From Oscillospiraceae bacterium (GTDB lineage: Bacteria > Bacillota > Clostridia > Oscillospirales > Oscillospiraceae): DNA of 64,000 nt. Position numbers and translations under genes: made by a program. The first letter of the stretch is position 1; each line of letters starts with the position of its first letter. Positions 1 to 64,000 of the stretch are shown here, piece after piece. The stretch covers positions 1-64,000 of the forward strand of contig CAJTCG010000003.1 in NCBI GenBank assembly GCA_910574635.1, given 5' to 3'. The notes under the pieces are model-generated. The model saw only the letters and a list, made by a program, of their open reading frames with translations, did no database searches and had not been told where the DNA came from.

Positions 1-99
<99 letters not shown>

Positions 100-133
100 A
101 GGTCTTGGCCCGATAGGGCTGGGGCCTGTATAT

Positions 134-208
134 TCCTCCTTAGCTCAATGGTAGAGCACGCGGCTGTTAACCGCGGGGTTGTTGGTTCGAGCCCAACAGG
201 GGGAGCCA
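134..208 (+). tRNA. tRNA-Asn (GTT)
   Basis: Acceptor stem TCCTCCT pairs with AGGGGGA, the anticodon loop reads CTGTTAA, the T-arm is GGTTCGAGCC and CCA is encoded. It is the first tRNA after the 5S rRNA. Confidence 0.95.
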
Positions 209-211
209 AGC

Positions 212-241
212 GAATTGCCGCCACGCCGGTGGCGGCAATTC
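212..241 (+). terminator. Perfect 13-bp hairpin followed by CGCTCTTTT
   Basis: GAATTGCCGCCAC, loop GCCG, GTGGCGGCAATTC. A short T-run follows at 245-250. It looks like an intrinsic terminator or processing hairpin between tRNA-Asn and the next tRNA. Only 24 nt separate it from the next tRNA and I see no promoter there, so processing is also possible. Confidence 0.6.
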
Positions 242-265
242 CGCTCTTTTGAAAAAGAGCAGCAC

Positions 266-342
266 GGGCCTTTAGCTCAGTTGGTTAGAGCAGCCGGCTC
301 ATAACCGGTCGGTCCCGGGTTCGAGTCCCCGAAGGCCCACCA
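266..342 (+). tRNA. tRNA with CAT anticodon, probably tRNA-Ile2 (lysidine)
   Basis: Acceptor GGGCCTT pairs with AAGGCCC, the anticodon loop is CTCATAA and CCA is encoded. The body (TTAGCTCAGTTGGTTAGAG, then CGGCTCATAACCG) resembles the Bacillus tRNA-Ile2 with k2CAU more than elongator Met. That assignment is from memory of the B. subtilis sequence and is an inference. The alternative is elongator tRNA-Met. Confidence 0.9.
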
Positions 343-379
343 GATGGTCGTTCGCCGCGGGGTGCTCCTAAAGCGAAAT

Positions 380-455
380 AGGGGTATAGCTCAGTTGGTA
401 GAGCAGCGGTCTCCAAAACCGCGTGCCGAGGGTTCAAGTCCTTCTGCCCCTGCCA
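380..455 (+). tRNA. tRNA-Trp (CCA)
   Basis: Acceptor AGGGGTA pairs with TGCCCCT, with one T-G pair. The anticodon loop is CTCCAAA and the gene-encoded CCA follows discriminator G. Confidence 0.95.
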
Positions 456-497
456 TACAATTCTACGGCTTTGCCGTATTGCGATAGATCTTCATAT

Positions 498-574
498 GGC
501 CCGGTAGTTCAGTTGGTTAGAACGCTAGCCTGTCACGCTAGAGGTCGACGGTTCGAGCCCGTTCCGGGTCGCCA
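498..574 (+). tRNA. tRNA-Asp (GTC)
   Basis: Acceptor GGCCCGG pairs with CCGGGTC, the anticodon loop is CTGTCAC and CCA is encoded. The gene reads the same as the tRNA-Asp on the minus strand at 51709-51785. Confidence 0.96.
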
Positions 575-579
575 TATTT

Positions 580-655
<76 letters not shown>

Positions 656-656
656 G

Positions 657-691
657 AAAACTCCCGAAATCACAGGGTTTCGGGAGTTTTT
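657..691 (+). terminator. Intrinsic terminator of the tRNA array
   Basis: AAAACTCCCGAAA and TTTCGGGAGTTTT form a 13-bp stem with an 8-nt loop and end in a T-run, directly after the tRNA-Thr CCA end. Confidence 0.85.
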
Positions 692-712
692 GTTGCAGTT
701 TTGCGAGATTTC

Positions 713-763
713 GTGTGGGTCAGAATCTGGGTCAACCGGCCTGACCCACACCGTGACCCACAC
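713..763. repeat. Four-copy GTGTGGGTCA array, two direct and two inverted
   Basis: GTGTGGGTCA at 713-722 and the variant ATCTGGGTCA at 725-734 face TGACCCACAC at 742-751 and 754-763. Within each arm the copies start 12 bp apart. The same inverted pair occurs at 13141-13162. Both sites lie on the 3' side of an integrase gene or integrase tail, so these may be integrase or excisionase binding sites. That function is inferred. Confidence 0.7.
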
Positions 764-845
764 GCCGAAATGTCCGGAGAGGGACAGAAAGCGCCAGACA
801 GGAAGTTTTTCCCTCCTGCCTGGTGTTTTATTCTCTGCGGTGGTT

Positions 846-2001
846 TTACATGACCTTCGCCATAAAATTCCCCATGGTTTCTGCAGCCTGATTCTGCATC
901 TGCCGGGTGGCGTGGGTGTAGGTTCTGAGCGTGAATCCGGCATCATAGTGGCCCAGCATACTGGAGACCGTTTTCACGTCCACTCCGTTTTGAAGCGCCA
1001 GGGTTGCGAAGGTGTGTCTGAGGTCGTGGAAGCGAATATGCTCCAGCCCAGCATCCTTCAGAATCTTCTCGTGGAGCTTTACCACGGAATCTGGATGATA
1101 CATTTCGCCTGTGACCGGCGAGGGGAACATATACGGGTTATCAGGGTGCTTGTCGTGTTCCTGAATCAGCAGGTCCACCGCACCCTGTGGGATAGAAACC
1201 TGCCGTACTGAGGTCTCCGTCTTTGGTCTGGAGAGGATTACCTCCCCGCTGGGATTGCGGACATATTGCTTACTGACGAAGATCGTTTTGTGATCTGCAT
1301 CCAGATCAGACCAGAGCAGGGCAACCAGCTCACCTTTCCGCAGGCCACTGACCAACTCCAGATAGAACATGGGGAGGACGTCTCTGGCAGTGGCGGCATC
1401 CAGATAGGCTTTCAGGTGTTCCGGTAAGAGCGTCTTCATCTCTATCTTCTGCACCTTGGGAGCGATGCAGTCATCGGTGGGATTGCGGGAGATCAACCGC
1501 TCCTTGACCGCTCTCTCAAAGGCGCAGTGGAGGGTGAGGTGGACGCTTCTGACCGTGGTACTGCTTTAAGCCAGGGTTTCCCTTGCCGCTACGCGTCTGG
1601 ATTCTGCCGTGTTCCATCAGGTCCTTATAGAGCTTTTGCAGATCACGGGAGGTCAGCTTGCTAAGTTTGATCCTGCCGATACGAGGAATGGTGTAGGTTT
1701 CGATGATTAGATGGTAGCGATCCGCCGTGGCCGGCCGGACGTTGGGCTTGGCGTAGAGTTCGTACCAGCTTCGAAGCCAGGTGGCTACCGTGTAGTCCTC
1801 ACTGTGGCTCACATCCAAACCTGCACTTTCCTGCTGGGCGTGGGCTAATTTTTTCTTGACCTCTGCCTGGGTCTTACCCAACACATTCTTGATTATCCGC
1901 TTGCCAGTCTCGGAATCGTACCCAGCAGTGTAGCGACCCTCCCAGCGGCCATCCTTCCGCTTGCGGATGTTGCCCTCACCGTTTGCTCTCTTTTTTGGCA
2001 T
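846..2001 (-). pseudogene. Tyrosine recombinase/integrase, frameshifted
   Basis: The N-terminal part (1516-2001) has an AP2-like arm-binding domain (GEGNIRKRKDGRWEGRY) and a SAM-like core-binding domain. The C-terminal part (846-1496) has the catalytic domain with Arg in SGLRKGEL, the H-x-x-R box in HDLRHTFA and the nucleophile Tyr in LRTYTHAT. The two halves are in different frames. Removing one T from the TTT at 1565-1567 restores the expected continuation GLSSTTVRSVHLTLHCAFE. The joined protein would be about 385 residues, normal for Tn916- or phage-type integrases of Clostridia. All catalytic residues survive, so the decay is recent, or this is a sequencing error or a recoding event. It sits next to tRNA-Thr and is followed, reading against the map, by HTH and excisionase genes on the same strand. 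Confidence 0.9.
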
Positions 2002-2715
2002 GGGTCATCACCTCCTTGCAGCCACACACCATACCACACCTTGGCAGGAATAGCTACTACTTTTTTGTGCGTCTCTCGAGGGTGGTGTTTTTCCAGGTGT
2101 GTTGCATAGGCAGAGGAGAAAATCCGAACTGTTGCAGACAGCTTTCTCATTGGAGACGCTGGTGCATTTTATGGCAGTACTTCTTCTTTGTTTTCTGCGC
2201 ATCAAATTCTGCGCATATCCCCGCCTGGAACCGGCAGTATCGTGGTGGTTGTAAGAGCAGAGGAAAAACTAACCCCCGGTTTGACCCCAGGGGGTGAAAA
2301 ATGACCCCCGCGCTGATCTCCGCAAAATCTCTGAAAACCACCTGTGAAAGCCACCTTGTGAAATGGTGAAACGACACAGTTTTTCCTCTGTTCTCCTCAT
2401 TTACGGCCACCTGCCACAGCAAAAAGTAAAAATTCCGACCACCTATGGAAAATCCCCGACCCGCTCTGCGGGGCGGTGTGGCTGGCCGGGGGGCGCGTAA
2501 GCGACCCCCGGCCTTTATCCTGCACATTTTTCGACCCCCCGGTTCTCGTCGTCGCAAACTCCGTATCATTCGCCTCGCCGCAAGCGGCAAGGTTCACTCA
2601 CTCCGCTGCTCCTCCTCTCCAAACCGCAACCGCTGCGCTGGGTTGCGGTTTGGTAATGAGCGGCGGCTTGTTACCCTCCGGATACCAGCGAGGCCACACA
2701 GCGGCGCACAGGCTG
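2002..2715. other. Non-coding part of the integrative element remnant
   Basis: I see no convincing gene in this 714-bp stretch. Open frames here are short and lack family resemblance. It contains several C-rich motifs of the type GACCCCC and CCCCGACCC around 2260-2540, and a strong hairpin at 2619-2653. In related elements this space often carries an origin or transfer site. No relaxase gene is present. Confidence 0.5.
2619..2653. repeat. Perfect 13-bp inverted repeat
   Basis: CCAAACCGCAACC, a 9-nt loop GCTGCGCTG, then GGTTGCGGTTTGG. There is no T-run, so it is not a typical terminator. It lies just 3' of the HTH gene inside the element remnant. A replication or transfer origin hairpin is possible but not shown. 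Confidence 0.65.
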
Positions 2716-3150
2716 TCACACTGAGCCGCGATTATCACTGCGGAGTGCGAGTGTCTTCGTGACTCGCTGACGCTCAGCCGCCACATCCATCTGCGCCATC
2801 TGTTGGTCGTAGAACTGATCCAGCGCCAGTTGGATGGGACGGATGGTGTAGAGCAGATTGCCGTTGCGCTTCAGACCATCCCTGGTGGTAACCGTCGTGC
2901 TCTCTGTACTGATGAGTTGGCGCTCCTCCAACTCACACACATACTTGCGGACGGTGTTGGCGCTCATCCGCACTGCTTTGCCAATGGTCTTGTAGCTGGG
3001 CCAGCACTGATAGGTACTCCTGTTCTCACAGTAGAGCAGGTACGAGTAGACGGCAAGTGCACCGGGTGATAGGCCCAGCAGGAATATCTCGTTGGGTAGT
3101 TGGAAGTAGTTCTTGACCGGATTACGCTTGGACCACGGCTTGTATTTCAA
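2716..3150 (-). CDS. Winged-helix HTH protein, replication-initiator-like
   Basis: This 144-residue protein has a winged-helix fold signature. LSPGALAVYSYLLYC is helix 1, the region from about residue 45 (CWPSYKTIGKAV) through MSANTVRKYV is the helix-turn-helix, and a basic wing follows. The N-terminal motif NYFQLPNEIFLLGL is typical of RepA-type and DnaD-like HTH proteins in Clostridia integrative elements. The C-terminus is variable and basic. It lies 30 bp downstream of the excisionase gene on the same strand, so they are probably cotranscribed. Likely role: element replication or regulation. Whether it is full length or a truncated RepA cannot be told here. Confidence 0.7.
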   Translation of the reverse strand: MKYKPWSKRNPVKNYFQLPNEIFLLGLSPGALAVYSYLLYCENRSTYQCWPSYKTIGKAVRMSANTVRKYVCELEERQLISTESTTVTTRDGLKRNGNLLYTIRPIQLALDQFYDQQMAQMDVAAERQRVTKTLALRSDNRGSV

Positions 3151-3180
3151 TCCGCACCTACTTGGGTGTGCTGTGACACC

Positions 3181-3360
3181 CTACTTCACGAATTTCTCTT
3201 TGGGTACCACCATCCGACTGCCAATTATCAGTACCGGGAAATCTTGCTCGTGCATTAACTCGTAGCCGCTGGACGGTGAGACGCCCAGCACCTTTGCCAC
3301 TGTTTCTGCGTTCAGAAACAACGGCCGTTCATCGTAGCTCTTGTAGGCGGATTCTTTCAT
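3181..3360 (-). CDS. Small excisionase / AlpA-like HTH protein
   Basis: A 59-residue protein starting at the ATG at 3360 and ending at TAG (3181-3183). The sequence LFLNAETVAKVLGVSPSSGY is a MerR-type helix-turn-helix. The C-terminal part (FPVLIIGSRMVVPKEKF) matches the beta-hairpin and the last helix of excisionase-family DNA-binding proteins. Such proteins set the direction of recombination for tyrosine integrases. It is upstream of the HTH gene and in line with the broken integrase, so the three form the recombination and regulation module of one element. It is too short for common ORF cut-offs. Confidence 0.8.
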   Translation of the reverse strand: MKESAYKSYDERPLFLNAETVAKVLGVSPSSGYELMHEQDFPVLIIGSRMVVPKEKFVK

Positions 3361-3421
3361 GTTGTGCTTGGCCTCCTTTTTTCAGGACACGGTTTTCTTC
3401 TTTGCTTTTCTGGACTGACTT

Positions 3422-3546
3422 CCCTCACTCTTCTACCACAACCTCTGACGGATGAAACGGAACTTTCTTATAACCGAGTTTACAAAATATTTGCCAACTC
3501 AGAGTGTGGCCCCTCATCCCTATACCACAACCTCCAGCGGCTGAAA
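3422..3546. repeat. Two imperfect 36-bp direct repeats, 89 bp apart
   Basis: Copies at 3422-3457 and 3511-3546 agree at 28 of 36 positions without gaps, sharing CCCTCA, the 12-mer TACCACAACCTC and a terminal TGAAA. They lie upstream of the excisionase gene as read on the minus strand, where repeated operators or promoter elements would be expected. The rest of 3364-3783 has no gene that I can support. Confidence 0.6.
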
Positions 3547-3581
3547 GCTTTATTTTCAGAAAAATCAGAAAAAGTTTCCTG

Positions 3582-3620
3582 TAAAAAAATCACCCGCCAG
3601 AGCTGAGCCTGGCGGGTGAT
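3582..3620 (-). terminator. Intrinsic terminator of the sucrose operon
   Basis: ATCACCCGCCAG (3589-3600), 8-nt loop, CTGGCGGGTGAT (3609-3620). On the minus strand a run of seven T follows the hairpin. It lies 160 bp beyond the GH32 stop codon, so it probably ends the operon transcript. Confidence 0.8.
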
Positions 3621-3783
3621 CGTATCGGAAGATTTGAAGGGTATATGATGGGCTCCAGCTCTTTGTCTTTACAACCGTATCTCGAGCACAGAAAGTTCTG
3701 GACGTGGCAGAGCGGGGAGAACTGTCGGACGGGGAAATGCAGAAGCGGTTTTACGCGTTTTAACAAGATAGAATAGCGCCGGT

Positions 3784-5268
3784 TTAGAAAAGGTCCAGGT
3801 CGTACTTCTCTACGTCCATCATCACGGAGCCGCCGGCCTCGAAGGTAATGGCGTCCGCCTCCTGCCGGGTGTAAATCACCGCGCTGGCCGCCTGCTCGCC
3901 GTCGTTGACGAAGACCTCCAGACTATAGCGGTCCAGAATCATTCGTAATTTGATTTCACCGTTCCGGGGCCGCACTAAAAAAGAACGGGTATGGACAATA
4001 TCACGGGGCAGACCGCTGCGGATGCGGTCCAGCTTCAGCGTGCCCTGGTCCGGGCGGTAACGGATGACGGTCTCATGCTCCCCGTCCTTGGCCACCCGGA
4101 CCCGGAACCAGCGGTAGAGCTCCGGACCGGTGGGACGGACGGTGACGGTCATGTCCAGCACCCGGCCCCGAATCCCCGGCAGGTTGATTTCGCCGCTGAC
4201 AGGGATATTCCGATGGGCGACTCGCTGGCTCCGATATGCTTCCAGTTCCCGGACCGGATTTTGAATCAGCCGACTGTCTTTCAGGGACAGCTCCCGGGGC
4301 AGGGTCATCTGTCCGAACCAGCGGCAGTGACAGGGCTTGGCGTTGACCGTGTCCCAGTTCTGCATCCAGGCGATCATAATCCGCCGCCCATCCGGGGCCT
4401 CCAGCGTCTGGGGGGCGTAGAAGTCCAGGCCGTAGTCAATGGCCTGCGCACTCTGCCGGAAAAATCCTTTTTCAGGGTCATATTCACCAATCAGGCAGAG
4501 GGTCCCGTTTCCGGCGTGGAACTCCAGACCTACGGGCTTCATGTCCTGGGGGCTGGTTATCAGCACCTGCTTCCCGTCCAGAGGAAAGAAATCCGGGCAC
4601 TCCCACATCTTTCCATACTGGTTGTGACACTGGTCCAGCGTGCGGACAAACTCCCCTTTGAAGTCTTCAATGCCCCGGTAAAGGAGAATTGCACCGCTGC
4701 CGTCGGCGGTCCGGTTGCCAATGACGGCGTAGAAATCCCCGTCCTTGTCCCGCCAGACCTTGGGGTCCCGGAAATCGATGGTGCTGCCGCCCTCGGGCAG
4801 ATCCTTTCCATCCAGGACGGGGTTGCCTCCCCACTTCTCGTAGTTCACGCCATCCCCCACGGCCACGCACTGAGTCTGCACATCCTGGAGGAAACCGTCG
4901 GCATTGTGGCTCCGCTGAACGCCGGTGTACATCAGCAGCTGCCGTCCGTCGGGCAGCTCTACCGCGCCGCCGGAGAAGCACCCGGAAGAATCATACTCCT
5001 GGTCCGGGGCCAGGGCGGCGGGCAGGCGTTCCCAGCGGAGGAAATCCCGGGTTTTCAGATGCCCCCAGTGCATGGGGCCCCATTCGTTGGAATAGGGGTA
5101 ATATTGGTAGAACAGGTGACATTCGCCCTTATAGAAGGAAAAGCCGTTGGGATCGTTCATCCAGCCGATGGTGGGAGTGGCATGGAACGCGGGACGCTCG
5201 CTGTCGGGAATATGGGGGCCGTATTGGGCCTCAAACGCCCGGGCTTTCTGCAATGTTTCGCTGATCAT
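3784..5268 (-). CDS. scrB: GH32 sucrose-6-phosphate hydrolase
   Basis: This enzyme splits sucrose-6-phosphate (or sucrose) into glucose-6-phosphate and fructose in the cytoplasm. The 494-residue protein has the five-bladed propeller signature: WMNDPNG with nucleophile Asp39, FRDP with Asp168 stabilising the transition state, and WECPDFF with acid/base Glu223. A C-terminal beta-sandwich starts near residue 360. The ATG at 5268 is chosen because GGAGG lies 8 nt upstream and the family motif would otherwise be too far from the N-terminus; the frame is open upstream to 5406 but that part has no family similarity. It is the last gene of the sucrose operon and has no signal peptide. The symbol reflects function by context with the PTS permease. 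Confidence 0.92.
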   Translation of the reverse strand: MISETLQKARAFEAQYGPHIPDSERPAFHATPTIGWMNDPNGFSFYKGECHLFYQYYPYSNEWGPMHWGHLKTRDFLRWERLPAALAPDQEYDSSGCFSGGAVELPDGRQLLMYTGVQRSHNADGFLQDVQTQCVAVGDGVNYEKWGGNPVLDGKDLPEGGSTIDFRDPKVWRDKDGDFYAVIGNRTADGSGAILLYRGIEDFKGEFVRTLDQCHNQYGKMWECPDFFPLDGKQVLITSPQDMKPVGLEFHAGNGTLCLIGEYDPEKGFFRQSAQAIDYGLDFYAPQTLEAPDGRRIMIAWMQNWDTVNAKPCHCRWFGQMTLPRELSLKDSRLIQNPVRELEAYRSQRVAHRNIPVSGEINLPGIRGRVLDMTVTVRPTGPELYRWFRVRVAKDGEHETVIRYRPDQGTLKLDRIRSGLPRDIVHTRSFLVRPRNGEIKLRMILDRYSLEVFVNDGEQAASAVIYTRQEADAITFEAGGSVMMDVEKYDLDLF

Positions 5269-5608
5269 AACGGTTCCTCCGACTCCTGTTTGATAAAGTG
5301 CAGTGGCCCTGTGCCCCTGCACTGTTTTAGTTTCTGGCTTCTTTTTTTGGGGGGGGGACAGCACTCCGGCTGTTTCAGGGTACAGGTTTTTGCAATGGAC
5401 TTGCAAATCTCCGCACGGAGAGGCAGGACTGAGGCGGGGAAGACGGATAGCCCGTCGATGCCGATGGTCAGGAAGGCCTCCTGCCGGAAGAGGCTACCGC
5501 CGGCCACGCCCTCGGCAGCTTCTTCCGGCAGGCCGGCGGGACTGGCGGGAATGCCGGGGAATCGGTGACAGCGCACTCAAGGCTTTTTGCGGGGATACTT
5601 CCTTTCTG
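5269..5608. other. Intergenic gap in the sucrose operon with inverted repeat
   Basis: A 340-bp gap between the hydrolase gene and GH32. It has a G-run near 5350 and an 11-bp inverted repeat, CTGCCGGAAGA at 5481-5491 with TCTTCCGGCAG at 5521-5531. No gene on either strand is supported. It could hold a separate promoter for GH32 or be a remnant of another gene. Confidence 0.5.
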
Positions 5609-6442
5609 TTAAAATTCAATTTCCATGCCGTCATAGGCCGCAAGAATATTTCGTTCGGCGCCCCACGCGGCCAATTGGTCGTGAGTCATCCCGCCATTGT
5701 GGCTGAAGTGGTTGATTACCTTGACCGTGTGTTCGTCCGCGCATCCCAGCTCCGTCAGCCTTTGAAACATAGCTTCATCGTTGGGCAGGCCCATGTGATA
5801 GCCCGGAATCGTCTTTTTGCCCATCGTGGCGTCCAGACTGATGAGGTCGTAGTGTTCAGCTGTGATAAGCGCCCATGCATCAGGACTCAGGTTGACGCCG
5901 GTATCATGGCCGTAAAAAACCGCTTTACCGTCCTTTTTGCAGATGTAAACCAGACATTCCTCACGCTTGTCATGGTCGGCGGGGACGGCGGCAATCTCCC
6001 AGCCATTTGCCTGGATGCGGTCGCCGCCGCGGATAACATGGAAATTCACCACACCGTCAATGGGGTGGGGCTTGAAGCGGTCAATAAGAATATGCGCGTC
6101 AAAAGTGTCCTTGACCGCCTGACTGCCGTAGATCTCCAGAGTACCTGCCGCCCCATGGCCGAAGTGCTCATGGCGGTGAATTAAATCGGTGGGAAACCAG
6201 TGATCCATATGGCTGTGAGTCACCAGCAGAGTGTGGATTTTAGCCAGCTCCAAACCGTATTGCAGAGCGTGGCAGTAGGTGTCCGGAGGAAAATCAATCA
6301 GCAGTTCACCGTCCAGAATGGCCTGGGTGCGGGTGCGCAGGTTTTTGCCGCCCTGTATCCGTGCATGGGTGCAGATGGGGCAGGAGCAGAAGAGGGCGGG
6401 CCAGCCCTCGGCTGCGGCAGTACCCAAGTAGCGTATTTTCAT
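5609..6442 (-). CDS. Metallo-beta-lactamase-fold hydrolase, PhnP-like
   Basis: 277 residues. The metal site HSHMDH near residue 78 is the HxHxDH motif of the MBL superfamily, followed by later His and Asp ligands (GHDTG; NHFSHNG). An N-terminal cysteine cluster (CSCPIC near residues 19-24) resembles the structural zinc site of PhnP-type phosphodiesterases. The ATG at 6442 overlaps the GH13 stop as ATGA, so it is translationally coupled, and AAAGGAGG lies 8 nt upstream. Substrate unknown; the position in a sucrose operon suggests a sugar phosphate or cyclic phosphodiester by-product. The cysteine cluster argues against a glyoxalase-II or RNase Z assignment. Confidence 0.8.
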   Translation of the reverse strand: MKIRYLGTAAAEGWPALFCSCPICTHARIQGGKNLRTRTQAILDGELLIDFPPDTYCHALQYGLELAKIHTLLVTHSHMDHWFPTDLIHRHEHFGHGAAGTLEIYGSQAVKDTFDAHILIDRFKPHPIDGVVNFHVIRGGDRIQANGWEIAAVPADHDKREECLVYICKKDGKAVFYGHDTGVNLSPDAWALITAEHYDLISLDATMGKKTIPGYHMGLPNDEAMFQRLTELGCADEHTVKVINHFSHNGGMTHDQLAAWGAERNILAAYDGMEIEF

Positions 6443-8307
6443 TGAGATGCCTCCTTTTCGGGATGTTCCGTATCTCTCAGCAGCCATGCAAATCCATTGG
6501 GCCACAGCTCAATCCGGCGGATATCATCATAGCTCGTGCCATACATCAGTTCCGTGTAGCGCCCCGGCCGGTCTGCGCCGGCCCGGACAAACTGATTGCT
6601 GAAGTTGAACAGGCAGATCAGCTCCCGGTCTCCCATCCGGCGGCACAGGGCCAGCACCCGGGAATCTCCGCTGTCCTCCACCCTCACGTCCGCCTGCGCG
6701 TCAAAGCAGGGTTCCGACCCGCGGATGGACTCCAGCCGCCGCAGGCCCTGGAACAGTCTGCCCTGGTAGGTATCCGGGTCCTTCCGCCCATCCGCCAGGT
6801 CCCACTGGAAGGCCCCCCGGTGGATATACCGGCTGTCGTCCCGCTTGTCCGGATCGTCGTGATAGGTATAGTCGTTGAACCGGCCCACCTCGTCCCCGCT
6901 GTAGATAACCGGGATGCCGCTCTGGGACAGCATCCAGGCGTGGAGGGTCAGGTCACAGGCAACGGCCCGTTCCCGCTTGAAGGGGTCCCCCTCGTATTCC
7001 GCCGTTTCCAGTCCGCAGAGGGAGGCGGTGGTGCCGCAGAGCCTGGCGTCGCCCAGACGGGGGTCGTCATTATACAGCTCTCCTCTCGCGTCGCTGCCGG
7101 GGAATTTCCCGGTAAACCAGTCGTTCAGATAGCGCTTGTGGGCCACCTCACCGGCGCCGGAGTTCTGCGCCAGCCAGGGATAGTCCAGTCCCCAGCCGAT
7201 ATCATCGTGACAGCGCAGGTAGTTGAGGAACAGAAAGTCCCTGGGCAGGGCACAGACCGCCTCCATCTGCCGCCGCAGCAGGGTGACGTCCCCGGTGGCC
7301 AGGGTGTGCCAGGTGGTGGCCATGGTGGTGACGTTGTAGAGCATGTGACACTCCGGCTTTTCCGGCGTGCCGAAGTAGGGGGCCACCTTGGCCGGCTCCA
7401 TCACCACCTCCCCCAGCAGCAGCACGCCGGGGCAGACAATCTCGCAGACCATCCGCAGCATCCGGGCCAGGGTGTGGACCTGGGGGAGGTTCCGGCAGTC
7501 GGTGCCCAGCTCCTTCCAGATGTATGGAATGGCGTCCAGGCGGATGACGTCGATGCCCCGGTTGGCCAGGAAGAGCAGGTTTTCCGTCATGTCGTTGAAC
7601 ACCGTGGGGTTGGCATAGTTCAAATCCCACTGATAGGGATAGAAATTGGTCATGACAATCTGCCCGTCCTCCAGCTGTGTAAAGCTGCCGGGGGCGGTGG
7701 TGGGAAACACCTGGGGAACGCTCTTCTCAAACTCCCGGGGGACGTCCCAGCTGTCATAGAAGAAATACCGCTCCTGGTAACCCGGCTCTCCGGCCCGGGC
7801 CTTTTTGGCCCATTCATGGTCCTCGCTGGTGTGGTTCATTACAAAATCCAGACACAGGCTGATTCCCCGCCTCCGGCAGGCGTCGGCCAGCTTTTCCAGG
7901 TCCTCCATGGCGCCCAGGTCGGGCCGGACGGCCCGGAAGTCGCTGACGGCATAGCCTCCGTCGCTGCGGCCCCTGGGGGTATCCAGCAGGGGCATGAGAT
8001 GGAGATAGTTCACGCCGCACTCTTGAAGATATCCCAGCTTTTCCTTGACACCCCTCAGGTTCCCCGCGAAGGCGTCCACGTAGAGCATCATGCCCAGCAG
8101 GTCCGGCCGGCGGTACCAGTCCGGGTCCGCCTCCCGCTTCGCGTCCTGGTTCCGGAGGGCCTGTTTCCGGTCCTTCCAGCAGCGCTCCAGCATCCCCGTA
8201 AAATAGCTGAAAGCGCCCTCGTCCCGATACAGCTCCAGATACAGCCATTTCAGCTCGTCATAGTGCCGCGCCAGACGGCGAGTAAATTCTGTTTTGGCGT
8301 ATTTCAT
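6439..8307 (-). CDS. GH13 alpha-amylase family enzyme, amylosucrase-like
   Basis: 622 residues. A TIM-barrel GH13 enzyme with an all-alpha N-terminal region and the segment YVDAFAGNLRGVKEKLGYL typical of amylosucrase-type (GH13_4) proteins. Catalytic residues visible: nucleophile Asp258 in VIRLDAIPYIW, acid/base Glu300 in LLLGEVVM, and Asp368 in RCHDDIGW. The family transfers glucose from sucrose to glucan or hydrolyses sucrose. In a PTS operon it may act on unphosphorylated sucrose or on a glucoside produced inside the cell. The ATG at 8307 is chosen for the AGGAGG upstream, although spacing (12 nt) is long; an in-frame ATG at 8334 is the alternative and would overlap the fructokinase stop. 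Confidence 0.87.
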   Translation of the reverse strand: MKYAKTEFTRRLARHYDELKWLYLELYRDEGAFSYFTGMLERCWKDRKQALRNQDAKREADPDWYRRPDLLGMMLYVDAFAGNLRGVKEKLGYLQECGVNYLHLMPLLDTPRGRSDGGYAVSDFRAVRPDLGAMEDLEKLADACRRRGISLCLDFVMNHTSEDHEWAKKARAGEPGYQERYFFYDSWDVPREFEKSVPQVFPTTAPGSFTQLEDGQIVMTNFYPYQWDLNYANPTVFNDMTENLLFLANRGIDVIRLDAIPYIWKELGTDCRNLPQVHTLARMLRMVCEIVCPGVLLLGEVVMEPAKVAPYFGTPEKPECHMLYNVTTMATTWHTLATGDVTLLRRQMEAVCALPRDFLFLNYLRCHDDIGWGLDYPWLAQNSGAGEVAHKRYLNDWFTGKFPGSDARGELYNDDPRLGDARLCGTTASLCGLETAEYEGDPFKRERAVACDLTLHAWMLSQSGIPVIYSGDEVGRFNDYTYHDDPDKRDDSRYIHRGAFQWDLADGRKDPDTYQGRLFQGLRRLESIRGSEPCFDAQADVRVEDSGDSRVLALCRRMGDRELICLFNFSNQFVRAGADRPGRYTELMYGTSYDDIRRIELWPNGFAWLLRDTEHPEKEASQ

Positions 8308-8323
8308 AACAAATATGCGCCTC

Positions 8324-9262
8324 CTATTTGTCACTCAACTCATCCAGTAAGGGCATGGCGGGGATTGCACCGCTGCGGGCGCAGGTGAGGGCGGCAGCCC
8401 GGTTGGCGAAGTCCAGAATGTCCCTCAGCTCAGCCCCGGTCAGGCCCTCCAGAGGCCTCTCCCCCCGGCGGCTCAGTCGGCTGAGGACCGCGCCCAGGAA
8501 GGTGTCCCCCGCACCGTTGGTGTCGGTAACCTTCACGCTGACGCCCGGGACAGTGAAGCTCTCCCCCTGCCAGCGGCAGAAGCTGCCCGCGCCGCCCAAG
8601 GTGACAAGCACCAGGGAGATGCCCTGCTCCGCCAGCAGGCGGCTGCCCTCCTCCAGATCGGAGGAACCGGTGAGGAGGGGCAGTTCCTCCTCCGACAGCT
8701 TGATGACATCTACCAGGGGCAGGGGAACCCGCATCCACTCCGCCGCCTCGGCCTCACTGCGCCACAGGGCGGGGCGGTAATTGGGGTCGTAGCTCACCAG
8801 CACCCCTGCCAGATGGGCGGCCCGGGCGGCAAAGATGGTTCCGCTGCGGGCGATCCCCCGGGTCAGGCTGACCGATCCGAAGTGGAGAAATCTGCTCCGG
8901 CAAACGGCAGACTCGTTGATTTCGTCGGGGGAAAGCTCACAGTCCGCTCCCCGGACAAAGCTGAAGTTGCGCTCCCCGGTGCTGTCCACCGAGACGATAG
9001 CCATGGTGGTGGGCTGGTCTCCAGTGTGCATCCCGGAGCAGTCCACAAAGTCGTCTTCCAGTACCCTGCGCAGATAGGCGCCGAACGGGTCTCTGCCTGT
9101 CTTGCCGATGAATGCCGTGGAGGCCCCCAGGCGGGAGGCCGCTACAGCCACATTGGCCGGCGCCCCGCCGGGGTTGGCTGCGAACAGGGGGACTCCCGCT
9201 TCGCTGAGACCGGTCTGGGTCATGTCAATCAGAATTTCTCCAACAGCAGTGATGTCCTTCAT
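8324..9262 (-). CDS. PfkB-family fructokinase
   Basis: 312 residues. The N-terminal GGAPANVAVAASRLG is the PfkB signature 1, and the C-terminal DTNGAGDTFLGA is signature 2 with catalytic base Asp253 and the anion hole GAGD. It would phosphorylate the fructose freed by GH32 to fructose-6-phosphate with ATP. The ATG at 9262 follows GGGAGG by about 10 nt; the open frame continues upstream through the hairpin region but that part has no similarity to the family. The next gene starts 17 bp beyond the stop, so the two are cotranscribed. Confidence 0.92.
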   Translation of the reverse strand: MKDITAVGEILIDMTQTGLSEAGVPLFAANPGGAPANVAVAASRLGASTAFIGKTGRDPFGAYLRRVLEDDFVDCSGMHTGDQPTTMAIVSVDSTGERNFSFVRGADCELSPDEINESAVCRSRFLHFGSVSLTRGIARSGTIFAARAAHLAGVLVSYDPNYRPALWRSEAEAAEWMRVPLPLVDVIKLSEEELPLLTGSSDLEEGSRLLAEQGISLVLVTLGGAGSFCRWQGESFTVPGVSVKVTDTNGAGDTFLGAVLSRLSRRGERPLEGLTGAELRDILDFANRAAALTCARSGAIPAMPLLDELSDK

Positions 9263-9316
9263 ATAAAAGCGGCCTCCCTGGAAAATTTTTGCGGATTTGC
9301 TGCTATGGTCACCGCA

Positions 9317-9490
9317 GTTGAAAAGAAGCATCCGCTTCTTTTCAACAAGCGCGGCGATCATTCGCCGCGCAGGCCGCAAAACGGCCTTGCGGTGGACTTC
9401 ATAGCCGGCACAGGGGTTTGGTCTTACCCGTCAGCGGCTCTGCCGCTGTTTGAAAACCGGTATCTGCCGGTGTTCAGCTGTGCCGGCTAT
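9317..9490. repeat. Cluster of tandem hairpins between PTS and fructokinase genes
   Basis: In order: a 13-bp stem with 4-nt loop (9317-9346), a 9-bp stem with 4-nt loop (9349-9370), a 6-bp stem (9374-9392), a 7-bp stem with 3-nt loop (9432-9448) and a 5-bp stem (9456-9471). The last two are enclosed by a 13-bp outer inverted repeat, ATAGCCGGCACAG at 9401-9413 with CTGTGCCGGCTAT at 9478-9490. None has a clear T-run. It fills most of the 234-bp gap and probably forms a structured leader or processing element in the operon mRNA. Confidence 0.8.
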
Positions 9491-9496
9491 ATCATA

Positions 9497-11380
9497 TCAG
9501 ACCTGAATGACCTTGTCCAGCACATTGCAGGCTCCGGTTTGAATGGTGAGATTCTCGTAATCATCGGAGTTGGTTACCAGAATCACTACCACGTCGGGGT
9601 GTCCGGCGGCGGCGATTTTCTCCCGGTCAAAGGCAATCAGTTTGTCTCCGGCCTTTACCTGCTGGCCCTCCTGAACGAAGCATTCAAAGCCATCACCGTT
9701 CATGGCGACGGTGTCTATACCCACGTGGATGAGCAGCTCCATGCCGTCGGGGGAGGAGATGCCCACTGCGTGCCTGGTGTCGGTGACAGAGGAGATTTCT
9801 CCATCGAAGGGGGCAACCACAACCCCGTTTTCGGGCTGGATTCCCACGCCCTGGCCCAGAACGCCCGCGGCAAAGGTTTCGTCGGGAATCTCCTCGGAGG
9901 GGATGACCGTACCGGACACGGGGGCGTACACGGCGCCGGGCCGGCACTGGATCGCGGGGACGGCGGGTTGGGGCTGAGCGGCTTTTTTCTCCGCAGGGGC
10001 GGCGTCCTTGTAGCCGAACATCCAGGTGAGGGCGAAGGACACGCCGATGGCGATGGCGGTCATGATGATGTAATTGATGGGGTCATTGAGACAGAGCAGC
10101 AGGCCGAACAGACCGGTCACGCCAGTGCCGCTGGCCCCCAGGCCTGCCAGGGAGGCGTACATAGCGCCTGCCGCCCCGCCAATGGCACCGCAAATAAAGG
10201 GCTTGAAGTGGCGCAGATTGACGCCGAAGATGGCGGGCTCAGTGATGCCCATGAAGCAGGAGAAGGCAGAGGGCAGAGCTACGGACTTGGTCTTGCCGTT
10301 TTTAGTCTTGAGGGCCACCGCCAGGGTGGCTGCTCCCTGGGCCATATTGGCGGCGGAGGCCAGGGGGAGCCAGTAGGTTACGCCGTACATGGACAGCTGG
10401 CCCATGTCGATGACCGTGTACATATGGTGGATGCCAGCCACCACGGTGGTGGAGTACAGGCCGCCCATCATGAGACTGCCCAGACCCAGGGGCAGAGTGA
10501 GCAGGGTCTGAATACCGCCGATGACGCTGTTTTCAATGGTGACAAAGATGGGACCGATGATGGAGTAAGTCAGATAGCCGGTGACGAACACGCTGACCAG
10601 GGGGGTGACAAACAGGTCAAACATAGCCGGGACGATTTTGTGCAGTCTCTTTTCGATAAAGCACATCACCCATACGGCAATAATAACCGGAATCACATGG
10701 CCCTGATAGCCCACCAGGTCCACCTCATACAGTCCAAACCACACGCTCTGGGTCCGAAGCACGCCTTCTGTAGCTACCGTCCAGGCATTTTGCAGGTCGG
10801 GATGAATCATCAGCATACCGATGACCGCACCTAAGTAGGGATTGCCGCCAAAGGCTTTTGCGGCGGAATAGGCAATTAAAATCGGCAGGAATACGTATGC
10901 TGTATTGGCAAAAAGATTGGCGAAGACATAGATTGAGCCGGAGGTGTCAATATTCAGGAAGCCGTTGTTTACCATGAAGTTCAGCGCTTCCATAATGCCC
11001 ATGAGGAAACCGCTGGCTACGATGGCGGGGATGATGGGAACAAAGATATCTCCCAGGCACTTGATGGCCCGCTTAAAGATATTCTGCTTGGCGGCGGCGG
11101 CAGCCTTCACCTCTTCCTTGGTGGCGGCGGTGAGACCGGAGATGGCGATAAACTCGTCATAGACCTTGTTTACCGTGCCGGTGCCCAGGATGATCTGGAG
11201 CTGGCCCGAGGCGCTGAACACCCCTTTGACTCCGTCGATGTCCTCCACAGCCTTGGCGTCGCACCTGGCGTTGTCCGCCAGCACAAGCCGCAGCCGGGTG
11301 GCGCAGTGGGCGGCGGAGACAAGGTTCTCTTTTCTGCCTACCTTTTCATAGATTTCCTGGGCTGTTTTTTTGTAGTCCAT
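9497..11380 (-). CDS. PTS EIIBCA permease, sucrose/beta-glucoside family
   Basis: 627 residues with three fused PTS domains. EIIB: Cys26 in AAHCATRLRL is the phosphorylated residue. EIIC: about ten membrane segments from residue 100 to 465, including the conserved GITEPAIFGVNLR. EIIA: glucose-type (crr-like) domain with the active His near residue 552 in LLIHVGIDTV. It imports and phosphorylates a disaccharide using phosphoenolpyruvate via HPr. The GH32 enzyme and fructokinase downstream point to sucrose. Start at the ATG 11380, with GGAAGGG about 10 nt upstream. The LacI-type palindrome at 11441-11456 lies in its promoter region. Confidence 0.93.
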   Translation of the reverse strand: MDYKKTAQEIYEKVGRKENLVSAAHCATRLRLVLADNARCDAKAVEDIDGVKGVFSASGQLQIILGTGTVNKVYDEFIAISGLTAATKEEVKAAAAAKQNIFKRAIKCLGDIFVPIIPAIVASGFLMGIMEALNFMVNNGFLNIDTSGSIYVFANLFANTAYVFLPILIAYSAAKAFGGNPYLGAVIGMLMIHPDLQNAWTVATEGVLRTQSVWFGLYEVDLVGYQGHVIPVIIAVWVMCFIEKRLHKIVPAMFDLFVTPLVSVFVTGYLTYSIIGPIFVTIENSVIGGIQTLLTLPLGLGSLMMGGLYSTTVVAGIHHMYTVIDMGQLSMYGVTYWLPLASAANMAQGAATLAVALKTKNGKTKSVALPSAFSCFMGITEPAIFGVNLRHFKPFICGAIGGAAGAMYASLAGLGASGTGVTGLFGLLLCLNDPINYIIMTAIAIGVSFALTWMFGYKDAAPAEKKAAQPQPAVPAIQCRPGAVYAPVSGTVIPSEEIPDETFAAGVLGQGVGIQPENGVVVAPFDGEISSVTDTRHAVGISSPDGMELLIHVGIDTVAMNGDGFECFVQEGQQVKAGDKLIAFDREKIAAAGHPDVVVILVTNSDDYENLTIQTGACNVLDKVIQV

Positions 11381-11440
11381 AGCGCATGTTCCCTTCCTTT
11401 TTATTTCAGCTCCACTTGGAGCAGATAGGCAAGCCATTTG

Positions 11441-11456
11441 AAGAATACGTATTCTT
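11441..11456. promoter_or_regulatory. LacI-family operator upstream of the PTS gene
   Basis: AAGAATACGTATTCTT is a perfect 16-bp palindrome with the central CG-type symmetry of LacI/GalR operators. It lies 60 bp upstream of the PTS start codon and next to the LacI-family gene. A 13-of-16 match occurs at 12477-12492 ahead of the regulator gene itself. Confidence 0.85.
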
Positions 11457-11464
11457 GGCGGCCC

Positions 11465-11497
11465 CAAAAAAAGGACAACCAGATGCCGTCCTTTTTT
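11465..11497 (-). terminator. Intrinsic terminator of the LacI-type gene
   Basis: AAAAAAGGAC (11466-11475) pairs with GTCCTTTTTT (11488-11497), and on the minus strand the stem runs into seven T. The TAA stop of the regulator gene lies inside the 5' arm. It separates the regulator transcript from the sucrose operon. Confidence 0.8.
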
Positions 11498-12464
11498 ATG
11501 TGCTCTCCCGCAGCACCAGTTCCGCTGATAGGGGGTAATCCAGAACCTCCCACTGTCCAGGGTGCTCGATCCGGTCCAGCAGACGCGTTACAGCTTCCTG
11601 GGCCATCTGTGCAATGGGCTGGGATACACTGCTTAGCCGGGGATTGAGATAGCGGCCGGTAGAGGTGTTGTCAAAGCCAATGACCCCGACTTCCTTCGGG
11701 ATGAAAACATCCAGCTTGCGCAGGGCGTCCAGCACCCGCAGGGCGTAAATGTCGTTGCCGGCAAAGACGGCCCCGCGCTCTGAAGCTTGACGGAACCAGA
11801 GCTCCAGGGCTTGCTTCAGCTGGACATCGTCCTGATAGACAAGATTTGCCGTCTGTTCGCCATAGCCCATTTGAACAAGCATCTGACGAAATCCCACATA
11901 TTTCCCATCGTAGTCTTTTCCGATAAAGAGGAAACGGCGGAAGCCCTGTTCCAGCAGGTGTGATGCCACCATGGATCCGGCCTGGATGTGATCCACATAG
12001 ACCGAATCCAGGCCCTTGGCCCGGCGGGTAACGGTGACAATGGGGACATCCAGCTTTTTAACATATTCCTGCCACTCGGCGCTGGTTTCCCGGATGGGAA
12101 CCGCCAGAACACCGTCCACCCGATAGCGGCGGACCACATCCAGATACTCCTGTTCATTCTGAGGGTTGTAGTCGCTGTTGAACAGGATAATGCTGTACCC
12201 TCGTTTCCGGGCCGCTGTCTCAATCTGTTTGGCAAGGTCAGCAAAAAAGCCGTTGGAGATGTCGGTGACCAGCACTCCCAGAAGCTGGGTCTTGCTGCCT
12301 TGCAGCCCTTTTGCCAGGGCGTTGAACTGATAGTCGTGTTCCTTGGCACAGGCCAGCACTCGCTCCCGAATCTCCGGAGCAACTGTTTGGCTGCCATTAA
12401 GCACCCGGGATACTGTGGGCTGGGATACGTGGGTCAGCCGTGCAATTTCAGTCATTGTAATCAT
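11496..12464 (-). CDS. LacI-family sucrose operon regulator
   Basis: 322 residues. The N-terminal HTH reads TEIARLTHVSQPTVSRVLNG with the hinge helix region ALAKGLQGSKTQ. The periplasmic-binding-protein-like core follows from residue 50 (LLGVLVTDISNGFFADLAKQIE). Family members bind a sugar or sugar phosphate and release DNA. The ATG at 12464 is preferred; an ATG three codons later at 12455 is also possible. The operator copy at 12477-12492 is 13 nt upstream, so the gene likely represses itself as well as the PTS operon at 11441-11456. Confidence 0.93.
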   Translation of the reverse strand: MITMTEIARLTHVSQPTVSRVLNGSQTVAPEIRERVLACAKEHDYQFNALAKGLQGSKTQLLGVLVTDISNGFFADLAKQIETAARKRGYSIILFNSDYNPQNEQEYLDVVRRYRVDGVLAVPIRETSAEWQEYVKKLDVPIVTVTRRAKGLDSVYVDHIQAGSMVASHLLEQGFRRFLFIGKDYDGKYVGFRQMLVQMGYGEQTANLVYQDDVQLKQALELWFRQASERGAVFAGNDIYALRVLDALRKLDVFIPKEVGVIGFDNTSTGRYLNPRLSSVSQPIAQMAQEAVTRLLDRIEHPGQWEVLDYPLSAELVLREST

Positions 12465-12476
12465 AGCTATTACCGT

Positions 12477-12492
12477 GTGAATTCGTATTCTT
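12477..12492. promoter_or_regulatory. Second LacI-family operator (autoregulation)
   Basis: GTGAATTCGTATTCTT matches the palindrome at 11441-11456 in 13 of 16 positions; the right half CGTATTCTT is identical. It lies immediately ahead of the regulator start codon. Confidence 0.7.
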
Positions 12493-12506
12493 GAAGACAG
12501 GTACAA

Positions 12507-13440
12507 TATAACATGTCCTCAACCGGGGTTCAATTCGCAGAGCGCATAAAATTTTGAATATTTTTTTGTGATTTCGCCGGAACGGGCACAGAGAAGGAAT
12601 TCTCTATTTATCTGTACCACTGGGTCCGATGATGAGGCCGCTGCGCTCTCCTACCTCCAGGGTACTGCCCTTGTAATTGCTTACCTACAGCAACCATTAT
12701 AATTGCTGCCAGCGGGCCGCCGGGGCGGCGACCTTTACAGAGGTGTGTAGGAGTCGGCCCCCTGACCGACCTGTTTGTCGGGAATTTTGATGCTTGCTAT
12801 AGATGGTATCTCTGTTGCTATCTGATTTCAGTATTTTGCGGGGTTTTTACAAGCAACACCATACCGAAATAAGAGACGAAACGCGATTGGAATAAACGGA
12901 GAAATACAGAGGTGAGAATCAAGCAAACTGCGCTTTCAGACGCTATATTGTTTACAGAATAGCACATTCTGTATGGGAGCGGAACTTGCATTTCATAGTT
13001 CTCCATGGTGAACTGATATAAACAGAAGAACGGCAGTTTGCGGAGGAGATTATCAGGTCTACTGATGAGCGAGAGGGGGCAATCAAGTTGGGACTTCCGC
13101 TCTCTGAGATGCGCCCCGCCTTTGCTTCGTGATTTGGGTTTGACCCACACCGTGACCCACACGCGGAAAAAAGCGGACGGGGACAATGGACGGGAAAGTG
13201 CCAGAGACTATGCATTTCTGCAACAAAAATGTCCCGAAAGCGCTGAACAGCAGCACTCCCGAGGTTTTCAATCACTTGGTAAGGACAGAGAGACGTGTCC
13301 ATATCGAAATAGTACCATCATCAATGGGCCGGATTCTTCTGCAAACGCCCGGAATACCTACAATATTCAGCACTTTTATTGCGTGTTTCATTCTGGTACT
13401 TTCTGCGTGACCACATATCTGCCCACAGACAGAGAAAAAT
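12507..13440. other. Gene-free junction between sucrose operon and integrase remnants
   Basis: No reading frame here shows family resemblance. Around 13141-13200 the sequence resembles 742-815 (the TGACCCACAC pair, then GGAC-rich and GTGCCAGA-like stretches), which marks it as the downstream flank of an integrase gene. The rest (12507-13130) looks like decayed DNA of unknown origin. Confidence 0.5.
13141..13162. repeat. Second copy of the TGACCCACAC pair
   Basis: TGACCCACAC at 13141-13150 and 13153-13162, with the same 12-bp period as at 742-763. A partial left arm GGGTT precedes it. It lies 3' of the integrase tail fragment at 13495-13627, matching the position of the first copy relative to the first integrase. 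Confidence 0.7.
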
Positions 13441-13476
13441 CGAGGGACTCTGGATTTTACGCTCCAGAGTCCCTCG
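13441..13476 (-). terminator. Hairpin 3' of the integrase tail fragment
   Basis: CGAGGGACTCTGG, a 10-nt loop, CCAGAGTCCCTCG: a perfect 13-bp stem followed by an A/T-rich stretch on the minus strand. It occupies the same position as the hairpin 15162-15199 beyond the second integrase, though the stem sequence differs. Confidence 0.65.
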
Positions 13477-13494
13477 GCTCATATCAACCAACTT

Positions 13495-13627
13495 GCTTTT
13501 CCAACCGCAGCCTCTCCTTTTCAGCGGCGATCTCTGCTTTCATCTGGGGATCATCTCCTCCAGCAGCCGCTCACAGTCCTCTCTAGTTTTGGCGTAAACG
13601 TTGCGGGGCTGCTTTTTACTGTTAGGT
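13495..13627 (-). pseudogene. Integrase C-terminal tail fragment (duplicate)
   Basis: On the minus strand it reads SKKQPRNVYAKTREDCERLL and on to EEMIP, then a stop and a one-base deletion before a lysine- and glutamate-rich end. This closely parallels the last 45 residues of the second integrase (15210-15345: SKKHPRNIYAKTREECERLL). The rest of the gene is missing; similarity stops at 13627. The two copies flank the DUF4417 gene, which suggests accretion of two related elements at one site. Confidence 0.8.
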
Positions 13628-13735
13628 CAGCTTCAGAAAACGGTCAGTAGTTGTACACTGATGTACAACTCTCAATTCTATAAGAGCCTCATATAGAAGG
13701 ATGTTAGTCCTTACTTTTGATTTGGAGGCTCTGAC

Positions 13736-15133
13736 ATGACAGAAGAAAACTACAACTACCGCACCAGCCAAATTCTGCTGCGAAACCAATTCCCTGGAAA
13801 AGGAAAACTGAAAATTCCCGTTATCCCAAAATTTCAACCAAGGCTGGGAGATTTTGACGACTTACTACTGATTGGCTTTGATAAGACCAACCTGGAGGAC
13901 CAAAATCACCTTGACCGTATGGTTCACTTCTTTCTGTACGATTACCGTTTTGAGCGAGTCTGGAAGAATCCGGACAGCGACATTGAAAAGCTGTCCCGAT
14001 ACCGGGCGGTGCTCTCTCCCGATTTCAGTATGTATCTTGAAATGGCGCCTGTCATGCAGCTTTACAACGTGTTCAGGAACCGCTGGTGCGGCGCTTATTG
14101 GGCATCCAAAGGGATCCGTGTGATCCCTACTGTAAATTGGGGCGATGAATCCACATTTGCTTTCTGCTTCGAGGGAATCGAGATTGGCAGTACCGTTGCT
14201 GTGTCCACCTATATGGCGTCAGCCCATGATAACCGGCAGGATCAGAAGGAATGGTTCATGGCCGGTTACAACGAGATGCTGCGGCGGATCAAACCGGAAA
14301 AAATAATTTGCTACAATACACCCTTCCCGGAGATGCAGGGCGATGTTGTGTTTGTGGACTATAACCGCAGCTCCTGGCGGTATATGAATTACGAGAGGTC
14401 ATACAAAGCAGAGAATTTAGACGCATTTAAAGTTGGTGGACAACCGCAGGCGTTCTATGATACAATCAGTCTGTTCATAGATGTGCCGCTGAAAGGCGGT
14501 GGCAGTGCCTATGGAGGACAGTGGAGGCCAAACCCGAACAAACCCAATGACGCAATTTACTGGGGGCCGGCTAATACAATTCAAAGAGTATTCATTTCAA
14601 CGCGAAAAGGTGGATACTGGGCAACCGTGAAATATGATTCCATAGGGCGAGCGGTTCTAATCAGGCACGAGACCGTCCATGTTCCAAACGGAATTCATTC
14701 TAATCCTCACGATCATATTATTCGATGGATACCCCCCGCTTTTAGACCTGACCCCAGTCCGCCAATTAACTATTTTGATGGGAATATCCCAGAAATCAAA
14801 CGATATGAACAGGAGGGACTACGCTTTATGAATTTACAATATGACCCGGAAGCATATCGGTTTAAAACAATCAGCGACTTCAAGTGGAGTATGAAATGCG
14901 GCAGCGAGATTCAATTTGACTGGAAGGGTATTTCTTATTGTTGCTATGGAACTGTATGTCCTGCCCCAGGCCAGAAATCGCGTATGGTAATTGCACAGGC
15001 AGGCTCCGCAGAAGTTCTTGCTCAAACAGGAATGTGGTGCGATACTGCCGATGAGGTTCTGGAGTATATGGTTGGCGATGATCGCCTACGGGATGTGATT
15101 ACTCAAGTTACCGTAACCGAACGCACGATTTGA
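13736..15133 (+). CDS. DUF4417 protein with toxin-like and immunity-like C-terminal modules
   Basis: 465 residues. Residues about 25-225 match the DUF4417 family (motifs YRAVLSPDFSMYLEMAPV, NRWCGAYWASKGIRVIPTV, NWGDESTFAFCFEGI). A Gly-rich linker (KGGGSAYGGQW near 251) leads to a second module with IYWGPANTIQRVFIS, and HETVHVPNGIHSNPHDH near 311-328, whose clustered His and Asn look like a nuclease or toxin core. A third module from about 376 (FKTISDFKWSMKCGSEI to LRDVITQVTV) resembles small stand-alone proteins found near such genes in Clostridia; this last point is from memory. The start at 13736 follows GGAGG by 6 nt. It is flanked by two integrase tail copies and ends at a shared terminator. 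Function unknown. Confidence 0.75.
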   Translation: MTEENYNYRTSQILLRNQFPGKGKLKIPVIPKFQPRLGDFDDLLLIGFDKTNLEDQNHLDRMVHFFLYDYRFERVWKNPDSDIEKLSRYRAVLSPDFSMYLEMAPVMQLYNVFRNRWCGAYWASKGIRVIPTVNWGDESTFAFCFEGIEIGSTVAVSTYMASAHDNRQDQKEWFMAGYNEMLRRIKPEKIICYNTPFPEMQGDVVFVDYNRSSWRYMNYERSYKAENLDAFKVGGQPQAFYDTISLFIDVPLKGGGSAYGGQWRPNPNKPNDAIYWGPANTIQRVFISTRKGGYWATVKYDSIGRAVLIRHETVHVPNGIHSNPHDHIIRWIPPAFRPDPSPPINYFDGNIPEIKRYEQEGLRFMNLQYDPEAYRFKTISDFKWSMKCGSEIQFDWKGISYCCYGTVCPAPGQKSRMVIAQAGSAEVLAQTGMWCDTADEVLEYMVGDDRLRDVITQVTVTERTI

Positions 15134-15161
15134 CTGGCATAACCAGCCGCAGACAGAGACA

Positions 15162-15199
15162 AACGGCTCACCGAGAGATATTCTGTTCGGTGAGCCGTT
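15162..15199. terminator. Bidirectional terminator between DUF4417 gene and second integrase
   Basis: AACGGCTCACCGA, a 12-nt loop, TCGGTGAGCCGTT: a perfect 13-bp stem with TCGTTTTG on the plus side and an A-run on the other. It serves the two convergent genes. Confidence 0.8.
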
Positions 15200-15206
15200 C
15201 GTTTTG

Positions 15207-16218
15207 TTAGCTTGCGTTCAGCCGCTCCTTTTCAGCGGCGATCTCCGCCTTCAACTGGAGAATCATCTCCGATAACAGCCGCTCACATTCCTCTCTGGTC
15301 TTGGCGTAGATATTGCGGGGATGCTTTTTGCTGTCAGGCCAGACTGGGGAGTAGCGGCCCTCCCACAGGTGGTCATTGATCTGTGTGACGCATCCGGTGC
15401 CTGGCTTGCGACGTTTACCCTTGTAAGGCTGGAAGGTGCTGGGAGCGGGCTTTCGTGGCACTGGCTGATTCTCCATTTGTGCCTCAGATTTGACGCCGCC
15501 CTGGTCAATCTTCATTGCCGCTGTACGGCGCATCTCATCGGTGACATGGGCGTAGATGTTCAGCGTGGTGCTGCTGGACACATGCCCGATTACCGTGGAG
15601 AGGGTCTTGACATCCATTCCATGCTCCAGGGACATGGTGGCGAACAGGTGGCGGAGGCCGTGGAAGCGGATATGCTTGCACCCGGCTCTCTCCAGAATGG
15701 TGGTCAGGTGTTTGCGGACGGAGGCGGGGTCTAAGGGCAGGTCATCTTTCCTCGGTGAGGGGAACAGCCAGCGGGAGTGTACCTGTCGGCGGTACTCCTT
15801 TAAGACACCCAGGAGCGGAGCGGGAAGGATGATTGTCCGGTTGGCGGCTTTAGTTTTGGGCTGGGAGATTACCAACTCCCCCCTTTGCTCGGTGAACCTG
15901 CCGTTCCACTCGCAGCGTCCCGGTCTTGAAATTGAGATCATCCCATTGGAGAGCCAGAAGCTCGCCCCACCGCAGGCCAGTGGCAATCTCCAGCAGAAGC
16001 AGTTCATAGCAGCCATCCTCCCTGGCCTGGATCAGCAGACGCTTGACCTCGTCCGGAGTGAGCACCTGCATTTCTCTGGGCTTGGCGGGAGGAAGCCGGC
16101 AGCCGTCTGCGGGGTTACGGGAAATCAGCTTCTTGGGGACCGCCATCTCCAGCGCGGAGCGGAGTGTGGTGTGGCACACCCACACCGTCTGGTCGGAGAG
16201 GCCGCTGCCATAGTGACC
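15207..16218 (-). pseudogene. Second tyrosine integrase, truncated and frameshifted
   Basis: Minus-strand reading from about 16218 gives GSGLSDQTVWVCHTTLRSAL, then LISRNPADGC and the catalytic Arg in ATGLRWGELLALQW. It then shifts frame in a C-run at 15886-15891 (one base too many) and resumes with GELVISQPKTKAANR, HGLRHLFATMSLEHGMDVKT and the nucleophile Tyr in LNIYAHVT. A lysine-rich C-terminal extension (to 15207) follows. The N-terminal arm-binding domain and most of the core-binding domain are missing, so the gene is dead for two reasons. Its 3' end is duplicated at 13495-13627. Confidence 0.88.
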
Positions 16219-16505
16219 GATATGCCAGTTTTAGTAATCTATATCTTCATCTGGATGCCGTGTACACGTACATGCTGATGGAGTAAGCAGGAAACAGTCC
16301 CCTCTGGGAAGCCGGTGCAGGCCAGCACCGAATGTCGGTTTCCGGCTATGTAACAGCCGGGCGCGGCTCATCATAAGCACCGAACCCGCAGCCGGAATAA
16401 ACGAGGATGGGGAAGATTGACAGCCGTCGAAACTCCCGGTATAATGTCGAATCAGAAGAAAAAATCCCCGGGCGCCTTGGCCCGGAGGCGGGAGGCCGGG
16501 AAACC
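16219..16505. other. GC-rich intergenic region before the SLH hydrolase gene
   Basis: About 287 bp with several short GC-rich inverted repeats around 16290-16380 (for example GCCGG-type arms). I looked for riboswitch and small RNA signatures and found no convincing match. No coding sequence is supported, although the downstream frame is open from 16407. Confidence 0.45.
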
Positions 16506-18338
16506 ATGGGAAAACGTTGGGCGGCGGGCGTGCTTTTGGCGCTGGCGCTTTTGTGGGCGGTCCTGGCCTCGCCCCCGGCGTGGGCTCAGGAGCGATCGGC
16601 GGGGAGAGAAGCTCTGGAAGAAAAACCGGAAGAGGAAACGGCCGGGGAGGGCCTGGAGGTAATGGCGATCGAAGAGCCCGCCGCCGTCCTGGAAGATTTG
16701 CGGGCCGTGGAGGCGGCGGGCGTTTCGGAAGAGGGACGGGACGCCGCCCGGTGGGCCCTTTACCGGGAGCTGCTGCCCCCGGGGGAGAAGGGGCGCTTTG
16801 ACGGCGAAGAGCCGGTGAGCCGGGCCGGGGCGGTCCAGGCCCTCTACCGTCTCAGCGGCATTTTGGTGCGGGTGGACGAGTGCCCGTACGCCGACGTGCC
16901 GGAGGAATATCAGGACGCCGTGGCCTGGGCGGACAGCGTGGGGGTCAGCGGCGGCGTGTCGGAGGGCCTTTTCGCTCCCGCTTCTCCGGTGACCCGGAGC
17001 CAGCTGGCGGTGATGCTCCACCGCTTCGCCGCCTGGCGCGGGGAGGATATGGAGTGCCGCCTGGCCGTCTCCTGGGAGGGGGGACAGGTCCCGCCTTACG
17101 CGGAGGAGGCGGTCAACTGGGTTCTGGAACGGGGCCTCTATGAGGGCATGACGGACCGCGGGCTCTACCCGGATCTTCCGGTGTCCCGGCTGCAATTGGC
17201 TTGTATTTTGGCGAGGCTCCAAAAGGACCGGGACTCGCTGGCGGGGGAATTGTCTCTTCCTGAGGGCGGAACCGTGAGCCTTTCCAGGCTGAAGCATGAG
17301 GAACTGGACCAGGCCATTGCCGGCGCGGCCCGCCGCCACGGGGCGGTGGGGGTTCAGGCGGCGGTCATTGAAAACGGAGCCGTCACCGACGTGTATCACT
17401 ACGGCTGGGCGGTGCGGGGGAGCGTCCCCATGACGGACGGCCACAAGCTGCGCACCGCCTCCCTCTCCAAGGTGGCGGTGGGCCTCGCCGCCGCGCTGCT
17501 GTGGGAGGAGGGGGCCGTGGATTACGACGCGGACATCGGCGCGTACTGGGGCGTGGAGACGTGGAAGCCCGTCACCATCCGCTCCATGCTGAGCCACACC
17601 TCCACCCTGCTGAACAGCGAGAGCATCGCCTGGGACTACGCGGGCGTGAAGGCCCAGCTGAAGGGCCCCTCCGGCTACGGCGGGGGCGCGCCGGGGGATC
17701 TGCGGTATTGGAGCTATAACAACCACGCCTTCGGCATCCTGGGCCAGACCCTGGAGCTGGCGGCGGGACGGTACTTAGACGACGTGCTGGAGGAGCGGCT
17801 TCTGGGCCCCATGGGAGCGGACGGCTCCTTCGCCGCCGGAGAGCTGAGGGAGCCGGAGCTGGTGACCCAGCTGTACCGGGGAAGCGCCCTGGGCCGCTCT
17901 GTGGGGAGCCAGCTGGGGGTCCGCCGGTGGAGCGCGCCGGGGGCCACGGGACGGCAGTTTGCCGGGGGCTTTACCGCCAGCGCTTACGACTGCGGGAAGC
18001 TGGCGGCCCTGCTGGCGGGGGACGGCTGTTTCGAGGGCGTGCGGCTTATGGAAGAGCCCTCCGTAGAGCTGATGGAGAGCTGTGAGGACCGGGCGATCTC
18101 CGGCGGGACGTATCAGGCCCTGCCCGTGCGGCTGGGGTCCGGCCTCTACGACCGGGAACGGCTTTATTACCACACCGGCAGCGCCTACGGCGTATACAAC
18201 CTCCTCAGCTATGACCCGGACGCAGGGGACGGAGTGGTGGTGCTGACCACCGGGGCAGACGGGGGAAGGGACGAATACGGCATCTACGCCGTCTGCGGAG
18301 AAATCAGCCGGATATTGTATGAGGCCGTCGCTCAATGA
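16506..18338 (+). CDS. Secreted SLH-domain serine hydrolase (class C beta-lactamase fold)
   Basis: 610 residues. A signal peptide is visible (MGKRWAAGVLLALALLWAVL, cleavage near SPPAWA-QE). Residues about 80-245 hold three S-layer homology repeats, which anchor proteins to secondary cell-wall polymer. The rest is a serine-type peptidase/esterase of the beta-lactamase class C group: SxxK as Ser319-Leu-Ser-Lys322, YxN as Tyr404-Asn-Asn406, and HTG at 556-558 in place of KTG. The ATG at 16506 is preferred over 16407 because the signal peptide begins there and GGAGG precedes it. A surface-anchored D-Ala peptidase or esterase is likely; the HTG variant argues against antibiotic resistance as its main role. 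Confidence 0.88.
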   Translation: MGKRWAAGVLLALALLWAVLASPPAWAQERSAGREALEEKPEEETAGEGLEVMAIEEPAAVLEDLRAVEAAGVSEEGRDAARWALYRELLPPGEKGRFDGEEPVSRAGAVQALYRLSGILVRVDECPYADVPEEYQDAVAWADSVGVSGGVSEGLFAPASPVTRSQLAVMLHRFAAWRGEDMECRLAVSWEGGQVPPYAEEAVNWVLERGLYEGMTDRGLYPDLPVSRLQLACILARLQKDRDSLAGELSLPEGGTVSLSRLKHEELDQAIAGAARRHGAVGVQAAVIENGAVTDVYHYGWAVRGSVPMTDGHKLRTASLSKVAVGLAAALLWEEGAVDYDADIGAYWGVETWKPVTIRSMLSHTSTLLNSESIAWDYAGVKAQLKGPSGYGGGAPGDLRYWSYNNHAFGILGQTLELAAGRYLDDVLEERLLGPMGADGSFAAGELREPELVTQLYRGSALGRSVGSQLGVRRWSAPGATGRQFAGGFTASAYDCGKLAALLAGDGCFEGVRLMEEPSVELMESCEDRAISGGTYQALPVRLGSGLYDRERLYYHTGSAYGVYNLLSYDPDAGDGVVVLTTGADGGRDEYGIYAVCGEISRILYEAVAQ

Positions 18339-18352
18339 GAAGAGCGGAAAAA

Positions 18353-18380
18353 CGCTCCGGGAATTTCCCGGAGTATTTTT
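18353..18380 (+). terminator. Intrinsic terminator of the SLH hydrolase gene
   Basis: CTCCGGGA and TCCCGGAG form an 8-bp stem with a 3-nt loop, followed by TATTTTTTC. It lies 16 bp beyond the stop codon. Confidence 0.75.
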
Positions 18381-18392
18381 TCTGCCTGCGGC

Positions 18393-18617
18393 TCAGAAGA
18401 GCTTTTTCAGCCCGTCCAGCTTGTCCCCCAGGCCGGAGGCGGCCAGCTTGGCCTTGATTCCCGTCACCAGGGGCTGGAGCTGCTCGTCGGGCAGATTCAT
18501 GCCGGTGAGCTGCTCCAGCGCCTTCACAGGGTCCTTCTGAAAGCTTTGGAGGAGGGCCGGGTCCTTCTGGAGTTTGGAGACCAGCTCCTCAATAGTGGCT
18601 TTCACGTCGATGCTCAT
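18393..18617 (-). CDS. Small helical protein of unknown function
   Basis: A 74-residue protein from the ATG at 18617 (AAGGAG is 7 nt upstream). It starts MSIDVKATIEELVSKLQKDP, is rich in Lys, Leu and Asp, and is predicted to be almost wholly alpha-helical with heptad-like spacing. No membrane segment, cysteine or signal peptide. Conserved hypothetical proteins like this are seen in Clostridia, but I do not recognise a function. The frame is open further upstream, to 18698, without a ribosome site. Confidence 0.7.
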   Translation of the reverse strand: MSIDVKATIEELVSKLQKDPALLQSFQKDPVKALEQLTGMNLPDEQLQPLVTGIKAKLAASGLGDKLDGLKKLF

Positions 18618-18830
18618 AGGTACGCTCCTTTTCACGTGCGCTGCGCCGGGAGGGCCCGGCGGAAAGTTTATCATAAAAAAATTGGGGATATTTGTCAATC
18701 CTTTTTGGGTGAAAACGGAGAAAATGCAAAAATTTGAAAATTTCTATTACATGTTTCCCCTAAAATGTGGTAAACTAAAGGAAAAGAAAATCAAAATTGC
18801 CGGGCCGGAACCCGGCGGAAGGGAGGAGCG

Positions 18831-19352
18831 ATGTTTCAAGTCGGAGAGCTGGTGGTATACGGCTCCACCGGCGTGTGCCGGGTGGAGGGAGTCTCCAGGA
18901 TGGACCAGCCCGGCGGAGACCGGGGCAAGCGGTACTATGTCCTCAAGCCCCTGTGGCAGGACGGGGTGATTTACGCCCCGGTGGACAGCGAAAAGGTGCC
19001 CATGCGCCCGGTGATCAGCCGGGAGGAGGCGGAGGCCCTCATTGACCGGATGCCGGCCATTCCGGCGGCGGCCTGCCGGGGCGGCACGCCCCAGGCCCTG
19101 GCCCAGCAGTACCAGTCCGCCGTCCGGGACGGGGGGCACCAGGCCCTGATTGAGATGATGAAGGCCATCCGGCACAAGCGGGGGATGGCGGAGTCCAAAA
19201 ACCGCCGCCTGGGACTGGTGGACGAGCGGTATATGAAGCAGGCGGAGCGCCTGCTTTACGGGGAGCTGGCCACGGCGCTGGAGATTCCCTATGACCATGT
19301 GGAGGGCTATATTGCCGTCCGGCTGGAGGGCGCGGAGGAGTCCGCCGGATGA
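18831..19352 (+). CDS. CarD-family transcription regulator
   Basis: 173 residues. The N-terminal 60 residues (FQVGELVVYGSTGVCRVEGV, KRYYVLKPLWQDGVIYAPVD) form the Tudor-like RNA-polymerase interaction domain of CarD/CdnL and TRCF. The C-terminal half is helical (ALIEMMKAIRHKRG, ERYMKQAERLLYGELATAL) as in CarD DNA-binding modules. Such proteins stabilise open promoter complexes, often at rRNA promoters. The ATG follows GGGAGGAGCG closely. Monocistronic; the next gene is convergent. Confidence 0.88.
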   Translation: MFQVGELVVYGSTGVCRVEGVSRMDQPGGDRGKRYYVLKPLWQDGVIYAPVDSEKVPMRPVISREEAEALIDRMPAIPAAACRGGTPQALAQQYQSAVRDGGHQALIEMMKAIRHKRGMAESKNRRLGLVDERYMKQAERLLYGELATALEIPYDHVEGYIAVRLEGAEESAG

Positions 19353-19389
19353 AAAACAGGGAGACGGGGAAGACCCGTCTCCCGCCGCG

Positions 19390-19995
19390 TTACCGGATGA
19401 TTTCCCGGACGAGCCTTGCCGTCATTCCCCAGATGGCGCGGCCCTGATAGCGCCAGATGGGAATCTCCACCTGCCCGCGGCTCCAGGGGTAGTCCCGGGG
19501 GATGCCCACGGGGCCGTAGGGGAAGTCCTCCGGCACCTGGGGGACCAGCTCGTAACGCCGGAGATCCGGCGGCGTCTCCCGGAAGAAGGCCAGAGGGACG
19601 GTGAAGGCCTCCGCCACCTCCGCCGGGGAGGGGCGCAGGGACTGAAGGCCCGCCTGGGACACCAGTCCCAGCACCGGCCGGAGGAGGAAGCCCCGCTGGC
19701 TGCAGATAAAATCCGGCGTGCCCAGGAGGGTGACCGCCTCCCGGGGGATGGACAGCTCCTCCTCCGTCTCCCGCAGGGCGCAGTCCTGAGGCGTCTCCCC
19801 GGGCTCCATCCGCCCGCCGGGGAAGCAGACCTCCCCCCCTTGGGAGACTTGGGAGGACCGGACCTCGAAGAGGAGGCGGAGGCCGTCCTCACTCTCCACC
19901 AGGGGGCAGAGGACGGCATAGCTCCGGGAGGCCCCCAGGAGGCCCGGCTCATGGCCCTGAAAGCGGCGGGCCAGCCGCTCCAGCTCCCCCGTCAC
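19390..19995 (-). CDS. NUDIX hydrolase, CoA pyrophosphatase type
   Basis: 201 residues. The Nudix box is GGRMEPGETPQDCALRETEE, with the catalytic Glu residues in REtEEEL. The segment SSQVSQGGEVCFPGGR just ahead of it matches the CoA-specific signature of NUDT7/NudL-type enzymes, which cleave coenzyme A to phosphopantetheine and ADP. Start ATG at 19995 overlaps the stop of the lipid kinase gene by 4 bp, so the two genes are translationally coupled. Confidence 0.88.
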   Translation of the reverse strand: MTGELERLARRFQGHEPGLLGASRSYAVLCPLVESEDGLRLLFEVRSSQVSQGGEVCFPGGRMEPGETPQDCALRETEEELSIPREAVTLLGTPDFICSQRGFLLRPVLGLVSQAGLQSLRPSPAEVAEAFTVPLAFFRETPPDLRRYELVPQVPEDFPYGPVGIPRDYPWSRGQVEIPIWRYQGRAIWGMTARLVREIIR

Positions 19996-20879
19996 AGCAG
20001 CATGGTCAGCGCCTGGCGGCGGTTTTCGATGTCCACCGCCGGGGCGCTGGGGGCGTACTCCCCGTCCAGGGACCAGGGAAGCTCCTCCTCCGTTTCAAAG
20101 TGAATGGAAGAGACGTGGCGGAAAACCAGGCCCTGGCTGTCGTACTGCTGGTTCAAAAGGGCGTGGACCAGGCTTTGGAGGTCCGCCGCCGTCTTGGGGC
20201 TGGGAATGAGCAGCATTTCAAACAGGCCGTCGTCCAGCACCACCCGCTCCGGGTTCAGCTTCATCAGCCCCCCGATGGAGGTGGAGTTGCACACCGCGCC
20301 GAAGAGGTATTCCCCGTCCAGCACCTCCCCGCCGGCGGTGAGGCGGACGTGGTAGGGCCGGAGGGTGCTCAGGTCCTTCATGCCCTCCAGGATATAGGCG
20401 AAGTGGCCCAGGGCGTTTTTGGCGTTTTGGGGCGCGGCGTAGCTGGACCGGGTGAAGGCCCCGAAGGAGGCCACGTAGAGAAAGCTCCGCCCGTTCCAGA
20501 AGCCCACGTCCAAAAGCCGGGGGACGTTCCGGGCGATGGCGGCGGCGGCCTCCGCCGGGTCGCCGGAGATGCGGAGGCTGGCGGCGAAGTCGTTGGTGCT
20601 GCCCTGGGGCAGATAGCCCAGCAGCGGAGGGCGGCGGAGCTGGACCAGGCCGGAGACGACTTCGTTCAGCGTCCCGTCGCCCCCCACGGCCACCACCAGA
20701 TCGTAGCGCCCGCCCTCCCGCCTGGCGGTTTCGGCGGCGTCGCCGGGGGCGGAGGTCACATGGATGGAGAGGAGATATCCCGCCTGGGAGAGGGCGGCGG
20801 CGGCATCGAACAGGGGACCGTGGGACTTGCTTTTCCCGGCCCGGGGGTTGACGATCATCAGGAGCTTGCGGGGTTTCAT
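19992..20879 (-). CDS. Diacylglycerol/lipid kinase family protein
   Basis: 295 residues. Catalytic-domain motifs NPRAGK (near residue 11), GGDGTLNEVVSGL and PQGSTNDFAASL are those of the DagK/YegS/sphingosine-kinase family. It phosphorylates diacylglycerol or a related lipid with ATP at the membrane surface. ATG at 20879 is chosen over the in-frame GTG at 20888 because GGAGG lies 8 nt ahead of it. First gene of a two-gene unit with the NUDIX gene. Confidence 0.9.
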   Translation of the reverse strand: MKPRKLLMIVNPRAGKSKSHGPLFDAAAALSQAGYLLSIHVTSAPGDAAETARREGGRYDLVVAVGGDGTLNEVVSGLVQLRRPPLLGYLPQGSTNDFAASLRISGDPAEAAAAIARNVPRLLDVGFWNGRSFLYVASFGAFTRSSYAAPQNAKNALGHFAYILEGMKDLSTLRPYHVRLTAGGEVLDGEYLFGAVCNSTSIGGLMKLNPERVVLDDGLFEMLLIPSPKTAADLQSLVHALLNQQYDSQGLVFRHVSSIHFETEEELPWSLDGEYAPSAPAVDIENRRQALTMLL

Positions 20880-21043
20880 GGGGCCCACCTCCAGAGAGAG
20901 TTTTGATTACCGTACAGTATAGCACAGCGCTTGTGAAATTACTGTTAAAATTGGCGGGGTTTCCCATGGGGCGGGAAAAAGAGGATTGCAATTCCCCCGG
21001 GCCCCGTGTAGAATGGGAGGAGAGAAAAAAGGAGGCGCGGGCC

Positions 21044-22252
21044 ATGGAACGGAAAAACCATTACTTCAGCATGGGGGTGTCGGCGTTTGTGACCGCCGCC
21101 GCCGTTTTGCTGTTTTACGATACCCTCTTCGGCGGGAAGGCCGTGCTGGCCCTGCTGGAGACCGTGCGGCCTATCCTCTACGGGGCCTTCATCGCCTATC
21201 TGCTGGCCCCTATGGTGAATTTCTTCGAGCGCCACCTCTTCCCGCCCCATCCGGAGCGGGAGCGGAAGCGCTCCCAGGCCATGCTGATTCGCACCGTGGG
21301 CATTCTGCTTGCCTGGCTGGTGGTGTGGTTCTTCTTCTACCTGCTGGCCTCCGTGCTGCTGCCGGAGCTGTATAAGAGCGTCCTTCAGCTCATCGCCAAC
21401 GTGGATAAGTACTATCAGACCATCAGCGGCTGGGTGACCAGCCTGTCCAATCATCTCCTGGAGACCAACCCTGACCTGGCTCAGCAGATTGTGGAGAAGC
21501 TGGGGGACTATTTCCAGGACTTCGGCAAGTGGCTGTCGGGTTTGCTGCCCCAGCTTCAGACGGTGATGACCACCGTGTCCGGCGGCGTGTGGAGCGCGGT
21601 GAACTTTGTGATGGACCTGCTGGTGGGAATCATCGCCTCCGTCTATCTGCTGGCCACCAAGGAGCGCTGCGCCGCCTATGGCCGGAAGCTGGTTTACAGC
21701 CTCTTCCCCCGGGAGCAGGTGGGCCTGGTCCTCCGGGGGACCAAGCGGGCGGATACCATTTTCTCCGGCTTCGTCCGGGGGAAGCTGCTGGACTCCATCA
21801 TCATCGGCATTTTGTGCTTTGTCTGCTGCTCCATCTTAAAGTTCCCTTACACGCCCTTGGTGTCCGTCTTCGTGGGCGTGACCAACGTGATCCCCTTCTT
21901 CGGCCCCTTCCTGGGGGCCATCCCCAGCACCTTCCTGATTCTGCTGGTCTCCCCCCGCCAGGCGCTGTATTTCGTGATATTCGTCCTGGCCCTCCAGCAG
22001 CTGGACGGCAACGTCATCGGCCCCAAGATTCTGGGAAACACCACCGGCCTTTCCAGCTTGTGGGTCATCATCGCCATTTTGGTGGGGGGCGGCTTCTTCG
22101 GCGTGGCGGGCATGTTCTTCGGCGTGCCGGTGTGCGCCTGCCTCAACAGCCTCATCAACTTCTTCGTGGACGCCCGGCTGCGGAAAAAGGGCCTCTCCCC
22201 GGACTCTGGGGAGTATGCCGCCGGAGGGGCCTATGGGCCCCGGCCGGAATAA
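21044..22252 (+). CDS. AI-2E family (PerM/YdiK-type) membrane transporter
   Basis: 402 residues. About eight membrane segments; two near residues 10-55, one near 80-105, then a soluble helical stretch (residues about 110-170), then a C-terminal bundle that includes GVTNVIPFFGPFLGAIP and LQQLDGNVIGPKILG, the diagnostic motifs of the AI-2E family. Members export small signals or act as Na+/H+ antiporters; the substrate here is unknown. Start at ATG 21044 with AAGGAGG 10 nt upstream; the frame is open from 20903 but without a ribosome site. Divergent from the lipid kinase gene. Confidence 0.9.
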   Translation: MERKNHYFSMGVSAFVTAAAVLLFYDTLFGGKAVLALLETVRPILYGAFIAYLLAPMVNFFERHLFPPHPERERKRSQAMLIRTVGILLAWLVVWFFFYLLASVLLPELYKSVLQLIANVDKYYQTISGWVTSLSNHLLETNPDLAQQIVEKLGDYFQDFGKWLSGLLPQLQTVMTTVSGGVWSAVNFVMDLLVGIIASVYLLATKERCAAYGRKLVYSLFPREQVGLVLRGTKRADTIFSGFVRGKLLDSIIIGILCFVCCSILKFPYTPLVSVFVGVTNVIPFFGPFLGAIPSTFLILLVSPRQALYFVIFVLALQQLDGNVIGPKILGNTTGLSSLWVIIAILVGGGFFGVAGMFFGVPVCACLNSLINFFVDARLRKKGLSPDSGEYAAGGAYGPRPE

Positions 22253-22552
22253 GCGCCGGCCCCTTCCGCTCCGGTTCTTCCGGCCGCGCTTCAAGGGGGC
22301 GGGCGCGGCCCTGCGGATTTTCCGCCCCTGGGGGTGGGGGTAAAAAAATTAGGGAAAAGTTTGTGAAAACTATTGCAATCGTTTTTCCCGTCGTGTACAA
22401 TACGGCCTTGGGGCCTCCGGGAGACCGGAGGGTCCCGGGGCTTTATTCATGAAGAGCCCGCAAAAGTGAATAGAGCCGAATTATTTTGTCCGGGCGGGAC
22501 ATTCCCCGTCCAGCGCTGACCCGGGGACGGGCAGCGACGAAAGGAAACAGAC
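22253..22552. other. 300-bp promoter region of the ABC transporter operon
   Basis: Holds a GC-rich inverted repeat (GGCCGCGC at 22282-22289 with GCGCGGCC at 22303-22310, no T-run), the promoter at 22373-22401 and a leader of about 145 nt without a recognised riboswitch. Confidence 0.6.
22373..22401 (+). promoter_or_regulatory. Sigma-A promoter of the oligopeptide ABC operon
   Basis: TTGCAA at 22373-22378, a 17-bp spacer, TACAAT at 22396-22401. This gives an mRNA leader of about 145 nt before the substrate-binding-protein gene. Confidence 0.85.
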
Positions 22553-24112
22553 ATGAAGCGGAAACTTTTGGAGATTCTCCTCCTGCTGGGGCTTTTGTGC
22601 GCCGTACTCTGCGGATGCAAAGACGGCAGCGCGGCCCAGACGCCGGAGGACGAAAGCGGCTCCAACGAACCGGCGGCGCAGCCCGCGGCGGATCATCCCA
22701 ACGAGATCACCGTCGGCATCGCCCAGGACCTGGACGAGAGCCTTGACCCCCACAAAGCGGTGGCGGCAGGGACCAAGGAGGTCATGTTCAACGTATTCGA
22801 GGGGCTGATGAAGCCCACCCCGGAGGGGGACTTGATCCCCGCCGTGGCGGAAAAGTATGAAATTTCCGACGACCAATTGACCTATACCTTTACCATCCGG
22901 GACGGGATCAAGTTCCACAACGGCAACCCCGTGACGGCGGAGGACGTGGGCGAGTCCCTGGCCCGCTGCAAAAATGGCGGCGACGGCATTTTTGAGGTGG
23001 AGGCGTTTTCCAATATTCAACACATGGAGACGGCGGACAGCCGGAGCATTTCCATCACCCTGGGAGAGCCCGACAGCGAGTTTTTGTCCTATCTGACCGC
23101 GGCGGTTCTCCCCGCGGGCTATGACGGGCAGGATACCGCCCCTGTGGGCACCGGGCCGTTCAAATTCGTCTCCCGGGCCGCCCAGGACAACATTGTCTTG
23201 GAGCGCTTTGACGATTACTGGGGCGAGAAAGCGTATCTGGATAAAGTCACCTATAAGATTATCGAAAACGCGGACAGCATCCTCATGAGCCTCCAGAGCG
23301 GGGCGGTGGACCTGTTCGCCCACCTGACCAGCACCCAGGTGGCCCAGCTGGGGGACGAGTTCAACATTGAAGAGGGCACTATGAATCTGGTTCAGGCCAT
23401 GTATCTGAACAACGCCGTGGCCCCCTTCGACGACGTGCGGGTCCGCCAGGCCCTGTGCTACGCCATCGACCGCCAGCAGATTCTGGACCTGGCCTTCGAC
23501 GGCTACGGAAGCCTCATCGGCTCCAGCATGTACCCCGCCTTCGGGAAGTACTTCGACGACTCCCTGACCAATTACTATACCTACGACGTGGAGAAGGCCA
23601 AGGCCCTCCTGGCCGACGCGGGCTATCCCGACGGCTTTGCCATGACCATCACCGTGCCCTCCAACTACCAGCCCCACCTGGACACCGCCCAGGTTATCGT
23701 GGAGCAGCTGAAGCAGGTGGGCATCACCGCCGAAATTCTCCCCGTCACCTGGGAGAGCTGGCTCAACGACACCTACATGGGCCGGCAGTTCCAGGCCACC
23801 GTGGTGGGCGTGGACGCCTCCACCATGACGGCCCGGGCCCTGCTGGAGCGGTTTACCTCTACGGCGGGTAATAACTTTATCAATTATAACAACGCGGAGT
23901 ATGACGCCATCTTCCAGGCGGCCCTCGCCGCGGCGGACGACGCCGCCCAGACGGCGGCCTACAAACAGGCGGAGGCCAATTTGACGGAGAACGCCGCCAA
24001 CGTGTACATCCAGGATCTGGCCGATCTGGTGGCGATCCGCAAGGGCCTCACGGGCGTGCGGTTCTATCCCATCTACGTGCTGGATCTCAGCGGCATCCGG
24101 TATACGGACTAA
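22553..24112 (+). CDS. ABC transporter substrate-binding lipoprotein (family 5)
   Basis: 519 residues. Lipoprotein signal with lipobox LCGC (cysteine near residue 22), an acidic linker, then an SBP_bac_5 domain: DLDESLDPHKA, YEISDDQLTYTFTIRDGIKFHNG, VTAEDV, GTGPFKF. Binds a peptide, nickel chelate or similar ligand outside the membrane and hands it to the permease genes that follow. AAAGGAAAC precedes the ATG. An unusually stable intercistronic hairpin follows the stop codon. Confidence 0.93.
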   Translation: MKRKLLEILLLLGLLCAVLCGCKDGSAAQTPEDESGSNEPAAQPAADHPNEITVGIAQDLDESLDPHKAVAAGTKEVMFNVFEGLMKPTPEGDLIPAVAEKYEISDDQLTYTFTIRDGIKFHNGNPVTAEDVGESLARCKNGGDGIFEVEAFSNIQHMETADSRSISITLGEPDSEFLSYLTAAVLPAGYDGQDTAPVGTGPFKFVSRAAQDNIVLERFDDYWGEKAYLDKVTYKIIENADSILMSLQSGAVDLFAHLTSTQVAQLGDEFNIEEGTMNLVQAMYLNNAVAPFDDVRVRQALCYAIDRQQILDLAFDGYGSLIGSSMYPAFGKYFDDSLTNYYTYDVEKAKALLADAGYPDGFAMTITVPSNYQPHLDTAQVIVEQLKQVGITAEILPVTWESWLNDTYMGRQFQATVVGVDASTMTARALLERFTSTAGNNFINYNNAEYDAIFQAALAAADDAAQTAAYKQAEANLTENAANVYIQDLADLVAIRKGLTGVRFYPIYVLDLSGIRYTD

Positions 24113-24124
24113 TTTCAAAAACGA

Positions 24125-24166
24125 GAGAGCAGAGTGTGAAGAGCGAAATCTTCACGCTCTGCTCTC
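24125..24166 (+). promoter_or_regulatory. Intercistronic hairpin after the binding-protein gene
   Basis: GAGAGCAGAGTGTGAAGA pairs with TCTTCACGCTCTGCTCTC over 18 bp (one G-T pair) around a 6-nt loop. No T-run follows, so it should allow read-through and may protect the upstream mRNA end, giving more binding protein than permease. Confidence 0.8.
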
Positions 24167-24192
24167 CGCGCCTTTCAGAGGGGTACTTGCTG

Positions 24193-25137
24193 ATGAAATA
24201 CGCGTTGAAACGGGCTGCGGCGGGGCTGGCGACCATCCTGATCGTCTCCTTCCTGACCTTTGCGGCCTTCTCTCTCATCTCCGGCGACACCGCCACCGCC
24301 ATGCTGGGCACCTCGGCCACGCCGGAGCGCCTGGCGGCCCTCCGGGCAGAGCTGGGGCTGGACCGGCCCCTGCTGGTCCGGTACGGCGAGTGGCTGCTGG
24401 GCTTTTTCACCGGGAACCTGGGGGTTTCCACCAGCTATAAGCAGCCGGTGTGGGAGATCCTGGGGGCGAAGTTTCGCCTGACCTTGTGCCTGAGCCTGCT
24501 GAGCTTTGTCCTGATTACGGCGGTGTCCATCCCCCTGGGGCTCTGGTCCGCCGGGCGGAGGCGGTTCGAGGGGGCCCGGACGGCCCTGAACCAGCTGGGC
24601 ATGGCGGTGCCGTCCTTCTTCACGGGGATTCTGCTGTCCTGGGTCTTCGGCGTGGGGCTGAAGTGGTTCATGCCGGGGCAGTTTCCCGACGGGAAGGAGG
24701 ACTTCGCCGGGGCGGCGGTGTATCTGTTCTTTGCCGCCGCGGCCCTCTCCATTCCCCGCATCGCCATGACGGTGCGGATGCTCCGCAGCACGGTGCAGGA
24801 GGAATTGGGGAAGGACTATGTGCGCACCGCCATTTCCCGGGGAAACGACCGGGGCCAGGTCCTGCGGCGGCATGTGCTGAAAAACGCCCTGCCTCCGGTG
24901 GTCACCTTCCTGGCCCAGACCATGGCGGAGATTGTGGCGGGGAGCATTGTGGTGGAGCAGGTCTTTGTGATCCCCGGCCTGGGGCGGATGCTGGTGACCT
25001 CTATCGCGGGCCGGGACTATCCGGTGGTCCAGGCCATTGTGGTGATCCTGGCCTTCTGGGTGGTGCTGGCGGGGACGGCGGCGGATCTAATCAATCAGCG
25101 CATCGATCCCCGGCTCCGGATAGGAGGTGCGGCATGA
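24193..25137 (+). CDS. ABC transporter permease, DppB/OppB type
   Basis: 314 residues. N-terminal segment AAAGLATILIVSFLTFAAFSL, then the large loop with LGLDRPLLVRYGEW, and five further membrane segments. The EAA-like coupling loop is EELGKDYVRTAISRGNDRGQV. Start at ATG 24193 preceded by GAGGGG; the frame opens earlier inside the hairpin. Overlaps the next gene by 4 bp (ATGA). Confidence 0.93.
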   Translation: MKYALKRAAAGLATILIVSFLTFAAFSLISGDTATAMLGTSATPERLAALRAELGLDRPLLVRYGEWLLGFFTGNLGVSTSYKQPVWEILGAKFRLTLCLSLLSFVLITAVSIPLGLWSAGRRRFEGARTALNQLGMAVPSFFTGILLSWVFGVGLKWFMPGQFPDGKEDFAGAAVYLFFAAAALSIPRIAMTVRMLRSTVQEELGKDYVRTAISRGNDRGQVLRRHVLKNALPPVVTFLAQTMAEIVAGSIVVEQVFVIPGLGRMLVTSIAGRDYPVVQAIVVILAFWVVLAGTAADLINQRIDPRLRIGGAA

Positions 25138-25943
25138 AACGGCGAAACGGCTTTTTAACCGCCGGGCTGGTCCTGACCTGCGCCCTGGCGGCGCTGATCC
25201 TCCTGGGCTTTTTCTGGACGCCCTACGACCCCAACGCCATGGCGGCGGGGCCCAAGTTCGGCGGGCCCTCCCCGGCCCACTGGATGGGCACGGACAACTT
25301 CGGCCGGGACATTTTCAGCCGGGTCCTCAAGGGCGCCGGGGCCACGGCCTCCATCGCCCTGGCGACGCTGGCCATCGGGGCGGTCTGCGGGTGCCTGGCG
25401 GGGGCTCTGACGGGCTGCTTCGGCGGGCCGGTGGACGAGCTTTTGATGCGCCTCAACGACGCGCTGACGGCCTTTCCCAACATCCTCCTGGCCCTGGTGG
25501 TGATCTCCTTGCTGGAGCCGGGGAAGAAGATCAACGTCATTCTCGCCCTGGGGCTGGTGTTCATCCCCAGCTTTGCCCGGGTGACCCGGACGGCCTTCGC
25601 CTCCCTCCGGGACGTGAACTATATCAAAAGCGCCCGGCTGATGGGAGCGTCGAATCCCCGGATTCTGGCAATCCACATGCTGCCGAACACGGCGCCGGTG
25701 CTGCTGCCCGCCCTGACGATCGGCTTTAATAACGCGGTCCTGGCGGAGGCGTCCATGAGCTTTCTTGGCATCGGCGTGACGCCGCCGGACGCGTCTCTTG
25801 GCTATATGCTCTCCGAGGCCCAGGGGATGCTCTTCGCCGCCCCCTGGTACGCCGCCGGGACGGGCCTTGTGATTGTGCTGATGGTGTTCAGCGTGGGCCT
25901 GCTGGGCGAGGGCCTGCGGCGGCAGGACAAGGGGGTGCTGTGA
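25134..25943 (+). CDS. ABC transporter permease, DppC/OppC type
   Basis: 269 residues. One N-terminal membrane anchor (GLVLTCALAALILLGFFW), then the conserved HWMGTDNFGRDIFSRVLKGA of DppC proteins, four to five more segments and the coupling loop DVNYIKSARLMGASNPRIL. AGGAGG lies 7 nt upstream of the ATG inside the previous gene. Pairs with the preceding permease as the membrane channel. Confidence 0.93.
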   Translation: MKRRNGFLTAGLVLTCALAALILLGFFWTPYDPNAMAAGPKFGGPSPAHWMGTDNFGRDIFSRVLKGAGATASIALATLAIGAVCGCLAGALTGCFGGPVDELLMRLNDALTAFPNILLALVVISLLEPGKKINVILALGLVFIPSFARVTRTAFASLRDVNYIKSARLMGASNPRILAIHMLPNTAPVLLPALTIGFNNAVLAEASMSFLGIGVTPPDASLGYMLSEAQGMLFAAPWYAAGTGLVIVLMVFSVGLLGEGLRRQDKGVL

Positions 25944-26734
25944 TGCTGGAGATACGGGACCTTCATGTGAAGTTCCTAGGCCGGGACCGGGAGGCCGTGG
26001 CCGGGGTGTCCCTCTCCATCCGGGCGGGGGAAATCCTGGGCCTGGTGGGGGAGTCCGGGTCCGGGAAGACCGTTACCGCCATGAGCGTGGCGGGCCTGCT
26101 GCCCCGGAAGCAGTGTGATTATTCCGGGGAGATTCTCCTGGACGGGAAGGAGCTGCTCCACGCGGACCGGGCGGAGCTGCGGAACATCCAGGGCCGGGAG
26201 ATCGGCGTGGTGTTCCAGGAGCCCCAGAGCGCCCTGGACCCCCTGATGAAAATCGGCCCCCAGGTGGAGGAGGTCCTCCGGGTCCACACCAAACTGGGCC
26301 GGGAGGAGCGCCGCCGTCAGGCGGTGGAGGCCATGGCGGCGGTGGAGCTGCCGGAGGCGGAGGCGGTGTATGAAAAGTACCCCCACCAGCTTTCCGGGGG
26401 TATGCTTCAGCGGGCCATGATCGCGGCGGCGGTCATCGCAAAACCCAAGCTTTTGCTGCTGGACGAGCCGACGACGGCCCTGGACGTGACCATCCAGGCA
26501 CAGATTCTGGAGCTTTTAAAGAGGCTGAACCGGGAGTCCGGCGTGTCCATGCTCTTCATCTCCCACGACTTGAATGTGGTGCGGAAGCTCTGCGGCCGGG
26601 TGGCGGTGATGCAGCGGGGGCTGCTGGTGGAGGAGGGGGAGGCCCAGGAGGTCTTTCATCACCCCCATCATCCCTATACCCGGCGGCTCATCGCCGCCAT
26701 CCCCACAAGAACGCGGAAGGAGGGCGGGGCATGA
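25943..26734 (+). CDS. ABC transporter ATPase, DppD/OppD type
   Basis: 263 residues. Walker A GESGSGKT near residue 38, Q-loop [10 protein letters not shown], signature LSGGMLQR, Walker B LLLLDEP, D-loop [10 protein letters not shown], switch His in ISHDL. C-terminal [11 protein letters not shown] is the oligopeptide-type tail, truncated compared with OppD of 320-340 residues because the cysteine cluster is absent. GTG at 25940 is the alternative start. Overlaps both neighbours. Confidence 0.92.
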
Positions 26735-27465
26735 ACGAGCTGGTGTTATCCCTGGACCATGTATACAGCGGCTACAGCGACGGCGCCGGACCCTTCGGCA
26801 GGCGGACGCGCCAGGAGGTCCTCCACGACGTGACCTTCGACGTGCGCCACGGGGAGATTCTGGGCCTGGTGGGCGAGTCGGGGACGGGAAAGTCCACCCT
26901 GGCGAAAACCATCCTGGGGATGGTGAAGCCGGACCGGGGGACCGTGACCCACTACACGAAGCGGCCCCAGATGATTTTCCAGGACCCCTACAGCTCCCTC
27001 AACCCCTTTTACAGCGTGGAGTGGACCCTGGAAGAGCCCCTGCGGGTCTACGGGAAGTACAATAAAGCGGAGCGGAAGCGCCGGGTCCGGGAGATGCTGG
27101 AACGGGTGGAGCTGCGGCCGGAATGCCTGGGGGCGAAGCCCTCGGAGCTCTCCGGGGGCCAGCGCCAGCGGGTCAGCATCGCCGCGGCGCTGATCCGGCG
27201 GCCCAAATTCCTGATTGCCGACGAGCCGGTGTCCGCCCTGGACGTGACCATCCAGGCCCAGATTCTGGATTTGCTCCGCTCCCTCCGGCGGGAGCTGGAT
27301 TTGAGCTACCTGTTTATCTCCCACGATTTGAACGTGGTCTACCAGCTCTGCGACCGGGTGCTGGTGATGAAGAGCGGCCGCATCGTGGAGCAGGGGACCG
27401 TGGACGAGATTTTCGACCATCCCAAGGAAGACTATACCAAGCAGCTTCTGGCTGCCGCGGAGTGA
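26731..27465 (+). CDS. ABC transporter ATPase, DppF/OppF type
   Basis: 244 residues. Walker [11 protein letters not shown]-loop [11 protein letters not shown], signature LSGGQRQR, Walker B FLIADEP, D-loop [10 protein letters not shown], His switch ISHDL. Overlaps the previous ATPase gene by 4 bp. Shorter than usual OppF because the C-terminal extension is missing. Completes a five-gene uptake system with the binding protein and the two permeases. Confidence 0.92.
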
Positions 27466-27467
27466 CG

Positions 27468-28574
27468 ATGAAAGCATATTTCCACAAGTACCGAAACCTG
27501 CATATCTGGCTGCTGGCGGATTGCATCCTGCTGCTGGCCTTCTTCTCCCTCCGGGGGCAGAGATGGCTGATGAACGCCGTGGCGGAGGGCTTCACCGGCC
27601 CCCTCCGGCGGGGGCTGGGACGGCTTTGCTATTTGGTCCCCTTCTCCGTCATGGAGGTGGTGGAAGCCCTGGCGGTGCTCCTTGGCATCGGATACCTCGT
27701 CTGGAGCGTGATTGCCGTGGCCAGGGCCGGAGGACGGCGGCGGGAGCGGGCCTATGGCCTGGGCCTGGGGGCCCTCTGCGCCGTTTTGTCCGTGTGGGCC
27801 GGATTCTGCCTTCTATGGGGGGTCAACTACTGGACCGACGGCTTCCAGGACCAGTCCGGGATTTACGCCCAGCCCGTGGCCCTGGAGGATTTGCGGGCGG
27901 TGACGGAGTACTTCGCGGACCGGGTGTCCGAGACGGCGGGGGATGTAAAGCGGGATGAACACGGCCTCTTCGCCGTCCCCCGGGAGGAGATTCTGGAAAA
28001 CAGCGTCCACGCCTATGACGGCCTGACGGAGGACTTTCCCTTCCTGGCCTTCGACGACCCCGGCGTGAAGCCCATGGCCTTCTCCCGTCTCATGAGCGCC
28101 ATGGATTTCACCGGGTTCTACAGCTCCTTCACCGGGGAGTCCAACGTCAACGTGGACAGCCCCGCCTGCATGCTGCCCTCCACCATCGCCCACGAGCTGG
28201 CCCACCAGCGGGGCTTCGCCTCGGAGCAGGAGTGCAACTTCCTGGCGGTGCTGGCCTCCACCACCTGCTCCGACCCGGCGTATATCTATTCCGGCTGGCT
28301 CATCGGGTACGTCTATCTGGGAAACGCCCTGTACTCCCAGGACCCGGAGGGCTACCGGGCCATCCGGGAGGCCCTGCCGGAGGAGGCCCGGCTGGACCTG
28401 GCCTATAACAACGCCTACTGGGCCCAGTTTCAGGATACGCCGGTCCAGAAGGCCAGCAACAAGGTTTACGACGGGCTGCTGAAAAGCTACGGCGATGAGC
28501 GGGGCATCCAGTCCTACGGGATGGTGGTGGATTTGCTGGTGGCGTACTACCGCCCGCTGTGCGGAGGGGAATAA
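27468..28574 (+). CDS. DUF3810 membrane zinc-metalloprotease-like protein
   Basis: 368 residues. Three membrane segments in the first 120 residues, then an extracellular or cytoplasmic domain with HELAHQRGF at residues 242-250 (HExxH zinc motif) and a downstream EQECNF that could supply the third ligand. This matches the DUF3810 family. It starts 2 bp after the ABC operon, so it is probably its sixth gene; a role in releasing or processing the imported peptide is a guess. The terminator at 28580 closes the unit. Confidence 0.8.
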   Translation: MKAYFHKYRNLHIWLLADCILLLAFFSLRGQRWLMNAVAEGFTGPLRRGLGRLCYLVPFSVMEVVEALAVLLGIGYLVWSVIAVARAGGRRRERAYGLGLGALCAVLSVWAGFCLLWGVNYWTDGFQDQSGIYAQPVALEDLRAVTEYFADRVSETAGDVKRDEHGLFAVPREEILENSVHAYDGLTEDFPFLAFDDPGVKPMAFSRLMSAMDFTGFYSSFTGESNVNVDSPACMLPSTIAHELAHQRGFASEQECNFLAVLASTTCSDPAYIYSGWLIGYVYLGNALYSQDPEGYRAIREALPEEARLDLAYNNAYWAQFQDTPVQKASNKVYDGLLKSYGDERGIQSYGMVVDLLVAYYRPLCGGE

Positions 28575-28579
28575 AACAA

Positions 28580-28614
28580 GGCGGCATGGCTGAAAGCCAT
28601 GCCGCCTCGTTTTT
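28580..28614 (+). terminator. Terminator of the ABC operon
   Basis: GGCGGCATGGCT and AGCCATGCCGCC form a perfect 12-bp stem with a 3-nt loop followed by TCGTTTTT. Confidence 0.88.
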
Positions 28615-28898
28615 CATTGCCAGATCGGAGCGGAAACGGTAGACCGGGTCTCCAGGGTCATTTCCCGGCGGGGGGATGCCGGGGCGGGGGCGCCCAGCCG
28701 CTCCGCCAGCCGCCGGACGGCAGTCAGGACCGCCTCCCGCTCCTCCGGGGGGAGTTCTTTGCGCAGGTGGTTGGAGAGGGTGCCGCAGGCCATGCCCAGC
28801 TCCTCGGCCACCCACCAGTACCGCAGGCCAGCTCCCTCGATAGCCGCCCGGATGTCCTGATTCCGCACCGGACGCTTTTTTTGCGTCGTTCCATTCAT
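28614..28898 (-). CDS. Small HTH protein
   Basis: 94 residues. Residues about 15-48 (QDIRAAIEGAGLRYWWVAEE, then LGMACGTLSNHLRKELP) read as a helix-turn-helix of the phage-repressor type. C-terminal region Pro- and Ala-rich without known motif. GAGGAGGAAC precedes the ATG at 28898. Its stop abuts the convergent ABC-operon terminator. Regulator of unknown target. Confidence 0.65.
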   Translation of the reverse strand: MNGTTQKKRPVRNQDIRAAIEGAGLRYWWVAEELGMACGTLSNHLRKELPPEEREAVLTAVRRLAERLGAPAPASPRREMTLETRSTVSAPIWQ

Positions 28899-29013
28899 GA
28901 AAAGTTCCTCCTCGCCGTCAATTCACGCGCCGAAGAACAGCGCCGTCAACAACGGTCCCCATAAGGGCGGCGTTGCACGGGGGAGGACAACCGGAGGAGA
29001 AAATTTTTCAGAG

Positions 29014-29745
29014 CTAACCGTCAATCAGCATCCCCACCAGGATGCCCAGCACCGCCGCCAGGGCGGGGAGCTTGCTCTTCCAAAGGCTGGCGGCCTCGGG
29101 CAAAAGCTCGCCGAAGACTACGTACAGCATGGCCCCGGCGGCAAAGCTCAGCGTGAGGGTCAGGGCCGTGGGGCCCAGGGTGCCCAGGCAGTAGCCCAGG
29201 GCCGCCCCCAGCACCGTGGGGGCCCCGGAGAGGGCCGCCAGGCCCGCCGCCCGCCAGCGGCGCTCGCCCCCCGCCACCATGGGGGCGGAGATGGCCATGC
29301 CCTCCGGAATGTTGTGCAGCCCGATGACCGCCGCCATGGTCCAGCCCTGGCGGACCGTGCCGCCGATGAAGGACGCGCCGATAACCATGCCCTCGGGCAC
29401 GTTGTGCAGGGCGATGGCGGCGGCCATCACCAGCCCCGCCAGCACCAGCCCGCCGGTGGGCTGGCCCCGGTCCAGCAGGGCGTTCAGCCCCGCGGTGACG
29501 GCGCAGCCCAGGAAAACCCCCAGGGCCACCAGCTCCATGGCGCCCGGGGCGGCGGCCTCCGTCAAAAGGCCGAAGCAGGACACCGACACCATCACCCCGG
29601 CGGCGAAGCTCAAAAGCAGGCTGGCCTCCCGGCCGGAGTCCCGGCGGAACAGCGTGGCCAGCGTGCCTCCCAGCCCGGTGCCGCCGATGCCGGCGGCGGC
29701 GGTGACCAGCAGCGTGGTCCATAAACCCATTGTCATACTATCCAT
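29014..29745 (-). CDS. ZIP-family metal transporter (ZupT-like)
   Basis: 243 residues, eight membrane segments. The metal path motifs HNVPEG and HNIPEG, about 30 residues apart, are the ZIP signature in helices 4 and 5. Imports zinc, iron or manganese across the cytoplasmic membrane. Start 29745 is uncertain because ATG codons at 29745 and 29736 are both possible and GGAGG is 14 nt from the first. Monocistronic. Confidence 0.9.
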   Translation of the reverse strand: MDSMTMGLWTTLLVTAAAGIGGTGLGGTLATLFRRDSGREASLLLSFAAGVMVSVSCFGLLTEAAAPGAMELVALGVFLGCAVTAGLNALLDRGQPTGGLVLAGLVMAAAIALHNVPEGMVIGASFIGGTVRQGWTMAAVIGLHNIPEGMAISAPMVAGGERRWRAAGLAALSGAPTVLGAALGYCLGTLGPTALTLTLSFAAGAMLYVVFGELLPEAASLWKSKLPALAAVLGILVGMLIDG

Positions 29746-29935
29746 AAAACCGATTGCTTCCTCCCATTTATAAGCGATACCCTAACAAGTTTATTATAAC
29801 ACCCTATTCCCCGCCTGTCCAGAAGATGAGGGGAAAAAGAGGGCTTCGCCGCCTGGAAAAAAGGCCGGAGCCGGGTTTTAGCAGGATGTCAAAAATAGGG
29901 CTGAAATTTTGGAGGGGGCGGAGGAAGGCTTTTTC

Positions 29936-29964
29936 TTGCAAGCCCCCCGGGGCTATGGTATCCT
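29936..29964 (+). promoter_or_regulatory. Promoter of the ComEC-like hydrolase gene
   Basis: TTGCAA at 29936-29941, 17-bp spacer, TATCCT at 29959-29964, 33 bp ahead of the ATG. Confidence 0.65.
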
Positions 29965-29996
29965 ATCTTAAATAAAAAAGTGAGGGGGAATGGTTG

Positions 29997-30947
29997 ATGC
30001 TGGTTTTGGATTTCATCAACGTCGGCAATGGGGATTCCATTCTGGTGCAGGAGCTGGAAGGAGGCGCGCGGCGCTTTGCCATGCTGGTGGACTGCGGCCA
30101 CGACAATCTGGTCCGTGACGACCACCCTGGGGAGCTGGACCCCCGGTCCCGGCGGATTTACGCCGGGGATTTTCTGAAAAAGCAGGGCATCGGCCGCCTG
30201 GACGTCCTCCTGGCCACCCACTTCCACCGGGACCACATCGGGGGCCTTGGCCGGGTGCTGGAGGCGGTAACCGCGGACCGGTTTATTTCCGCCTACACCC
30301 CGCCGGAGGGGCACGGCCCCCTGGACCCCGACGGGGACAACGGCCTGCCCGGCGCGGCGAGGAACCTCCTCCGGTGCCTGGATATTTACGCCTCGGCCCT
30401 CCGGGACCACCCGGGGCGGGTGGGGGAGTTTACGGAGATCCCCGGGGACAAGGTGGAGACGCTTCCCCTGACGGAGAACCTGACCATGGAGATCCTCCCC
30501 GGCGAGCCCTCCCTGTACCCCCGGCAGAAGGCGGTGTACGACGCGGCCTTCCGGGGGGAGCGGAACCGCTATGACCTCATGCGCTGGACCAAGGCCATGA
30601 ACATCTCCAGCCTCCGCCAGCGGCTGTACTACCACGGGAAGGAGATCGTCCTGGGGGGCGACATGTACTGCGCCGTCTGGGACAACGACACCCTGACCCC
30701 CTGCGACATTTTGAAGGTGCCCCACCACGCGTCGCTGTCCTCCAGCAACCGCAAGGCCATCAGCCGCCTGGCCCCCAAGACCATGGTGGTCAGCGTGGCG
30801 GCGGGGCGGCCCGACGAGCGGCCCCATCCCTACATTGTGTCCCTCTTGAAGGAGTACGCGGAGGAGCTCCATTTCACCGACGCGGTGGAGATTCCCGGGC
30901 TGGTGGAGCCGGTGTTCCACGAGTCGGTACATATTGAAATTGAGTAA
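29997..30947 (+). CDS. MBL-fold hydrolase, ComEC C-terminal-like
   Basis: 316 residues. Starts MLVLDFINVGNGDSILVQ, the typical opening of ComEC-like MBL domains, and has HFHRDHIGG near residue 76 as metal ligands, with later HHAS. No membrane segments, so it is the free hydrolase domain, likely a nuclease or phosphodiesterase. ATG at 29997 follows GAGGGGGA; the TTG at 29994 is an alternative. Confidence 0.82.
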   Translation: MLVLDFINVGNGDSILVQELEGGARRFAMLVDCGHDNLVRDDHPGELDPRSRRIYAGDFLKKQGIGRLDVLLATHFHRDHIGGLGRVLEAVTADRFISAYTPPEGHGPLDPDGDNGLPGAARNLLRCLDIYASALRDHPGRVGEFTEIPGDKVETLPLTENLTMEILPGEPSLYPRQKAVYDAAFRGERNRYDLMRWTKAMNISSLRQRLYYHGKEIVLGGDMYCAVWDNDTLTPCDILKVPHHASLSSSNRKAISRLAPKTMVVSVAAGRPDERPHPYIVSLLKEYAEELHFTDAVEIPGLVEPVFHESVHIEIE

Positions 30948-30951
30948 GGCG

Positions 30952-30982
30952 AAGGCCGGGACAATTGTCCCGGCCTTTCTTT
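30952..30982. terminator. Terminator shared by convergent genes
   Basis: AAGGCCGGGACAA and TTGTCCCGGCCTT form a 13-bp palindrome with no true loop, followed by TCTTTG. It lies between the hydrolase gene and the convergent DUF4179 gene. Confidence 0.75.
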
Positions 30983-30988
30983 GCGGAA

Positions 30989-32050
30989 TCAGTTGTGGGG
31001 AATCTCGTAAACCACGCCGCCCACGGAAATGCTTTGCAGCTCCGCCAGGGGGATGATTTCCTCCAGGACCTGGCCCTTGGCACAGAGGGAGATACCTGTG
31101 TCATAGTCCGGGGAAATGCTGCCGCCGGCATTACTGAGATCAAGCACCGTGCCGTCGGTTTTGGTTAAGAGAACTTCCACGTTCTCCAAGTACCGCTGGG
31201 ACTGGCGGGCATCCTCCTCCGACTGCCGCCCGCTGGGGGCGTCGCTCCAGACCACCGCCTCGTCCGCCGTGTAGGCCGCCCGGACGGCGATGGGGGAGAC
31301 ACTGATTTCGTCAATGGTGAAGTTCAGGCCGTCCTGAGAGAAGGTCTCGCCGCCGCCCAGGCGGACGGAGCAGTCCTCGTAGTCCACCTCAAAGCGGAGC
31401 TTCCACTTGCCGGGATAGAGGAGCTCGGCCTGTTCCGTCTCCGCGTTCCAGTATTGCAGGTCCTCAAAACTCGCGTTGGCGGTTCCTTTGGTCATGGCCA
31501 CGTTGGAGCTGGCGGTCTCCACCAGCTGGATTTGGTTGTCCTCCGGGTCCTCGTCCACAAACCAGGACCCGCCGTGGGCGCCGCCCTTGACCCAGCTGGC
31601 CCCGCCGTAACCGCCCATCATCAGATAGGTCTCGTCCAGGCCCTTGCCCTCCGGCAAAAACCGCTCCCCGTCGTCCCGGGTGAGGGTGTAGACAATGACG
31701 GCGTTGTATTGGTCGCCCATGATGGCTTCCGCCGTGATGGTGATGCCATTGTCCGTGTCGCTGGCCCCGATGGGGCGTCCAATTTTGTCAATGACCTCCG
31801 TCTGGGCCGCGGCCCCGCCGAACAGAGGGGTGAAAATCTCCGCGGGGCTGGGCAGAATCCCCGCCGCGCTGGACCCCACCACCAGCACGGCGGCCATGGC
31901 GGCGGCAATCAGGGCCGTGCGGAACACGGGGCGGCGGCGTTTTGCCGGGGTCCGGGCGGCGGAGGCGGCGGCCTCCGCCAGGGCTTTCTTCTGAATCTCC
32001 GTAAAGCGCAATTCGCTCATCTCCTTTTTGTAATCAAACAGATCGCTCAT
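30989..32050 (-). CDS. DUF4179 anti-sigma-like membrane protein
   Basis: 353 residues. A cytoplasmic N-terminus of about 40 residues (LFDYKKEMSELRFTEIQKKA), a single membrane segment near residues 45-65 (ALIAAAMAAVLVVGSSAAG), then a large extracytoplasmic DUF4179-type domain. Overlaps the ECF sigma gene by 17 bp, which is the usual sigma/anti-sigma arrangement. The short N-terminus would hold the sigma factor; release on envelope stress is inferred. Confidence 0.82.
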   Translation of the reverse strand: MSDLFDYKKEMSELRFTEIQKKALAEAAASAARTPAKRRRPVFRTALIAAAMAAVLVVGSSAAGILPSPAEIFTPLFGGAAAQTEVIDKIGRPIGASDTDNGITITAEAIMGDQYNAVIVYTLTRDDGERFLPEGKGLDETYLMMGGYGGASWVKGGAHGGSWFVDEDPEDNQIQLVETASSNVAMTKGTANASFEDLQYWNAETEQAELLYPGKWKLRFEVDYEDCSVRLGGGETFSQDGLNFTIDEISVSPIAVRAAYTADEAVVWSDAPSGRQSEEDARQSQRYLENVEVLLTKTDGTVLDLSNAGGSISPDYDTGISLCAKGQVLEEIIPLAELQSISVGGVVYEIPHN

Positions 32051-32522
32051 AGTCCATACCTCCTAAGATATCCTTGAGCCTTGCCCGGCCCCGGGCCAGG
32101 CGGGTGTGAACCGTGGCGGTGGGCACGCCGAGAATTTTCCCGATCTCCGCCGCCTGGTAGCCTTCGTAGTAAAAGAGGTAGATTGCCGTGCGGTAGTGGG
32201 CGGGCAGCTCGTTCACCGCCGCCAGCACGGAGCCGTCCCCCGCCTCCGGGGCGGGGACCTCCAGCACGGTTTCCAGACCGCAGGTCCGCTTCCGCCAGGG
32301 GCTTTTCAAAAGGTCCTTGCAGGCGTTGGCCGCCATGCGCAGGACATAGGCCCGCTCATGCTCGGCGCTGTCGAATTCCCGGGGCTCCGTCAGGAGCTTG
32401 ACGAAAACCGTCTGGCAGACGTCCTGTGCGTCGTAGGTGTTTTTTAAATAAGTGTAGCTGAGGCGGAGAATCGCGTCGGCGTAGGCGTTTGCCAGCCGCT
32501 CCGCCTGGTGGTTTATGTTCAT
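32034..32522 (-). CDS. ECF RNA polymerase sigma factor
   Basis: 162 residues. Region 2 (ADAILRLSYTYLKNTYDAQD, then VCQTVFVKLL) and region 4 (LPAHYRTAIYLFYYEGYQAA, then EIGKILGVPTATVHTRLARG) are clear. AAAGGAG is 8 nt ahead of the ATG. Coupled to the DUF4179 gene. A possible autoregulated promoter is at 32557-32583. Confidence 0.92.
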   Translation of the reverse strand: MNINHQAERLANAYADAILRLSYTYLKNTYDAQDVCQTVFVKLLTEPREFDSAEHERAYVLRMAANACKDLLKSPWRKRTCGLETVLEVPAPEAGDGSVLAAVNELPAHYRTAIYLFYYEGYQAAEIGKILGVPTATVHTRLARGRARLKDILGGMDYERSV

Positions 32523-32556
32523 GGTATCAACTCCTTTGGAGCGCTCTCGTTATGGA

Positions 32557-32583
32557 TACGATTTAGCGGGGCGGAAACTTTCA
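32557..32583 (-). promoter_or_regulatory. Candidate ECF-type promoter of the sigma operon
   Basis: On the minus strand TGAAAG (plus 32578-32583), a 17-nt spacer, CGTA (plus 32557-32560). This resembles the TGAAAC-N16-CGTA pattern of SigW-like factors and lies 35 bp ahead of the sigma gene, suggesting autoregulation. Confidence 0.6.
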
Positions 32584-32663
32584 CCCCTGGGAAAAATTTT
32601 TTCGTCGTCTCGTATCGCTGCGTTTGCCAGGGAACCAATGCGCCGGCCCGGCTTGCGCTCTTG

Positions 32664-32694
32664 AAAAAAAGCCGCCCCAAACGGGGCGGCTTTT
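32664..32694 (-). terminator. Terminator of the Imm22-like gene
   Basis: AAAAGCCGCCCC, loop AAAC, GGGGCGGCTTTT; on the minus strand it runs into seven T. Confidence 0.85.
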
Positions 32695-32702
32695 GAAATG
32701 GC

Positions 32703-33092
32703 TCAACGCTCTATGTAGGAAAAGGACCCCACGAACCGCGCCGGCGCGCCGGGGACGTAGCGGCTGCCCTCAAACTGATAGTCGTAGACGGCAATCACGG
32801 CGTTATAGGGCTGGTCGAAGCCCTTGGAATAAACCTCCGTCAGGGCGGCGCACAGCTCCTCGCCCAGGGGCGCCGCCACCACGGCCGGGTCCTGGGAGGG
32901 GGCGCCGTTAAATTCATAATCGAACACGTCCGGCTCAAAGGGCCAGAGGTCGCCGTTGAAAAAGTCCTGGGTGAAGGAGGGGACCTTCTCGCCGTTCTCG
33001 TTCTGCATGAAACGGTTCTCGGCGTAGGCCGCCAGGGCTTCCCTGCTCTCAAAGCTGCCAAGCCAGATGGAAACAATGCCGGATTCTTCCAT
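32703..33092 (-). CDS. Immunity protein 22 (Imm22)-like protein
   Basis: 129 residues from the ATG at 33092 (AAAGGAG 7 nt upstream). GIVSIWLGSFESREALAAYA at the start and an acidic middle (FNGDLWPFEPDVFDYEF), ending with an aromatic-rich strand (YNAVIAVYDYQFEGSRY), fit the Imm22 family of polymorphic-toxin immunity proteins. No toxin gene is adjacent, so it would be an orphan. The family call is from recognition of the pattern, without a search. Confidence 0.65.
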   Translation of the reverse strand: MEESGIVSIWLGSFESREALAAYAENRFMQNENGEKVPSFTQDFFNGDLWPFEPDVFDYEFNGAPSQDPAVVAAPLGEELCAALTEVYSKGFDQPYNAVIAVYDYQFEGSRYVPGAPARFVGSFSYIER

Positions 33093-33129
33093 GGTGATTC
33101 TCCTTTGTCGTGATTTGGTGAAGCGGGGG

Positions 33130-33330
33130 TCAGCGCAAAACGGAATTGCTGAGGATATAGAATTCCTCCTGACAGGGGAGGACGCGCTTTTCCATAGGGG
33201 GCAGGCCCTCGTCAAAGCGGCGGCCTCCTGGTCGAAGCGCATGACGGGGCTGTCCCGGCAGACCCAGGGGCCGCCGTATCGGGAATGGGCCGCCGCCCCT
33301 GTGCGCCGGGCGGGGACGCGGTAGAATGGA
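33130..33330 (-). pseudogene. Possible frameshifted small gene upstream of the Imm22-like gene
   Basis: See the two-frame reading described for 33093-33485: a minus-strand frame gives YGGPWVCRDSPVMRFDQ, and after a shift around 33230 another gives DEGLPPMEKRVLPCQEEF, ending ILSNSVLR and stop. A good promoter points into it. No family recognised. It may also be untranslated leader. Confidence 0.35.
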
Positions 33331-33358
33331 GACGCCGCCCGCCGGTGCTGTTGCTAAT

Positions 33359-33387
33359 ACTATACCAAAGGTTGAGCGGATTGTCTA
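33359..33387 (-). promoter_or_regulatory. Sigma-A promoter
   Basis: Minus strand: TAGACA (plus 33382-33387), 17-bp spacer, TATAGT (plus 33359-33364). It would start a transcript near 33352 through the remnant and the Imm22-like gene. Confidence 0.65.
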
Positions 33388-33485
33388 CAAAAATTGGGCG
33401 GTTTTTCGCCGAGTTTGCCCGCCGGAAGACGGGAGGGGCCCCCGCCAGGCGGGAAGCCCCCCGGAAAACACCCGGCGGAGACGGG

Positions 33486-34097
33486 TCACGCCTTTAGGAT
33501 CTCCCCGCCGTAGGGGGCCATCTCCAGGCGGATGAAGAAGCCCTGGTCATGGGAGCAGACGGGGCAGGACTTGGGGGCCTGGAGGCCCTCTTGAATGTGG
33601 CCGCAGTTCAGGCAGAGCCAGCCGCACTTGGCGTCGGAGACGAAGAGCTTGCCGGATTCCATAAGCTCCGCGAAGTGGGCGAAGCGGCTGCCGTGGGCCT
33701 TCTCGATTTTGGAAATCTGCTCGAAGGAGGAGGCCACCTGGGGGAAGCCCTCCTGCCGGGCGGTCTGGGCAAAGCTGGGGTAGACGGGGTCGAACTCCTC
33801 GAACTCGTTGTGCTGGGCCATGCGGAGGAGCTGGGCCACGTCGTTGGTCAGGTCCACGGGGTAGCCGCCGTCGATATGGACGGTCTCCCCGGCCACCTCC
33901 TTCATGTGGTTGTAGAAGATTTCGGCGTGCTCCTTCTCCTGGTTGGCGGTGAAGGTGAAAATGGCCTCCAGGACGTGGAGCTGCTGCTGTTTGCACAGGC
34001 CCGCGGCAAAGGTATAGCGGTTCCGGGCCTGGCTTTCCCCGGCAAAGGCGCGCATGAGGTTTTTGAGCGTCTCGCTCTCTTTTAAGTTTTTGGACAT
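33486..34097 (-). CDS. rbr: Rubrerythrin
   Basis: 203 residues. N-terminal diiron four-helix domain with ExxR motifs (AGESQARNRY; EKEHAEIF; IEKAHGSRFAHF), and a C-terminal rubredoxin-like zinc/iron knot with CLNCGH and CPVC. Reduces hydrogen peroxide in anaerobes. Its ribosome site GGGAGG is inside the stem of the hairpin at 34101-34139, which suggests translational control. It follows metG on the same strand. Confidence 0.94.
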   Translation of the reverse strand: MSKNLKESETLKNLMRAFAGESQARNRYTFAAGLCKQQQLHVLEAIFTFTANQEKEHAEIFYNHMKEVAGETVHIDGGYPVDLTNDVAQLLRMAQHNEFEEFDPVYPSFAQTARQEGFPQVASSFEQISKIEKAHGSRFAHFAELMESGKLFVSDAKCGWLCLNCGHIQEGLQAPKSCPVCSHDQGFFIRLEMAPYGGEILKA

Positions 34098-34100
34098 GAA

Positions 34101-34139
34101 AATACTGCCTCCCTACTTTTGAAGTATGGAGGCAGTATT
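34101..34139 (-). promoter_or_regulatory. Hairpin that covers the rubrerythrin ribosome site
   Basis: AATACTGCCTCC (34101-34112) and GGAGGCAGTATT (34128-34139) form a perfect 12-bp stem with a 15-nt loop. On the minus strand the 3' arm contains GGAGG, 10 nt before the rubrerythrin ATG, so the folded form hides the ribosome site. There is no T-run, so it is not a simple metG terminator. Confidence 0.75.
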
Positions 34140-34163
34140 TCCCACATTCAGGGGATTATACGC

Positions 34164-36140
34164 TTAACAGAGCTTCGCCCCGGCGGGGATGGCGTCGTCC
34201 ACCATGAGTAGGTGGAGCACCTCCTCCCCCTTTTCCTTGTGGACGGCGGAGATGAGCATGCCGCTGCTCTCCTGGCCCATCATCTTCCGGGGAGGCAGGT
34301 TCACAATCGCCACCAGGGTCTTGCCCACCAGATCCTCCGGCTCATACCACTTGTGAATCCCGGAGAGGATCTGCCGGTCCACGCCGGTGCCGTCGTCCAG
34401 GGTGAACTTCAAAAGCTTCTCGCTCTTTTTCACCGCCTCGCAGGCCTTTACCTTCACTGCCCGGAAGTCCGACTTGCAGAAGGTGTCGAAGTCCACCTTC
34501 TCCGCCAGCTGGGGCTCCAGCTCCACACCGGACTCCGCCTGCTTCGCCGCCTCCACGGCGGCCTCCAGCTTCTGGAGCGCCTTGTCCATGTCCACCCGGG
34601 GGAAGAGGTTCTCCCCCTTGGAGACCGCGGCGGTCTCCGGCAATCCGCCCCATTTGGCGGCGGAGTCCCAGGTCCGGGCGGAAGCGTCCGCGCCAATCTG
34701 GGAGAAGAGCCTGTCCATGCTCTCCGGCATGAAGGGAGTCAGCAAAATGCCGCAGATGCGGGCCGCCTCCAGCAGATTATACAGCACATGGGCCAGCCGG
34801 GGGCCGTTGGCATCCATGTCCTTCGCCAGGGTCCAGGGGGTGTTCTCGTCAATATATTTGTTTGCCCGCTGGATGACCTTGAAGATCTCCTCCAGGGCCT
34901 TGTGGGGGGCGAAGCGATCCATCTCGGCGGCGTAGCGCTCCCGCAGGCCCCCGGCCAGGTCCTTCAGCTCCGTGTCAAAGGAGACCGCTTCCGCCCAGAT
35001 CCCGCAGAGCGCGGGCAGGGTCCCGCCGAAGTATTTGCCCACCATGGCGGTGGTGCGGCTGACCAGGTTGCCCAGGTCGTTGGCAAGGTCCGTGTTGATG
35101 GTCTGGATCAAAAGCTCGTTGGAGAAGTTGCCGTCGGAGCCGAAGGGGAAGGTGCGCATCAGGAAGAAGCGCAGGGCGTCCACGCCGAACTGCTCCGCCA
35201 GGATATAGGGGTCCACCACGTTGCCCTTGGACTTGGACATTTTGCCGCCGTCCAGAAGGAGCCAGCCGTGGCCGAAGCATTTCTTAGGCACCGGCTCGCC
35301 CAGGCTCATGAGCATGGCGGGCCAGATGATGGAGTGGAAGCGGACGATCTCCTTGCCCACGATGTTCACGCCGGGCCACCAGCCCTTTTCGTAATCGCTG
35401 TAGCGGTCGTTGCCGTAGCCCAGGGCGGTAATATAGTTGGAGAGGGCGTCGATCCAGACATAGACCACATGGCCGGGGTCGAAGTCCACGGGCACGCCCC
35501 AGCTGAAGCTGGTCCGGGAGACGCACAGGTCCTCAAGACCCGGGTCAATGAAGTTGCGCACCATCTCGTGGACCCGGGAGGGGGGCTCCAGGAAGTCCGT
35601 GTTTTCCAGCAGGTCCCGGATTTTGTCCGCGTACTTGCTCAGGCGGAAGAAATAGGCCTCCTCCTCCGCGTCCTTGACGGGGCGGCCGCAGTCGGGGCAG
35701 CAGCCGTCCTTAAGCTGGCTCTCCGTCCAGAAGGCCTCGCAGGGGGTGCAGTATTTGCCCTTGTAGGTCCCCTTGTAGATGTCGCCGTTGTCGTGCATTT
35801 TGCGGAAGATATATTGAATGGATTTCACATGGTAATCGTCCGTGGTGCGGATGAAGCGGTCGTTGGAGATGTTCATCAGCTTCCACAGATCCCGCACGCC
35901 CCGGGGACCGTCCACAATGCGGTCCACAAATTCCTGGGGGGTGATTCCGGCCTCCTTGGCCTTTTCCTCGATTTTCTGTCCGTGCTCGTCGGTGCCGGTG
36001 AGGAACATGACGTCCTCGCCAAGCAGGCGGTGGTAGCGGGCCAGGGTGTCCGTGGCCACGGTGCAGTAGGTGTGGCCGATGTGAAGCTTGTCCGAGGGGT
36101 AGTAAATGGGCGTGGTGATATAGAATTTTTTCTTTTCCAT
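34164..36140 (-). CDS. metG: Methionyl-tRNA synthetase
   Basis: 658 residues. Class I synthetase with HIGH at residues 21-24, zinc-binding CTPCEAF...CCPDCG, KMSKS in LLLDGGKMSKSKG near residue 300, an anticodon-binding helical domain and a C-terminal EMAP/Trbp111-type tRNA-binding domain (about 555-658, FCKSDFRAVKVKACEAV). Charges tRNA-Met. AAAGGAGAAAG precedes the ATG. Standard length for Clostridia. Confidence 0.97.
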   Translation of the reverse strand: MEKKKFYITTPIYYPSDKLHIGHTYCTVATDTLARYHRLLGEDVMFLTGTDEHGQKIEEKAKEAGITPQEFVDRIVDGPRGVRDLWKLMNISNDRFIRTTDDYHVKSIQYIFRKMHDNGDIYKGTYKGKYCTPCEAFWTESQLKDGCCPDCGRPVKDAEEEAYFFRLSKYADKIRDLLENTDFLEPPSRVHEMVRNFIDPGLEDLCVSRTSFSWGVPVDFDPGHVVYVWIDALSNYITALGYGNDRYSDYEKGWWPGVNIVGKEIVRFHSIIWPAMLMSLGEPVPKKCFGHGWLLLDGGKMSKSKGNVVDPYILAEQFGVDALRFFLMRTFPFGSDGNFSNELLIQTINTDLANDLGNLVSRTTAMVGKYFGGTLPALCGIWAEAVSFDTELKDLAGGLRERYAAEMDRFAPHKALEEIFKVIQRANKYIDENTPWTLAKDMDANGPRLAHVLYNLLEAARICGILLTPFMPESMDRLFSQIGADASARTWDSAAKWGGLPETAAVSKGENLFPRVDMDKALQKLEAAVEAAKQAESGVELEPQLAEKVDFDTFCKSDFRAVKVKACEAVKKSEKLLKFTLDDGTGVDRQILSGIHKWYEPEDLVGKTLVAIVNLPPRKMMGQESSGMLISAVHKEKGEEVLHLLMVDDAIPAGAKLC

Positions 36141-36244
36141 GCTCTTTCTCCTTTAAAGCGGCGGCCCCGAATGGAAGGGACGCCGGTAGTGACGGGCTCA
36201 ATTGATCTATTATACTGACTTTTCCGGAAAATTACAAGCGGCAT

Positions 36245-37630
36245 TCACCGTTCCGGGCCGGAAATTTCGGGCCCCTCCCGGTCCGCCAGGCTTCCGCGGC
36301 GCTTCCACCGGCCGGAGAAGTACCAGACCAGGGACAGGGCCAGGCCCACGGCCCAGCCCACGGCGCAGCCGTAATACATATAGTCCGGCCCATAGCGCTC
36401 CGCCAGATAGTATACCGCCGGGACCCGCACCAGGATCAATGACAAAATTACGTCCACCATGGGAAACACGCTGTCCCCCGCGCCCCGCATGGCGTTGTTC
36501 AGGCAGAACATGACGGCGAACATAAAGTAGAAGGGCATGATGCACTGGAGGTAGACGGCCCCGGCGTGAATCACCGCCGGCGTGGGGGAGAAGAAGGCCA
36601 CCAAAGGCTCCCGGAGGGGCAGGAGAACCGCCGTCATCAAAAGGGCCCAGGCGGCGGAGAGGGCAACGGCGACCCGGATGCCCCGCCGGGCCCGGTCCGG
36701 CTTTCTGGCGCCGGTGTTCTGGCCCACGAAGGAGATGACGGCGCTGGACAGGCTCTGAATGGGCAGGAAGGCCAGCTGGTCCAGCCGGAAGCCCACGTTG
36801 TACCCGGCGGTGAACTCCTTGCCGTAGGAGTTGATCTTCCCCATCACCACCATGGCCCCCAGGGCAACCAGGGACATCTGGATTCCCGCCGGAAGGCCGA
36901 TGCCCATGATCTGCCGGAAGAGGGCCCGGTCGAACCTCCGGGGCAGGAGGCGGAGGGAGATCTCCGGGTAGCGGCGGTTGATATAGAACACGCCGAAAAG
37001 CCAGGAGAAGGCCTGGGCGAGGATCGTGCCCAGGGCCACGCCGAAAACCCCCAGGCCGAAGGCCAGCACCAGCGCCAGGTCCAGGAGGATGTTCATCACC
37101 GAGGCCACCGCCAGGAACAAAAGGGTGCTCCGGCTGTTCCCCAGGCCCCCCAAAATCCCGGCGTTGAGGTTGTAGCCGATGCTGCCGGCGAGCCCGGCGC
37201 AGACCACCATTAAATAGAGGTGCGCCTCGCCATAGGCGGCCTCCTCCACCTGGAGTAGGCGGAGGATGGGCCCCACCGCCAGCAGGGCCAGGGCCGTCAG
37301 GGGGACGATGGAGGTGAGGAAGGCGGTGTAGATGGTGTCCACCGCGTCCCGGACCCGGTCCATTTTCCCCGCGCCGAAGAACTGGGCGATGACCACCGTG
37401 CCGCCGCTGGAAAGGCCGATGAACAGGGAGGAGAACATCGTCAGAACCGGGAAGCCCACCCCCACGGCGGCCAGGGCCCCGTCCCCCACATAGCGCCCCA
37501 CCACCCAGCTGTCCACCATGTTGTAGAGCTGCTGGAGGAGGCTCCCCGCCAAAAGGGGCAGGGCGAAATAGAGAATATGCCCGGCGGGGCTGCCCACGGT
37601 CATGTCCCGGAGGCCGTTATGCCGCTTCAT
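36245..37630 (-). CDS. MATE family efflux transporter
   Basis: 461 residues, twelve membrane segments in two homologous halves. N-terminal half begins GHILYFALPLLAGSLLQQLY and NMVDSWVVGRYVG; the second half contains SLVALGAMVVMGKINSYG. Exports drugs or metabolites using a Na+ or H+ gradient. The ATG at 37630 (GGGAGGG upstream) overlaps the stop of the NiaR-like gene by 4 bp, so it is translationally coupled to that regulator. Confidence 0.9.
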   Translation of the reverse strand: MKRHNGLRDMTVGSPAGHILYFALPLLAGSLLQQLYNMVDSWVVGRYVGDGALAAVGVGFPVLTMFSSLFIGLSSGGTVVIAQFFGAGKMDRVRDAVDTIYTAFLTSIVPLTALALLAVGPILRLLQVEEAAYGEAHLYLMVVCAGLAGSIGYNLNAGILGGLGNSRSTLLFLAVASVMNILLDLALVLAFGLGVFGVALGTILAQAFSWLFGVFYINRRYPEISLRLLPRRFDRALFRQIMGIGLPAGIQMSLVALGAMVVMGKINSYGKEFTAGYNVGFRLDQLAFLPIQSLSSAVISFVGQNTGARKPDRARRGIRVAVALSAAWALLMTAVLLPLREPLVAFFSPTPAVIHAGAVYLQCIMPFYFMFAVMFCLNNAMRGAGDSVFPMVDVILSLILVRVPAVYYLAERYGPDYMYYGCAVGWAVGLALSLVWYFSGRWKRRGSLADREGPEISGPER

Positions 37631-38139
37631 TCTTCGCCCTCCCATAAAATTCCCATCGCCCCCAGGGCCTCCCGCACCCGGCAAAAGGCGTCCTCGTCCG
37701 GGCAGGAGAGGGTGTGGAGGTGGATGCCGCCGGTGAGGTCCGACAGGGGCCGGGCCCCGGCGCAGCGGGAGAGGAACTGGCCCACGTCGTACCGGCTGGA
37801 AAGCTGGAGGGGGCCGGTGAGCTGGCCATAGACGGGATGCTCCACAATCACGTCCAGCACGGAGCAGCCCTGGTCCACCACGGCGCAGAGCTCCGCCTCC
37901 ATGCCCGCAGCGTCGTGGCGGCAGGCCACCCGGCGGACCAGGTCCTGGCTGGGCTTTAAAATGACATAGCCCCTGGGGGTGGCGGAGATGTCCGCCCCGG
38001 AGGCCCGGAGCAGGGCCACGTCCCCCACCACCGCCTGGCGGCTGACGGAAAAGCGCTCCGCCAGGAACCCCGCGCTGACGGGGCGGCTGGAGTGCCGCAA
38101 GTGCTCTAAAATGGCCTGACGCCGTTCCCCGGCCCGCAT
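37627..38139 (-). CDS. niaR: NiaR-type transcription repressor (HTH_11 and 3H domains)
   Basis: 170 residues. HTH_11 domain (RRQAILEHLRHSSRPVSAGF, LAERFSVSRQAVVGDVALLR), then the 3H domain with conserved histidines in CRHDAAGMEAEL, VEHPVYGQL and GIHLHTLSC, which bind a metal and nicotinate. NiaR represses NAD salvage and niacin uptake genes. ATG at 38139 with AAGGAGGG upstream. Here the partner gene is a MATE transporter instead of a known niacin carrier. Confidence 0.85.
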   Translation of the reverse strand: MRAGERRQAILEHLRHSSRPVSAGFLAERFSVSRQAVVGDVALLRASGADISATPRGYVILKPSQDLVRRVACRHDAAGMEAELCAVVDQGCSVLDVIVEHPVYGQLTGPLQLSSRYDVGQFLSRCAGARPLSDLTGGIHLHTLSCPDEDAFCRVREALGAMGILWEGEE

Positions 38140-38267
38140 AACGGTCCCTCCTTGTCCATAACGTTCCAATTTAAAAAGCAGTATACCACAATTTGGGGAA
38201 AAAGAAAAGGGCTGGGATTGGCCGCTCTTTCTTTGACGCCCTTTTCGCCAATCCGGCAAAAATTCCC

Positions 38268-38296
38268 TTGCAAAACCGGAAGACTTCGCCTATACT
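38268..38296 (+). promoter_or_regulatory. Promoter of the V-ATPase operon
   Basis: TTGCAA at 38268-38273, 17-bp spacer, TATACT at 38291-38296, about 75 bp ahead of the first operon gene. Confidence 0.8.
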
Positions 38297-38371
38297 GTAT
38301 AATCAGAATGACCATGCGCCCGGCGGGACGAAGGCCGGGGGCGATGGCACATGGAGAGAAGGTGAGAACGA

Positions 38372-38686
38372 ATGTCCCTGGAAGCGATCGAAAAGGTAAC
38401 GCAGGTGGAAAACGAGGTCCGGGAGCGCCGCGCCGCCGCCGAGGCGGAGGCGAAGCAGCTTGTCGCCGACGCGGAAAAGGAAGGTCAGGCGCTCTTGCAA
38501 AGGACCCGCGCCGCCGGGGCGGAGGCCGGCCGGGAGCTTCTGCGCCAGGCGGAGGAGCGGGCCGCTGCCGCGGCGGAAAAGACCGCCCGGGCCGCGGAGG
38601 CGGACGCCGCCAAGCTGCGCCAGGCCGCCGAAAAGCGCCTGGAGGCCGCGGCGGAGTTTATTGTCGGAAGGGTTGTGAGCAACTGA
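38372..38686 (+). CDS. ntpF: V-type ATPase peripheral stalk subunit (NtpF/AtpH type)
   Basis: 104 residues, Ala/Glu/Arg-rich coiled coil over almost the whole length (ENEVRERRAAAEAEAKQL to AAKLRQAAEKRLEAAAEFIV). This is the G/H-type peripheral stalk partner of subunit E. First gene of the operon; its stop is 1 bp before the next start region. GAAGGTGAGAACG precedes the ATG. Confidence 0.82.
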   Translation: MSLEAIEKVTQVENEVRERRAAAEAEAKQLVADAEKEGQALLQRTRAAGAEAGRELLRQAEERAAAAAEKTARAAEADAAKLRQAAEKRLEAAAEFIVGRVVSN

Positions 38687-38687
38687 G

Positions 38688-40610
38688 ATGGCCATTGTAA
38701 AAATGAAAAAGCTCCGCGTCATGGCCATGGCCGCCCAGCGGGACGCCCTCCTGCGGGAGCTTCTGCGCCTGGGCTGTGTGGAGATCAGCGAGCCCGCCGG
38801 GAAGCTCTCGGACCCCGCCTGGGCGGCGCTGCTGCGGCGGGACGCCTCCCAGCTGGCGCAGACCAAGAACGAGCAGGGTGAGGCCGGGGCCGCCCTGGCC
38901 GCCTTAAAGCGCTACGGAGGGACCAAGGACGGCCTCTTCATCCAGCGCCGGGCGGTGAGCGAGACGGAGTTCCTCAGCGACGAGACCCTGGAGAGCTCCC
39001 GGGCCGTCAGCGGGAAGATCAACGGGTACCTGCAAGAGATCTCCCGCCTGCAGGGGGAGGAAAACCGCCTCCTGAGCCGGAAGGCCGGGCTGGAGCCCTG
39101 GGTCCCCCTGGACATGCCCCTGGAGCTGGGGGGCACGGAGCACGCGGTATTCCGCCTGGGCGTCTTCCCCGGCGCGGCGGACACCGCCGCCATCCGCGCG
39201 GAACTGGCGGACGCGGCGGCGGAGCTCTATGAGATCAGCGCCGACAAGCAGCAGCGCTGCTGCCTCCTCGCCGCCCACCGGGCGGAGGAGGAGAAGGCCC
39301 TGGAGATTCTCCGGCCCCACGGGTTCAGCGTCACGGTCTTTCAGGGCGTGACGGGCACGGCGGCCCAGAATGTCCAGGCCCTGGACGGGGCTTTGGCGGA
39401 GAACCGGAAGCAGCGGCAGGAGGCCGAGGCCGCCATCGCCGCCCTGGCGCCGGAGCGGGACCGGCTCCGGCTCTACGCCGATCGGCTCAGCGCCGAGGCG
39501 GCGGAGGATTTGAACACCGAGCGCCTCCTTACCGACGGGACCATCGTCTTCTTTGAGGGCTGGGCCCCGGCGGAGAACCTGGCGGAGGTCCAGGCCCTTC
39601 TGGATGCCAAGGGCTGCGCCTGGGAGGCGGAGGACCCCGCGGAAGAGGACATCCCCGACGTGCCGGTGCGGCTGAAGAACAACTGGTTCACAAAGCCCCT
39701 GAACATGGTGACGGAGATGTACTCCCTCCCCGCGTACAACAACGTAGACCCCAACCCCCTCATGGCGCCCTTCTTCATTTTGTTCTACGGCATCATGATG
39801 GCGGACATGGGCTACGGCATTTTGATGTTCCTGGCGGGTACGATCGTTTCGAAGAAGTACCGGCCCAAGGGCACCATGGGCCATATGATGGGCCTTTTGC
39901 AGCTGTGCGGCGTCTCTACCTTCTTCTGGGGCGCGCTGACCGGCGGCTTCTTCGGAGACTTCCTCACCCAGGTGGTGAAGCTGACCACCGGCGGGGACTT
40001 TGCCCTGCCGTCCCTCTTCACCCCCCTGAACGACACGCTGATGATTCTTGTGGGCGCCATGGCCCTGGGGCTTGTCCAGATCGTCACCGGCATGGCGGTC
40101 AGCTTCATCCGCAAGCTGAAAGCCGGGCAGGTGCTGGACGCCGTTTTCGAGGAGGTCACATGGTGGATCGTCTTCATCGGCATCGGACTGATGGCGGCGG
40201 GGGTGACGAACCTGGTGCTCTACGCGGGCCTGGCCCTGATCGTCATCGGGCCCCTGGTCACCGGCCAGGGCTTCGGCAAGATCATGGGCATCTTCGGCTC
40301 CCTCTACAACCATGTGACGGGCTACTTCGGCGACATCCTCTCTTACGCCCGTCTCATGGCCCTGATGCTGGCGGGCAGCGTCATTGCCCAGGTGTTCAAC
40401 ACCCTGGGGGCGATTCCCGGCAACATCGTCATTTTCCTTGTGATCTCCCTGGCGGGCAACGCGCTGAACTTCGCGCTGAACCTGCTGGGCTGCTACGTCC
40501 ACGACCTTCGTCTCCAGTGCCTGGAGTACTTCGGGAAGTTCTATGAGGACGGCGGCAAGCCCTTCAAGCCCCTGGCCATGGAGACCAAATACGTGGACAT
40601 TACAAAGTAA
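38688..40610 (+). CDS. ntpI: V-type ATPase subunit I
   Basis: 640 residues. Cytoplasmic coiled-coil N-terminal half (about 1-335) and seven or eight membrane segments from 350 on. The conserved segment GYFGDILSYARLMALMLAGS near 545 carries the essential Arg that releases the ion from the K ring. Corresponds to the stator a subunit. Confidence 0.93.
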   Translation: MAIVKMKKLRVMAMAAQRDALLRELLRLGCVEISEPAGKLSDPAWAALLRRDASQLAQTKNEQGEAGAALAALKRYGGTKDGLFIQRRAVSETEFLSDETLESSRAVSGKINGYLQEISRLQGEENRLLSRKAGLEPWVPLDMPLELGGTEHAVFRLGVFPGAADTAAIRAELADAAAELYEISADKQQRCCLLAAHRAEEEKALEILRPHGFSVTVFQGVTGTAAQNVQALDGALAENRKQRQEAEAAIAALAPERDRLRLYADRLSAEAAEDLNTERLLTDGTIVFFEGWAPAENLAEVQALLDAKGCAWEAEDPAEEDIPDVPVRLKNNWFTKPLNMVTEMYSLPAYNNVDPNPLMAPFFILFYGIMMADMGYGILMFLAGTIVSKKYRPKGTMGHMMGLLQLCGVSTFFWGALTGGFFGDFLTQVVKLTTGGDFALPSLFTPLNDTLMILVGAMALGLVQIVTGMAVSFIRKLKAGQVLDAVFEEVTWWIVFIGIGLMAAGVTNLVLYAGLALIVIGPLVTGQGFGKIMGIFGSLYNHVTGYFGDILSYARLMALMLAGSVIAQVFNTLGAIPGNIVIFLVISLAGNALNFALNLLGCYVHDLRLQCLEYFGKFYEDGGKPFKPLAMETKYVDITK

Positions 40611-41168
<558 letters not shown>

Positions 41169-41194
41169 TCGCCCCGCGGAAAGGGGATTGAACC

Positions 41195-41779
41195 ATGAAC
41201 GGAATTGAAAGAATCACCCAGCGCATCGGCGCCGAGGCCCAGGCGGAGATCGACCGCGTCCTGGGCGAGGCCCGGGCCGAGGCGGAGAAGATCGCCGCCA
41301 GGTACAAGGCCCAGGCGGACGCCGAGGCGGCGGACCTGGACGCCAAGAACAAAAAGGCCGCTGCGGAGCGGGAAGAGCGCCTGGCCGGCACCGCCCAGAT
41401 GGAGGCCCGGAAGGCCGCCCTGGCCGCCAAGCAGGAGATGGTGGAAAAGGCCTATGACCTGGCCCTCCAAAAGCTCTGCTCCCTGCCCGAGGAGAAGTAT
41501 GCCGCCGTGCTGGCGGAGCTGCTGATTCAGGCGTCCTCCACCGGAAAGGAGGAGGTCATCTTCTCCGACAAGGACCGCCGCAAGGTGGGCAAGGCCGCCG
41601 TGGAAAAGGCCAACAAGGACGGGGGCAAAAAGCTGACCCTCTCCGGGGAGACCCGTTCCATTCAGGGCGGCTTCATCCTCCGCTCCGAGAACGTGGAGGT
41701 CAACTGCGCGTTCGACACCCTGGTGCGCCTGCAAAAGGCGGAGACCGCGGGAGAAGTGGTGAAGAAGCTGTTCTCATAA
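41195..41779 (+). CDS. ntpE: V-type ATPase subunit E
   Basis: 194 residues. N-terminal coiled coil (ITQRIGAEAQAEIDRVLGEA) and a C-terminal globular head with EEVIFSDKDRRKVGK and GGFILRSENVEVNCAFDTLV, as in subunit E. Forms the peripheral stalk with NtpF. AAAGGGG precedes the ATG. Confidence 0.9.
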   Translation: MNGIERITQRIGAEAQAEIDRVLGEARAEAEKIAARYKAQADAEAADLDAKNKKAAAEREERLAGTAQMEARKAALAAKQEMVEKAYDLALQKLCSLPEEKYAAVLAELLIQASSTGKEEVIFSDKDRRKVGKAAVEKANKDGGKKLTLSGETRSIQGGFILRSENVEVNCAFDTLVRLQKAETAGEVVKKLFS

Positions 41780-41795
41780 TGAAGGAGGAAGTGTC

Positions 41796-42794
41796 TTGGC
41801 GAAAAAAATCAAAGACACCGATTACCTGGCGATCTCGGCCCGCATCAAGGCCATGGAGACCGGGCTCCTGACACGGGAACGGATGGAACAGGTCCTGGAC
41901 GCCCGCACGGACGAGGAAGCCGTCAAGCTCCTCCAGGAGTGCGGATATCCTGAACTGGACGCACGTAACCCCGAGGCCATGGACGCCGCCCTCTCGGCGG
42001 CCCGGGAGGCCACCCTCTCCGACGTGCTGGACGGCGCGCCGGACCCCAGGTATATCGACATTTTCAAGCTGAAATACGACTATCACAACATCAAGGCCGT
42101 GCTGAAGGCCGCGGCGATGAACGTAAGCCCCGACTCCATGCTGATGGATATGGGCCGCGTCGGCGCGGCGGAGCTGAAGGAGGCCGTCCAGGCCGGACGG
42201 CTGGATGAGCTGCCGGAGGGCCTGGCCGCCGCGGCGGCGGAGGCCAAGGACGTGCTGGATTCCACCCGGGACCCCCAGCTTTCCGACATCGTGCTGGACC
42301 GCTGGTGCTACCAGGAGATGGCGCGGCTGGCGGAGGAGACGGGCAGCGCCTTTTTGGCGGGCTACGTGAAGATCCAGATTGACGCGGCGAACCTCCGGAG
42401 CCTGGTCCGCACCTTGCGGATGGGCAAGAGCGGGGATTTCCTGAAAACCGTGCTTTTGGAGGGCGGCGGCGTCAGCGCGGACGCCGTGGCCGCCGCGGGG
42501 AACTCCGGTTCCCTCCAGGAGCTCTACGGCCCCACGCCCCTCCAGGCGGCGGCGGAGGCGGGAGCGGAGGCCCTTCGGGGCGGGCCGCTGACGGCCTTCG
42601 AAAAGCTCTGTGACGACGCGGTGGGGGAGTACCTGGCCGGGGCGCAGTTCGTGCCCTTCGGCGAGGCCCCGCTGCTGGGGTATCTGGCGGCCCGGGAGAC
42701 GGAGTATACCAACATCCGCATCCTGCTGATGGGCCGCGGGGCGGGCCTGCCCGCCGAGGTCATCCGTTCCCGGCTGCGGAACGGGTATGTGTAA
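41796..42794 (+). CDS. ntpC: V-type ATPase subunit C (central stalk cap)
   Basis: 332 residues. V-ATPase C/AC39 (d-subunit) family: DTDYLAISARIKAMETGLLT, FKLKYDYHNIKAVLKAAAMN, and a C-terminal ETEYTNIRILLMGRGAGLP. All helical, sits on the K ring. Start is TTG at 41796 with AAGGAGG 7 nt upstream; no in-frame ATG fits. Confidence 0.9.
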   Translation: MAKKIKDTDYLAISARIKAMETGLLTRERMEQVLDARTDEEAVKLLQECGYPELDARNPEAMDAALSAAREATLSDVLDGAPDPRYIDIFKLKYDYHNIKAVLKAAAMNVSPDSMLMDMGRVGAAELKEAVQAGRLDELPEGLAAAAAEAKDVLDSTRDPQLSDIVLDRWCYQEMARLAEETGSAFLAGYVKIQIDAANLRSLVRTLRMGKSGDFLKTVLLEGGGVSADAVAAAGNSGSLQELYGPTPLQAAAEAGAEALRGGPLTAFEKLCDDAVGEYLAGAQFVPFGEAPLLGYLAARETEYTNIRILLMGRGAGLPAEVIRSRLRNGYV

Positions 42795-42811
42795 GGCGGT
42801 GAGGTGACAAT

Positions 42812-43129
42812 ATGGCTATGACCTATCAGATTGCCGCCGTAGGCGATTGGGAGTCCGTTATGGGCTTCCGGGCCCTGGGGCTGGACACCTACCCCGTCGC
42901 GGACGCGGCGCAGGCCAGGGAGAAAATCAAGGAGCTGGCCAAGGGGAACTGCGCCGTGATTTACCTCACGGAGCAGCTGGCGAAGGATATGGAAGACGTG
43001 ATTTCCCGCTACAAGGACGAAATCCGCCCGGCCATTATCCTCATCCCCGGCCGCCAGGGGTCCCTGGGCATCGGCAAGAATAACATTCAAAGAGCGATTG
43101 AGCGCGCGGTCGGCGCGGACATCCTGTAG
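42812..43129 (+). CDS. ntpG: V-type ATPase subunit F
   Basis: 105 residues. Rossmann-like small subunit: YQIAAVGDWESVMGFRALGL, CAVIYLTEQLAKDMEDVI, PAIILIPGRQGSLGIGKNNI. Central rotor partner of subunit D. AGGCGGTGAGG precedes the ATG. Followed by a 165-bp structured gap before the A gene. Confidence 0.92.
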   Translation: MAMTYQIAAVGDWESVMGFRALGLDTYPVADAAQAREKIKELAKGNCAVIYLTEQLAKDMEDVISRYKDEIRPAIILIPGRQGSLGIGKNNIQRAIERAVGADIL

Positions 43130-43135
43130 CCTCTT

Positions 43136-43248
43136 AAAGAGGGGACTTCGTCCCCCCTTTAAATTCCCCCCACCAGTCTGCGGACTGGTGAGCGCGCCCA
43201 AGGCGCGCGAGTCGAGGAATTTTTGTGACGCGCATGTCGTCGCAAAAA
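43136..43248 (+). repeat. Four-hairpin intercistronic element in the V-ATPase operon
   Basis: AAAGAGGGGA/TCCCCCCTTT around CTTCG (43136-43160), CACCAGTC/GACTGGTG (43171-43190), GCGCGCC/GGCGCGC (43192-43208) and TTTTTGTGACG/CGTCGCAAAAA (43220-43248). It separates the F and A subunit genes. The last hairpin ends in an A-run, not T, so it is probably an mRNA processing or stability element, or a short inserted repeat. Confidence 0.75.
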
Positions 43249-43293
43249 TGATTCAATTTCCCGCAAATCTATCCTGAAAGAAGGTTTTAGAGT

Positions 43294-45066
43294 TTGAGCG
43301 GCAAAGTTGTTAAAGTTTCCGGGCCGCTGGTGGTCGCCACGGGCCTGTCCAACGCCAACATGAGCGACGTGGTCCGCGTCGGCCCCCAGCGCCTGATCGG
43401 CGAGATCCTGACCATGAAGGGCGACGCCGCCTCCATCCAGGTCTATGAGGAAACCTCCGGCCTGGGCCCCGGCGCCGTCGTCGAAACCACCGGCGCGCCC
43501 ATGAGCGTGGAGCTGGGCCCCGGCATGATCGAGGGCATCTATGACGGCATCCAGCGCCCGCTGGAGAAAATCATGGAGAAGGTCCACGGCAACAATATCA
43601 CCCGCGGCGTGGAGGTCTCCCCCCTGGATCACGAAAAAAAGTGGGACTTCACCGCCACGGTGAAAGCCGGGGACAAGGTGATTGGCGGCGACGTCATCGG
43701 CACCGTCCCCGAGACGGCCGTGGTGCTCCACAAAATCATGGTGCCCCCCAACCTGAAAGGCACCATCAAGTCCGTCCAGAGCGGCAGCTACAAGGTCACG
43801 GACACCGTGGCCACCCTCACCACCGAGGACGGCAGGGACGTGCCCCTGACCATGGTCCAGAAGTGGCCCGTGCGTGTGGGCCGTCCCTATGAGAAGAAAT
43901 ACTCCCCCGAGCGTCCCCTGTGCTCCGGCCAGCGGATCATCGACACCATGTTCCCCATCGCCAAGGGCGGCACCGCCGCCGTTCCCGGCCCCTTCGGCTC
44001 CGGCAAGACCGTGGTCCAGCACCAGCTGGCCAAGTGGTCCGACGTGGACATCGTGGTCTACATCGGCTGCGGCGAGCGGGGCAACGAGATGACCGACGTT
44101 CTGCGGGAGTTCCCCGAGCTGAAGGACCCCCGCACCGGCGAGTCGCTGATGAAGCGGACGGTGCTGATTGCCAACACCTCCGATATGCCCGTGGCGGCCC
44201 GTGAGGCTTCCGTCTACACCGGCATTACCATCGCGGAGTACTTCCGGGACATGGGCTATGACGTGGCCGTCATCGCCGACTCCACCTCCCGCTGGGCCGA
44301 GGCCCTCCGCGAGATGTCCGGCCGCCTGGAGGAGATGCCCGGCGAAGAGGGCTACCCCGCCTACCTCTCCTCCCGCCTGGCCCAGTTCTACGAGCGGGCC
44401 GGGTCTGTCGAGTGCATCGGCTCCGACGAGCGCCGGGGCAGCCTGACCGCCGTGGGCGCCGTGTCGCCTCCGGGCGGCGACCTCTCCGAGCCCGTGTCCC
44501 AGGCCACCATGCGCATTGTCAAGGTCTTCTGGGCCCTGGACGCGTCCCTGGCCTATAAGCGCCACTTCCCCGCCATCAACTGGCTGAACTCCTATTCCCT
44601 GTATCTGGACACCCTCAAGCCCTGGTTCGACGAGAACTTCGGCGAGGACTTCATGAAGGACCGGAGCAAGGCCATGAGCATCCTCCAGCAGGAGGCCAGC
44701 CTGAACGAAATCGTCCAGCTGGTCGGCAAGGACGCCCTGTCCCCCGCCGACCAGCTGACCCTGGAAGTGGCCCGGATGGTCCGGGAGGACTTCCTCCAGC
44801 AAAACGCCTTCACCGACATCGACGGCTATTCCAGCTATGACCGCCAGGGCAAGCTCCTGGCGCTGATCCTCCGCTATGAGGCTCTGTGCCGGGACGCCAT
44901 CGCCAAGGGGGCGGACGTGATGAAGCTCTTTGACATTCCCGTCCGGGAGAAGATCGGCCGGGCCAAGAGCGTCCCCGCCGACGAGTATGTCAAGGTCTAT
45001 GAGGAAATCGGGACCGAGATGGAGGCGCAGATCGCCGAGATCGCCGCCCAGGGAGGTGACCAGTAA
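43294..45066 (+). CDS. ntpA: V-type ATPase catalytic subunit A
   Basis: 590 residues. P-loop GPFGSGKT near residues 232-239, catalytic Glu in [11 protein letters not shown], and [20 protein letters not shown], all diagnostic. The V-type insert of about 80 residues after the N-terminal barrel is present. TTG start at 43294 with AAGAAGG 8 nt upstream. Stop overlaps the B subunit start. Confidence 0.96.
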
Positions 45067-46451
45067 TGATTCGTGAATACAAAACCGTAGAGGAAATCGT
45101 CAGCCCGCTGATGATGGTCCGCATGGTGGAGAACGTCACCTACAACGAGCTGGTGGAGGTGGAGCTCCACGACGGCACCACCCGCCGGGGCCAGGTGCTG
45201 GAGGTCAACGGCGACACCGCCGTGGTCCAGCTCTTTGAGTCCGCCGCCGGCATCAACATGGCCGACGCCAAGGTCCGCTTCCTGGGCCATCCCCTCCAGC
45301 TGGGCGTGTCCGGCGACATGCTGGGCCGGGTCTTCAACGGCATGGGCCGCCCCATCGACGGCGGACCCGACATCCTGCCGGAGGAGTACCGGGACATCGA
45401 CGGCCTGCCCATGAACCCCGCCGCCCGGGACTATCCCAACGAGTTCATCCAGACCGGCGTGTCTACCATCGACGGCTTGAATACCCTGGTCCGCGGGCAG
45501 AAGCTGCCCATCTTCTCCGGCTCCGGCCTGCCCCACGCCAACCTGGCGGCTCAGATCGCCCGGCAGGCCAAGGTGCTGGGAGACGAGAGCGCCAACTTCG
45601 CCGTGGTCTTTGCCGCCATCGGCATCACCTTCGAGGAGTCGGAGTTCTTCGTCAACGAGTTCAAGCGCACCGGCGCCATTGACCGTACCGTGCTGTTTTC
45701 GAACCTGGCCAACGACCCGGCGGTCGAGCGTATCGCCACGCCCCGTATGGCGCTGACCGCCGCGGAGTACCTGGCCTTTGAGAAAGACATGCACGTCCTG
45801 GTCATCATGACCGACATCACCAACTACGCCGAGGCCCTCCGCGAGGTCTCCGCCGCCAAGAAGGAGGTCCCGGGCCGCCGCGGCTTCCCCGGCTACCTGT
45901 ATACGAACCTGGCGACGCTGTACGAGCGGGCCGGCCGCCAGCTGGGGAAGAAGGGCTCCATTACCCTGATTCCCATTCTGACCATGCCCGAGGACGACAA
46001 GACCCACCCCATCCCCGACCTGACGGGCTATATCACCGAGGGCCAGATCATCCTGGCCCGGTCCCTGTACCGCCAGGGCATCCATCCCCCCGTGGACGTG
46101 CTGCCCTCCCTGAGCCGTTTGAAGGACAAGGGCGTGGGTAAGGGCAAGACCCGGGAGGACCATGCCGACACCATGAACCAGCTCTTCGCGGCCTACTCCA
46201 CCGGCAAGGACAACAAGGAATTGATGTCCATCCTGGGCGAGGCGGCCCTGACTCCCACGGACCTGCTGTACGCCAAGTTCGCCGACGAGTTCGAGCGGCG
46301 CTACGTGAACCAGGGCTATGAGGAAAACCGGTCCATCGAGGAGACGCTGAACCTGGGCTGGGAGCTCCTCAGCATCCTGCCCAAGGCGGAGCTGAAGCGC
46401 ATCAAGCCGGAGCTGATCGAGAGGTACTGGCCGAAAAAAGACGAGCAGTAA
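45066..46451 (+). CDS. ntpB: V-type ATPase non-catalytic subunit B
   Basis: 461 residues. F1/V1 nucleotide-binding fold without a true P-loop ([19 protein letters not shown]). Signature [20 protein letters not shown] is present. ATG at 45066 overlaps the TAA of the A gene by 1 bp; GGAGGTGACC upstream. Confidence 0.96.
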
Positions 46452-46464
46452 GGAGGGGTGAGCC

Positions 46465-47178
46465 ATGGCGAATATCACGGTAAGCCCCACCCGGATGGAG
46501 CTCACCCGCCTGAAGGGCAAGCTGCGCACCGCCCAGCGGGGCCACAAGCTGCTGAAAGACAAGCGGGATGAGCTGATGAAGCAGTTCCTGGAGACGGTCC
46601 GGGAGGTCCGGGCCCTCCGGGCCGAGGTGGAGGAGGAGCTGATGAGGGTCCACGGGGCCTTCACGGTGGCCTCCGCCCTGATGAGCTCCGAGGCTATGGA
46701 GCAGGCCCTGCTGTACCCGAAGCAGAGCGTGGTCCTGACCCAGACCACCCAGAATATCATGTCCGTCAACGTGCCGGTGTACGACTTCCAGACCCAGACC
46801 CGGTCGGACTCCGACATCTATCCCTACGGCTTCGCGGCCACGTCCGGCGAGCTGGACACGGCGGTGGACGCGCTGGGGAAGGTGTTCCGCAAGCTCTTGA
46901 AGCTGGCGGAGATTGAGAAGTCCGCCCAGCTGATGGCGGAGGAGATTGAGAAGACCCGGCGGCGGGTCAACGCACTGGAGTATGTGATGATTCCCAATAC
47001 CCAGGAGGCGATCCGGTATATCAACATGAAGCTGGATGAAAACGACCGCGCAACCACCATCCGGCTTATGAAGGTGAAGGACATGATTTTGAAGGAATCC
47101 CTGGAAGAGAAGCGGGCTGAAACCGCTAGAGCCATAAGGACTTTCGGGGATTCGAGTGAGGCGCCGTCAGAGGTTTAA
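46465..47178 (+). CDS. ntpD: V-type ATPase subunit D (central rotor shaft)
   Basis: 237 residues. Long coiled-coil protein with the family motifs NITVSPTRMELTRLKGKLRT and RRRVNALEYVMIPNTQEAIR. AGGAGGGGTG precedes the ATG. Last gene of the operon. Confidence 0.94.
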   Translation: MANITVSPTRMELTRLKGKLRTAQRGHKLLKDKRDELMKQFLETVREVRALRAEVEEELMRVHGAFTVASALMSSEAMEQALLYPKQSVVLTQTTQNIMSVNVPVYDFQTQTRSDSDIYPYGFAATSGELDTAVDALGKVFRKLLKLAEIEKSAQLMAEEIEKTRRRVNALEYVMIPNTQEAIRYINMKLDENDRATTIRLMKVKDMILKESLEEKRAETARAIRTFGDSSEAPSEV

Positions 47179-47227
47179 GGGGTAGTCATACCGTATTTTT
47201 ACCGCTTCTACGATGGGCCTAAAAGAG

Positions 47228-47272
47228 AGCAGGCGGTTTCCCATGGGACTAAATGGGAAACCGTCTGCTTTT
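47228..47272 (+). terminator. Terminator of the V-ATPase operon
   Basis: AGCAGGCGGTTTCCCAT and ATGGGAAACCGTCTGCTT form a 17-bp stem (one G-T pair), 8-nt loop, followed by TTAATTAG. The T-run is short. Confidence 0.75.
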
Positions 47273-47274
47273 AA

Positions 47275-47745
47275 TTAGTCATCATCTTGGTTTTTGCGTT
47301 TGCCAAATCCATATCCACCAAAAGCACCTGCTATTAAACCGCCTACCGAATAAGTAATTTTTTCTAGAATATCAGGATTATCTTTTAAAAGAACAATGAT
47401 TATAACAAAAAATGCTAATGCAAAAAAGACGAGAATGGCAGTATATATTTTTCTCTCATGTCGCTCCTTATAGTCATTTTGCATCTGCTCTCTTGCACCA
47501 TCAAGATAATTGGTGATATGCGATTCGTTAATCTTTTTTGCTACTTCATTTTCTTGGGAAAGATGACCAATGCCCATCATACCAAATTCTGAAATAACTA
47601 GTTTTTTAACAAGTTGCTTTGCTTCTTTAGGTAGATTCTCAATATCTTCAATAATAGTATCTACCTCGCTTGAATCATCATTTTGGGGAACCTCTGGGGA
47701 AGAAGCCAGATTTTTTAAAATTTTGTCAGATTCAGGTGTAGACAT
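47275..47745 (-). CDS. Two-helix membrane protein of unknown function
   Basis: 156 residues. Acidic N-terminal half (about 1-95), then two membrane segments near 100-120 (IYTAILVFFALAFFVIIIVL) and 130-148 (ITYSVGGLIAGAFGGYGFG), ending in a short charged tail. Low GC compared with its neighbours. No family recognised; the layout resembles small holin-like or effector-type membrane proteins of phage-defence loci, but that is only a shape comparison. Preceded by a small gene on the same strand. Confidence 0.6.
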   Translation of the reverse strand: MSTPESDKILKNLASSPEVPQNDDSSEVDTIIEDIENLPKEAKQLVKKLVISEFGMMGIGHLSQENEVAKKINESHITNYLDGAREQMQNDYKERHERKIYTAILVFFALAFFVIIIVLLKDNPDILEKITYSVGGLIAGAFGGYGFGKRKNQDDD

Positions 47746-47746
47746 T

Positions 47747-47956
47747 TCATTTTAATCCTTTCGTGGCCAAGTCAGTTATCACATAATGAGTGATATCTTT
47801 GTTCATCTGCCGTATAACTATTAACAGTTTTTTTGTGCAATGGGTTGAAAAGTCTTTTGCAATCTCAGCGCGTAGCATTGTATCATTTGGCTTTTGTTTA
47901 GAAGAGAACGAATGTTTATGATGTTTTACTAAAGACGAAGAATATATGTTAGCCAT
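47747..47956 (-). CDS. Small basic protein of unknown function
   Basis: 69 residues from the ATG at 47956 (AAGGAA 8 nt upstream). Contains HHKHSFSSKQKPNDTMLRAE and FSTHCTKKLLIVIRQMNKDI, basic and without membrane segments. Its stop lies 1 bp from the start of the membrane-protein gene, so the pair is probably one operon. AT-rich like the rest of this island. The frame is open to 47983. Confidence 0.5.
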   Translation of the reverse strand: MANIYSSSLVKHHKHSFSSKQKPNDTMLRAEIAKDFSTHCTKKLLIVIRQMNKDITHYVITDLATKGLK

Positions 47957-48476
47957 AAAAATATTCCTTCTTTTGGTCGACATAATTTAATGAACCTTTC
48001 TATAAATTGTAACACAATAATATATTTTCTGCAAGTTGAAAATATTGATATCTTAATATATATTGCTACTATATATAGATTGCATTTTAAGCTAATATGC
48101 CTATTGATATACAACTATCTGCAAAATTGTACAATCGTTCAGGAAGCAAACAAAGAAATATTTATTTGAGTTCTTCGCAATATAAAGATGGAACTGCTTG
48201 AGAGAAATCCCGGGCAGTACCATTTTTTGTGTCTACAAATTCCAAAAATTCCAAATCATTTGACCATATGCTTTTTTGATTGCCCTGAAATGAAATTTAA
48301 GTATCAAATGGAACGCACCAAAAGGATGTTTCAAAAACAAAAAGCAAGCTTTTGGGACGTGTCCAGAGGGGGGAGGGTGAAACGCTTTGAAAGGTATAGC
48401 TTTCCGGGCACACCACTTTCGGGACGGTTTCGGTGTTTGGTTTCATTTGAAAATCTAGTTGAGAGGAGCAAGTACA
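47957..48476. other. AT-rich gene-free stretch at the island edge
   Basis: 520 bp with no supported gene. The part 48000-48120 is very AT-rich with ATATATA-type runs; 48188-48476 is open on the plus strand but resembles nothing known. Probably the left flank of the recombinase unit. Confidence 0.4.
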
Positions 48477-49093
48477 ATGAAAGTCGGATATGTGAGGATA
48501 TCGACCAAGGAGCAGAACACGGCAAGACAGGATTTGCTCATGCAGGAATTAGGGGTTGAACGGGTATTCACGGATAAGGTCAGCGGAAAGAATCAGGAAA
48601 GGCCAGAACTGCGCAAGATGATGGATTTTGTGCGGGAGGGTGACAGTCTGACCGTAGAGAGTATTTCACGCTTTGCGAGGAATACCCGTGACTTGCTTGA
48701 CCTAACCGCAACACTGGACGCAAAAGGTGTGCAGTTCATAAGCAGGAAAGAAAACATTGATACCAGCACAGCGGCAGGAAAATTCATGCTGGCGGTCTTT
48801 GCGCTTTGGCTGAACTCGAACGGGATAACATATTGGAGCGTCAAGCCGAGGGAATCGCCATAGCCAAGGCAGAGGGCCGCATGACTGGCAGACCCAAGAA
48901 AGCGGTTGTTACTTTCGAGGGCGTTTACCTTGACGTGAAGGAGGGGAGGCTGTCAGCCAGCGCAGGAGCGAAACAGTTGGGAATTTCTCGCTCGAAGTGG
49001 AATCGAAAAGTAAAAAATTTTGTGGGTTGCTGGTGCATGGATAAATGGAGGTATCATAAATCAAGCAAGTATACTCAGATTCTAGGAATATAA
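48477..49093 (+). pseudogene. Serine recombinase (resolvase/invertase), frameshifted
   Basis: The first part reads MKVGYVRISTKEQNTARQDL with the catalytic Ser in RIST, then VESISRFARNTRDLLDL. Near 48805 one G is missing (GCGCTTT for GCGGCTTT), and the reading continues in another frame as ELERDNILERQAEGIAIAKA, GRMTGRPKK and the C-terminal HTH AGAKQLGISRSKWNRKV. The intact protein would be about 195 residues. GAGAGGAG precedes the ATG at 48477. All active-site residues are in the first part, so the truncated product would lack DNA-binding. Confidence 0.88.
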
Positions 49094-49219
49094 ATTTAGG
49101 CACCAGTAGAGGAAACCCGGTGGCCCTTGGGGGAAGGCTGCCGGGTTTTCGCTGTTTGAAGATTGCTTTTGCATTTTTGGCCTGTTGGGATATGATAATA
49201 ATAGGCTGGAGGGGTAGAG

Positions 49220-49424
49220 ATGGACATTCAAAAAATTCAATCACTATGCCAAAAATGTTCCTTGCGAGGTATGTGCGCAATGCGGAGAAAAGTTTTACAC
49301 AGATGAAGCTGCCGAACGGTTGGAAAGGTTGGTATCTGCGGCTAAACGGCTAACCTGTTTCGGCGGTTCATTATACCAGCTAAAAAAATTTCCATCGGGG
49401 TACCCCGATGTTGTTTGGCATTAG
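49220..49424 (+). pseudogene. YgiT-type zinc-finger antitoxin remnant
   Basis: ATG at 49220 after GGAGGGG. One base too many in the A-run at 49230-49236 throws the frame; corrected, it reads MDIQKFNHYAKNVPCEVCAQ, CGEKFYTDEAAERLERLVSA and ends at TAG 49422. The CxxC in PCEVCAQCGE and the DEAAERLE helix are typical of YgiT/MqsA-like antitoxins of type II toxin-antitoxin systems. The upstream CxxC is absent and no toxin gene is adjacent. Confidence 0.6.
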
Positions 49425-49435
49425 CCAAACAACAA
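49410..49435 (+). terminator. Hairpin 3' of the zinc-finger remnant
   Basis: TTGTTTGGC, loop ATTA, GCCAAACAA, then CAAAAACC. The downstream T-run is missing on the plus strand, so termination is weak; it could serve the minus strand. Confidence 0.45.
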
Positions 49436-49924
49436 AAACCATTGGATTGAAGTTGAGGTGTTTTTATGAGGCGATGTGTGATATGGGGAGCGGCAAGGGA
49501 ATACGAACATATCATTAACCAGGTAAAATTTGAGGAATGGAAGGGCAATGTGCAATGTGTGGCGGTATTGTCAAAAAGTAAAGCGCGCTATATTAAAAAG
49601 TTTGACGGCTACCCGCTCATTTGCAAAGAAGATTTAAAAAGCATAGCATTTGATTATCTGATTATTCCGCAGGGAAAGGATTATGAGGAAATTAAACTGG
49701 AAGCGTTAGCGCTGGGAATACCGAACAATAAAATTATTTCCAGCAGGGTATTCCAAATTCCATGCTTTGATTTTAAAAGATACGCATCCCTACGTGAAAA
49801 CCCGGTCACTATATTGTCAAATGATTGCTGGGGAGGGCTGGTATACCGGGAATTGGATTTACCGTTGTCCCTTTTCAGAAAAGTGCTGCTGGGATATAAC
49901 TTCGGCGGTTTCCACAAAAGCACA

Positions 49925-49953
49925 TTGAAACAGCAGGAGTCCTGTGCTATAAT
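49925..49953 (+). promoter_or_regulatory. Consensus promoter inside the cassette
   Basis: TTGAAA at 49925-49930, 17-bp spacer, TATAAT at 49948-49953. It lies 36 bp upstream of the GNAT ATG. Confidence 0.88.
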
Positions 49954-49988
49954 CGGCTCGACAAATCGGAATTTAAGGAGTTGTTGAA

Positions 49989-50477
49989 ATGGAGATTAGA
50001 TACATCACCAAAGATGATAATCCTCTTGAAATAAGCAAAATATATGAAAGTAGTTGGAAATACGCATATAAAAACATTATTCCTCAAAACTATCTTAATA
50101 GTATTCCAACGGGGCAATGGGCTAATAGTATCAATAAAATTGGTATGAATAACCTTGTTCTGATAGAACATGGGAGTCTTATAGGTACTGCAAGTTTCTG
50201 TAAATCAAGATGGGAAAAATACAGCGAATATGGAGAAATCGTTTCCATATATTTTTTGCCTGATTACATTGGAAAAGGATACGGTAGGTTATTGCTTAAC
50301 AAGTGTATTAAAGAATTAAAACAATGCGGATTTAGTAAAGTGCTTTTATGGGTTTTGGAGGATAATCATAGAGCAAGAAAATTTTATGAAAAAAACGGAT
50401 TTATTTATTCAGAAGTATTTCGGGATGATAATATCGGTGGGAAAGATATAAGAGAGGTATTGTATTTCCTTGTATAG
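49989..50477 (+). CDS. GNAT family N-acetyltransferase (cassette cargo)
   Basis: 162 residues. GNAT fold: N-terminal substrate region, beta-4 (EYGEIVSIYFLPDY) and the acetyl-CoA pyrophosphate loop in YIGKGYGRLLLNKCI near residues 93-107, then NHRARKFYEKNGFIYSEVF near 128-146 as motif B. It would acetylate a small molecule or a protein N-terminus; the substrate is unknown. AAGGAG is 7 nt ahead of the ATG. AT-rich. It is the sole gene of the mobile cassette, transcribed from its own promoter. A detoxification or resistance role is plausible but not shown. Confidence 0.92.
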   Translation: MEIRYITKDDNPLEISKIYESSWKYAYKNIIPQNYLNSIPTGQWANSINKIGMNNLVLIEHGSLIGTASFCKSRWEKYSEYGEIVSIYFLPDYIGKGYGRLLLNKCIKELKQCGFSKVLLWVLEDNHRARKFYEKNGFIYSEVFRDDNIGGKDIREVLYFLV

Positions 50478-50494
50478 ATAAATTCCAGTTTATT

Positions 50495-50528
50495 GGGTGG
50501 CCATCCAGTAATGGATGGCTGCCCGTTT
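50495..50528 (+). terminator. Terminator of the cassette gene
   Basis: GGGTGGCCATCCA, loop GTAA, TGGATGGCTGCCC: 13 bp with two G-T pairs, followed by GTTTTG. The ATG at 50515 is inside this hairpin, so the frame that begins there is not a gene start. Confidence 0.8.
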
Positions 50529-51139
50529 TGGATATTTTGACGAGTGGTTTGACGAAGCGGTCTTCAGCAACACTAATCTGAAAAGGGAGTTACCGTTTAC
50601 GTCACCTCTTATAAATATAGCTTGGCCAAGGGAATCCTTTTGTGAATTCATAAAGGACCCGCTTTTTTACCTGAGAAAACCGCTGCACATGGTGCGGGAC
50701 GGCGTTCCCCGGGAAAGCGCGTTTCCGATTGGAAGGCTTGGGGATGAGAACAGGAGCGTGGAATTACACTTTGTCCATTCAAGAAGCTCTCAGGAAGCGG
50801 AGGAGGATTGGAATCGAAGAGTAAAGAGAATCAATGAAGACAGGCTGTTTGTCAAATTTGCTTTTGAAGCCTCGGATCCAAGGCGGGAGGAGTACCTATC
50901 CGTATTCAGAAAGCTGACTTGCCCCAAAATATGCGCATACCCAGGAGAGACTGGCGAAAAGGATAAGGATGTTTTTTATTCAAGGATGTTTGAACGAGAT
51001 TGGTATGATGATAAATACTTGAAGATGAGGGAATTCAAAAATTGGTTTTTACAACCGGAAAACTTCACGAAAGCGGTGGATTTGCTCAAATTGCTAAATG
51101 GGGAAAAAGATTACCGCCGGGAAGAATAATCAATAAAAA

Positions 51140-51170
51140 GAAAGACCGCCGACGGCGGTCTTTCTTTTTT
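51140..51170 (+). terminator. Terminator after the DUF1919 gene
   Basis: AAAGACCGCC, loop GAC, GGCGGTCTTT, followed by CTTTTTT. Confidence 0.88.
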
Positions 51171-51244
51171 GGAGGTGACACCCGGATTTGAACCGGGGAA
51201 TCAGGGTTTTGCAGACCCTTGCCTTACCACTTGGCTATGTCACC
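51170..51244 (-). tRNA. tRNA-Cys (GCA)
   Basis: Minus strand acceptor GGTGACA pairs with TGTCACC, anticodon loop TCTGCAA, discriminator T and encoded CCA. Confidence 0.94.
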
Positions 51245-51425
51245 ATCTACACTGTATTATATGCGAACTCTCCGAAAAAGTCCACCCCTTTTTGAAAAAA
51301 ACTCAAAAATTTTTCCCGCCCGCCGGAACCCCGCCGCGAACGAAGCAATGCGGCGCAAAACCGGAGCCCCGGAACCCGGCGAAGCATCCGCAAGAGATGC
51401 GCAGCGGTTCCGGTGGGGAAGCGAA

Positions 51426-51487
51426 GGAATTCCCATCACCGCTCCGCTTCCGCCTTGCGGCGAAAACTCCGCTATGATGGGAATTCC
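51426..51487. repeat. Perfect 13-bp inverted repeat between tRNA genes
   Basis: GGAATTCCCATCA at 51426-51438 and TGATGGGAATTCC at 51475-51487 with a 36-nt GC-rich centre. It could be a small repeat or processing hairpin between tRNA-Cys and tRNA-Gly. Confidence 0.65.
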
Positions 51488-51492
51488 TGAGC

Positions 51493-51568
51493 TGGAGCGG
51501 GCAACGAGGCTCGAACTCGCTACCTCCACCTTGGCAAGGTGGCGCTCTACCAGATGAGCTATGCCCGC
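51493..51568 (-). tRNA. tRNA-Gly (GCC)
   Basis: Acceptor GCGGGCA pairs with TGCCCGC, anticodon loop TTGCCAA, CCA encoded. Confidence 0.95.
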
Positions 51569-51629
51569 ATATGGGGCACGCCGCATTCGTAAGGCGGCAA
51601 GCCGCCAACGACTGCGCAGTGCCCGCGTG

Positions 51630-51705
51630 TGGTGCCCAGAGCCGGAATCGAACCAGCGACACGTGGATTTTCAGTCCACTGCTCTACCAACTGAGCTATC
51701 TGGGC
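51630..51705 (-). tRNA. tRNA-Phe (GAA)
   Basis: Acceptor GCCCAGA pairs with TCTGGGC, anticodon loop CTGAAAA, CCA encoded. Confidence 0.95.
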
Positions 51706-51708
51706 AAG

Positions 51709-51785
51709 TGGCGACCCGGAACGGGCTCGAACCGTCGACCTCTAGCGTGACAGGCTAGCGTTCTAACCAACTGAACTACCGGGCC
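51709..51785 (-). tRNA. tRNA-Asp (GTC), second copy
   Basis: Same sequence as the plus-strand gene at 498-574 by inspection. Acceptor GGCCCGG, anticodon loop CTGTCAC, CCA encoded. Confidence 0.96.
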
Positions 51786-51821
51786 GTAACCTTGCGTGGA
51801 AGGGGCTTAAGAGTGGGGATC

Positions 51822-51898
51822 TGGTGGGAACAACTGGACTCGAACCAGTGACCCCCTGCTTGTAAGGCAGATGCTCTAACCAGCTGAGCTATGCTCCC
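51822..51898 (-). tRNA. tRNA-Val (TAC)
   Basis: Acceptor GGGAGCA pairs with TGTTCCC (one G-T pair), anticodon loop CTTACAA, CCA encoded. First tRNA of this minus-strand array. Confidence 0.94.
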
Positions 51899-52018
51899 AA
51901 GTCACCGCCCACGTCAAACGGCATTGACTAGTATACGAAAAGATTTCGGTTTTGTCAAGGCGTATTTCAAAATTTTTTGGTTTTTTCTGAAAATTCATCA
52001 CCGCCCCCGGAAGAACCC

Positions 52019-52930
52019 TCAAAGCCGCCGGGCCAGCCTTTGGAGCTGGGCTTGAAATTCCTCCGGCAGGGGGCAGGAGAGCTCCACGGTTTTTCCGGTG
52101 CGGGGGTGGACGAACCGCAGGCCCGCGGCGTGGAGGCACTGGCCCTGGAGGCCGGGAGCGGGCTTCCCATAGACCGGGTCCCCCAGGATGGGACGGCCCA
52201 GATAAGCCAGGTGGACCCGGATCTGGTGGGTCCGCCCGGTCTCCAGGCGGCAGCGGAGGTGGGTGAAGCCGGGAAAGCGGGCCAGGACCTCCCAGTGGGT
52301 GACGGCGGGGCGGCCGGTGGGGATTACCGCCATCTTCTTCCTCTCCGCCGGGTGCCGCCCGATGGGGGCGTCCACCGTTCCCCGGTCCTCCCGGAAGCCG
52401 CCCGCGGCGATGCACTCGTAGGTCCGGGCCAGGCTGTGGTCCTGGAGCTGGGCGGCCAGGGCCTGATGGGCAAAGTCGTTCTTGGCGGCGATGATGAGGC
52501 CGGAGGTGTCCCGGTCGATGCGGTGGACGATGCCGGGGCGCAGGGCCCCGCCCACGCCGGAGAGGCTGCCGCCGCAGTGGCAGAGCAGGGCGTTGACCAG
52601 GGTGCCGTCCGGATGGCCCGGGGCGGGGTGGACCACCAGGCCCTTGGGCTTGTTCACCACGATGACGTCCGCGTCCTCGAAGACCACGTCCAGGGGGATG
52701 TCCTGGGGCAGGGCGTCCAGGGGCTCCGGGTCCGGCAGGGAGACGGCCAGCGTTTCTCCCCCGGTGAGCTTATAGTTTTTCGCCAGAGGCTTCCCGTTCA
52801 GGGTGACCCGGCCCTCCTCCAGAAGGCGCTGGGCGGCGGAACGGGTCAGGCCCTCCGCCTGGGAGGGAAGCCAGGCGTCCACCCGCTTCCCGGCGTCAAG
52901 TTCCGTGGGACGGAGCGTCAGCGTTTCCAT
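52019..52930 (-). CDS. RluA/RluD-family 23S rRNA pseudouridine synthase
   Basis: 303 residues. N-terminal S4 RNA-binding domain (RVDAWLPSQAEGLTRSAAQR) and a catalytic domain with HRIDRDTSGLIIAAKN (catalytic Asp in RxDxxTSG) and the late motif RTHQIRVHLAYLGRPILGD. It isomerises uridines in 23S rRNA; RluD-type sites are likely from sequence, but RluC cannot be excluded. Start at 52930 overlaps the end of lspA by 35 bp, a common Firmicutes pair. Confidence 0.92.
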   Translation of the reverse strand: METLTLRPTELDAGKRVDAWLPSQAEGLTRSAAQRLLEEGRVTLNGKPLAKNYKLTGGETLAVSLPDPEPLDALPQDIPLDVVFEDADVIVVNKPKGLVVHPAPGHPDGTLVNALLCHCGGSLSGVGGALRPGIVHRIDRDTSGLIIAAKNDFAHQALAAQLQDHSLARTYECIAAGGFREDRGTVDAPIGRHPAERKKMAVIPTGRPAVTHWEVLARFPGFTHLRCRLETGRTHQIRVHLAYLGRPILGDPVYGKPAPGLQGQCLHAAGLRFVHPRTGKTVELSCPLPEEFQAQLQRLARRL

Positions 52931-53408
52931 GGGGCTTCTCCTTTTTGTCGTACTTCTCGTAGAACCACTGGTAGTAGACGAGGCCCAGGACGCAGCCGGA
53001 AACGATGCACATGTCCGCCACGTTGAAGACGGGATAGCTCTCGTAAAACTGGAAGTGGAACATGTCCACCACGTAGCCTAGGCGCACCCGGTCCAGAATG
53101 TTCCCCAGACCGCCGGAGACGATAAGGCAGCAGGCCAGGGTCCCCAGGGGGTGCCGGACCACCCGGCGGACCAGCAGGGCCAAAATCGCCAGGACAATGA
53201 GGCCGGTGGCGGCGACCAGCAGCCAGCGCTGCCCGGAAAAGCTGGACCAGGCCGCGCCGTAGTTGTGGACGGCTTTCCACTCCACAAAGCCCGGCAGGAG
53301 GGGACGGGTCTCTCCCAGGGGAAGGGTGAGGGTGATATAGTGCTTGACCCACTGGTCCAGGGCCAGCAGGGCCAGGCCCAGCAGGGCGGAGAGGGCGGTG
53401 AAGGGCAT
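52896..53408 (-). CDS. lspA: Lipoprotein signal peptidase (signal peptidase II)
   Basis: 170 residues, four membrane segments. Aspartic protease motifs NYGAAWSSFSGQ, GGLGNILDRVRLGYVVDMFH and FNVADMCI carry the two catalytic Asp. It cleaves the signal of lipoproteins such as the binding protein at 22553. ATG at 53408 with GGAGG 9 nt upstream. Overlaps the pseudouridine synthase gene. Confidence 0.95.
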   Translation of the reverse strand: MPFTALSALLGLALLALDQWVKHYITLTLPLGETRPLLPGFVEWKAVHNYGAAWSSFSGQRWLLVAATGLIVLAILALLVRRVVRHPLGTLACCLIVSGGLGNILDRVRLGYVVDMFHFQFYESYPVFNVADMCIVSGCVLGLVYYQWFYEKYDKKEKPHGNADAPSHGT

Positions 53409-53588
53409 GGCGGGGCCTCCTTTGGAGAAATGGTGTTCCCTGACAGTGTACACGCTTTTGGGGGAAAAGGCAAGGGCGGCGTTTTGACGATTCCTCTTGA
53501 TGGATGAGAAAATCTGTGGTAGGATATTTTTGCAATAAGCTGTCGCTTCCGGCGGGCCGCCGCAGGCGAGGAGAGGAGGAAACCCTTC

Positions 53589-53819
53589 ATGGCGGAAGAA
53601 ATGACCGAGCCCGTACAGGCGGCCCCTGAAGAAGAGGCTCCAAAACAAGAAGATCCAAAACCGGAGGCCCCCCCACAGGCGGCGCCTGTCCCGGCTGAGA
53701 AGCCCAAGAAAAAGGACGGGCCCGCGCTGACGGTGCTGACGGTGCTGCTGGTTTTGGTGGGCGTGGCCGATCTGGCCCTGTGGGGCCTGGCGGGCTTCTA
53801 TTTTCTCGGGAACCTCTAG
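53589..53819 (+). CDS. Small single-pass membrane protein
   Basis: 76 residues. Acidic and Pro-rich cytoplasmic N-terminus (EEMTEPVQAAPEEEAPKQED), a Lys cluster, then one membrane segment from about residue 47 (ALTVLTVLLVLVGVADLALW). AGGAGG precedes the ATG. No family recognised. Confidence 0.65.
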   Translation: MAEEMTEPVQAAPEEEAPKQEDPKPEAPPQAAPVPAEKPKKKDGPALTVLTVLLVLVGVADLALWGLAGFYFLGNL

Positions 53820-53879
53820 GACCGGACTGTCTGGGCGGTACCATCCAACCATTTGGCGAAACGCGGAAAGGAAACATGT

Positions 53880-54179
53880 ATGGCGAAAACAGCGTGGATT
53901 TTTTCCTACAAGCTCAAAAAGAGCGTGACCCCGGAAGAGTTCATGGAGCGGACCCAGGCGCTCCACGACGCGGTGATTTCCAAGGCCAAGGGCTTTCTCT
54001 CCTGGGAGCACTATGTGCAGGACGAGACCTGGACGGACTTCGTCCTCTGGGAGACGGAGGAGGACGCCCAGAACGCCACCACGGTGGGACAGGGCACGGC
54101 GGAGGCGGAGGCCTTCTACGCCTGCATCCGCATGGTGACCTGCCGGGCGCTGATCTCCCGGTTTGTGAAAAAGTATTGA
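53880..54179 (+). CDS. Small dimeric alpha/beta-barrel-like protein
   Basis: 99 residues from the ATG at 53880 (AGGAAAC close upstream). AWIFSYKLKKSVTPEEFMER, then FLSWEHYVQDETWTDFVLWE and EAFYACIRMVTCRALISRF. The strand-helix-strand order with an aromatic-rich sheet resembles antibiotic-biosynthesis-monooxygenase-like or YciI-like dimers. Function unknown; the structural comparison is only from pattern. Confidence 0.6.
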   Translation: MAKTAWIFSYKLKKSVTPEEFMERTQALHDAVISKAKGFLSWEHYVQDETWTDFVLWETEEDAQNATTVGQGTAEAEAFYACIRMVTCRALISRFVKKY

Positions 54180-54223
54180 GGAGCGAATACGGCCCCGCCT
54201 TCCGGCGGGGCCGTTGGTTTTGT

Positions 54224-56701
54224 TTAGGCGGGGATTTCCTCCTTGGTCACCAGCAGCTTGCTGTCCTCCACGGTGAGGGCGGCGGTGTCCCCCTCCTTGA
54301 GGGTGCCGTCCAGCATCCGCTCCGCCACGGCGTCCTCCACCTTGCTCTGGATGCAGCGGCGCAGGGGCCGGGCGCCGTATTTCGGGTCATAGCCCTCCCG
54401 CACCAGCTCCGCCACCGCCTCGTCGGAGGCGCTGAGGTGCAGGCCCATGGACTCCATCCGGGCGGAGACGGTTTCCAGCATCCGGCGGGCCACCTCGTGG
54501 ATGTCCGCCTCCGTCAGGGCGCGGAAGACGATGATATCGTCGATGCGGTTCAAAAACTCCGGCCGGAAGGTCTGGCGGAGCTCCGCCATGACCGTCTCCT
54601 TGGCCTGGAGGAACTTCTTCTCCTCGTCGTCCGCCGCCGGCTCGCCGGAATTGAAGCCCAAGCGGGTCCCGGCGGTGGTGAGGCTCTTGGCCCCGATGTT
54701 GCTGGTCATGACGATGACCGTGTTTTTGAAGTCCACCGTCCGGCCCTGGGAGTCCGTAATCCGTCCGTCGTCCAGGATCTGGAGGAGGATGTTCCACACG
54801 TCCTCGTGGGCCTTCTCAATCTCGTCGAAGAGGACCACGGAATAGGGCTTGCGCCGGACCCGCTCGGTGAGCTGGCCGCCCTCCTCGTGGCCCACATAGC
54901 CCGGGGGGGAGCCGATGAGGCGGGAGACGGTGTGGCGCTCCATATACTCCGACATGTCGATGCGGATGATGGCGCTCTCGTCGCCGAACATGGCCTCCGC
55001 CAGGGATTTGCACAGCTCCGTCTTGCCCACGCCTGTGGGACCCAGGAACAGGAAGGAGCCCGTGGGCCGCTTGGGGTCCTTCAGCCCCACCCGGCCCCGG
55101 CGGATGGCCCGGGCCACGGCCTTCACGGCCTCGTCCTGGCCCACCACCCGCTGGTGGAGAATTTCTTCCATCCGAAGAAGGCGGCTGCCCTCGTCCTCCG
55201 TCAGGCGGGTGACGGGGATGCCCGTCCAGCCCGCCACCACGGCGGCGATGTCTTCCGCCGTAACGGGGCGGTGCTGCCGGGGGCTGGAGCGCCGCTTCTC
55301 CCGCTCCTGCTCCACCTGGTCCCGGTAGTTGCTCTCAATGTCCCGGAGCTGGGCGGCGGTCTCATAGTCCTGACGCTGGATGGCGGCGTCCTTGTCCTTG
55401 GCCAGGGCGGCGATTTTCTCCTCCAGGGATTTCAGCTCCGGGGAAATTTCCTCCTCCTCCATGCGGACCCTGGACGCGGCCTCGTCCATCAGGTCAATGG
55501 CCTTGTCGGGCAGGAAGCGGTCGGAGATATACCGGGCGGAGAGGGAGACGGCGGCCTCCAGGGCCTCGTCAGTGAGCTGAAGCTTGTGGTGCTGCTCGTA
55601 CTTCTCCCGGAGGCCCTTCAAAATCTCCAGGCTGGCCTCCTGGCTGGGCTCGCCCACCTGGACGGGCTGGAAGCGGCGCTCCAGGGCGGCGTCCTTTTCG
55701 ATATACTTCCGGTACTCGTTCAGGGTGGTGGCCCCGAGACAGCGGATTTCTCCCCGGCCCAGGGCGGGCTTGATGATGTTGGCCGCGTCCACGGCCCCCT
55801 CGGCAGACCCTGCCCCCACGATGGTGTGGAGCTCGTCGATGAAGAGGATCACGTCCCCGGACTTCTTCACCTCGTCCAGGGCCTTTTTGATGCGCTCTTC
55901 AAACTCGCCCCGGTACTTGGTCCCCGCCACCATGCCGGAGAGGTCCAGGGAGAGGATGCGCTTGTCCAGCAAATCCTCGGGCACGTCCCCCATCGCAATT
56001 TTCCGGGCCAGGCCCTCGGCAATGGCGGTTTTGCCCACGCCGGGCTCACCGATGAGGCAGGGATTGTTCTTCGTCCGGCGGGAGAGGATCTGGATGACCC
56101 GCTGGATCTCATCGTCCCGGCCCACCACGGGGTCCAGCTTGCCGTTCCGGGCGTCGGCGGTCAGGTCCCGGGTGAACTCCCGGAGGGTCTTCCCGCTCCC
56201 GCTAGCCCCGCCGGAGGAGGGGCCCCGGTCGTCCCGGGGGGCGGCGGGCTGGCGGCTCTGGGGCCGCTGGTTCAGCTTCTGCATCAGGGCGGCGTAGAGG
56301 GGCCGGACGTCCACCCCGGCGGTGCGGAGGATGCGGACCGCCATGTTGTTCCCCTCCCGGAGGAGGCCCGCCAGCAGGTGCTCCGTGCCCACATAGGGGC
56401 TGCCGCCCCGGACGGCGTCCTCCACGGCGATCTCCACCACCCGGCGGGCCCGGGGGGTCAGGCCCTGGGCGGGGTTCCCGCCGGGGAGGCCTGCGCCGAC
56501 GCTGCGCTTGATGATTTGGACGATCATGTCGTCGGTGAGCCCGGATTCCAGGAGGACGTCGTGGGCGGTGCCCTGGTCCTCCCGGATGAGCCCCAGAAGC
56601 AGGTGCTCCGTGCCCACGTAGCCGTGGCCCAGCTCTCCCGCGGCCTCCTGGCTGAGGCGGAGAGACTCCTCCGCGCCGGGGCTGAATTTTTTCTCATTCA
56701 T
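54224..56701 (-). CDS. clpC: ATP-dependent Clp protease ATPase subunit ClpC
   Basis: 825 residues. Two Clp_N repeats ([39 protein letters not shown]), AAA1 with GEPGVGKTA, middle domain with UVR-like [18 protein letters not shown]2 with GPTGVGKTE and a ClpP-binding loop region. Unfolds substrates for ClpP. ATG at 56701; the frame is open upstream but without similarity. Third gene of the ctsR-mcsA-clpC operon. mcsB, usually between mcsA and clpC, is absent. Confidence 0.97.
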
Positions 56702-56735
56702 ATGCAAGACACTTCCTTTCGTGCAGTCGGGTGGT

Positions 56736-57203
56736 TCAGTTCTGTTCCAGGCTGTGGATCTGGTCTCGGAGCTCCGCCGCCCGCTCGAAGTTCTCCTCCT
56801 GGACGGCCTTTTGCATCTCCATCCGCAGGGCGTTGAGCTGCCGCTTTTTGGAAATCTCGTTTTGCTCCTCCTGCTCCAGCAGGGCCTCCTGGGCCTTGGG
56901 AGCTTCCTGCTTCGCCTCCGCCGGGGCGCCCAGGGCGGGCATATCGGCGAAGAAGTCGTCAAAGGGGTCCTCCAGCATACGGTTCATCCGGCTCAGCAGG
57001 GAGGGGACGGGGGTGAAGAAGTCGTCGAACAGCCCGCCGCCGAAGAGGCCCCGCATCATCCGCTGGCTCTGGGCGGCCAGGCGCTGGGTGTAGCCCAGCC
57101 GCTCGGCGCATTCGGCGCACAGGTGTTTCTCGGTAATCTGGCCGTTGACGTTGCTCTGGTAAACAAAGGTGACTTCATTCTTGCCACAATTTTCGCATTT
57201 CAT
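56736..57203 (-). CDS. mcsA: McsA-like CtsR modulator (UvrB/UvrC-motif protein)
   Basis: 155 residues. CxxC pairs CENCGKN and CAECAERLG form zinc sites; the C-terminal UVR motif is MQKAVQEENFERAAELRDQI. In Bacillus McsA activates the arginine kinase McsB; no mcsB is present here. ATG at 57203 with AGGAGG upstream. Confidence 0.92.
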   Translation of the reverse strand: MKCENCGKNEVTFVYQSNVNGQITEKHLCAECAERLGYTQRLAAQSQRMMRGLFGGGLFDDFFTPVPSLLSRMNRMLEDPFDDFFADMPALGAPAEAKQEAPKAQEALLEQEEQNEISKKRQLNALRMEMQKAVQEENFERAAELRDQIHSLEQN

Positions 57204-57277
57204 AATAAAAACCTCCTGTATACGGAAAATGTTTTGGTGACAGATGGAAAGGTGGGGCCGCTCCGGCGTATGCCCCG

Positions 57278-57730
57278 CTAGACCTGGAGAATCAGGACGT
57301 TTTTCAAAACGTCCGCCCGGACTTGGTCCCGGAGGTCCCGGGGCACGGCCCCCAGGGCCTTGTCTCCCACGGCGGCCAGCAGCGTCCGGGCCAGGCCCTC
57401 CGGCAGGGCCCCGGCCTCCGCCAGGTTCCCCAAGATGGCCCGGGCGGAGGGCAGGTCCACCCGCTCGCCCAGGGAGTTGATGACGTGCATCAAAAGAGTC
57501 TCCCGGTCCACCTGGACCCGGGTGATGCGGATATACCCGTTGCCGCCCCGGCGGCTCTCCACGATATAGCCCCGCTCGGGGGAGAAGCGGGTGGACATGA
57601 CGTAGTTGATCTGGCTGGGCACGCAGTTGAACCGCTGGGCCAGCTCGCCCCGCTGGACCTCCAGCACGCCGTCTCCCGTCTCGTCCAGGCATTCTTGAAG
57701 GAAGCCGGCAATTAAATCGGAAATCCCCAT
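57278..57730 (-). CDS. ctsR: CtsR heat-shock repressor
   Basis: 150 residues. HTH domain: LAQRFNCVPSQINYVMSTRF, glycine-rich wing SRRGGNGYIRI, C-terminal dimer domain. Represses clp genes through TTTGACC-type heptads. Two such boxes flank its promoter at 57752-57836. Confidence 0.95.
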   Translation of the reverse strand: MGISDLIAGFLQECLDETGDGVLEVQRGELAQRFNCVPSQINYVMSTRFSPERGYIVESRRGGNGYIRITRVQVDRETLLMHVINSLGERVDLPSARAILGNLAEAGALPEGLARTLLAAVGDKALGAVPRDLRDQVRADVLKNVLILQV

Positions 57731-57751
57731 GGGTACGCCTCCTCGTTTGAC

Positions 57752-57836
57752 TTTGACTATCTTTGATGTTTTGGATGATGTTAGTATACCACCTGCCGGA
57801 GAAATGTCAAGAGGAAATCTTTGACGTTCTTTGACG
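57752..57836 (-). promoter_or_regulatory. ctsR promoter flanked by two CtsR boxes
   Basis: Plus-strand TTTGACT-ATC-TTTGATG at 57752-57768 and TTTGACG-TTC-TTTGACG at 57820-57836 match the tandem heptad CtsR operator. Between them, on the minus strand, TTGACA (plus 57805-57810), a 16-bp spacer and TATACT (plus 57783-57788) form the promoter. Confidence 0.92.
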
Positions 57837-57898
57837 TTTGTGAAAACAAAGTGTGAACAGGGGAGTAAAAATTTTCCGTCAGGGGTTTCACAAAGCTC

Positions 57899-57926
57899 TT
57901 GCTTTTTTTCGAGAGTATGCTACAAT
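57899..57926 (+). promoter_or_regulatory. Promoter of the ferredoxin gene
   Basis: TTGCTT at 57899-57904, 16-bp spacer, TACAAT at 57921-57926. Confidence 0.75.
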
Positions 57927-57956
57927 GGGAATACAATTCTAATGGAGGTGCAACCC

Positions 57957-58130
57957 ATGGCCTATAAGATCACTTCTGCCTGTGTGAGCTGCGGCGCCTG
58001 CTCTGACGCCTGCCCCGCCGGCGCCATCAGCCAGGGCGATGATTCCTACGTCATCGACGCTGCCGCCTGCCTGGACTGCGGTTCTTGCAGCGACACCTGC
58101 CCCAACGGCGCCATCGTCCCCGAGGAGTAA
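57957..58130 (+). CDS. 2[4Fe-4S] ferredoxin
   Basis: 57 residues. Two CxxCxxCxxxCP clusters: CVSCGACSDACP and CLDCGSCSDTCP. A clostridial-type electron carrier. GGAGG is 7 nt before the ATG at 57957. Single gene between its promoter and a strong terminator. Confidence 0.97.
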   Translation: MAYKITSACVSCGACSDACPAGAISQGDDSYVIDAAACLDCGSCSDTCPNGAIVPEE

Positions 58131-58146
58131 TTCATAAGGGATACAT

Positions 58147-58184
58147 AAAAGTCCCGTGAGCAATGCTCACGGGACTTTTTGTTT
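58147..58184. terminator. Bidirectional terminator
   Basis: AAAAGTCCCGTGAGC, loop AAT, GCTCACGGGACTTTT, then TGTTTT on the plus side; the radical SAM gene converges on it. Confidence 0.9.
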
Positions 58185-59056
58185 TATATTCCCGACAGGT
58201 CAAAATCCGGGGTGTACTCCTCCCTGGCGGAGGTGCGCTCCTGGGTGTAGCCGTCCGCGATGCCGCAGTTTTCCATGTATTCCGCCGCCGCCCGGTACTC
58301 CGCCCTCGTCACATGGCGGCTGAGATTCCCGGAGGCCCCGGGCTGGGGGGTGTACTGGCTCATGAGGGAGAACAGCACCTCCCCGGGGCGGAAGGCTTCC
58401 GACACCCAGTCGATGCAGCGGCGGGTATTCTCCAGCTCCCCGGGGAGCAGCAGGTGGCGGATCAGCACGCCGGATTTGAGCGCGCCGTTTTCCATGCGGT
58501 AAGGCCCCGTCTGGCGGAACATCTCCAAAATGGCCGGGGCGGCGCGGTCAAAATAGTCCGGGGCGGCGGAGTATTTCCCGGCGGGGCCGGGGAGGGCGTA
58601 TTTCAGGTCCGGCAGGTAGATCTGGACCTTTCCCGCCAGGGACCGCAGGGTGGGGACGCTTTCATAGCCCCCGCAGTTCCACACCACCGGGACGGGCCAG
58701 GGCCCGTCCCCCAGGGCCTCTAAAATAGCGGGGGCGAAGTGGGTGGGGGTCACCAGGTCCAGGCAGGCCGCCCCTCCGGCGATGAGCTCCCGGAAGATTT
58801 CCCGGAGGCGGGAGACGGAAACGGGTTTCCCCACGCCGCCCTGGGAGATGGGCTTATTCTGGCAGTAGGCGCAGCGGAGATTGCAGCCGGAGAAAAAAAC
58901 GGCTCCCGCCCCGTGCTCCCCGACGAGGCAGGGTTCCTCCCACTGGTGGAGCATCGCCCGGGCGACGACGGGGGCCGAGGGCTGGCCGCAGACGCCGCCG
59001 GGACGGTCCGGCGTCCGCGGCCCCCGGCAGTTCCGGGGGCAGAGGGCGCAGGTCAT
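58184..59056 (-). CDS. Radical SAM protein, PflA-like activating enzyme
   Basis: 290 residues. N-terminal CALCPRNC zinc/Fe-S knot and the radical SAM cluster CNLRCAYC near residues 58-65; GGGYES-type and later motifs follow the AmmeMemoRadiSam/PflA branch (YLPDLKYA). Its start overlaps the stop of tdk by 4 bp. Substrate not identified; glycyl-radical enzyme activation is the family role. Confidence 0.88.
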   Translation of the reverse strand: MTCALCPRNCRGPRTPDRPGGVCGQPSAPVVARAMLHQWEEPCLVGEHGAGAVFFSGCNLRCAYCQNKPISQGGVGKPVSVSRLREIFRELIAGGAACLDLVTPTHFAPAILEALGDGPWPVPVVWNCGGYESVPTLRSLAGKVQIYLPDLKYALPGPAGKYSAAPDYFDRAAPAILEMFRQTGPYRMENGALKSGVLIRHLLLPGELENTRRCIDWVSEAFRPGEVLFSLMSQYTPQPGASGNLSRHVTRAEYRAAAEYMENCGIADGYTQERTSAREEYTPDFDLSGI

Positions 59057-59640
59057 AGGGCCTCCACGTCAAAGTCCGGTCCCAGATTGCCTTCCATCCA
59101 ATGGCGGCGGCAGAGGCCGATGTATTTGTCGTTGGCCCCCAGGACCACCTGTTCCCCCTCCTTGAGGACCTTGCCGTTTTCGTCAAAGCGGGCGTTGAAG
59201 GTGGCTTTTTTGCCGCACCAGCAGATGGTCTTGACTTCCTCGATTTTGTCCGCCATGACCAGGAGCTGATAGCTGCCGGGGAACAGGTCCCCCTTGAAGT
59301 CCGCCCGGAGGCCGTAGCACAGGACGGGGATGTCCAGCCGGTCCACCAGATCCACCAGGTACATGACCTCTTCCTTGGTGAGGAACTGGGCTTCGTCCAC
59401 AATGATGCAGGCGTTTTGCTGGAGCTCCATGGCGGTCATCTCCTGCATCTCGTCAAAGTACACGCAGGGGTATTTCAGCCCGATGCGGGAATAGACCATG
59501 TGCTCCCCGTCCCGGGCGTCCAGCCGGGGCTTGACCATCAGGGCCTTCTGGCCCCGCTCCTCGTAGTTGAAGCGGGCCATCAGGGCGTTGGCGGACTTGC
59601 TGGAGCCCATGGCCCCATACTTAAAGTATAATTGTGCCAT
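59053..59640 (-). CDS. tdk: Thymidine kinase
   Basis: 195 residues. P-loop GAMGSSKSA at 9-17, Walker B IIVDEAQF with Asp82 and Glu83, and a zinc finger (CWCGKKA and CRRH). Type II thymidine kinase, salvages thymidine. ATG at 59640 with no upstream similarity beyond it. Confidence 0.95.
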   Translation of the reverse strand: MAQLYFKYGAMGSSKSANALMARFNYEERGQKALMVKPRLDARDGEHMVYSRIGLKYPCVYFDEMQEMTAMELQQNACIIVDEAQFLTKEEVMYLVDLVDRLDIPVLCYGLRADFKGDLFPGSYQLLVMADKIEEVKTICWCGKKATFNARFDENGKVLKEGEQVVLGANDKYIGLCRRHWMEGNLGPDFDVEAL

Positions 59641-59671
59641 AAATATACAAAAAGCGATGGAATTTGGCAGA

Positions 59672-60130
59672 TTATTCCTCGCTCTCTTCCTCCTCTTTCG
59701 TTTCTTCCGTTTCCGCCGGGGCGGCGAAGGGGCTGTAGTCCTCCGGCGGGTCCGGCATGTTGAAAACCGCTTTTTTGCAGTCCCGGCAGAGCCAGACGGT
59801 CTTGTAAACGCCCCAGGGGTCACCCTCGTCCAGCAGGTCCAGGGCGTTTCCGTCCAGGGCCCGGAGGGGATCAAACTTGTGGACGCCGGGGTACCAGCGG
59901 ACGCTGTCCCGCCCGCCTGTGAGAAAGCCCTGCTCCATCTCTTTCCCGCACCAGGGGCAGGGCTCCGGCGGGAGGCGCCTGGCCTCTTCCTTTTCCTTCG
60001 CCTTGGCCTTGCGCTCCTCGTTCCAGGCTTTCAGGCTGTCAAGGGGATTTGCTTGCGGCTCCTTGGGTTCCCGGCGGGGCTTGTCCGGTTTTTGGTCCCA
60101 GGGGTCCTCGCTCTGTTTCCAGAATGGCAT
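59672..60130 (-). CDS. Zinc-ribbon protein of unknown function
   Basis: 152 residues. Charged Lys/Glu-rich N-terminus with a coiled stretch (NEERKAKAKEKEEARRL), then a zinc ribbon: CPWCGKEMEQGFL and CRDCKKAVFN, and an acidic tail. The CPWCGKEMEQG motif matches the DUF6487-type zinc-ribbon domain. Role unknown. Confidence 0.7.
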   Translation of the reverse strand: MPFWKQSEDPWDQKPDKPRREPKEPQANPLDSLKAWNEERKAKAKEKEEARRLPPEPCPWCGKEMEQGFLTGGRDSVRWYPGVHKFDPLRALDGNALDLLDEGDPWGVYKTVWLCRDCKKAVFNMPDPPEDYSPFAAPAETEETKEEEESEE

Positions 60131-60140
60131 ACGGTTCCTC

Positions 60141-61199
60141 CTATTCCTCCAGTTCCCGCCGGACCTCCTCCGTGAAGCGGGAGAAGGCCGAGGGGACGGC
60201 GTGACGCTCCAGGGTATCCACCCAGGTGAAATCCTCCGGCCCGTCCCCGGAAACCTCCAGGGCGTAGCCGGTCATGTGCCATTCTACGTGGCTGAAAATG
60301 TGCTTCGCCGTCAGGCGGCGTTTCCAGGCGAGCGGCTCCAGGCCCCAGGCCCGGACCGCGACCGCGGCGGCGGGCTCGTCCAGGTCGCCTTCCACGTTGG
60401 GAAACTCCCACAGCCCCGCCAGCAGGCCGGAGGCCGGGCGCTTCCGCAGGGCCGCGCGGCCCTCCCGGAGGAGGAGGAACACCGTCTTGTCCTCCACCCG
60501 GCGGGACTTTTTTGGGGCCTTTACCGGCAGACTCTCCGCCGTGCCCCGCGCCCGGCCCAGGCAGAGGTCCCGGACGGGGCAGAGAAGGCATTTCGGCGGG
60601 CCGTTCGGCACGCAGACCGTGGCCCCCAGCTCCATGAGGGACTGGTTGAAAATCCGCGTGTCCGCCTTGGCTTCCGGGAAAATATTCTGGACCTGGGAGC
60701 GGATGGCTTTTTTCGTCTGAGGGAGGGCAACGTCGCTGTGGTCGTCCGTCAGGCGGGTGACAACCCGGAGGACGTTGCCGTCCACCGCCGCTTCCCGCCG
60801 GGCAAAGGCCGCGGAGGCGATGGCGGCGGCGGTGTAGTCCCCGATACCGGGGAGGGTCAGGAGTTCTTCATAGGTATCGGGGAAGCCCCCCCGGTCCACC
60901 GCCAGCTTGGCGGCCTTTTGGAGGTTCCGGGCCCGGCTGTAGTAGCCAAGGCCCTCCCAGAGCTTCATCAGGTGCTCCTCCGGCGCGGAGGCCAGGGCCT
61001 CCACCGTGGGGAAGGCCTCCAGAAACCGGGCGTAGTAGCCCAGCACCGCCGCCACCCGGGTCTGCTGAAGCATGATTTCCGAGACCCAGATGCGGTAGGG
61101 GTCTTGGGTTTTCCGCCAGGGAAGGTCCCGGGCGCTGGCCCGGTACCAGGCCAGCAGCGGCGGCGGGAGCCGCGATAATGTCATAGCGTTTTCGTTCAT
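60141..61199 (-). CDS. mutY: A/G-specific adenine glycosylase MutY
   Basis: 352 residues. Helix-hairpin-helix LPGIGDYTAAAIASAAF, catalytic Glu41 in WVSEIMLQQT and Asp140 in AAVDGNVLRV, [4Fe-4S] cluster CVPNGPPKCLLCPVRDLC, and a C-terminal NUDIX-like 8-oxoG reader. Removes A opposite 8-oxoG. A TATAAT lies only 6 nt ahead of the ATG, so the mRNA may be leaderless. Confidence 0.95.
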   Translation of the reverse strand: MNENAMTLSRLPPPLLAWYRASARDLPWRKTQDPYRIWVSEIMLQQTRVAAVLGYYARFLEAFPTVEALASAPEEHLMKLWEGLGYYSRARNLQKAAKLAVDRGGFPDTYEELLTLPGIGDYTAAAIASAAFARREAAVDGNVLRVVTRLTDDHSDVALPQTKKAIRSQVQNIFPEAKADTRIFNQSLMELGATVCVPNGPPKCLLCPVRDLCLGRARGTAESLPVKAPKKSRRVEDKTVFLLLREGRAALRKRPASGLLAGLWEFPNVEGDLDEPAAAVAVRAWGLEPLAWKRRLTAKHIFSHVEWHMTGYALEVSGDGPEDFTWVDTLERHAVPSAFSRFTEEVRRELEE

Positions 61200-61205
61200 G
61201 GGGAG

Positions 61206-61211
61206 ATTATA
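61206..61211 (-). promoter_or_regulatory. -10 element immediately ahead of mutY
   Basis: Minus strand TATAAT followed by CTCCCC and then the mutY ATG. The start of transcription would fall at or near the start codon. A -35 element is weak (CTGTCC with an 18-bp spacer). Confidence 0.6.
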
Positions 61212-61251
61212 GCACAGATTTCAAAAGATGGACAGAGTTTTTTCCAGGGGC

Positions 61252-61301
61252 TTGACATACCTAGAAATACTATGTATAATAAGCATAGAAATTCTAGGTA
61301 T
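61252..61301 (+). promoter_or_regulatory. padR promoter with overlapping palindromic operator
   Basis: Perfect consensus TTGACA (61252-61257), 17-bp spacer, TATAAT (61275-61280). A long imperfect palindrome overlaps it: ATACCTAGAA at 61257-61266 and TTCTAGGTAT at 61292-61301, with a second pair TACTATG / CATAG inside. Typical of PadR-type autoregulation. Confidence 0.9.
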
Positions 61302-61315
61302 AGGAGGCGGACGCG

Positions 61316-61648
61316 ATGAAGAAACAGGCCATTGAGCATACCCGGCTGCTGGCGCTTTCATTGCTGGCGGGGGAGGATATGTACGGGTATCAGATGATTG
61401 TGGAGCTGGCCCGGCGGTCCAACCACACCTTCGACATGAAGGAGGGGACGCTGTATCCGGTGCTCCACGGGCTGGAGCAGGAGGGCTTTGTGGAGGCCTA
61501 CCGGAAGCAGGCCCCCACGGGGCGGGAGCGGAAATACTACCACCTCACCCGGAAGGGCCAGGGGGCCCTCCGGGAGGAGGAGGCCGCCTGGAGGCGGTAC
61601 TCCGGGGCGGTGAACGACGTGCTGCGGGGCGGCGCGGAGGCCGTATGA
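61316..61648 (+). CDS. PadR-family transcription regulator
   Basis: 110 residues. Winged helix: LLALSLLAGEDMYGYQMIVE, MKEGTLYPVLHGLEQEGFVE, then a wing RERKYYHLTRKGQG and a C-terminal dimerisation helix. AGGAGG lies 7 nt upstream. Overlaps the next gene by 4 bp. Confidence 0.93.
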   Translation: MKKQAIEHTRLLALSLLAGEDMYGYQMIVELARRSNHTFDMKEGTLYPVLHGLEQEGFVEAYRKQAPTGRERKYYHLTRKGQGALREEEAAWRRYSGAVNDVLRGGAEAV

Positions 61649-62379
61649 CCCGGCAGGAGTTTTTGGACCAGGTGCTCTCGCCCCTGGGGCGGCTGACGGC
61701 CCAGGAGCGGGAGAACGTCCGCCGGGAGCTGGAGGAGCATGTGGAGGACCGGATGGAGGCCCTTTTGGAGATGGGCTGGGATGCGGAACTGGCGGAAGAG
61801 CGGTGCCTGGAGGCCATGGGGGACCCGGCGGAGATTGGCCGGGAGATGGCCAGGCAGTACCGGGGCAAGGGCTGGCTGTGGCTGGGCCGGGCGGCGGTGG
61901 TTTTGACGGTGGTGGTGTGTATCCAGGCGCTGCTTGGCGTCGGGATGCTGGGGGCCGCTTGGGACAGCCTGACGGTCCGGTTCAACCCGCCCAGGACCAT
62001 TTCCATCGGCGAACTGAAGAACGTGGAGGCCGAGGAGGAGCTGGACATCCGTGCGGAGATTGGGAACGATATCCTGCGCATTTACCAGGTGTCCGTGGGG
62101 GAGAAGGACGGCCAAAGGGCGGCCATGGTGCTGGCCTGCGCCTATGACCGCTGGCCCTTCGGCATCGTGGTGGACAGTCTGTTCGGCCGGAGCGAGCTGT
62201 GGAACGAACGGGGCGAGACGGGAACCAGCGGCGGGGGCAGCGGAAACTCGGGGGCGGTATGCGCCGCTCTCTGGGCCCCGGTGGAGACGGGAGACACCCA
62301 CGTCATTTGGGAGTACCGGGCCATCGGGGAGGCCGTCCGGCTGGAAATCCCCCTGCCGGGAGGGGAGGAGGCGGCATGA
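61645..62379 (+). CDS. HAAS/DUF1700-type membrane protein
   Basis: 244 residues. N-terminal HAAS domain (TRQEFLDQVLSPLGRLTAQE to MGDPAEIGREMARQYRG), one membrane segment near residues 78-100, then an extracytoplasmic domain. HAAS proteins are commonly encoded after PadR regulators and are partners in membrane-stress or transport signalling. Confidence 0.82.
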   Translation: MTRQEFLDQVLSPLGRLTAQERENVRRELEEHVEDRMEALLEMGWDAELAEERCLEAMGDPAEIGREMARQYRGKGWLWLGRAAVVLTVVVCIQALLGVGMLGAAWDSLTVRFNPPRTISIGELKNVEAEEELDIRAEIGNDILRIYQVSVGEKDGQRAAMVLACAYDRWPFGIVVDSLFGRSELWNERGETGTSGGGSGNSGAVCAALWAPVETGDTHVIWEYRAIGEAVRLEIPLPGGEEAA

Positions 62380-63038
62380 AGAAAACAAAAATGTCCTCCC
62401 GGAGGAGAAGGACCCTCCGGCGGGTCCTCATCGCGGCGGCGGCGGTGCTGCTGGCAAACCGGATTTTCTGGGTCGGCTTCCTGTTCCCCATCCAGGCCAT
62501 CCGGCATTACGAGGAGCGGCAGGGCACGGGCCGGACGGCGGTGGTCCGCCGGGACTGGGCCCCGGAGATTTTCAAAACCGGCCTGGTGTACCTGACGGAG
62601 AATAAGAACGTCACCATGCTCAGCGGAGCCCGCCTGACACTTTATGGCTGGATGGAGAACTTTGGCGTGCCGTTGGACTGCACAGAGGAAGAGCCCATTC
62701 ACGGCGGCTGGTGGGGTATGAGTCGCCAGGGCCGGGACCCCTTGTTCTATGTCTTCGGCCGGGTGGACGACCCGAGGATCGACCTTCTGACGGTTCAGGT
62801 CTGGTATGAGGACTGGGCGGGCTTCAAGGCTGTCCGGCGAGACATCTTTTCCTGGGGCCTTGAGCGGGAGGACCTGCTGGAAAAGGACGGGCGGTCTTAC
62901 TTCCTGCTGAAAAGCCGTTCGGTGAAGTTTGGAGAGTACGGCTCCAACCTCAGAACCACGGTCACAGGTGTGGACCTGGCGGGGAATGTGATTACCAAAA
63001 TGGAGCTGGACGGGGGCGGGTTTTCTTCCTACAGCTGA
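62376..63038 (+). CDS. Membrane-anchored protein of unknown function
   Basis: 220 residues. Basic N-terminus, membrane segment near residues 17-36 (VLIAAAAVLLANRIFWVGFL), then a beta-rich extracytoplasmic part ending GVDLAGNVITKMELDGGG. Coupled to the HAAS gene by an ATGA overlap. Third gene of the PadR operon. No family recognised. Confidence 0.7.
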   Translation: MKKTKMSSRRRRTLRRVLIAAAAVLLANRIFWVGFLFPIQAIRHYEERQGTGRTAVVRRDWAPEIFKTGLVYLTENKNVTMLSGARLTLYGWMENFGVPLDCTEEEPIHGGWWGMSRQGRDPLFYVFGRVDDPRIDLLTVQVWYEDWAGFKAVRRDIFSWGLEREDLLEKDGRSYFLLKSRSVKFGEYGSNLRTTVTGVDLAGNVITKMELDGGGFSSYS

Positions 63039-63040
63039 AG

Positions 63041-63080
63041 ACACCGAGCCGGGAGGTATTGCCTCCCGGCTCGGTGTTTG
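63041..63080. terminator. Terminator between convergent genes
   Basis: ACACCGAGCCGGGAGG, 5-nt loop, CCTCCCGGCTCGGTGT: a perfect 16-bp stem followed by TTGTTC. Confidence 0.88.
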
Positions 63081-63081
63081 T

Positions 63082-63897
63082 TCAGTCCTTCTTCAAATGC
63101 GCATACCAGAGCAGCGCCGCCAGCCCAACGCCCCCCAGGACATTCCCCAGGGTGACGGGGAGGAGGTTGCCCAGGAGGAAATTGGGAACGGTCAGGGCGG
63201 AAAGGTCCACCCCGGCCTCCTGGGCCAGCTGGAGGTACTGGGGATTTTGAATCGCCAGCAGTCCGGCGGAGACATAGTACATATTCGCCACGCAGTGCTC
63301 GAAGCCGCAGAGGACGAAGTAGCACACCGGGATAAAAGCTCCCATGAAGCGGCCCGCCGCGTCCTGGGCGGAGAGGGCCAGCAGCACCCCCAGGCACACC
63401 AGGACGTTGCAGAAAATCCCCAGCCCAAAGCCGCTTAGAAACGGCAGGGCGCACTTCCCGGCGGCAAGGCGGACGGTGTAGACCGCCAGCCCTCCGGCGG
63501 AGTAGTTCAGCTGCCCGAAAAAGACGCAGCCCGCCGCCGCCAAAAGGGCCCCCAGGAAGTTCCCCAGGTAGACCAGGGCCCAGTTCCGCAAAAGGCCGGA
63601 GAGGGTGCATTTTTGCTCCAGCAGGGAGAGGACCAGCAGGCTGTTCCCGGTGAAGAGCTCCGCCCCGGTGACGATGACCATGCACAGGCCGAAGGGGAAG
63701 AGGAGACCGGAGACGGTCCGGGCAAGGCCCACGTTTTCCAGCCCATGGACGGCGGTGTTGGTGGCGGCGCAGCCCAGGGCGATGAGGGCCCCGGCCAGCA
63801 GGGAGAGGACCAGGAGCTTCCCGGCGCTCTTTTGCGTCTTGGCCGTCCCTCCGGCGGCATAACGCTCCAAAAATTCCTTGGGGGCAAGGTAATGCAA
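63082..63897 (-). CDS. Formate/nitrite transporter (FNT family)
   Basis: 271 residues, six membrane segments. FNT features: GNFLGALLAA in TM3-loop, FGLGIFCNVLVCLGVLLALS, and CFFV-type ends near GFEHCVANMYY (His of the FNT gate). Formate is likely in this fermentative context. TTG start at 63897 with AAGGAG 7 nt upstream; another TTG at 63922-63924 is possible. No ATG fits. Confidence 0.9.
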   Translation of the reverse strand: MHYLAPKEFLERYAAGGTAKTQKSAGKLLVLSLLAGALIALGCAATNTAVHGLENVGLARTVSGLLFPFGLCMVIVTGAELFTGNSLLVLSLLEQKCTLSGLLRNWALVYLGNFLGALLAAAGCVFFGQLNYSAGGLAVYTVRLAAGKCALPFLSGFGLGIFCNVLVCLGVLLALSAQDAAGRFMGAFIPVCYFVLCGFEHCVANMYYVSAGLLAIQNPQYLQLAQEAGVDLSALTVPNFLLGNLLPVTLGNVLGGVGLAALLWYAHLKKD

Positions 63898-64000
63898 GGT
63901 TCTACTCCTTTCAAAGGCCCGCAATGCTTCCGCTCCAAGAGGAGCAGGGACTTGGTTGTGGGGCCTGAGCCCCTGCTCAGGCCATTCTCCTTCTATATGA

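Follow-up and report, generated by a model that had tools for sequence, protein, structure and literature searches.

The 723-bp insert that splits a DUF1919 gene in the window (the whole 64,000-nucleotide stretch of Oscillospiraceae DNA analysed here) is very probably a mobile cassette, likely moved by a DDE transposase acting in trans, that belongs to a family of elements exchanging genes between predicted promoter and terminator arms. Its anatomy is that of a mobile insertion cassette (MIC): inverted repeats surround a passenger gene, there is no transposase gene, and the target site is duplicated. Two parts of the picture appear to be new, namely the fixed, predicted expression arms with their interchangeable genes, and the register with promoter-like sequences. 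A preliminary description of the window had already read the insert as a mobile cassette, and the present analysis supports that reading; cargo exchange and the distance to promoters are additions beyond it.

At the insertion site, the letters agree with what had been described: the insert interrupts a DUF1919 gene, is directly flanked by identical 8-bp repeats and ends in inverted repeats of which the outer 12 bases match perfectly (exact coordinates in Table 1). An extra base, G, at 49867 and again at 50589, lies between the inverted ends and the duplication and is included in the 723 bp. The DUF1919 profile of Pfam is divided between the two halves of the host gene, the left ORF matching profile positions 4-42 and the right ORF 40-182. 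An unbroken homologue of 310 aa, P0121, matches the left half at 97% over 1-135 and the right half at 90% over 119-310, and reads RELDLPFTSPLINIYW through the insertion site without interruption; the 311 codons that had been counted after excision of the insert agree with its 310 residues plus a stop. The host gene without the insert, for which a search had been proposed, is therefore represented by intact homologous proteins of this length; at the DNA level, no empty site was found among the matches listed for 61 genomes of the window's genus.

The complete expression unit proposed for the insert (TTGAAA-17-TATAAT, a GNAT gene and a hairpin) lies at the positions given for it, the promoter and the terminator being predicted features, the cargo matches the GNAT family in Pfam, and the insert holds no transposase gene. 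The window GNAT has 723 homologous proteins and distant relatives in the PDB, e.g. 1wk4. A scan for regulatory signals yielded 3 promoter-like sites compared to 3.2 in shuffled sequences and 1 terminator-like site compared to 0.7; because these counts are about those of the shuffles, the cassette promoter and terminator gain weight only through their conservation in relatives. Just upstream of the split gene, at 48459-49093, lie a serine resolvase N-terminal domain (PF00239) and, after it and overlapping it in another frame, an ORF without a Pfam match; the pair looks like a broken recombinase. The window also contains two tRNA clusters of five genes each (134-655 and 51170-51898), the second of which starts about 40 bases past the split gene; in an Rfam scan of 49400-51300, tRNA alone exceeded the gathering score.

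Table 1. Features of the cassette and of the gene that it interrupts (positions in the window)
Feature	Position	Strand	Basis
Host gene interrupted by the cassette (C2185-like_N plus DUF1919)	49466..51129	+	Pfam, intact homologues
Target site duplication, left copy TTACCGTT	49859..49866	.	Identical copy at 50590-50597
Mobile cassette, 723 bp	49867..50589	+	Ends, duplication; single copy in its own genome
Promoter arm (left), ~108 bp	49867..49974	+	Conserved across cassettes with unrelated cargo
Left terminal inverted repeat, 24 bp	49868..49891	+	88% complementary to the right one; also present in other genomes
Predicted cassette promoter TTGAAA-17-TATAAT, TG before the -10 box	49925..49953	+	Sequence scan
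Left inner boundary AAATCGGAATTT, end of conservation	49963..49974	+	Arm alignment
Cargo: GNAT acetyltransferase, 162 aa	49989..50477	+	Pfam PF00583, 1.5e-19
Right inner boundary AAATTCCAGTTTAT, conservation restarts	50480..50493	+	Arm alignment
Terminator arm (right), ~110 bp	50480..50589	+	Arm alignment
Predicted terminator hairpin	50494..50525	+	14 pairs, then a short T tract (TTTTGG); stem region conserved in relatives
Right terminal inverted repeat, 24 bp	50565..50588	-	88% complementary to the left one
Target site duplication, right copy TTACCGTT	50590..50597	.	Identical to the left copy

The preliminary description had held that mobility would be unsupported if the inverted ends occurred nowhere else; they recur in other genomes, and many elements with the same ends and other cargo were found across the Clostridia. 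The 24-bp end pattern is present in 8 of 300 genomes of the family, the window's own included (reversed-pattern control, 0 among the matches listed), and a looser pattern in 25 of 86 genomes of the genus (control, 1 among the matches listed), while a degenerate pattern identified 61 stretches in 84,980 species genomes; the genome counts of these separate searches overlap because some genomes were reached more than once under different handles. The records of the 61 stretches are titled mostly as Oscillibacter, Oscillospiraceae and other Clostridia or Firmicutes, with one 'uncultured bacterium'; many cassette records are metagenome bins and some are titled as isolates. Three single ends outside the Firmicutes (in Alteromonas, an acidobacterium and Rhizonema) are without a partner and were taken as chance matches.

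Among the end types distinguished are group B (CTCCCTTTTCGGAAAAGTGTTCC; members L115, L120, L184, L188 and L191) and group C (CTCCCTTTTACCTTTNGTGTTG). The group B pattern occurs class-wide in 7 of 391 genomes, the window's own included. The sole plasmid record matched is OY725877.1, a circular plasmid of Subdoligranulum variabile. Its cassette (L013, from 21314-27985 of that record) lies next to a promoter-like sequence in the 7-nt register described below, which scores 10/12, and carries a cargo of 147 aa without a Pfam match; a predicted aadE gene lies ~0.9 kb away. None of the plasmid records carries one group C together with one group B cassette, and annotated phage records contain no end match. 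In IMG/VR, the three end patterns were found in 1, 0 and 6 stretches, the six having group B ends; several of these (L311-L316) lie beside ORFs that appear repressor-like by eye, and mostly there is no recognisable second end.

An arm-profile search of the collected loci, which did not require a duplication, identified 47 elements of 150-1182 bp with both window-type arms. If scoring tolerates a displacement of up to 2 bases at either end, 29 of the 47 have exact 8-bp duplications and 35 have duplications with at most one mismatch. A search for the end motif combined with an exact duplication yielded 51 pairs when the true register was used and none in any of five decoy registers; as one pair is a composite of two tandem elements, these correspond to 50 elements, at 49 distinct sites, which include related end types and overlap the 47 arm-defined elements. 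One further element of ~1.42 kb was read over two stretches that seem to adjoin.

Several loci depart from the simple plan of one cassette with one gene. In L285 (3711-5003), two tandem cassettes with different genes and the same duplication sequence are bracketed by three copies of TTTTCTTT, and L056 (1330-2556) likewise contains two cassettes with different genes side by side; both resemble the start of an array. L063 contains two genes and a partial second promoter arm. In L018 (4928-5015), a cassette end of a different type lies further out than the inner promoter arm, and it is this outer type that is bracketed by the duplication; ends similar by eye to this outer type were seen in L032, L061 and L082. 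At the other extreme, L141 (900-1112, 213 bp) is gene-less, its two arms meet, and it has an exact duplication; other very short units are L105 (1376-1525, 150 bp) and L274 (3731-4032, ~302 bp, group B, exact duplication). Such units recall MITEs, which are likewise short and non-autonomous with inverted ends and a duplication; however, MITEs lack coding capacity, whereas 44 of the 47 arm-defined elements contain an ORF of at least 45 aa.

Alignment of 36 of the 47 arm-defined elements (11 were left out as degenerate, gene-less or odd) delimits the arms. Conservation spans the element end to position ~108 (AAATCGGAATTT), falls to near zero in the ~40 bases past the inner boundaries and resumes ~110 bp before the other end (AACTTCCAGTTTAT). 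The arms are predicted to start and end transcription, although an exact TTGANN-15..19-TATAAT is found in just 24 of 45 left arms. Cargo ORFs begin between positions 121 and 127 in 20 of 44 elements, each behind a ribosome-binding site of its own, and in nine elements a stop codon overlaps the right inner boundary.

Between the boundaries, there is nearly always one gene per cassette, and the ORFs of the 44 elements fall into 30 clusters, a few of which are probably decayed copies. The Pfam families represented include GNAT, NUDIX, glyoxalase, cupin, cytidine deaminase, SMI1/KNR4, Imm19, TraX, AAA-type kinases, RibD_C, metallo-beta-lactamase fold, HTH_3, SLH, DUF3267, DUF3781, DUF3784, DUF4177, DUF4274, DUF6144, DUF6440, DUF6487, DUF6881 and DUF7677. 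A large minority of the 51 cargo proteins scanned have no Pfam family at E 0.01 or weak ones only, and none of the 51 belongs to a transposase family; the elements beyond these 51 repeat the same cargos or hold only short ORFs. The suggestion that such a unit spreads small detoxification genes is too narrow, given that GNAT is one of up to 30 cargo clusters.

Pairwise comparisons separate the arms from the cargo. The window cassette and L026, from another genome, are identical over the first 100 bases of the left arm and 98% identical in the right arms, and their genes are unrelated. Conversely, L132 and L272 have the same DUF6144 cargo (95%) and share 585 of 616 bases (positions 106-721 of the 809 in L132), a block that opens at the left inner boundary and runs ~20 bases beyond the first base of the right one, whereas identity between the left arms is 62%; in L272, no outer right end could be located. 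The GNAT cargo of the window recurs in L223 (which has no duplication), L224 and L225 at 88, 87 and 83%, respectively, with arms that are 47-71% identical. At the level of sequence, these comparisons demonstrate that arms and cargo have separate histories, with genes exchanged in both directions at fixed inner boundaries. The swap might proceed by recombination at these short boundaries. Pairing between the two is unsupported because they do not co-vary within elements (7.70 of 12 compared to 7.75 by shuffle, 33 elements).

The second unusual property of the family is the position of the insertion sites. Read outward from the promoter arm, the 8-bp duplication is followed by 7 bases and then by a sigma70-like TTGACA-17-TATAAT. 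In the set of 49 distinct sites, which comes from detection requiring an exact duplication, 26 score at least 9/12 at offset 7, and the other 23 score below 9; every other offset between 0 and 39 has 0-2 such sites, and flanks resampled 500 times under a Markov model contained on average 0.16 such sites and never more than 3. In the unselected set, 16 of 40 distinct promoter-arm ends score at least 9/12 at offset 7, compared to 0-1 at each of the other offsets from 0 to 21; the same threshold is reached by 2 of 45 terminator-arm ends, both from the same locus family, and by 9 of 33 unclassified ends. A logo of the 40 promoter-arm ends displays both promoter boxes, and TG before the second one, at the 7-nt register; that of the 45 terminator-arm ends contains no promoter signal.

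The site in the window is an exception: it lies inside a gene and scores 4 and 1 at the 7-nt register. The group B elements L115 and L188, which have exact duplications, show no promoter register either. In L071/L081, L179 and L224, the promoter is on the side of the terminator arm, so that the orientation is a preference rather than a rule. ORFs that read outward were found on 23 of 25 promoter sides; because 19 of 25 opposite sides have them too, they are no independent proof of promoters. In about half of the sites examined, cassettes keep a fixed distance to promoter-like sequences, the promoters and their activity being predicted. The exact spacing of 7 nt to the -35 box and the prevailing orientation of window-type elements, with the promoter arm towards the host promoter, suggest that the insertion complex may read the promoter or a promoter-bound protein. 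An insertion upstream of the -35 box would leave the host gene expressible, with the cassette gene reading the opposite way. The Tn7 family and the Ty1 and Ty3 elements of yeast also insert at a fixed register to a recognised feature, with an orientation preference; in the present case, however, the duplication is 8 bp instead of 5, and the feature is a sigma70-like promoter at many sites. We know of no targeting protein for the present cassettes, unlike the Tn7 family or Ty1/Ty3.

The inverted ends, the constant 8-bp duplication and the absence of a transposase gene point to a DDE-type transposase that would be supplied in trans. The preliminary description had proposed to look for a full insertion sequence that shares these ends and encodes a transposase; none was found in what was searched. 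No single element is longer than 1.42 kb in searches that permitted 5-6 kb, and no transposase-like ORF was recognised by eye among the ORFs listed behind the unpaired ends inspected, nor a transposase among those listed behind the group B ends. The end in L074 is followed by an IS630-like ORF and that in L025 by a reverse-transcriptase-like ORF, and both ORFs appear to be neighbours or nested elements.

Two transposase families were considered as candidates and rejected. The ISL3 domain (PF01610) is present in 1 of 13 cassette genomes or records, where the match is short and contains a stop, and in 5 of the 86 genus genomes; around the six loci, the thresholds used revealed no inverted ends accompanied by an 8-bp duplication. 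The IS256 domain (PF00872) is present in 4 of the 13; the best end score around 30 loci is 16.3, compared to over 22 for most of the cassette ends behind the matrix. Some IS256 copies have a cassette-like motif immediately upstream of the transposase start codon, at the place expected of a ribosome-binding site, and the IS256 copies of the window's genome remain alike beyond this motif. That genome has fifteen IS256-family matches, several of them fragmentary.

Some alternative explanations need to be weighed against a gene-exchanging cassette family. The first, which we consider unlikely, is that the elements are ordinary MICs, i.e. internally deleted copies of one IS with chance passengers and no special exchange or targeting. 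The anatomy fits the MIC description in the available text of the source, with inverted repeats, no transposase and a target duplication, and the same text attributes the mobilisation of MIC231 to the IS231A transposase acting in trans (PMC3913671). As far as the available text of the sources goes, MIC231 of Bacillus cereus and mic-qnrD of Proteeae (PMC3913671, PMC6542083) share with the present elements the inverted repeats, a passenger, the absence of a transposase, the duplication and, in the present case presumably, a transposase in trans. The present elements differ from these two in their conserved promoter and terminator arms, between which many genes are interchangeable, in having other ends, in a duplication that is constantly 8 bp and in a registered insertion upstream of promoter-like sites. 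Deleted copies of one IS also do not account for arms that are conserved to a fixed boundary and not further, for histories of arms and cargo that separate in both directions, or for sites registered on -35 boxes, and no parent IS with such ends was seen.

It appears less probable still that the promoter register is a product of selection, such that insertions occur at random and those just upstream of a -35 box survive by keeping the host gene expressed. On general grounds, a cell should tolerate an insertion that lies upstream of a promoter, but such tolerance should permit many distances, in contrast to the 26 sites at offset 7 and 0-2 elsewhere, and the register is found mostly at one end of the element.

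Movement as integron-like gene cassettes by a tyrosine recombinase is a very improbable explanation. Integron gene cassettes are small single genes behind a shared promoter, and their cargo is of similar kinds; the single ORFs fitted tightly between the boundaries and the cargo spectrum of the present family recall them, and tandem cassettes exist (L285 and L056). However, integron cassettes insert at attC/attI without a target duplication, whereas each unit here has its own predicted promoter and terminator, terminal inverted repeats and 8-bp duplications, outer ends of a kind not made by integron insertion. The integron integrase (TIGR02249) is above the cut-off in 0 of 15 genomes or records; weaker matches occur in 14 of the 15 and also in 14 of 14 control genomes. 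For the outer ends, as distinct from the inner cargo exchange, integron-type movement is contradicted. Finally, the possibility that the inverted repeats are due to chance, or that a frameshifted gene contains an assembly artefact, a concern raised by the several records that are metagenome bins, is refuted by the intact homologues of the split gene, by many independent copies with exact duplications compared to 0 in decoy registers, and by copies in isolate-titled records and in the circular plasmid record.

We accordingly favour a mobile cassette family with predicted expression arms and exchangeable genes. A more far-reaching version, which we put forward tentatively and with somewhat less than even confidence, is that these elements are a transposon-borne counterpart of integrons: genes would be swapped at the inner boundaries, and RNA polymerase or a sigma factor would guide the transposition complex to a point exactly 7 bp before a host -35 box, where the new gene would be tolerated next to a working one. 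In the literature covered, which excluded most subscription journals, a promoter-seeking or cargo-swapping cassette was not found. The title of a 2004 paper describes the IS231-MIC231 elements as 'modular', so there may be some overlap with the cargo exchange proposed here.

If this reading holds, the cassettes represent a route of single-gene exchange in gut Clostridia that has been overlooked because the units are short, lack a transposase and resemble host sequence. In that case, gut Clostridia would draw on a pool of genes comparable to that of integrons, and the 7-nt register would add one of the few examples of bacterial mobile elements that read promoters. The arms are a simple signature by which small genes of unknown function can be annotated as mobile cargo.
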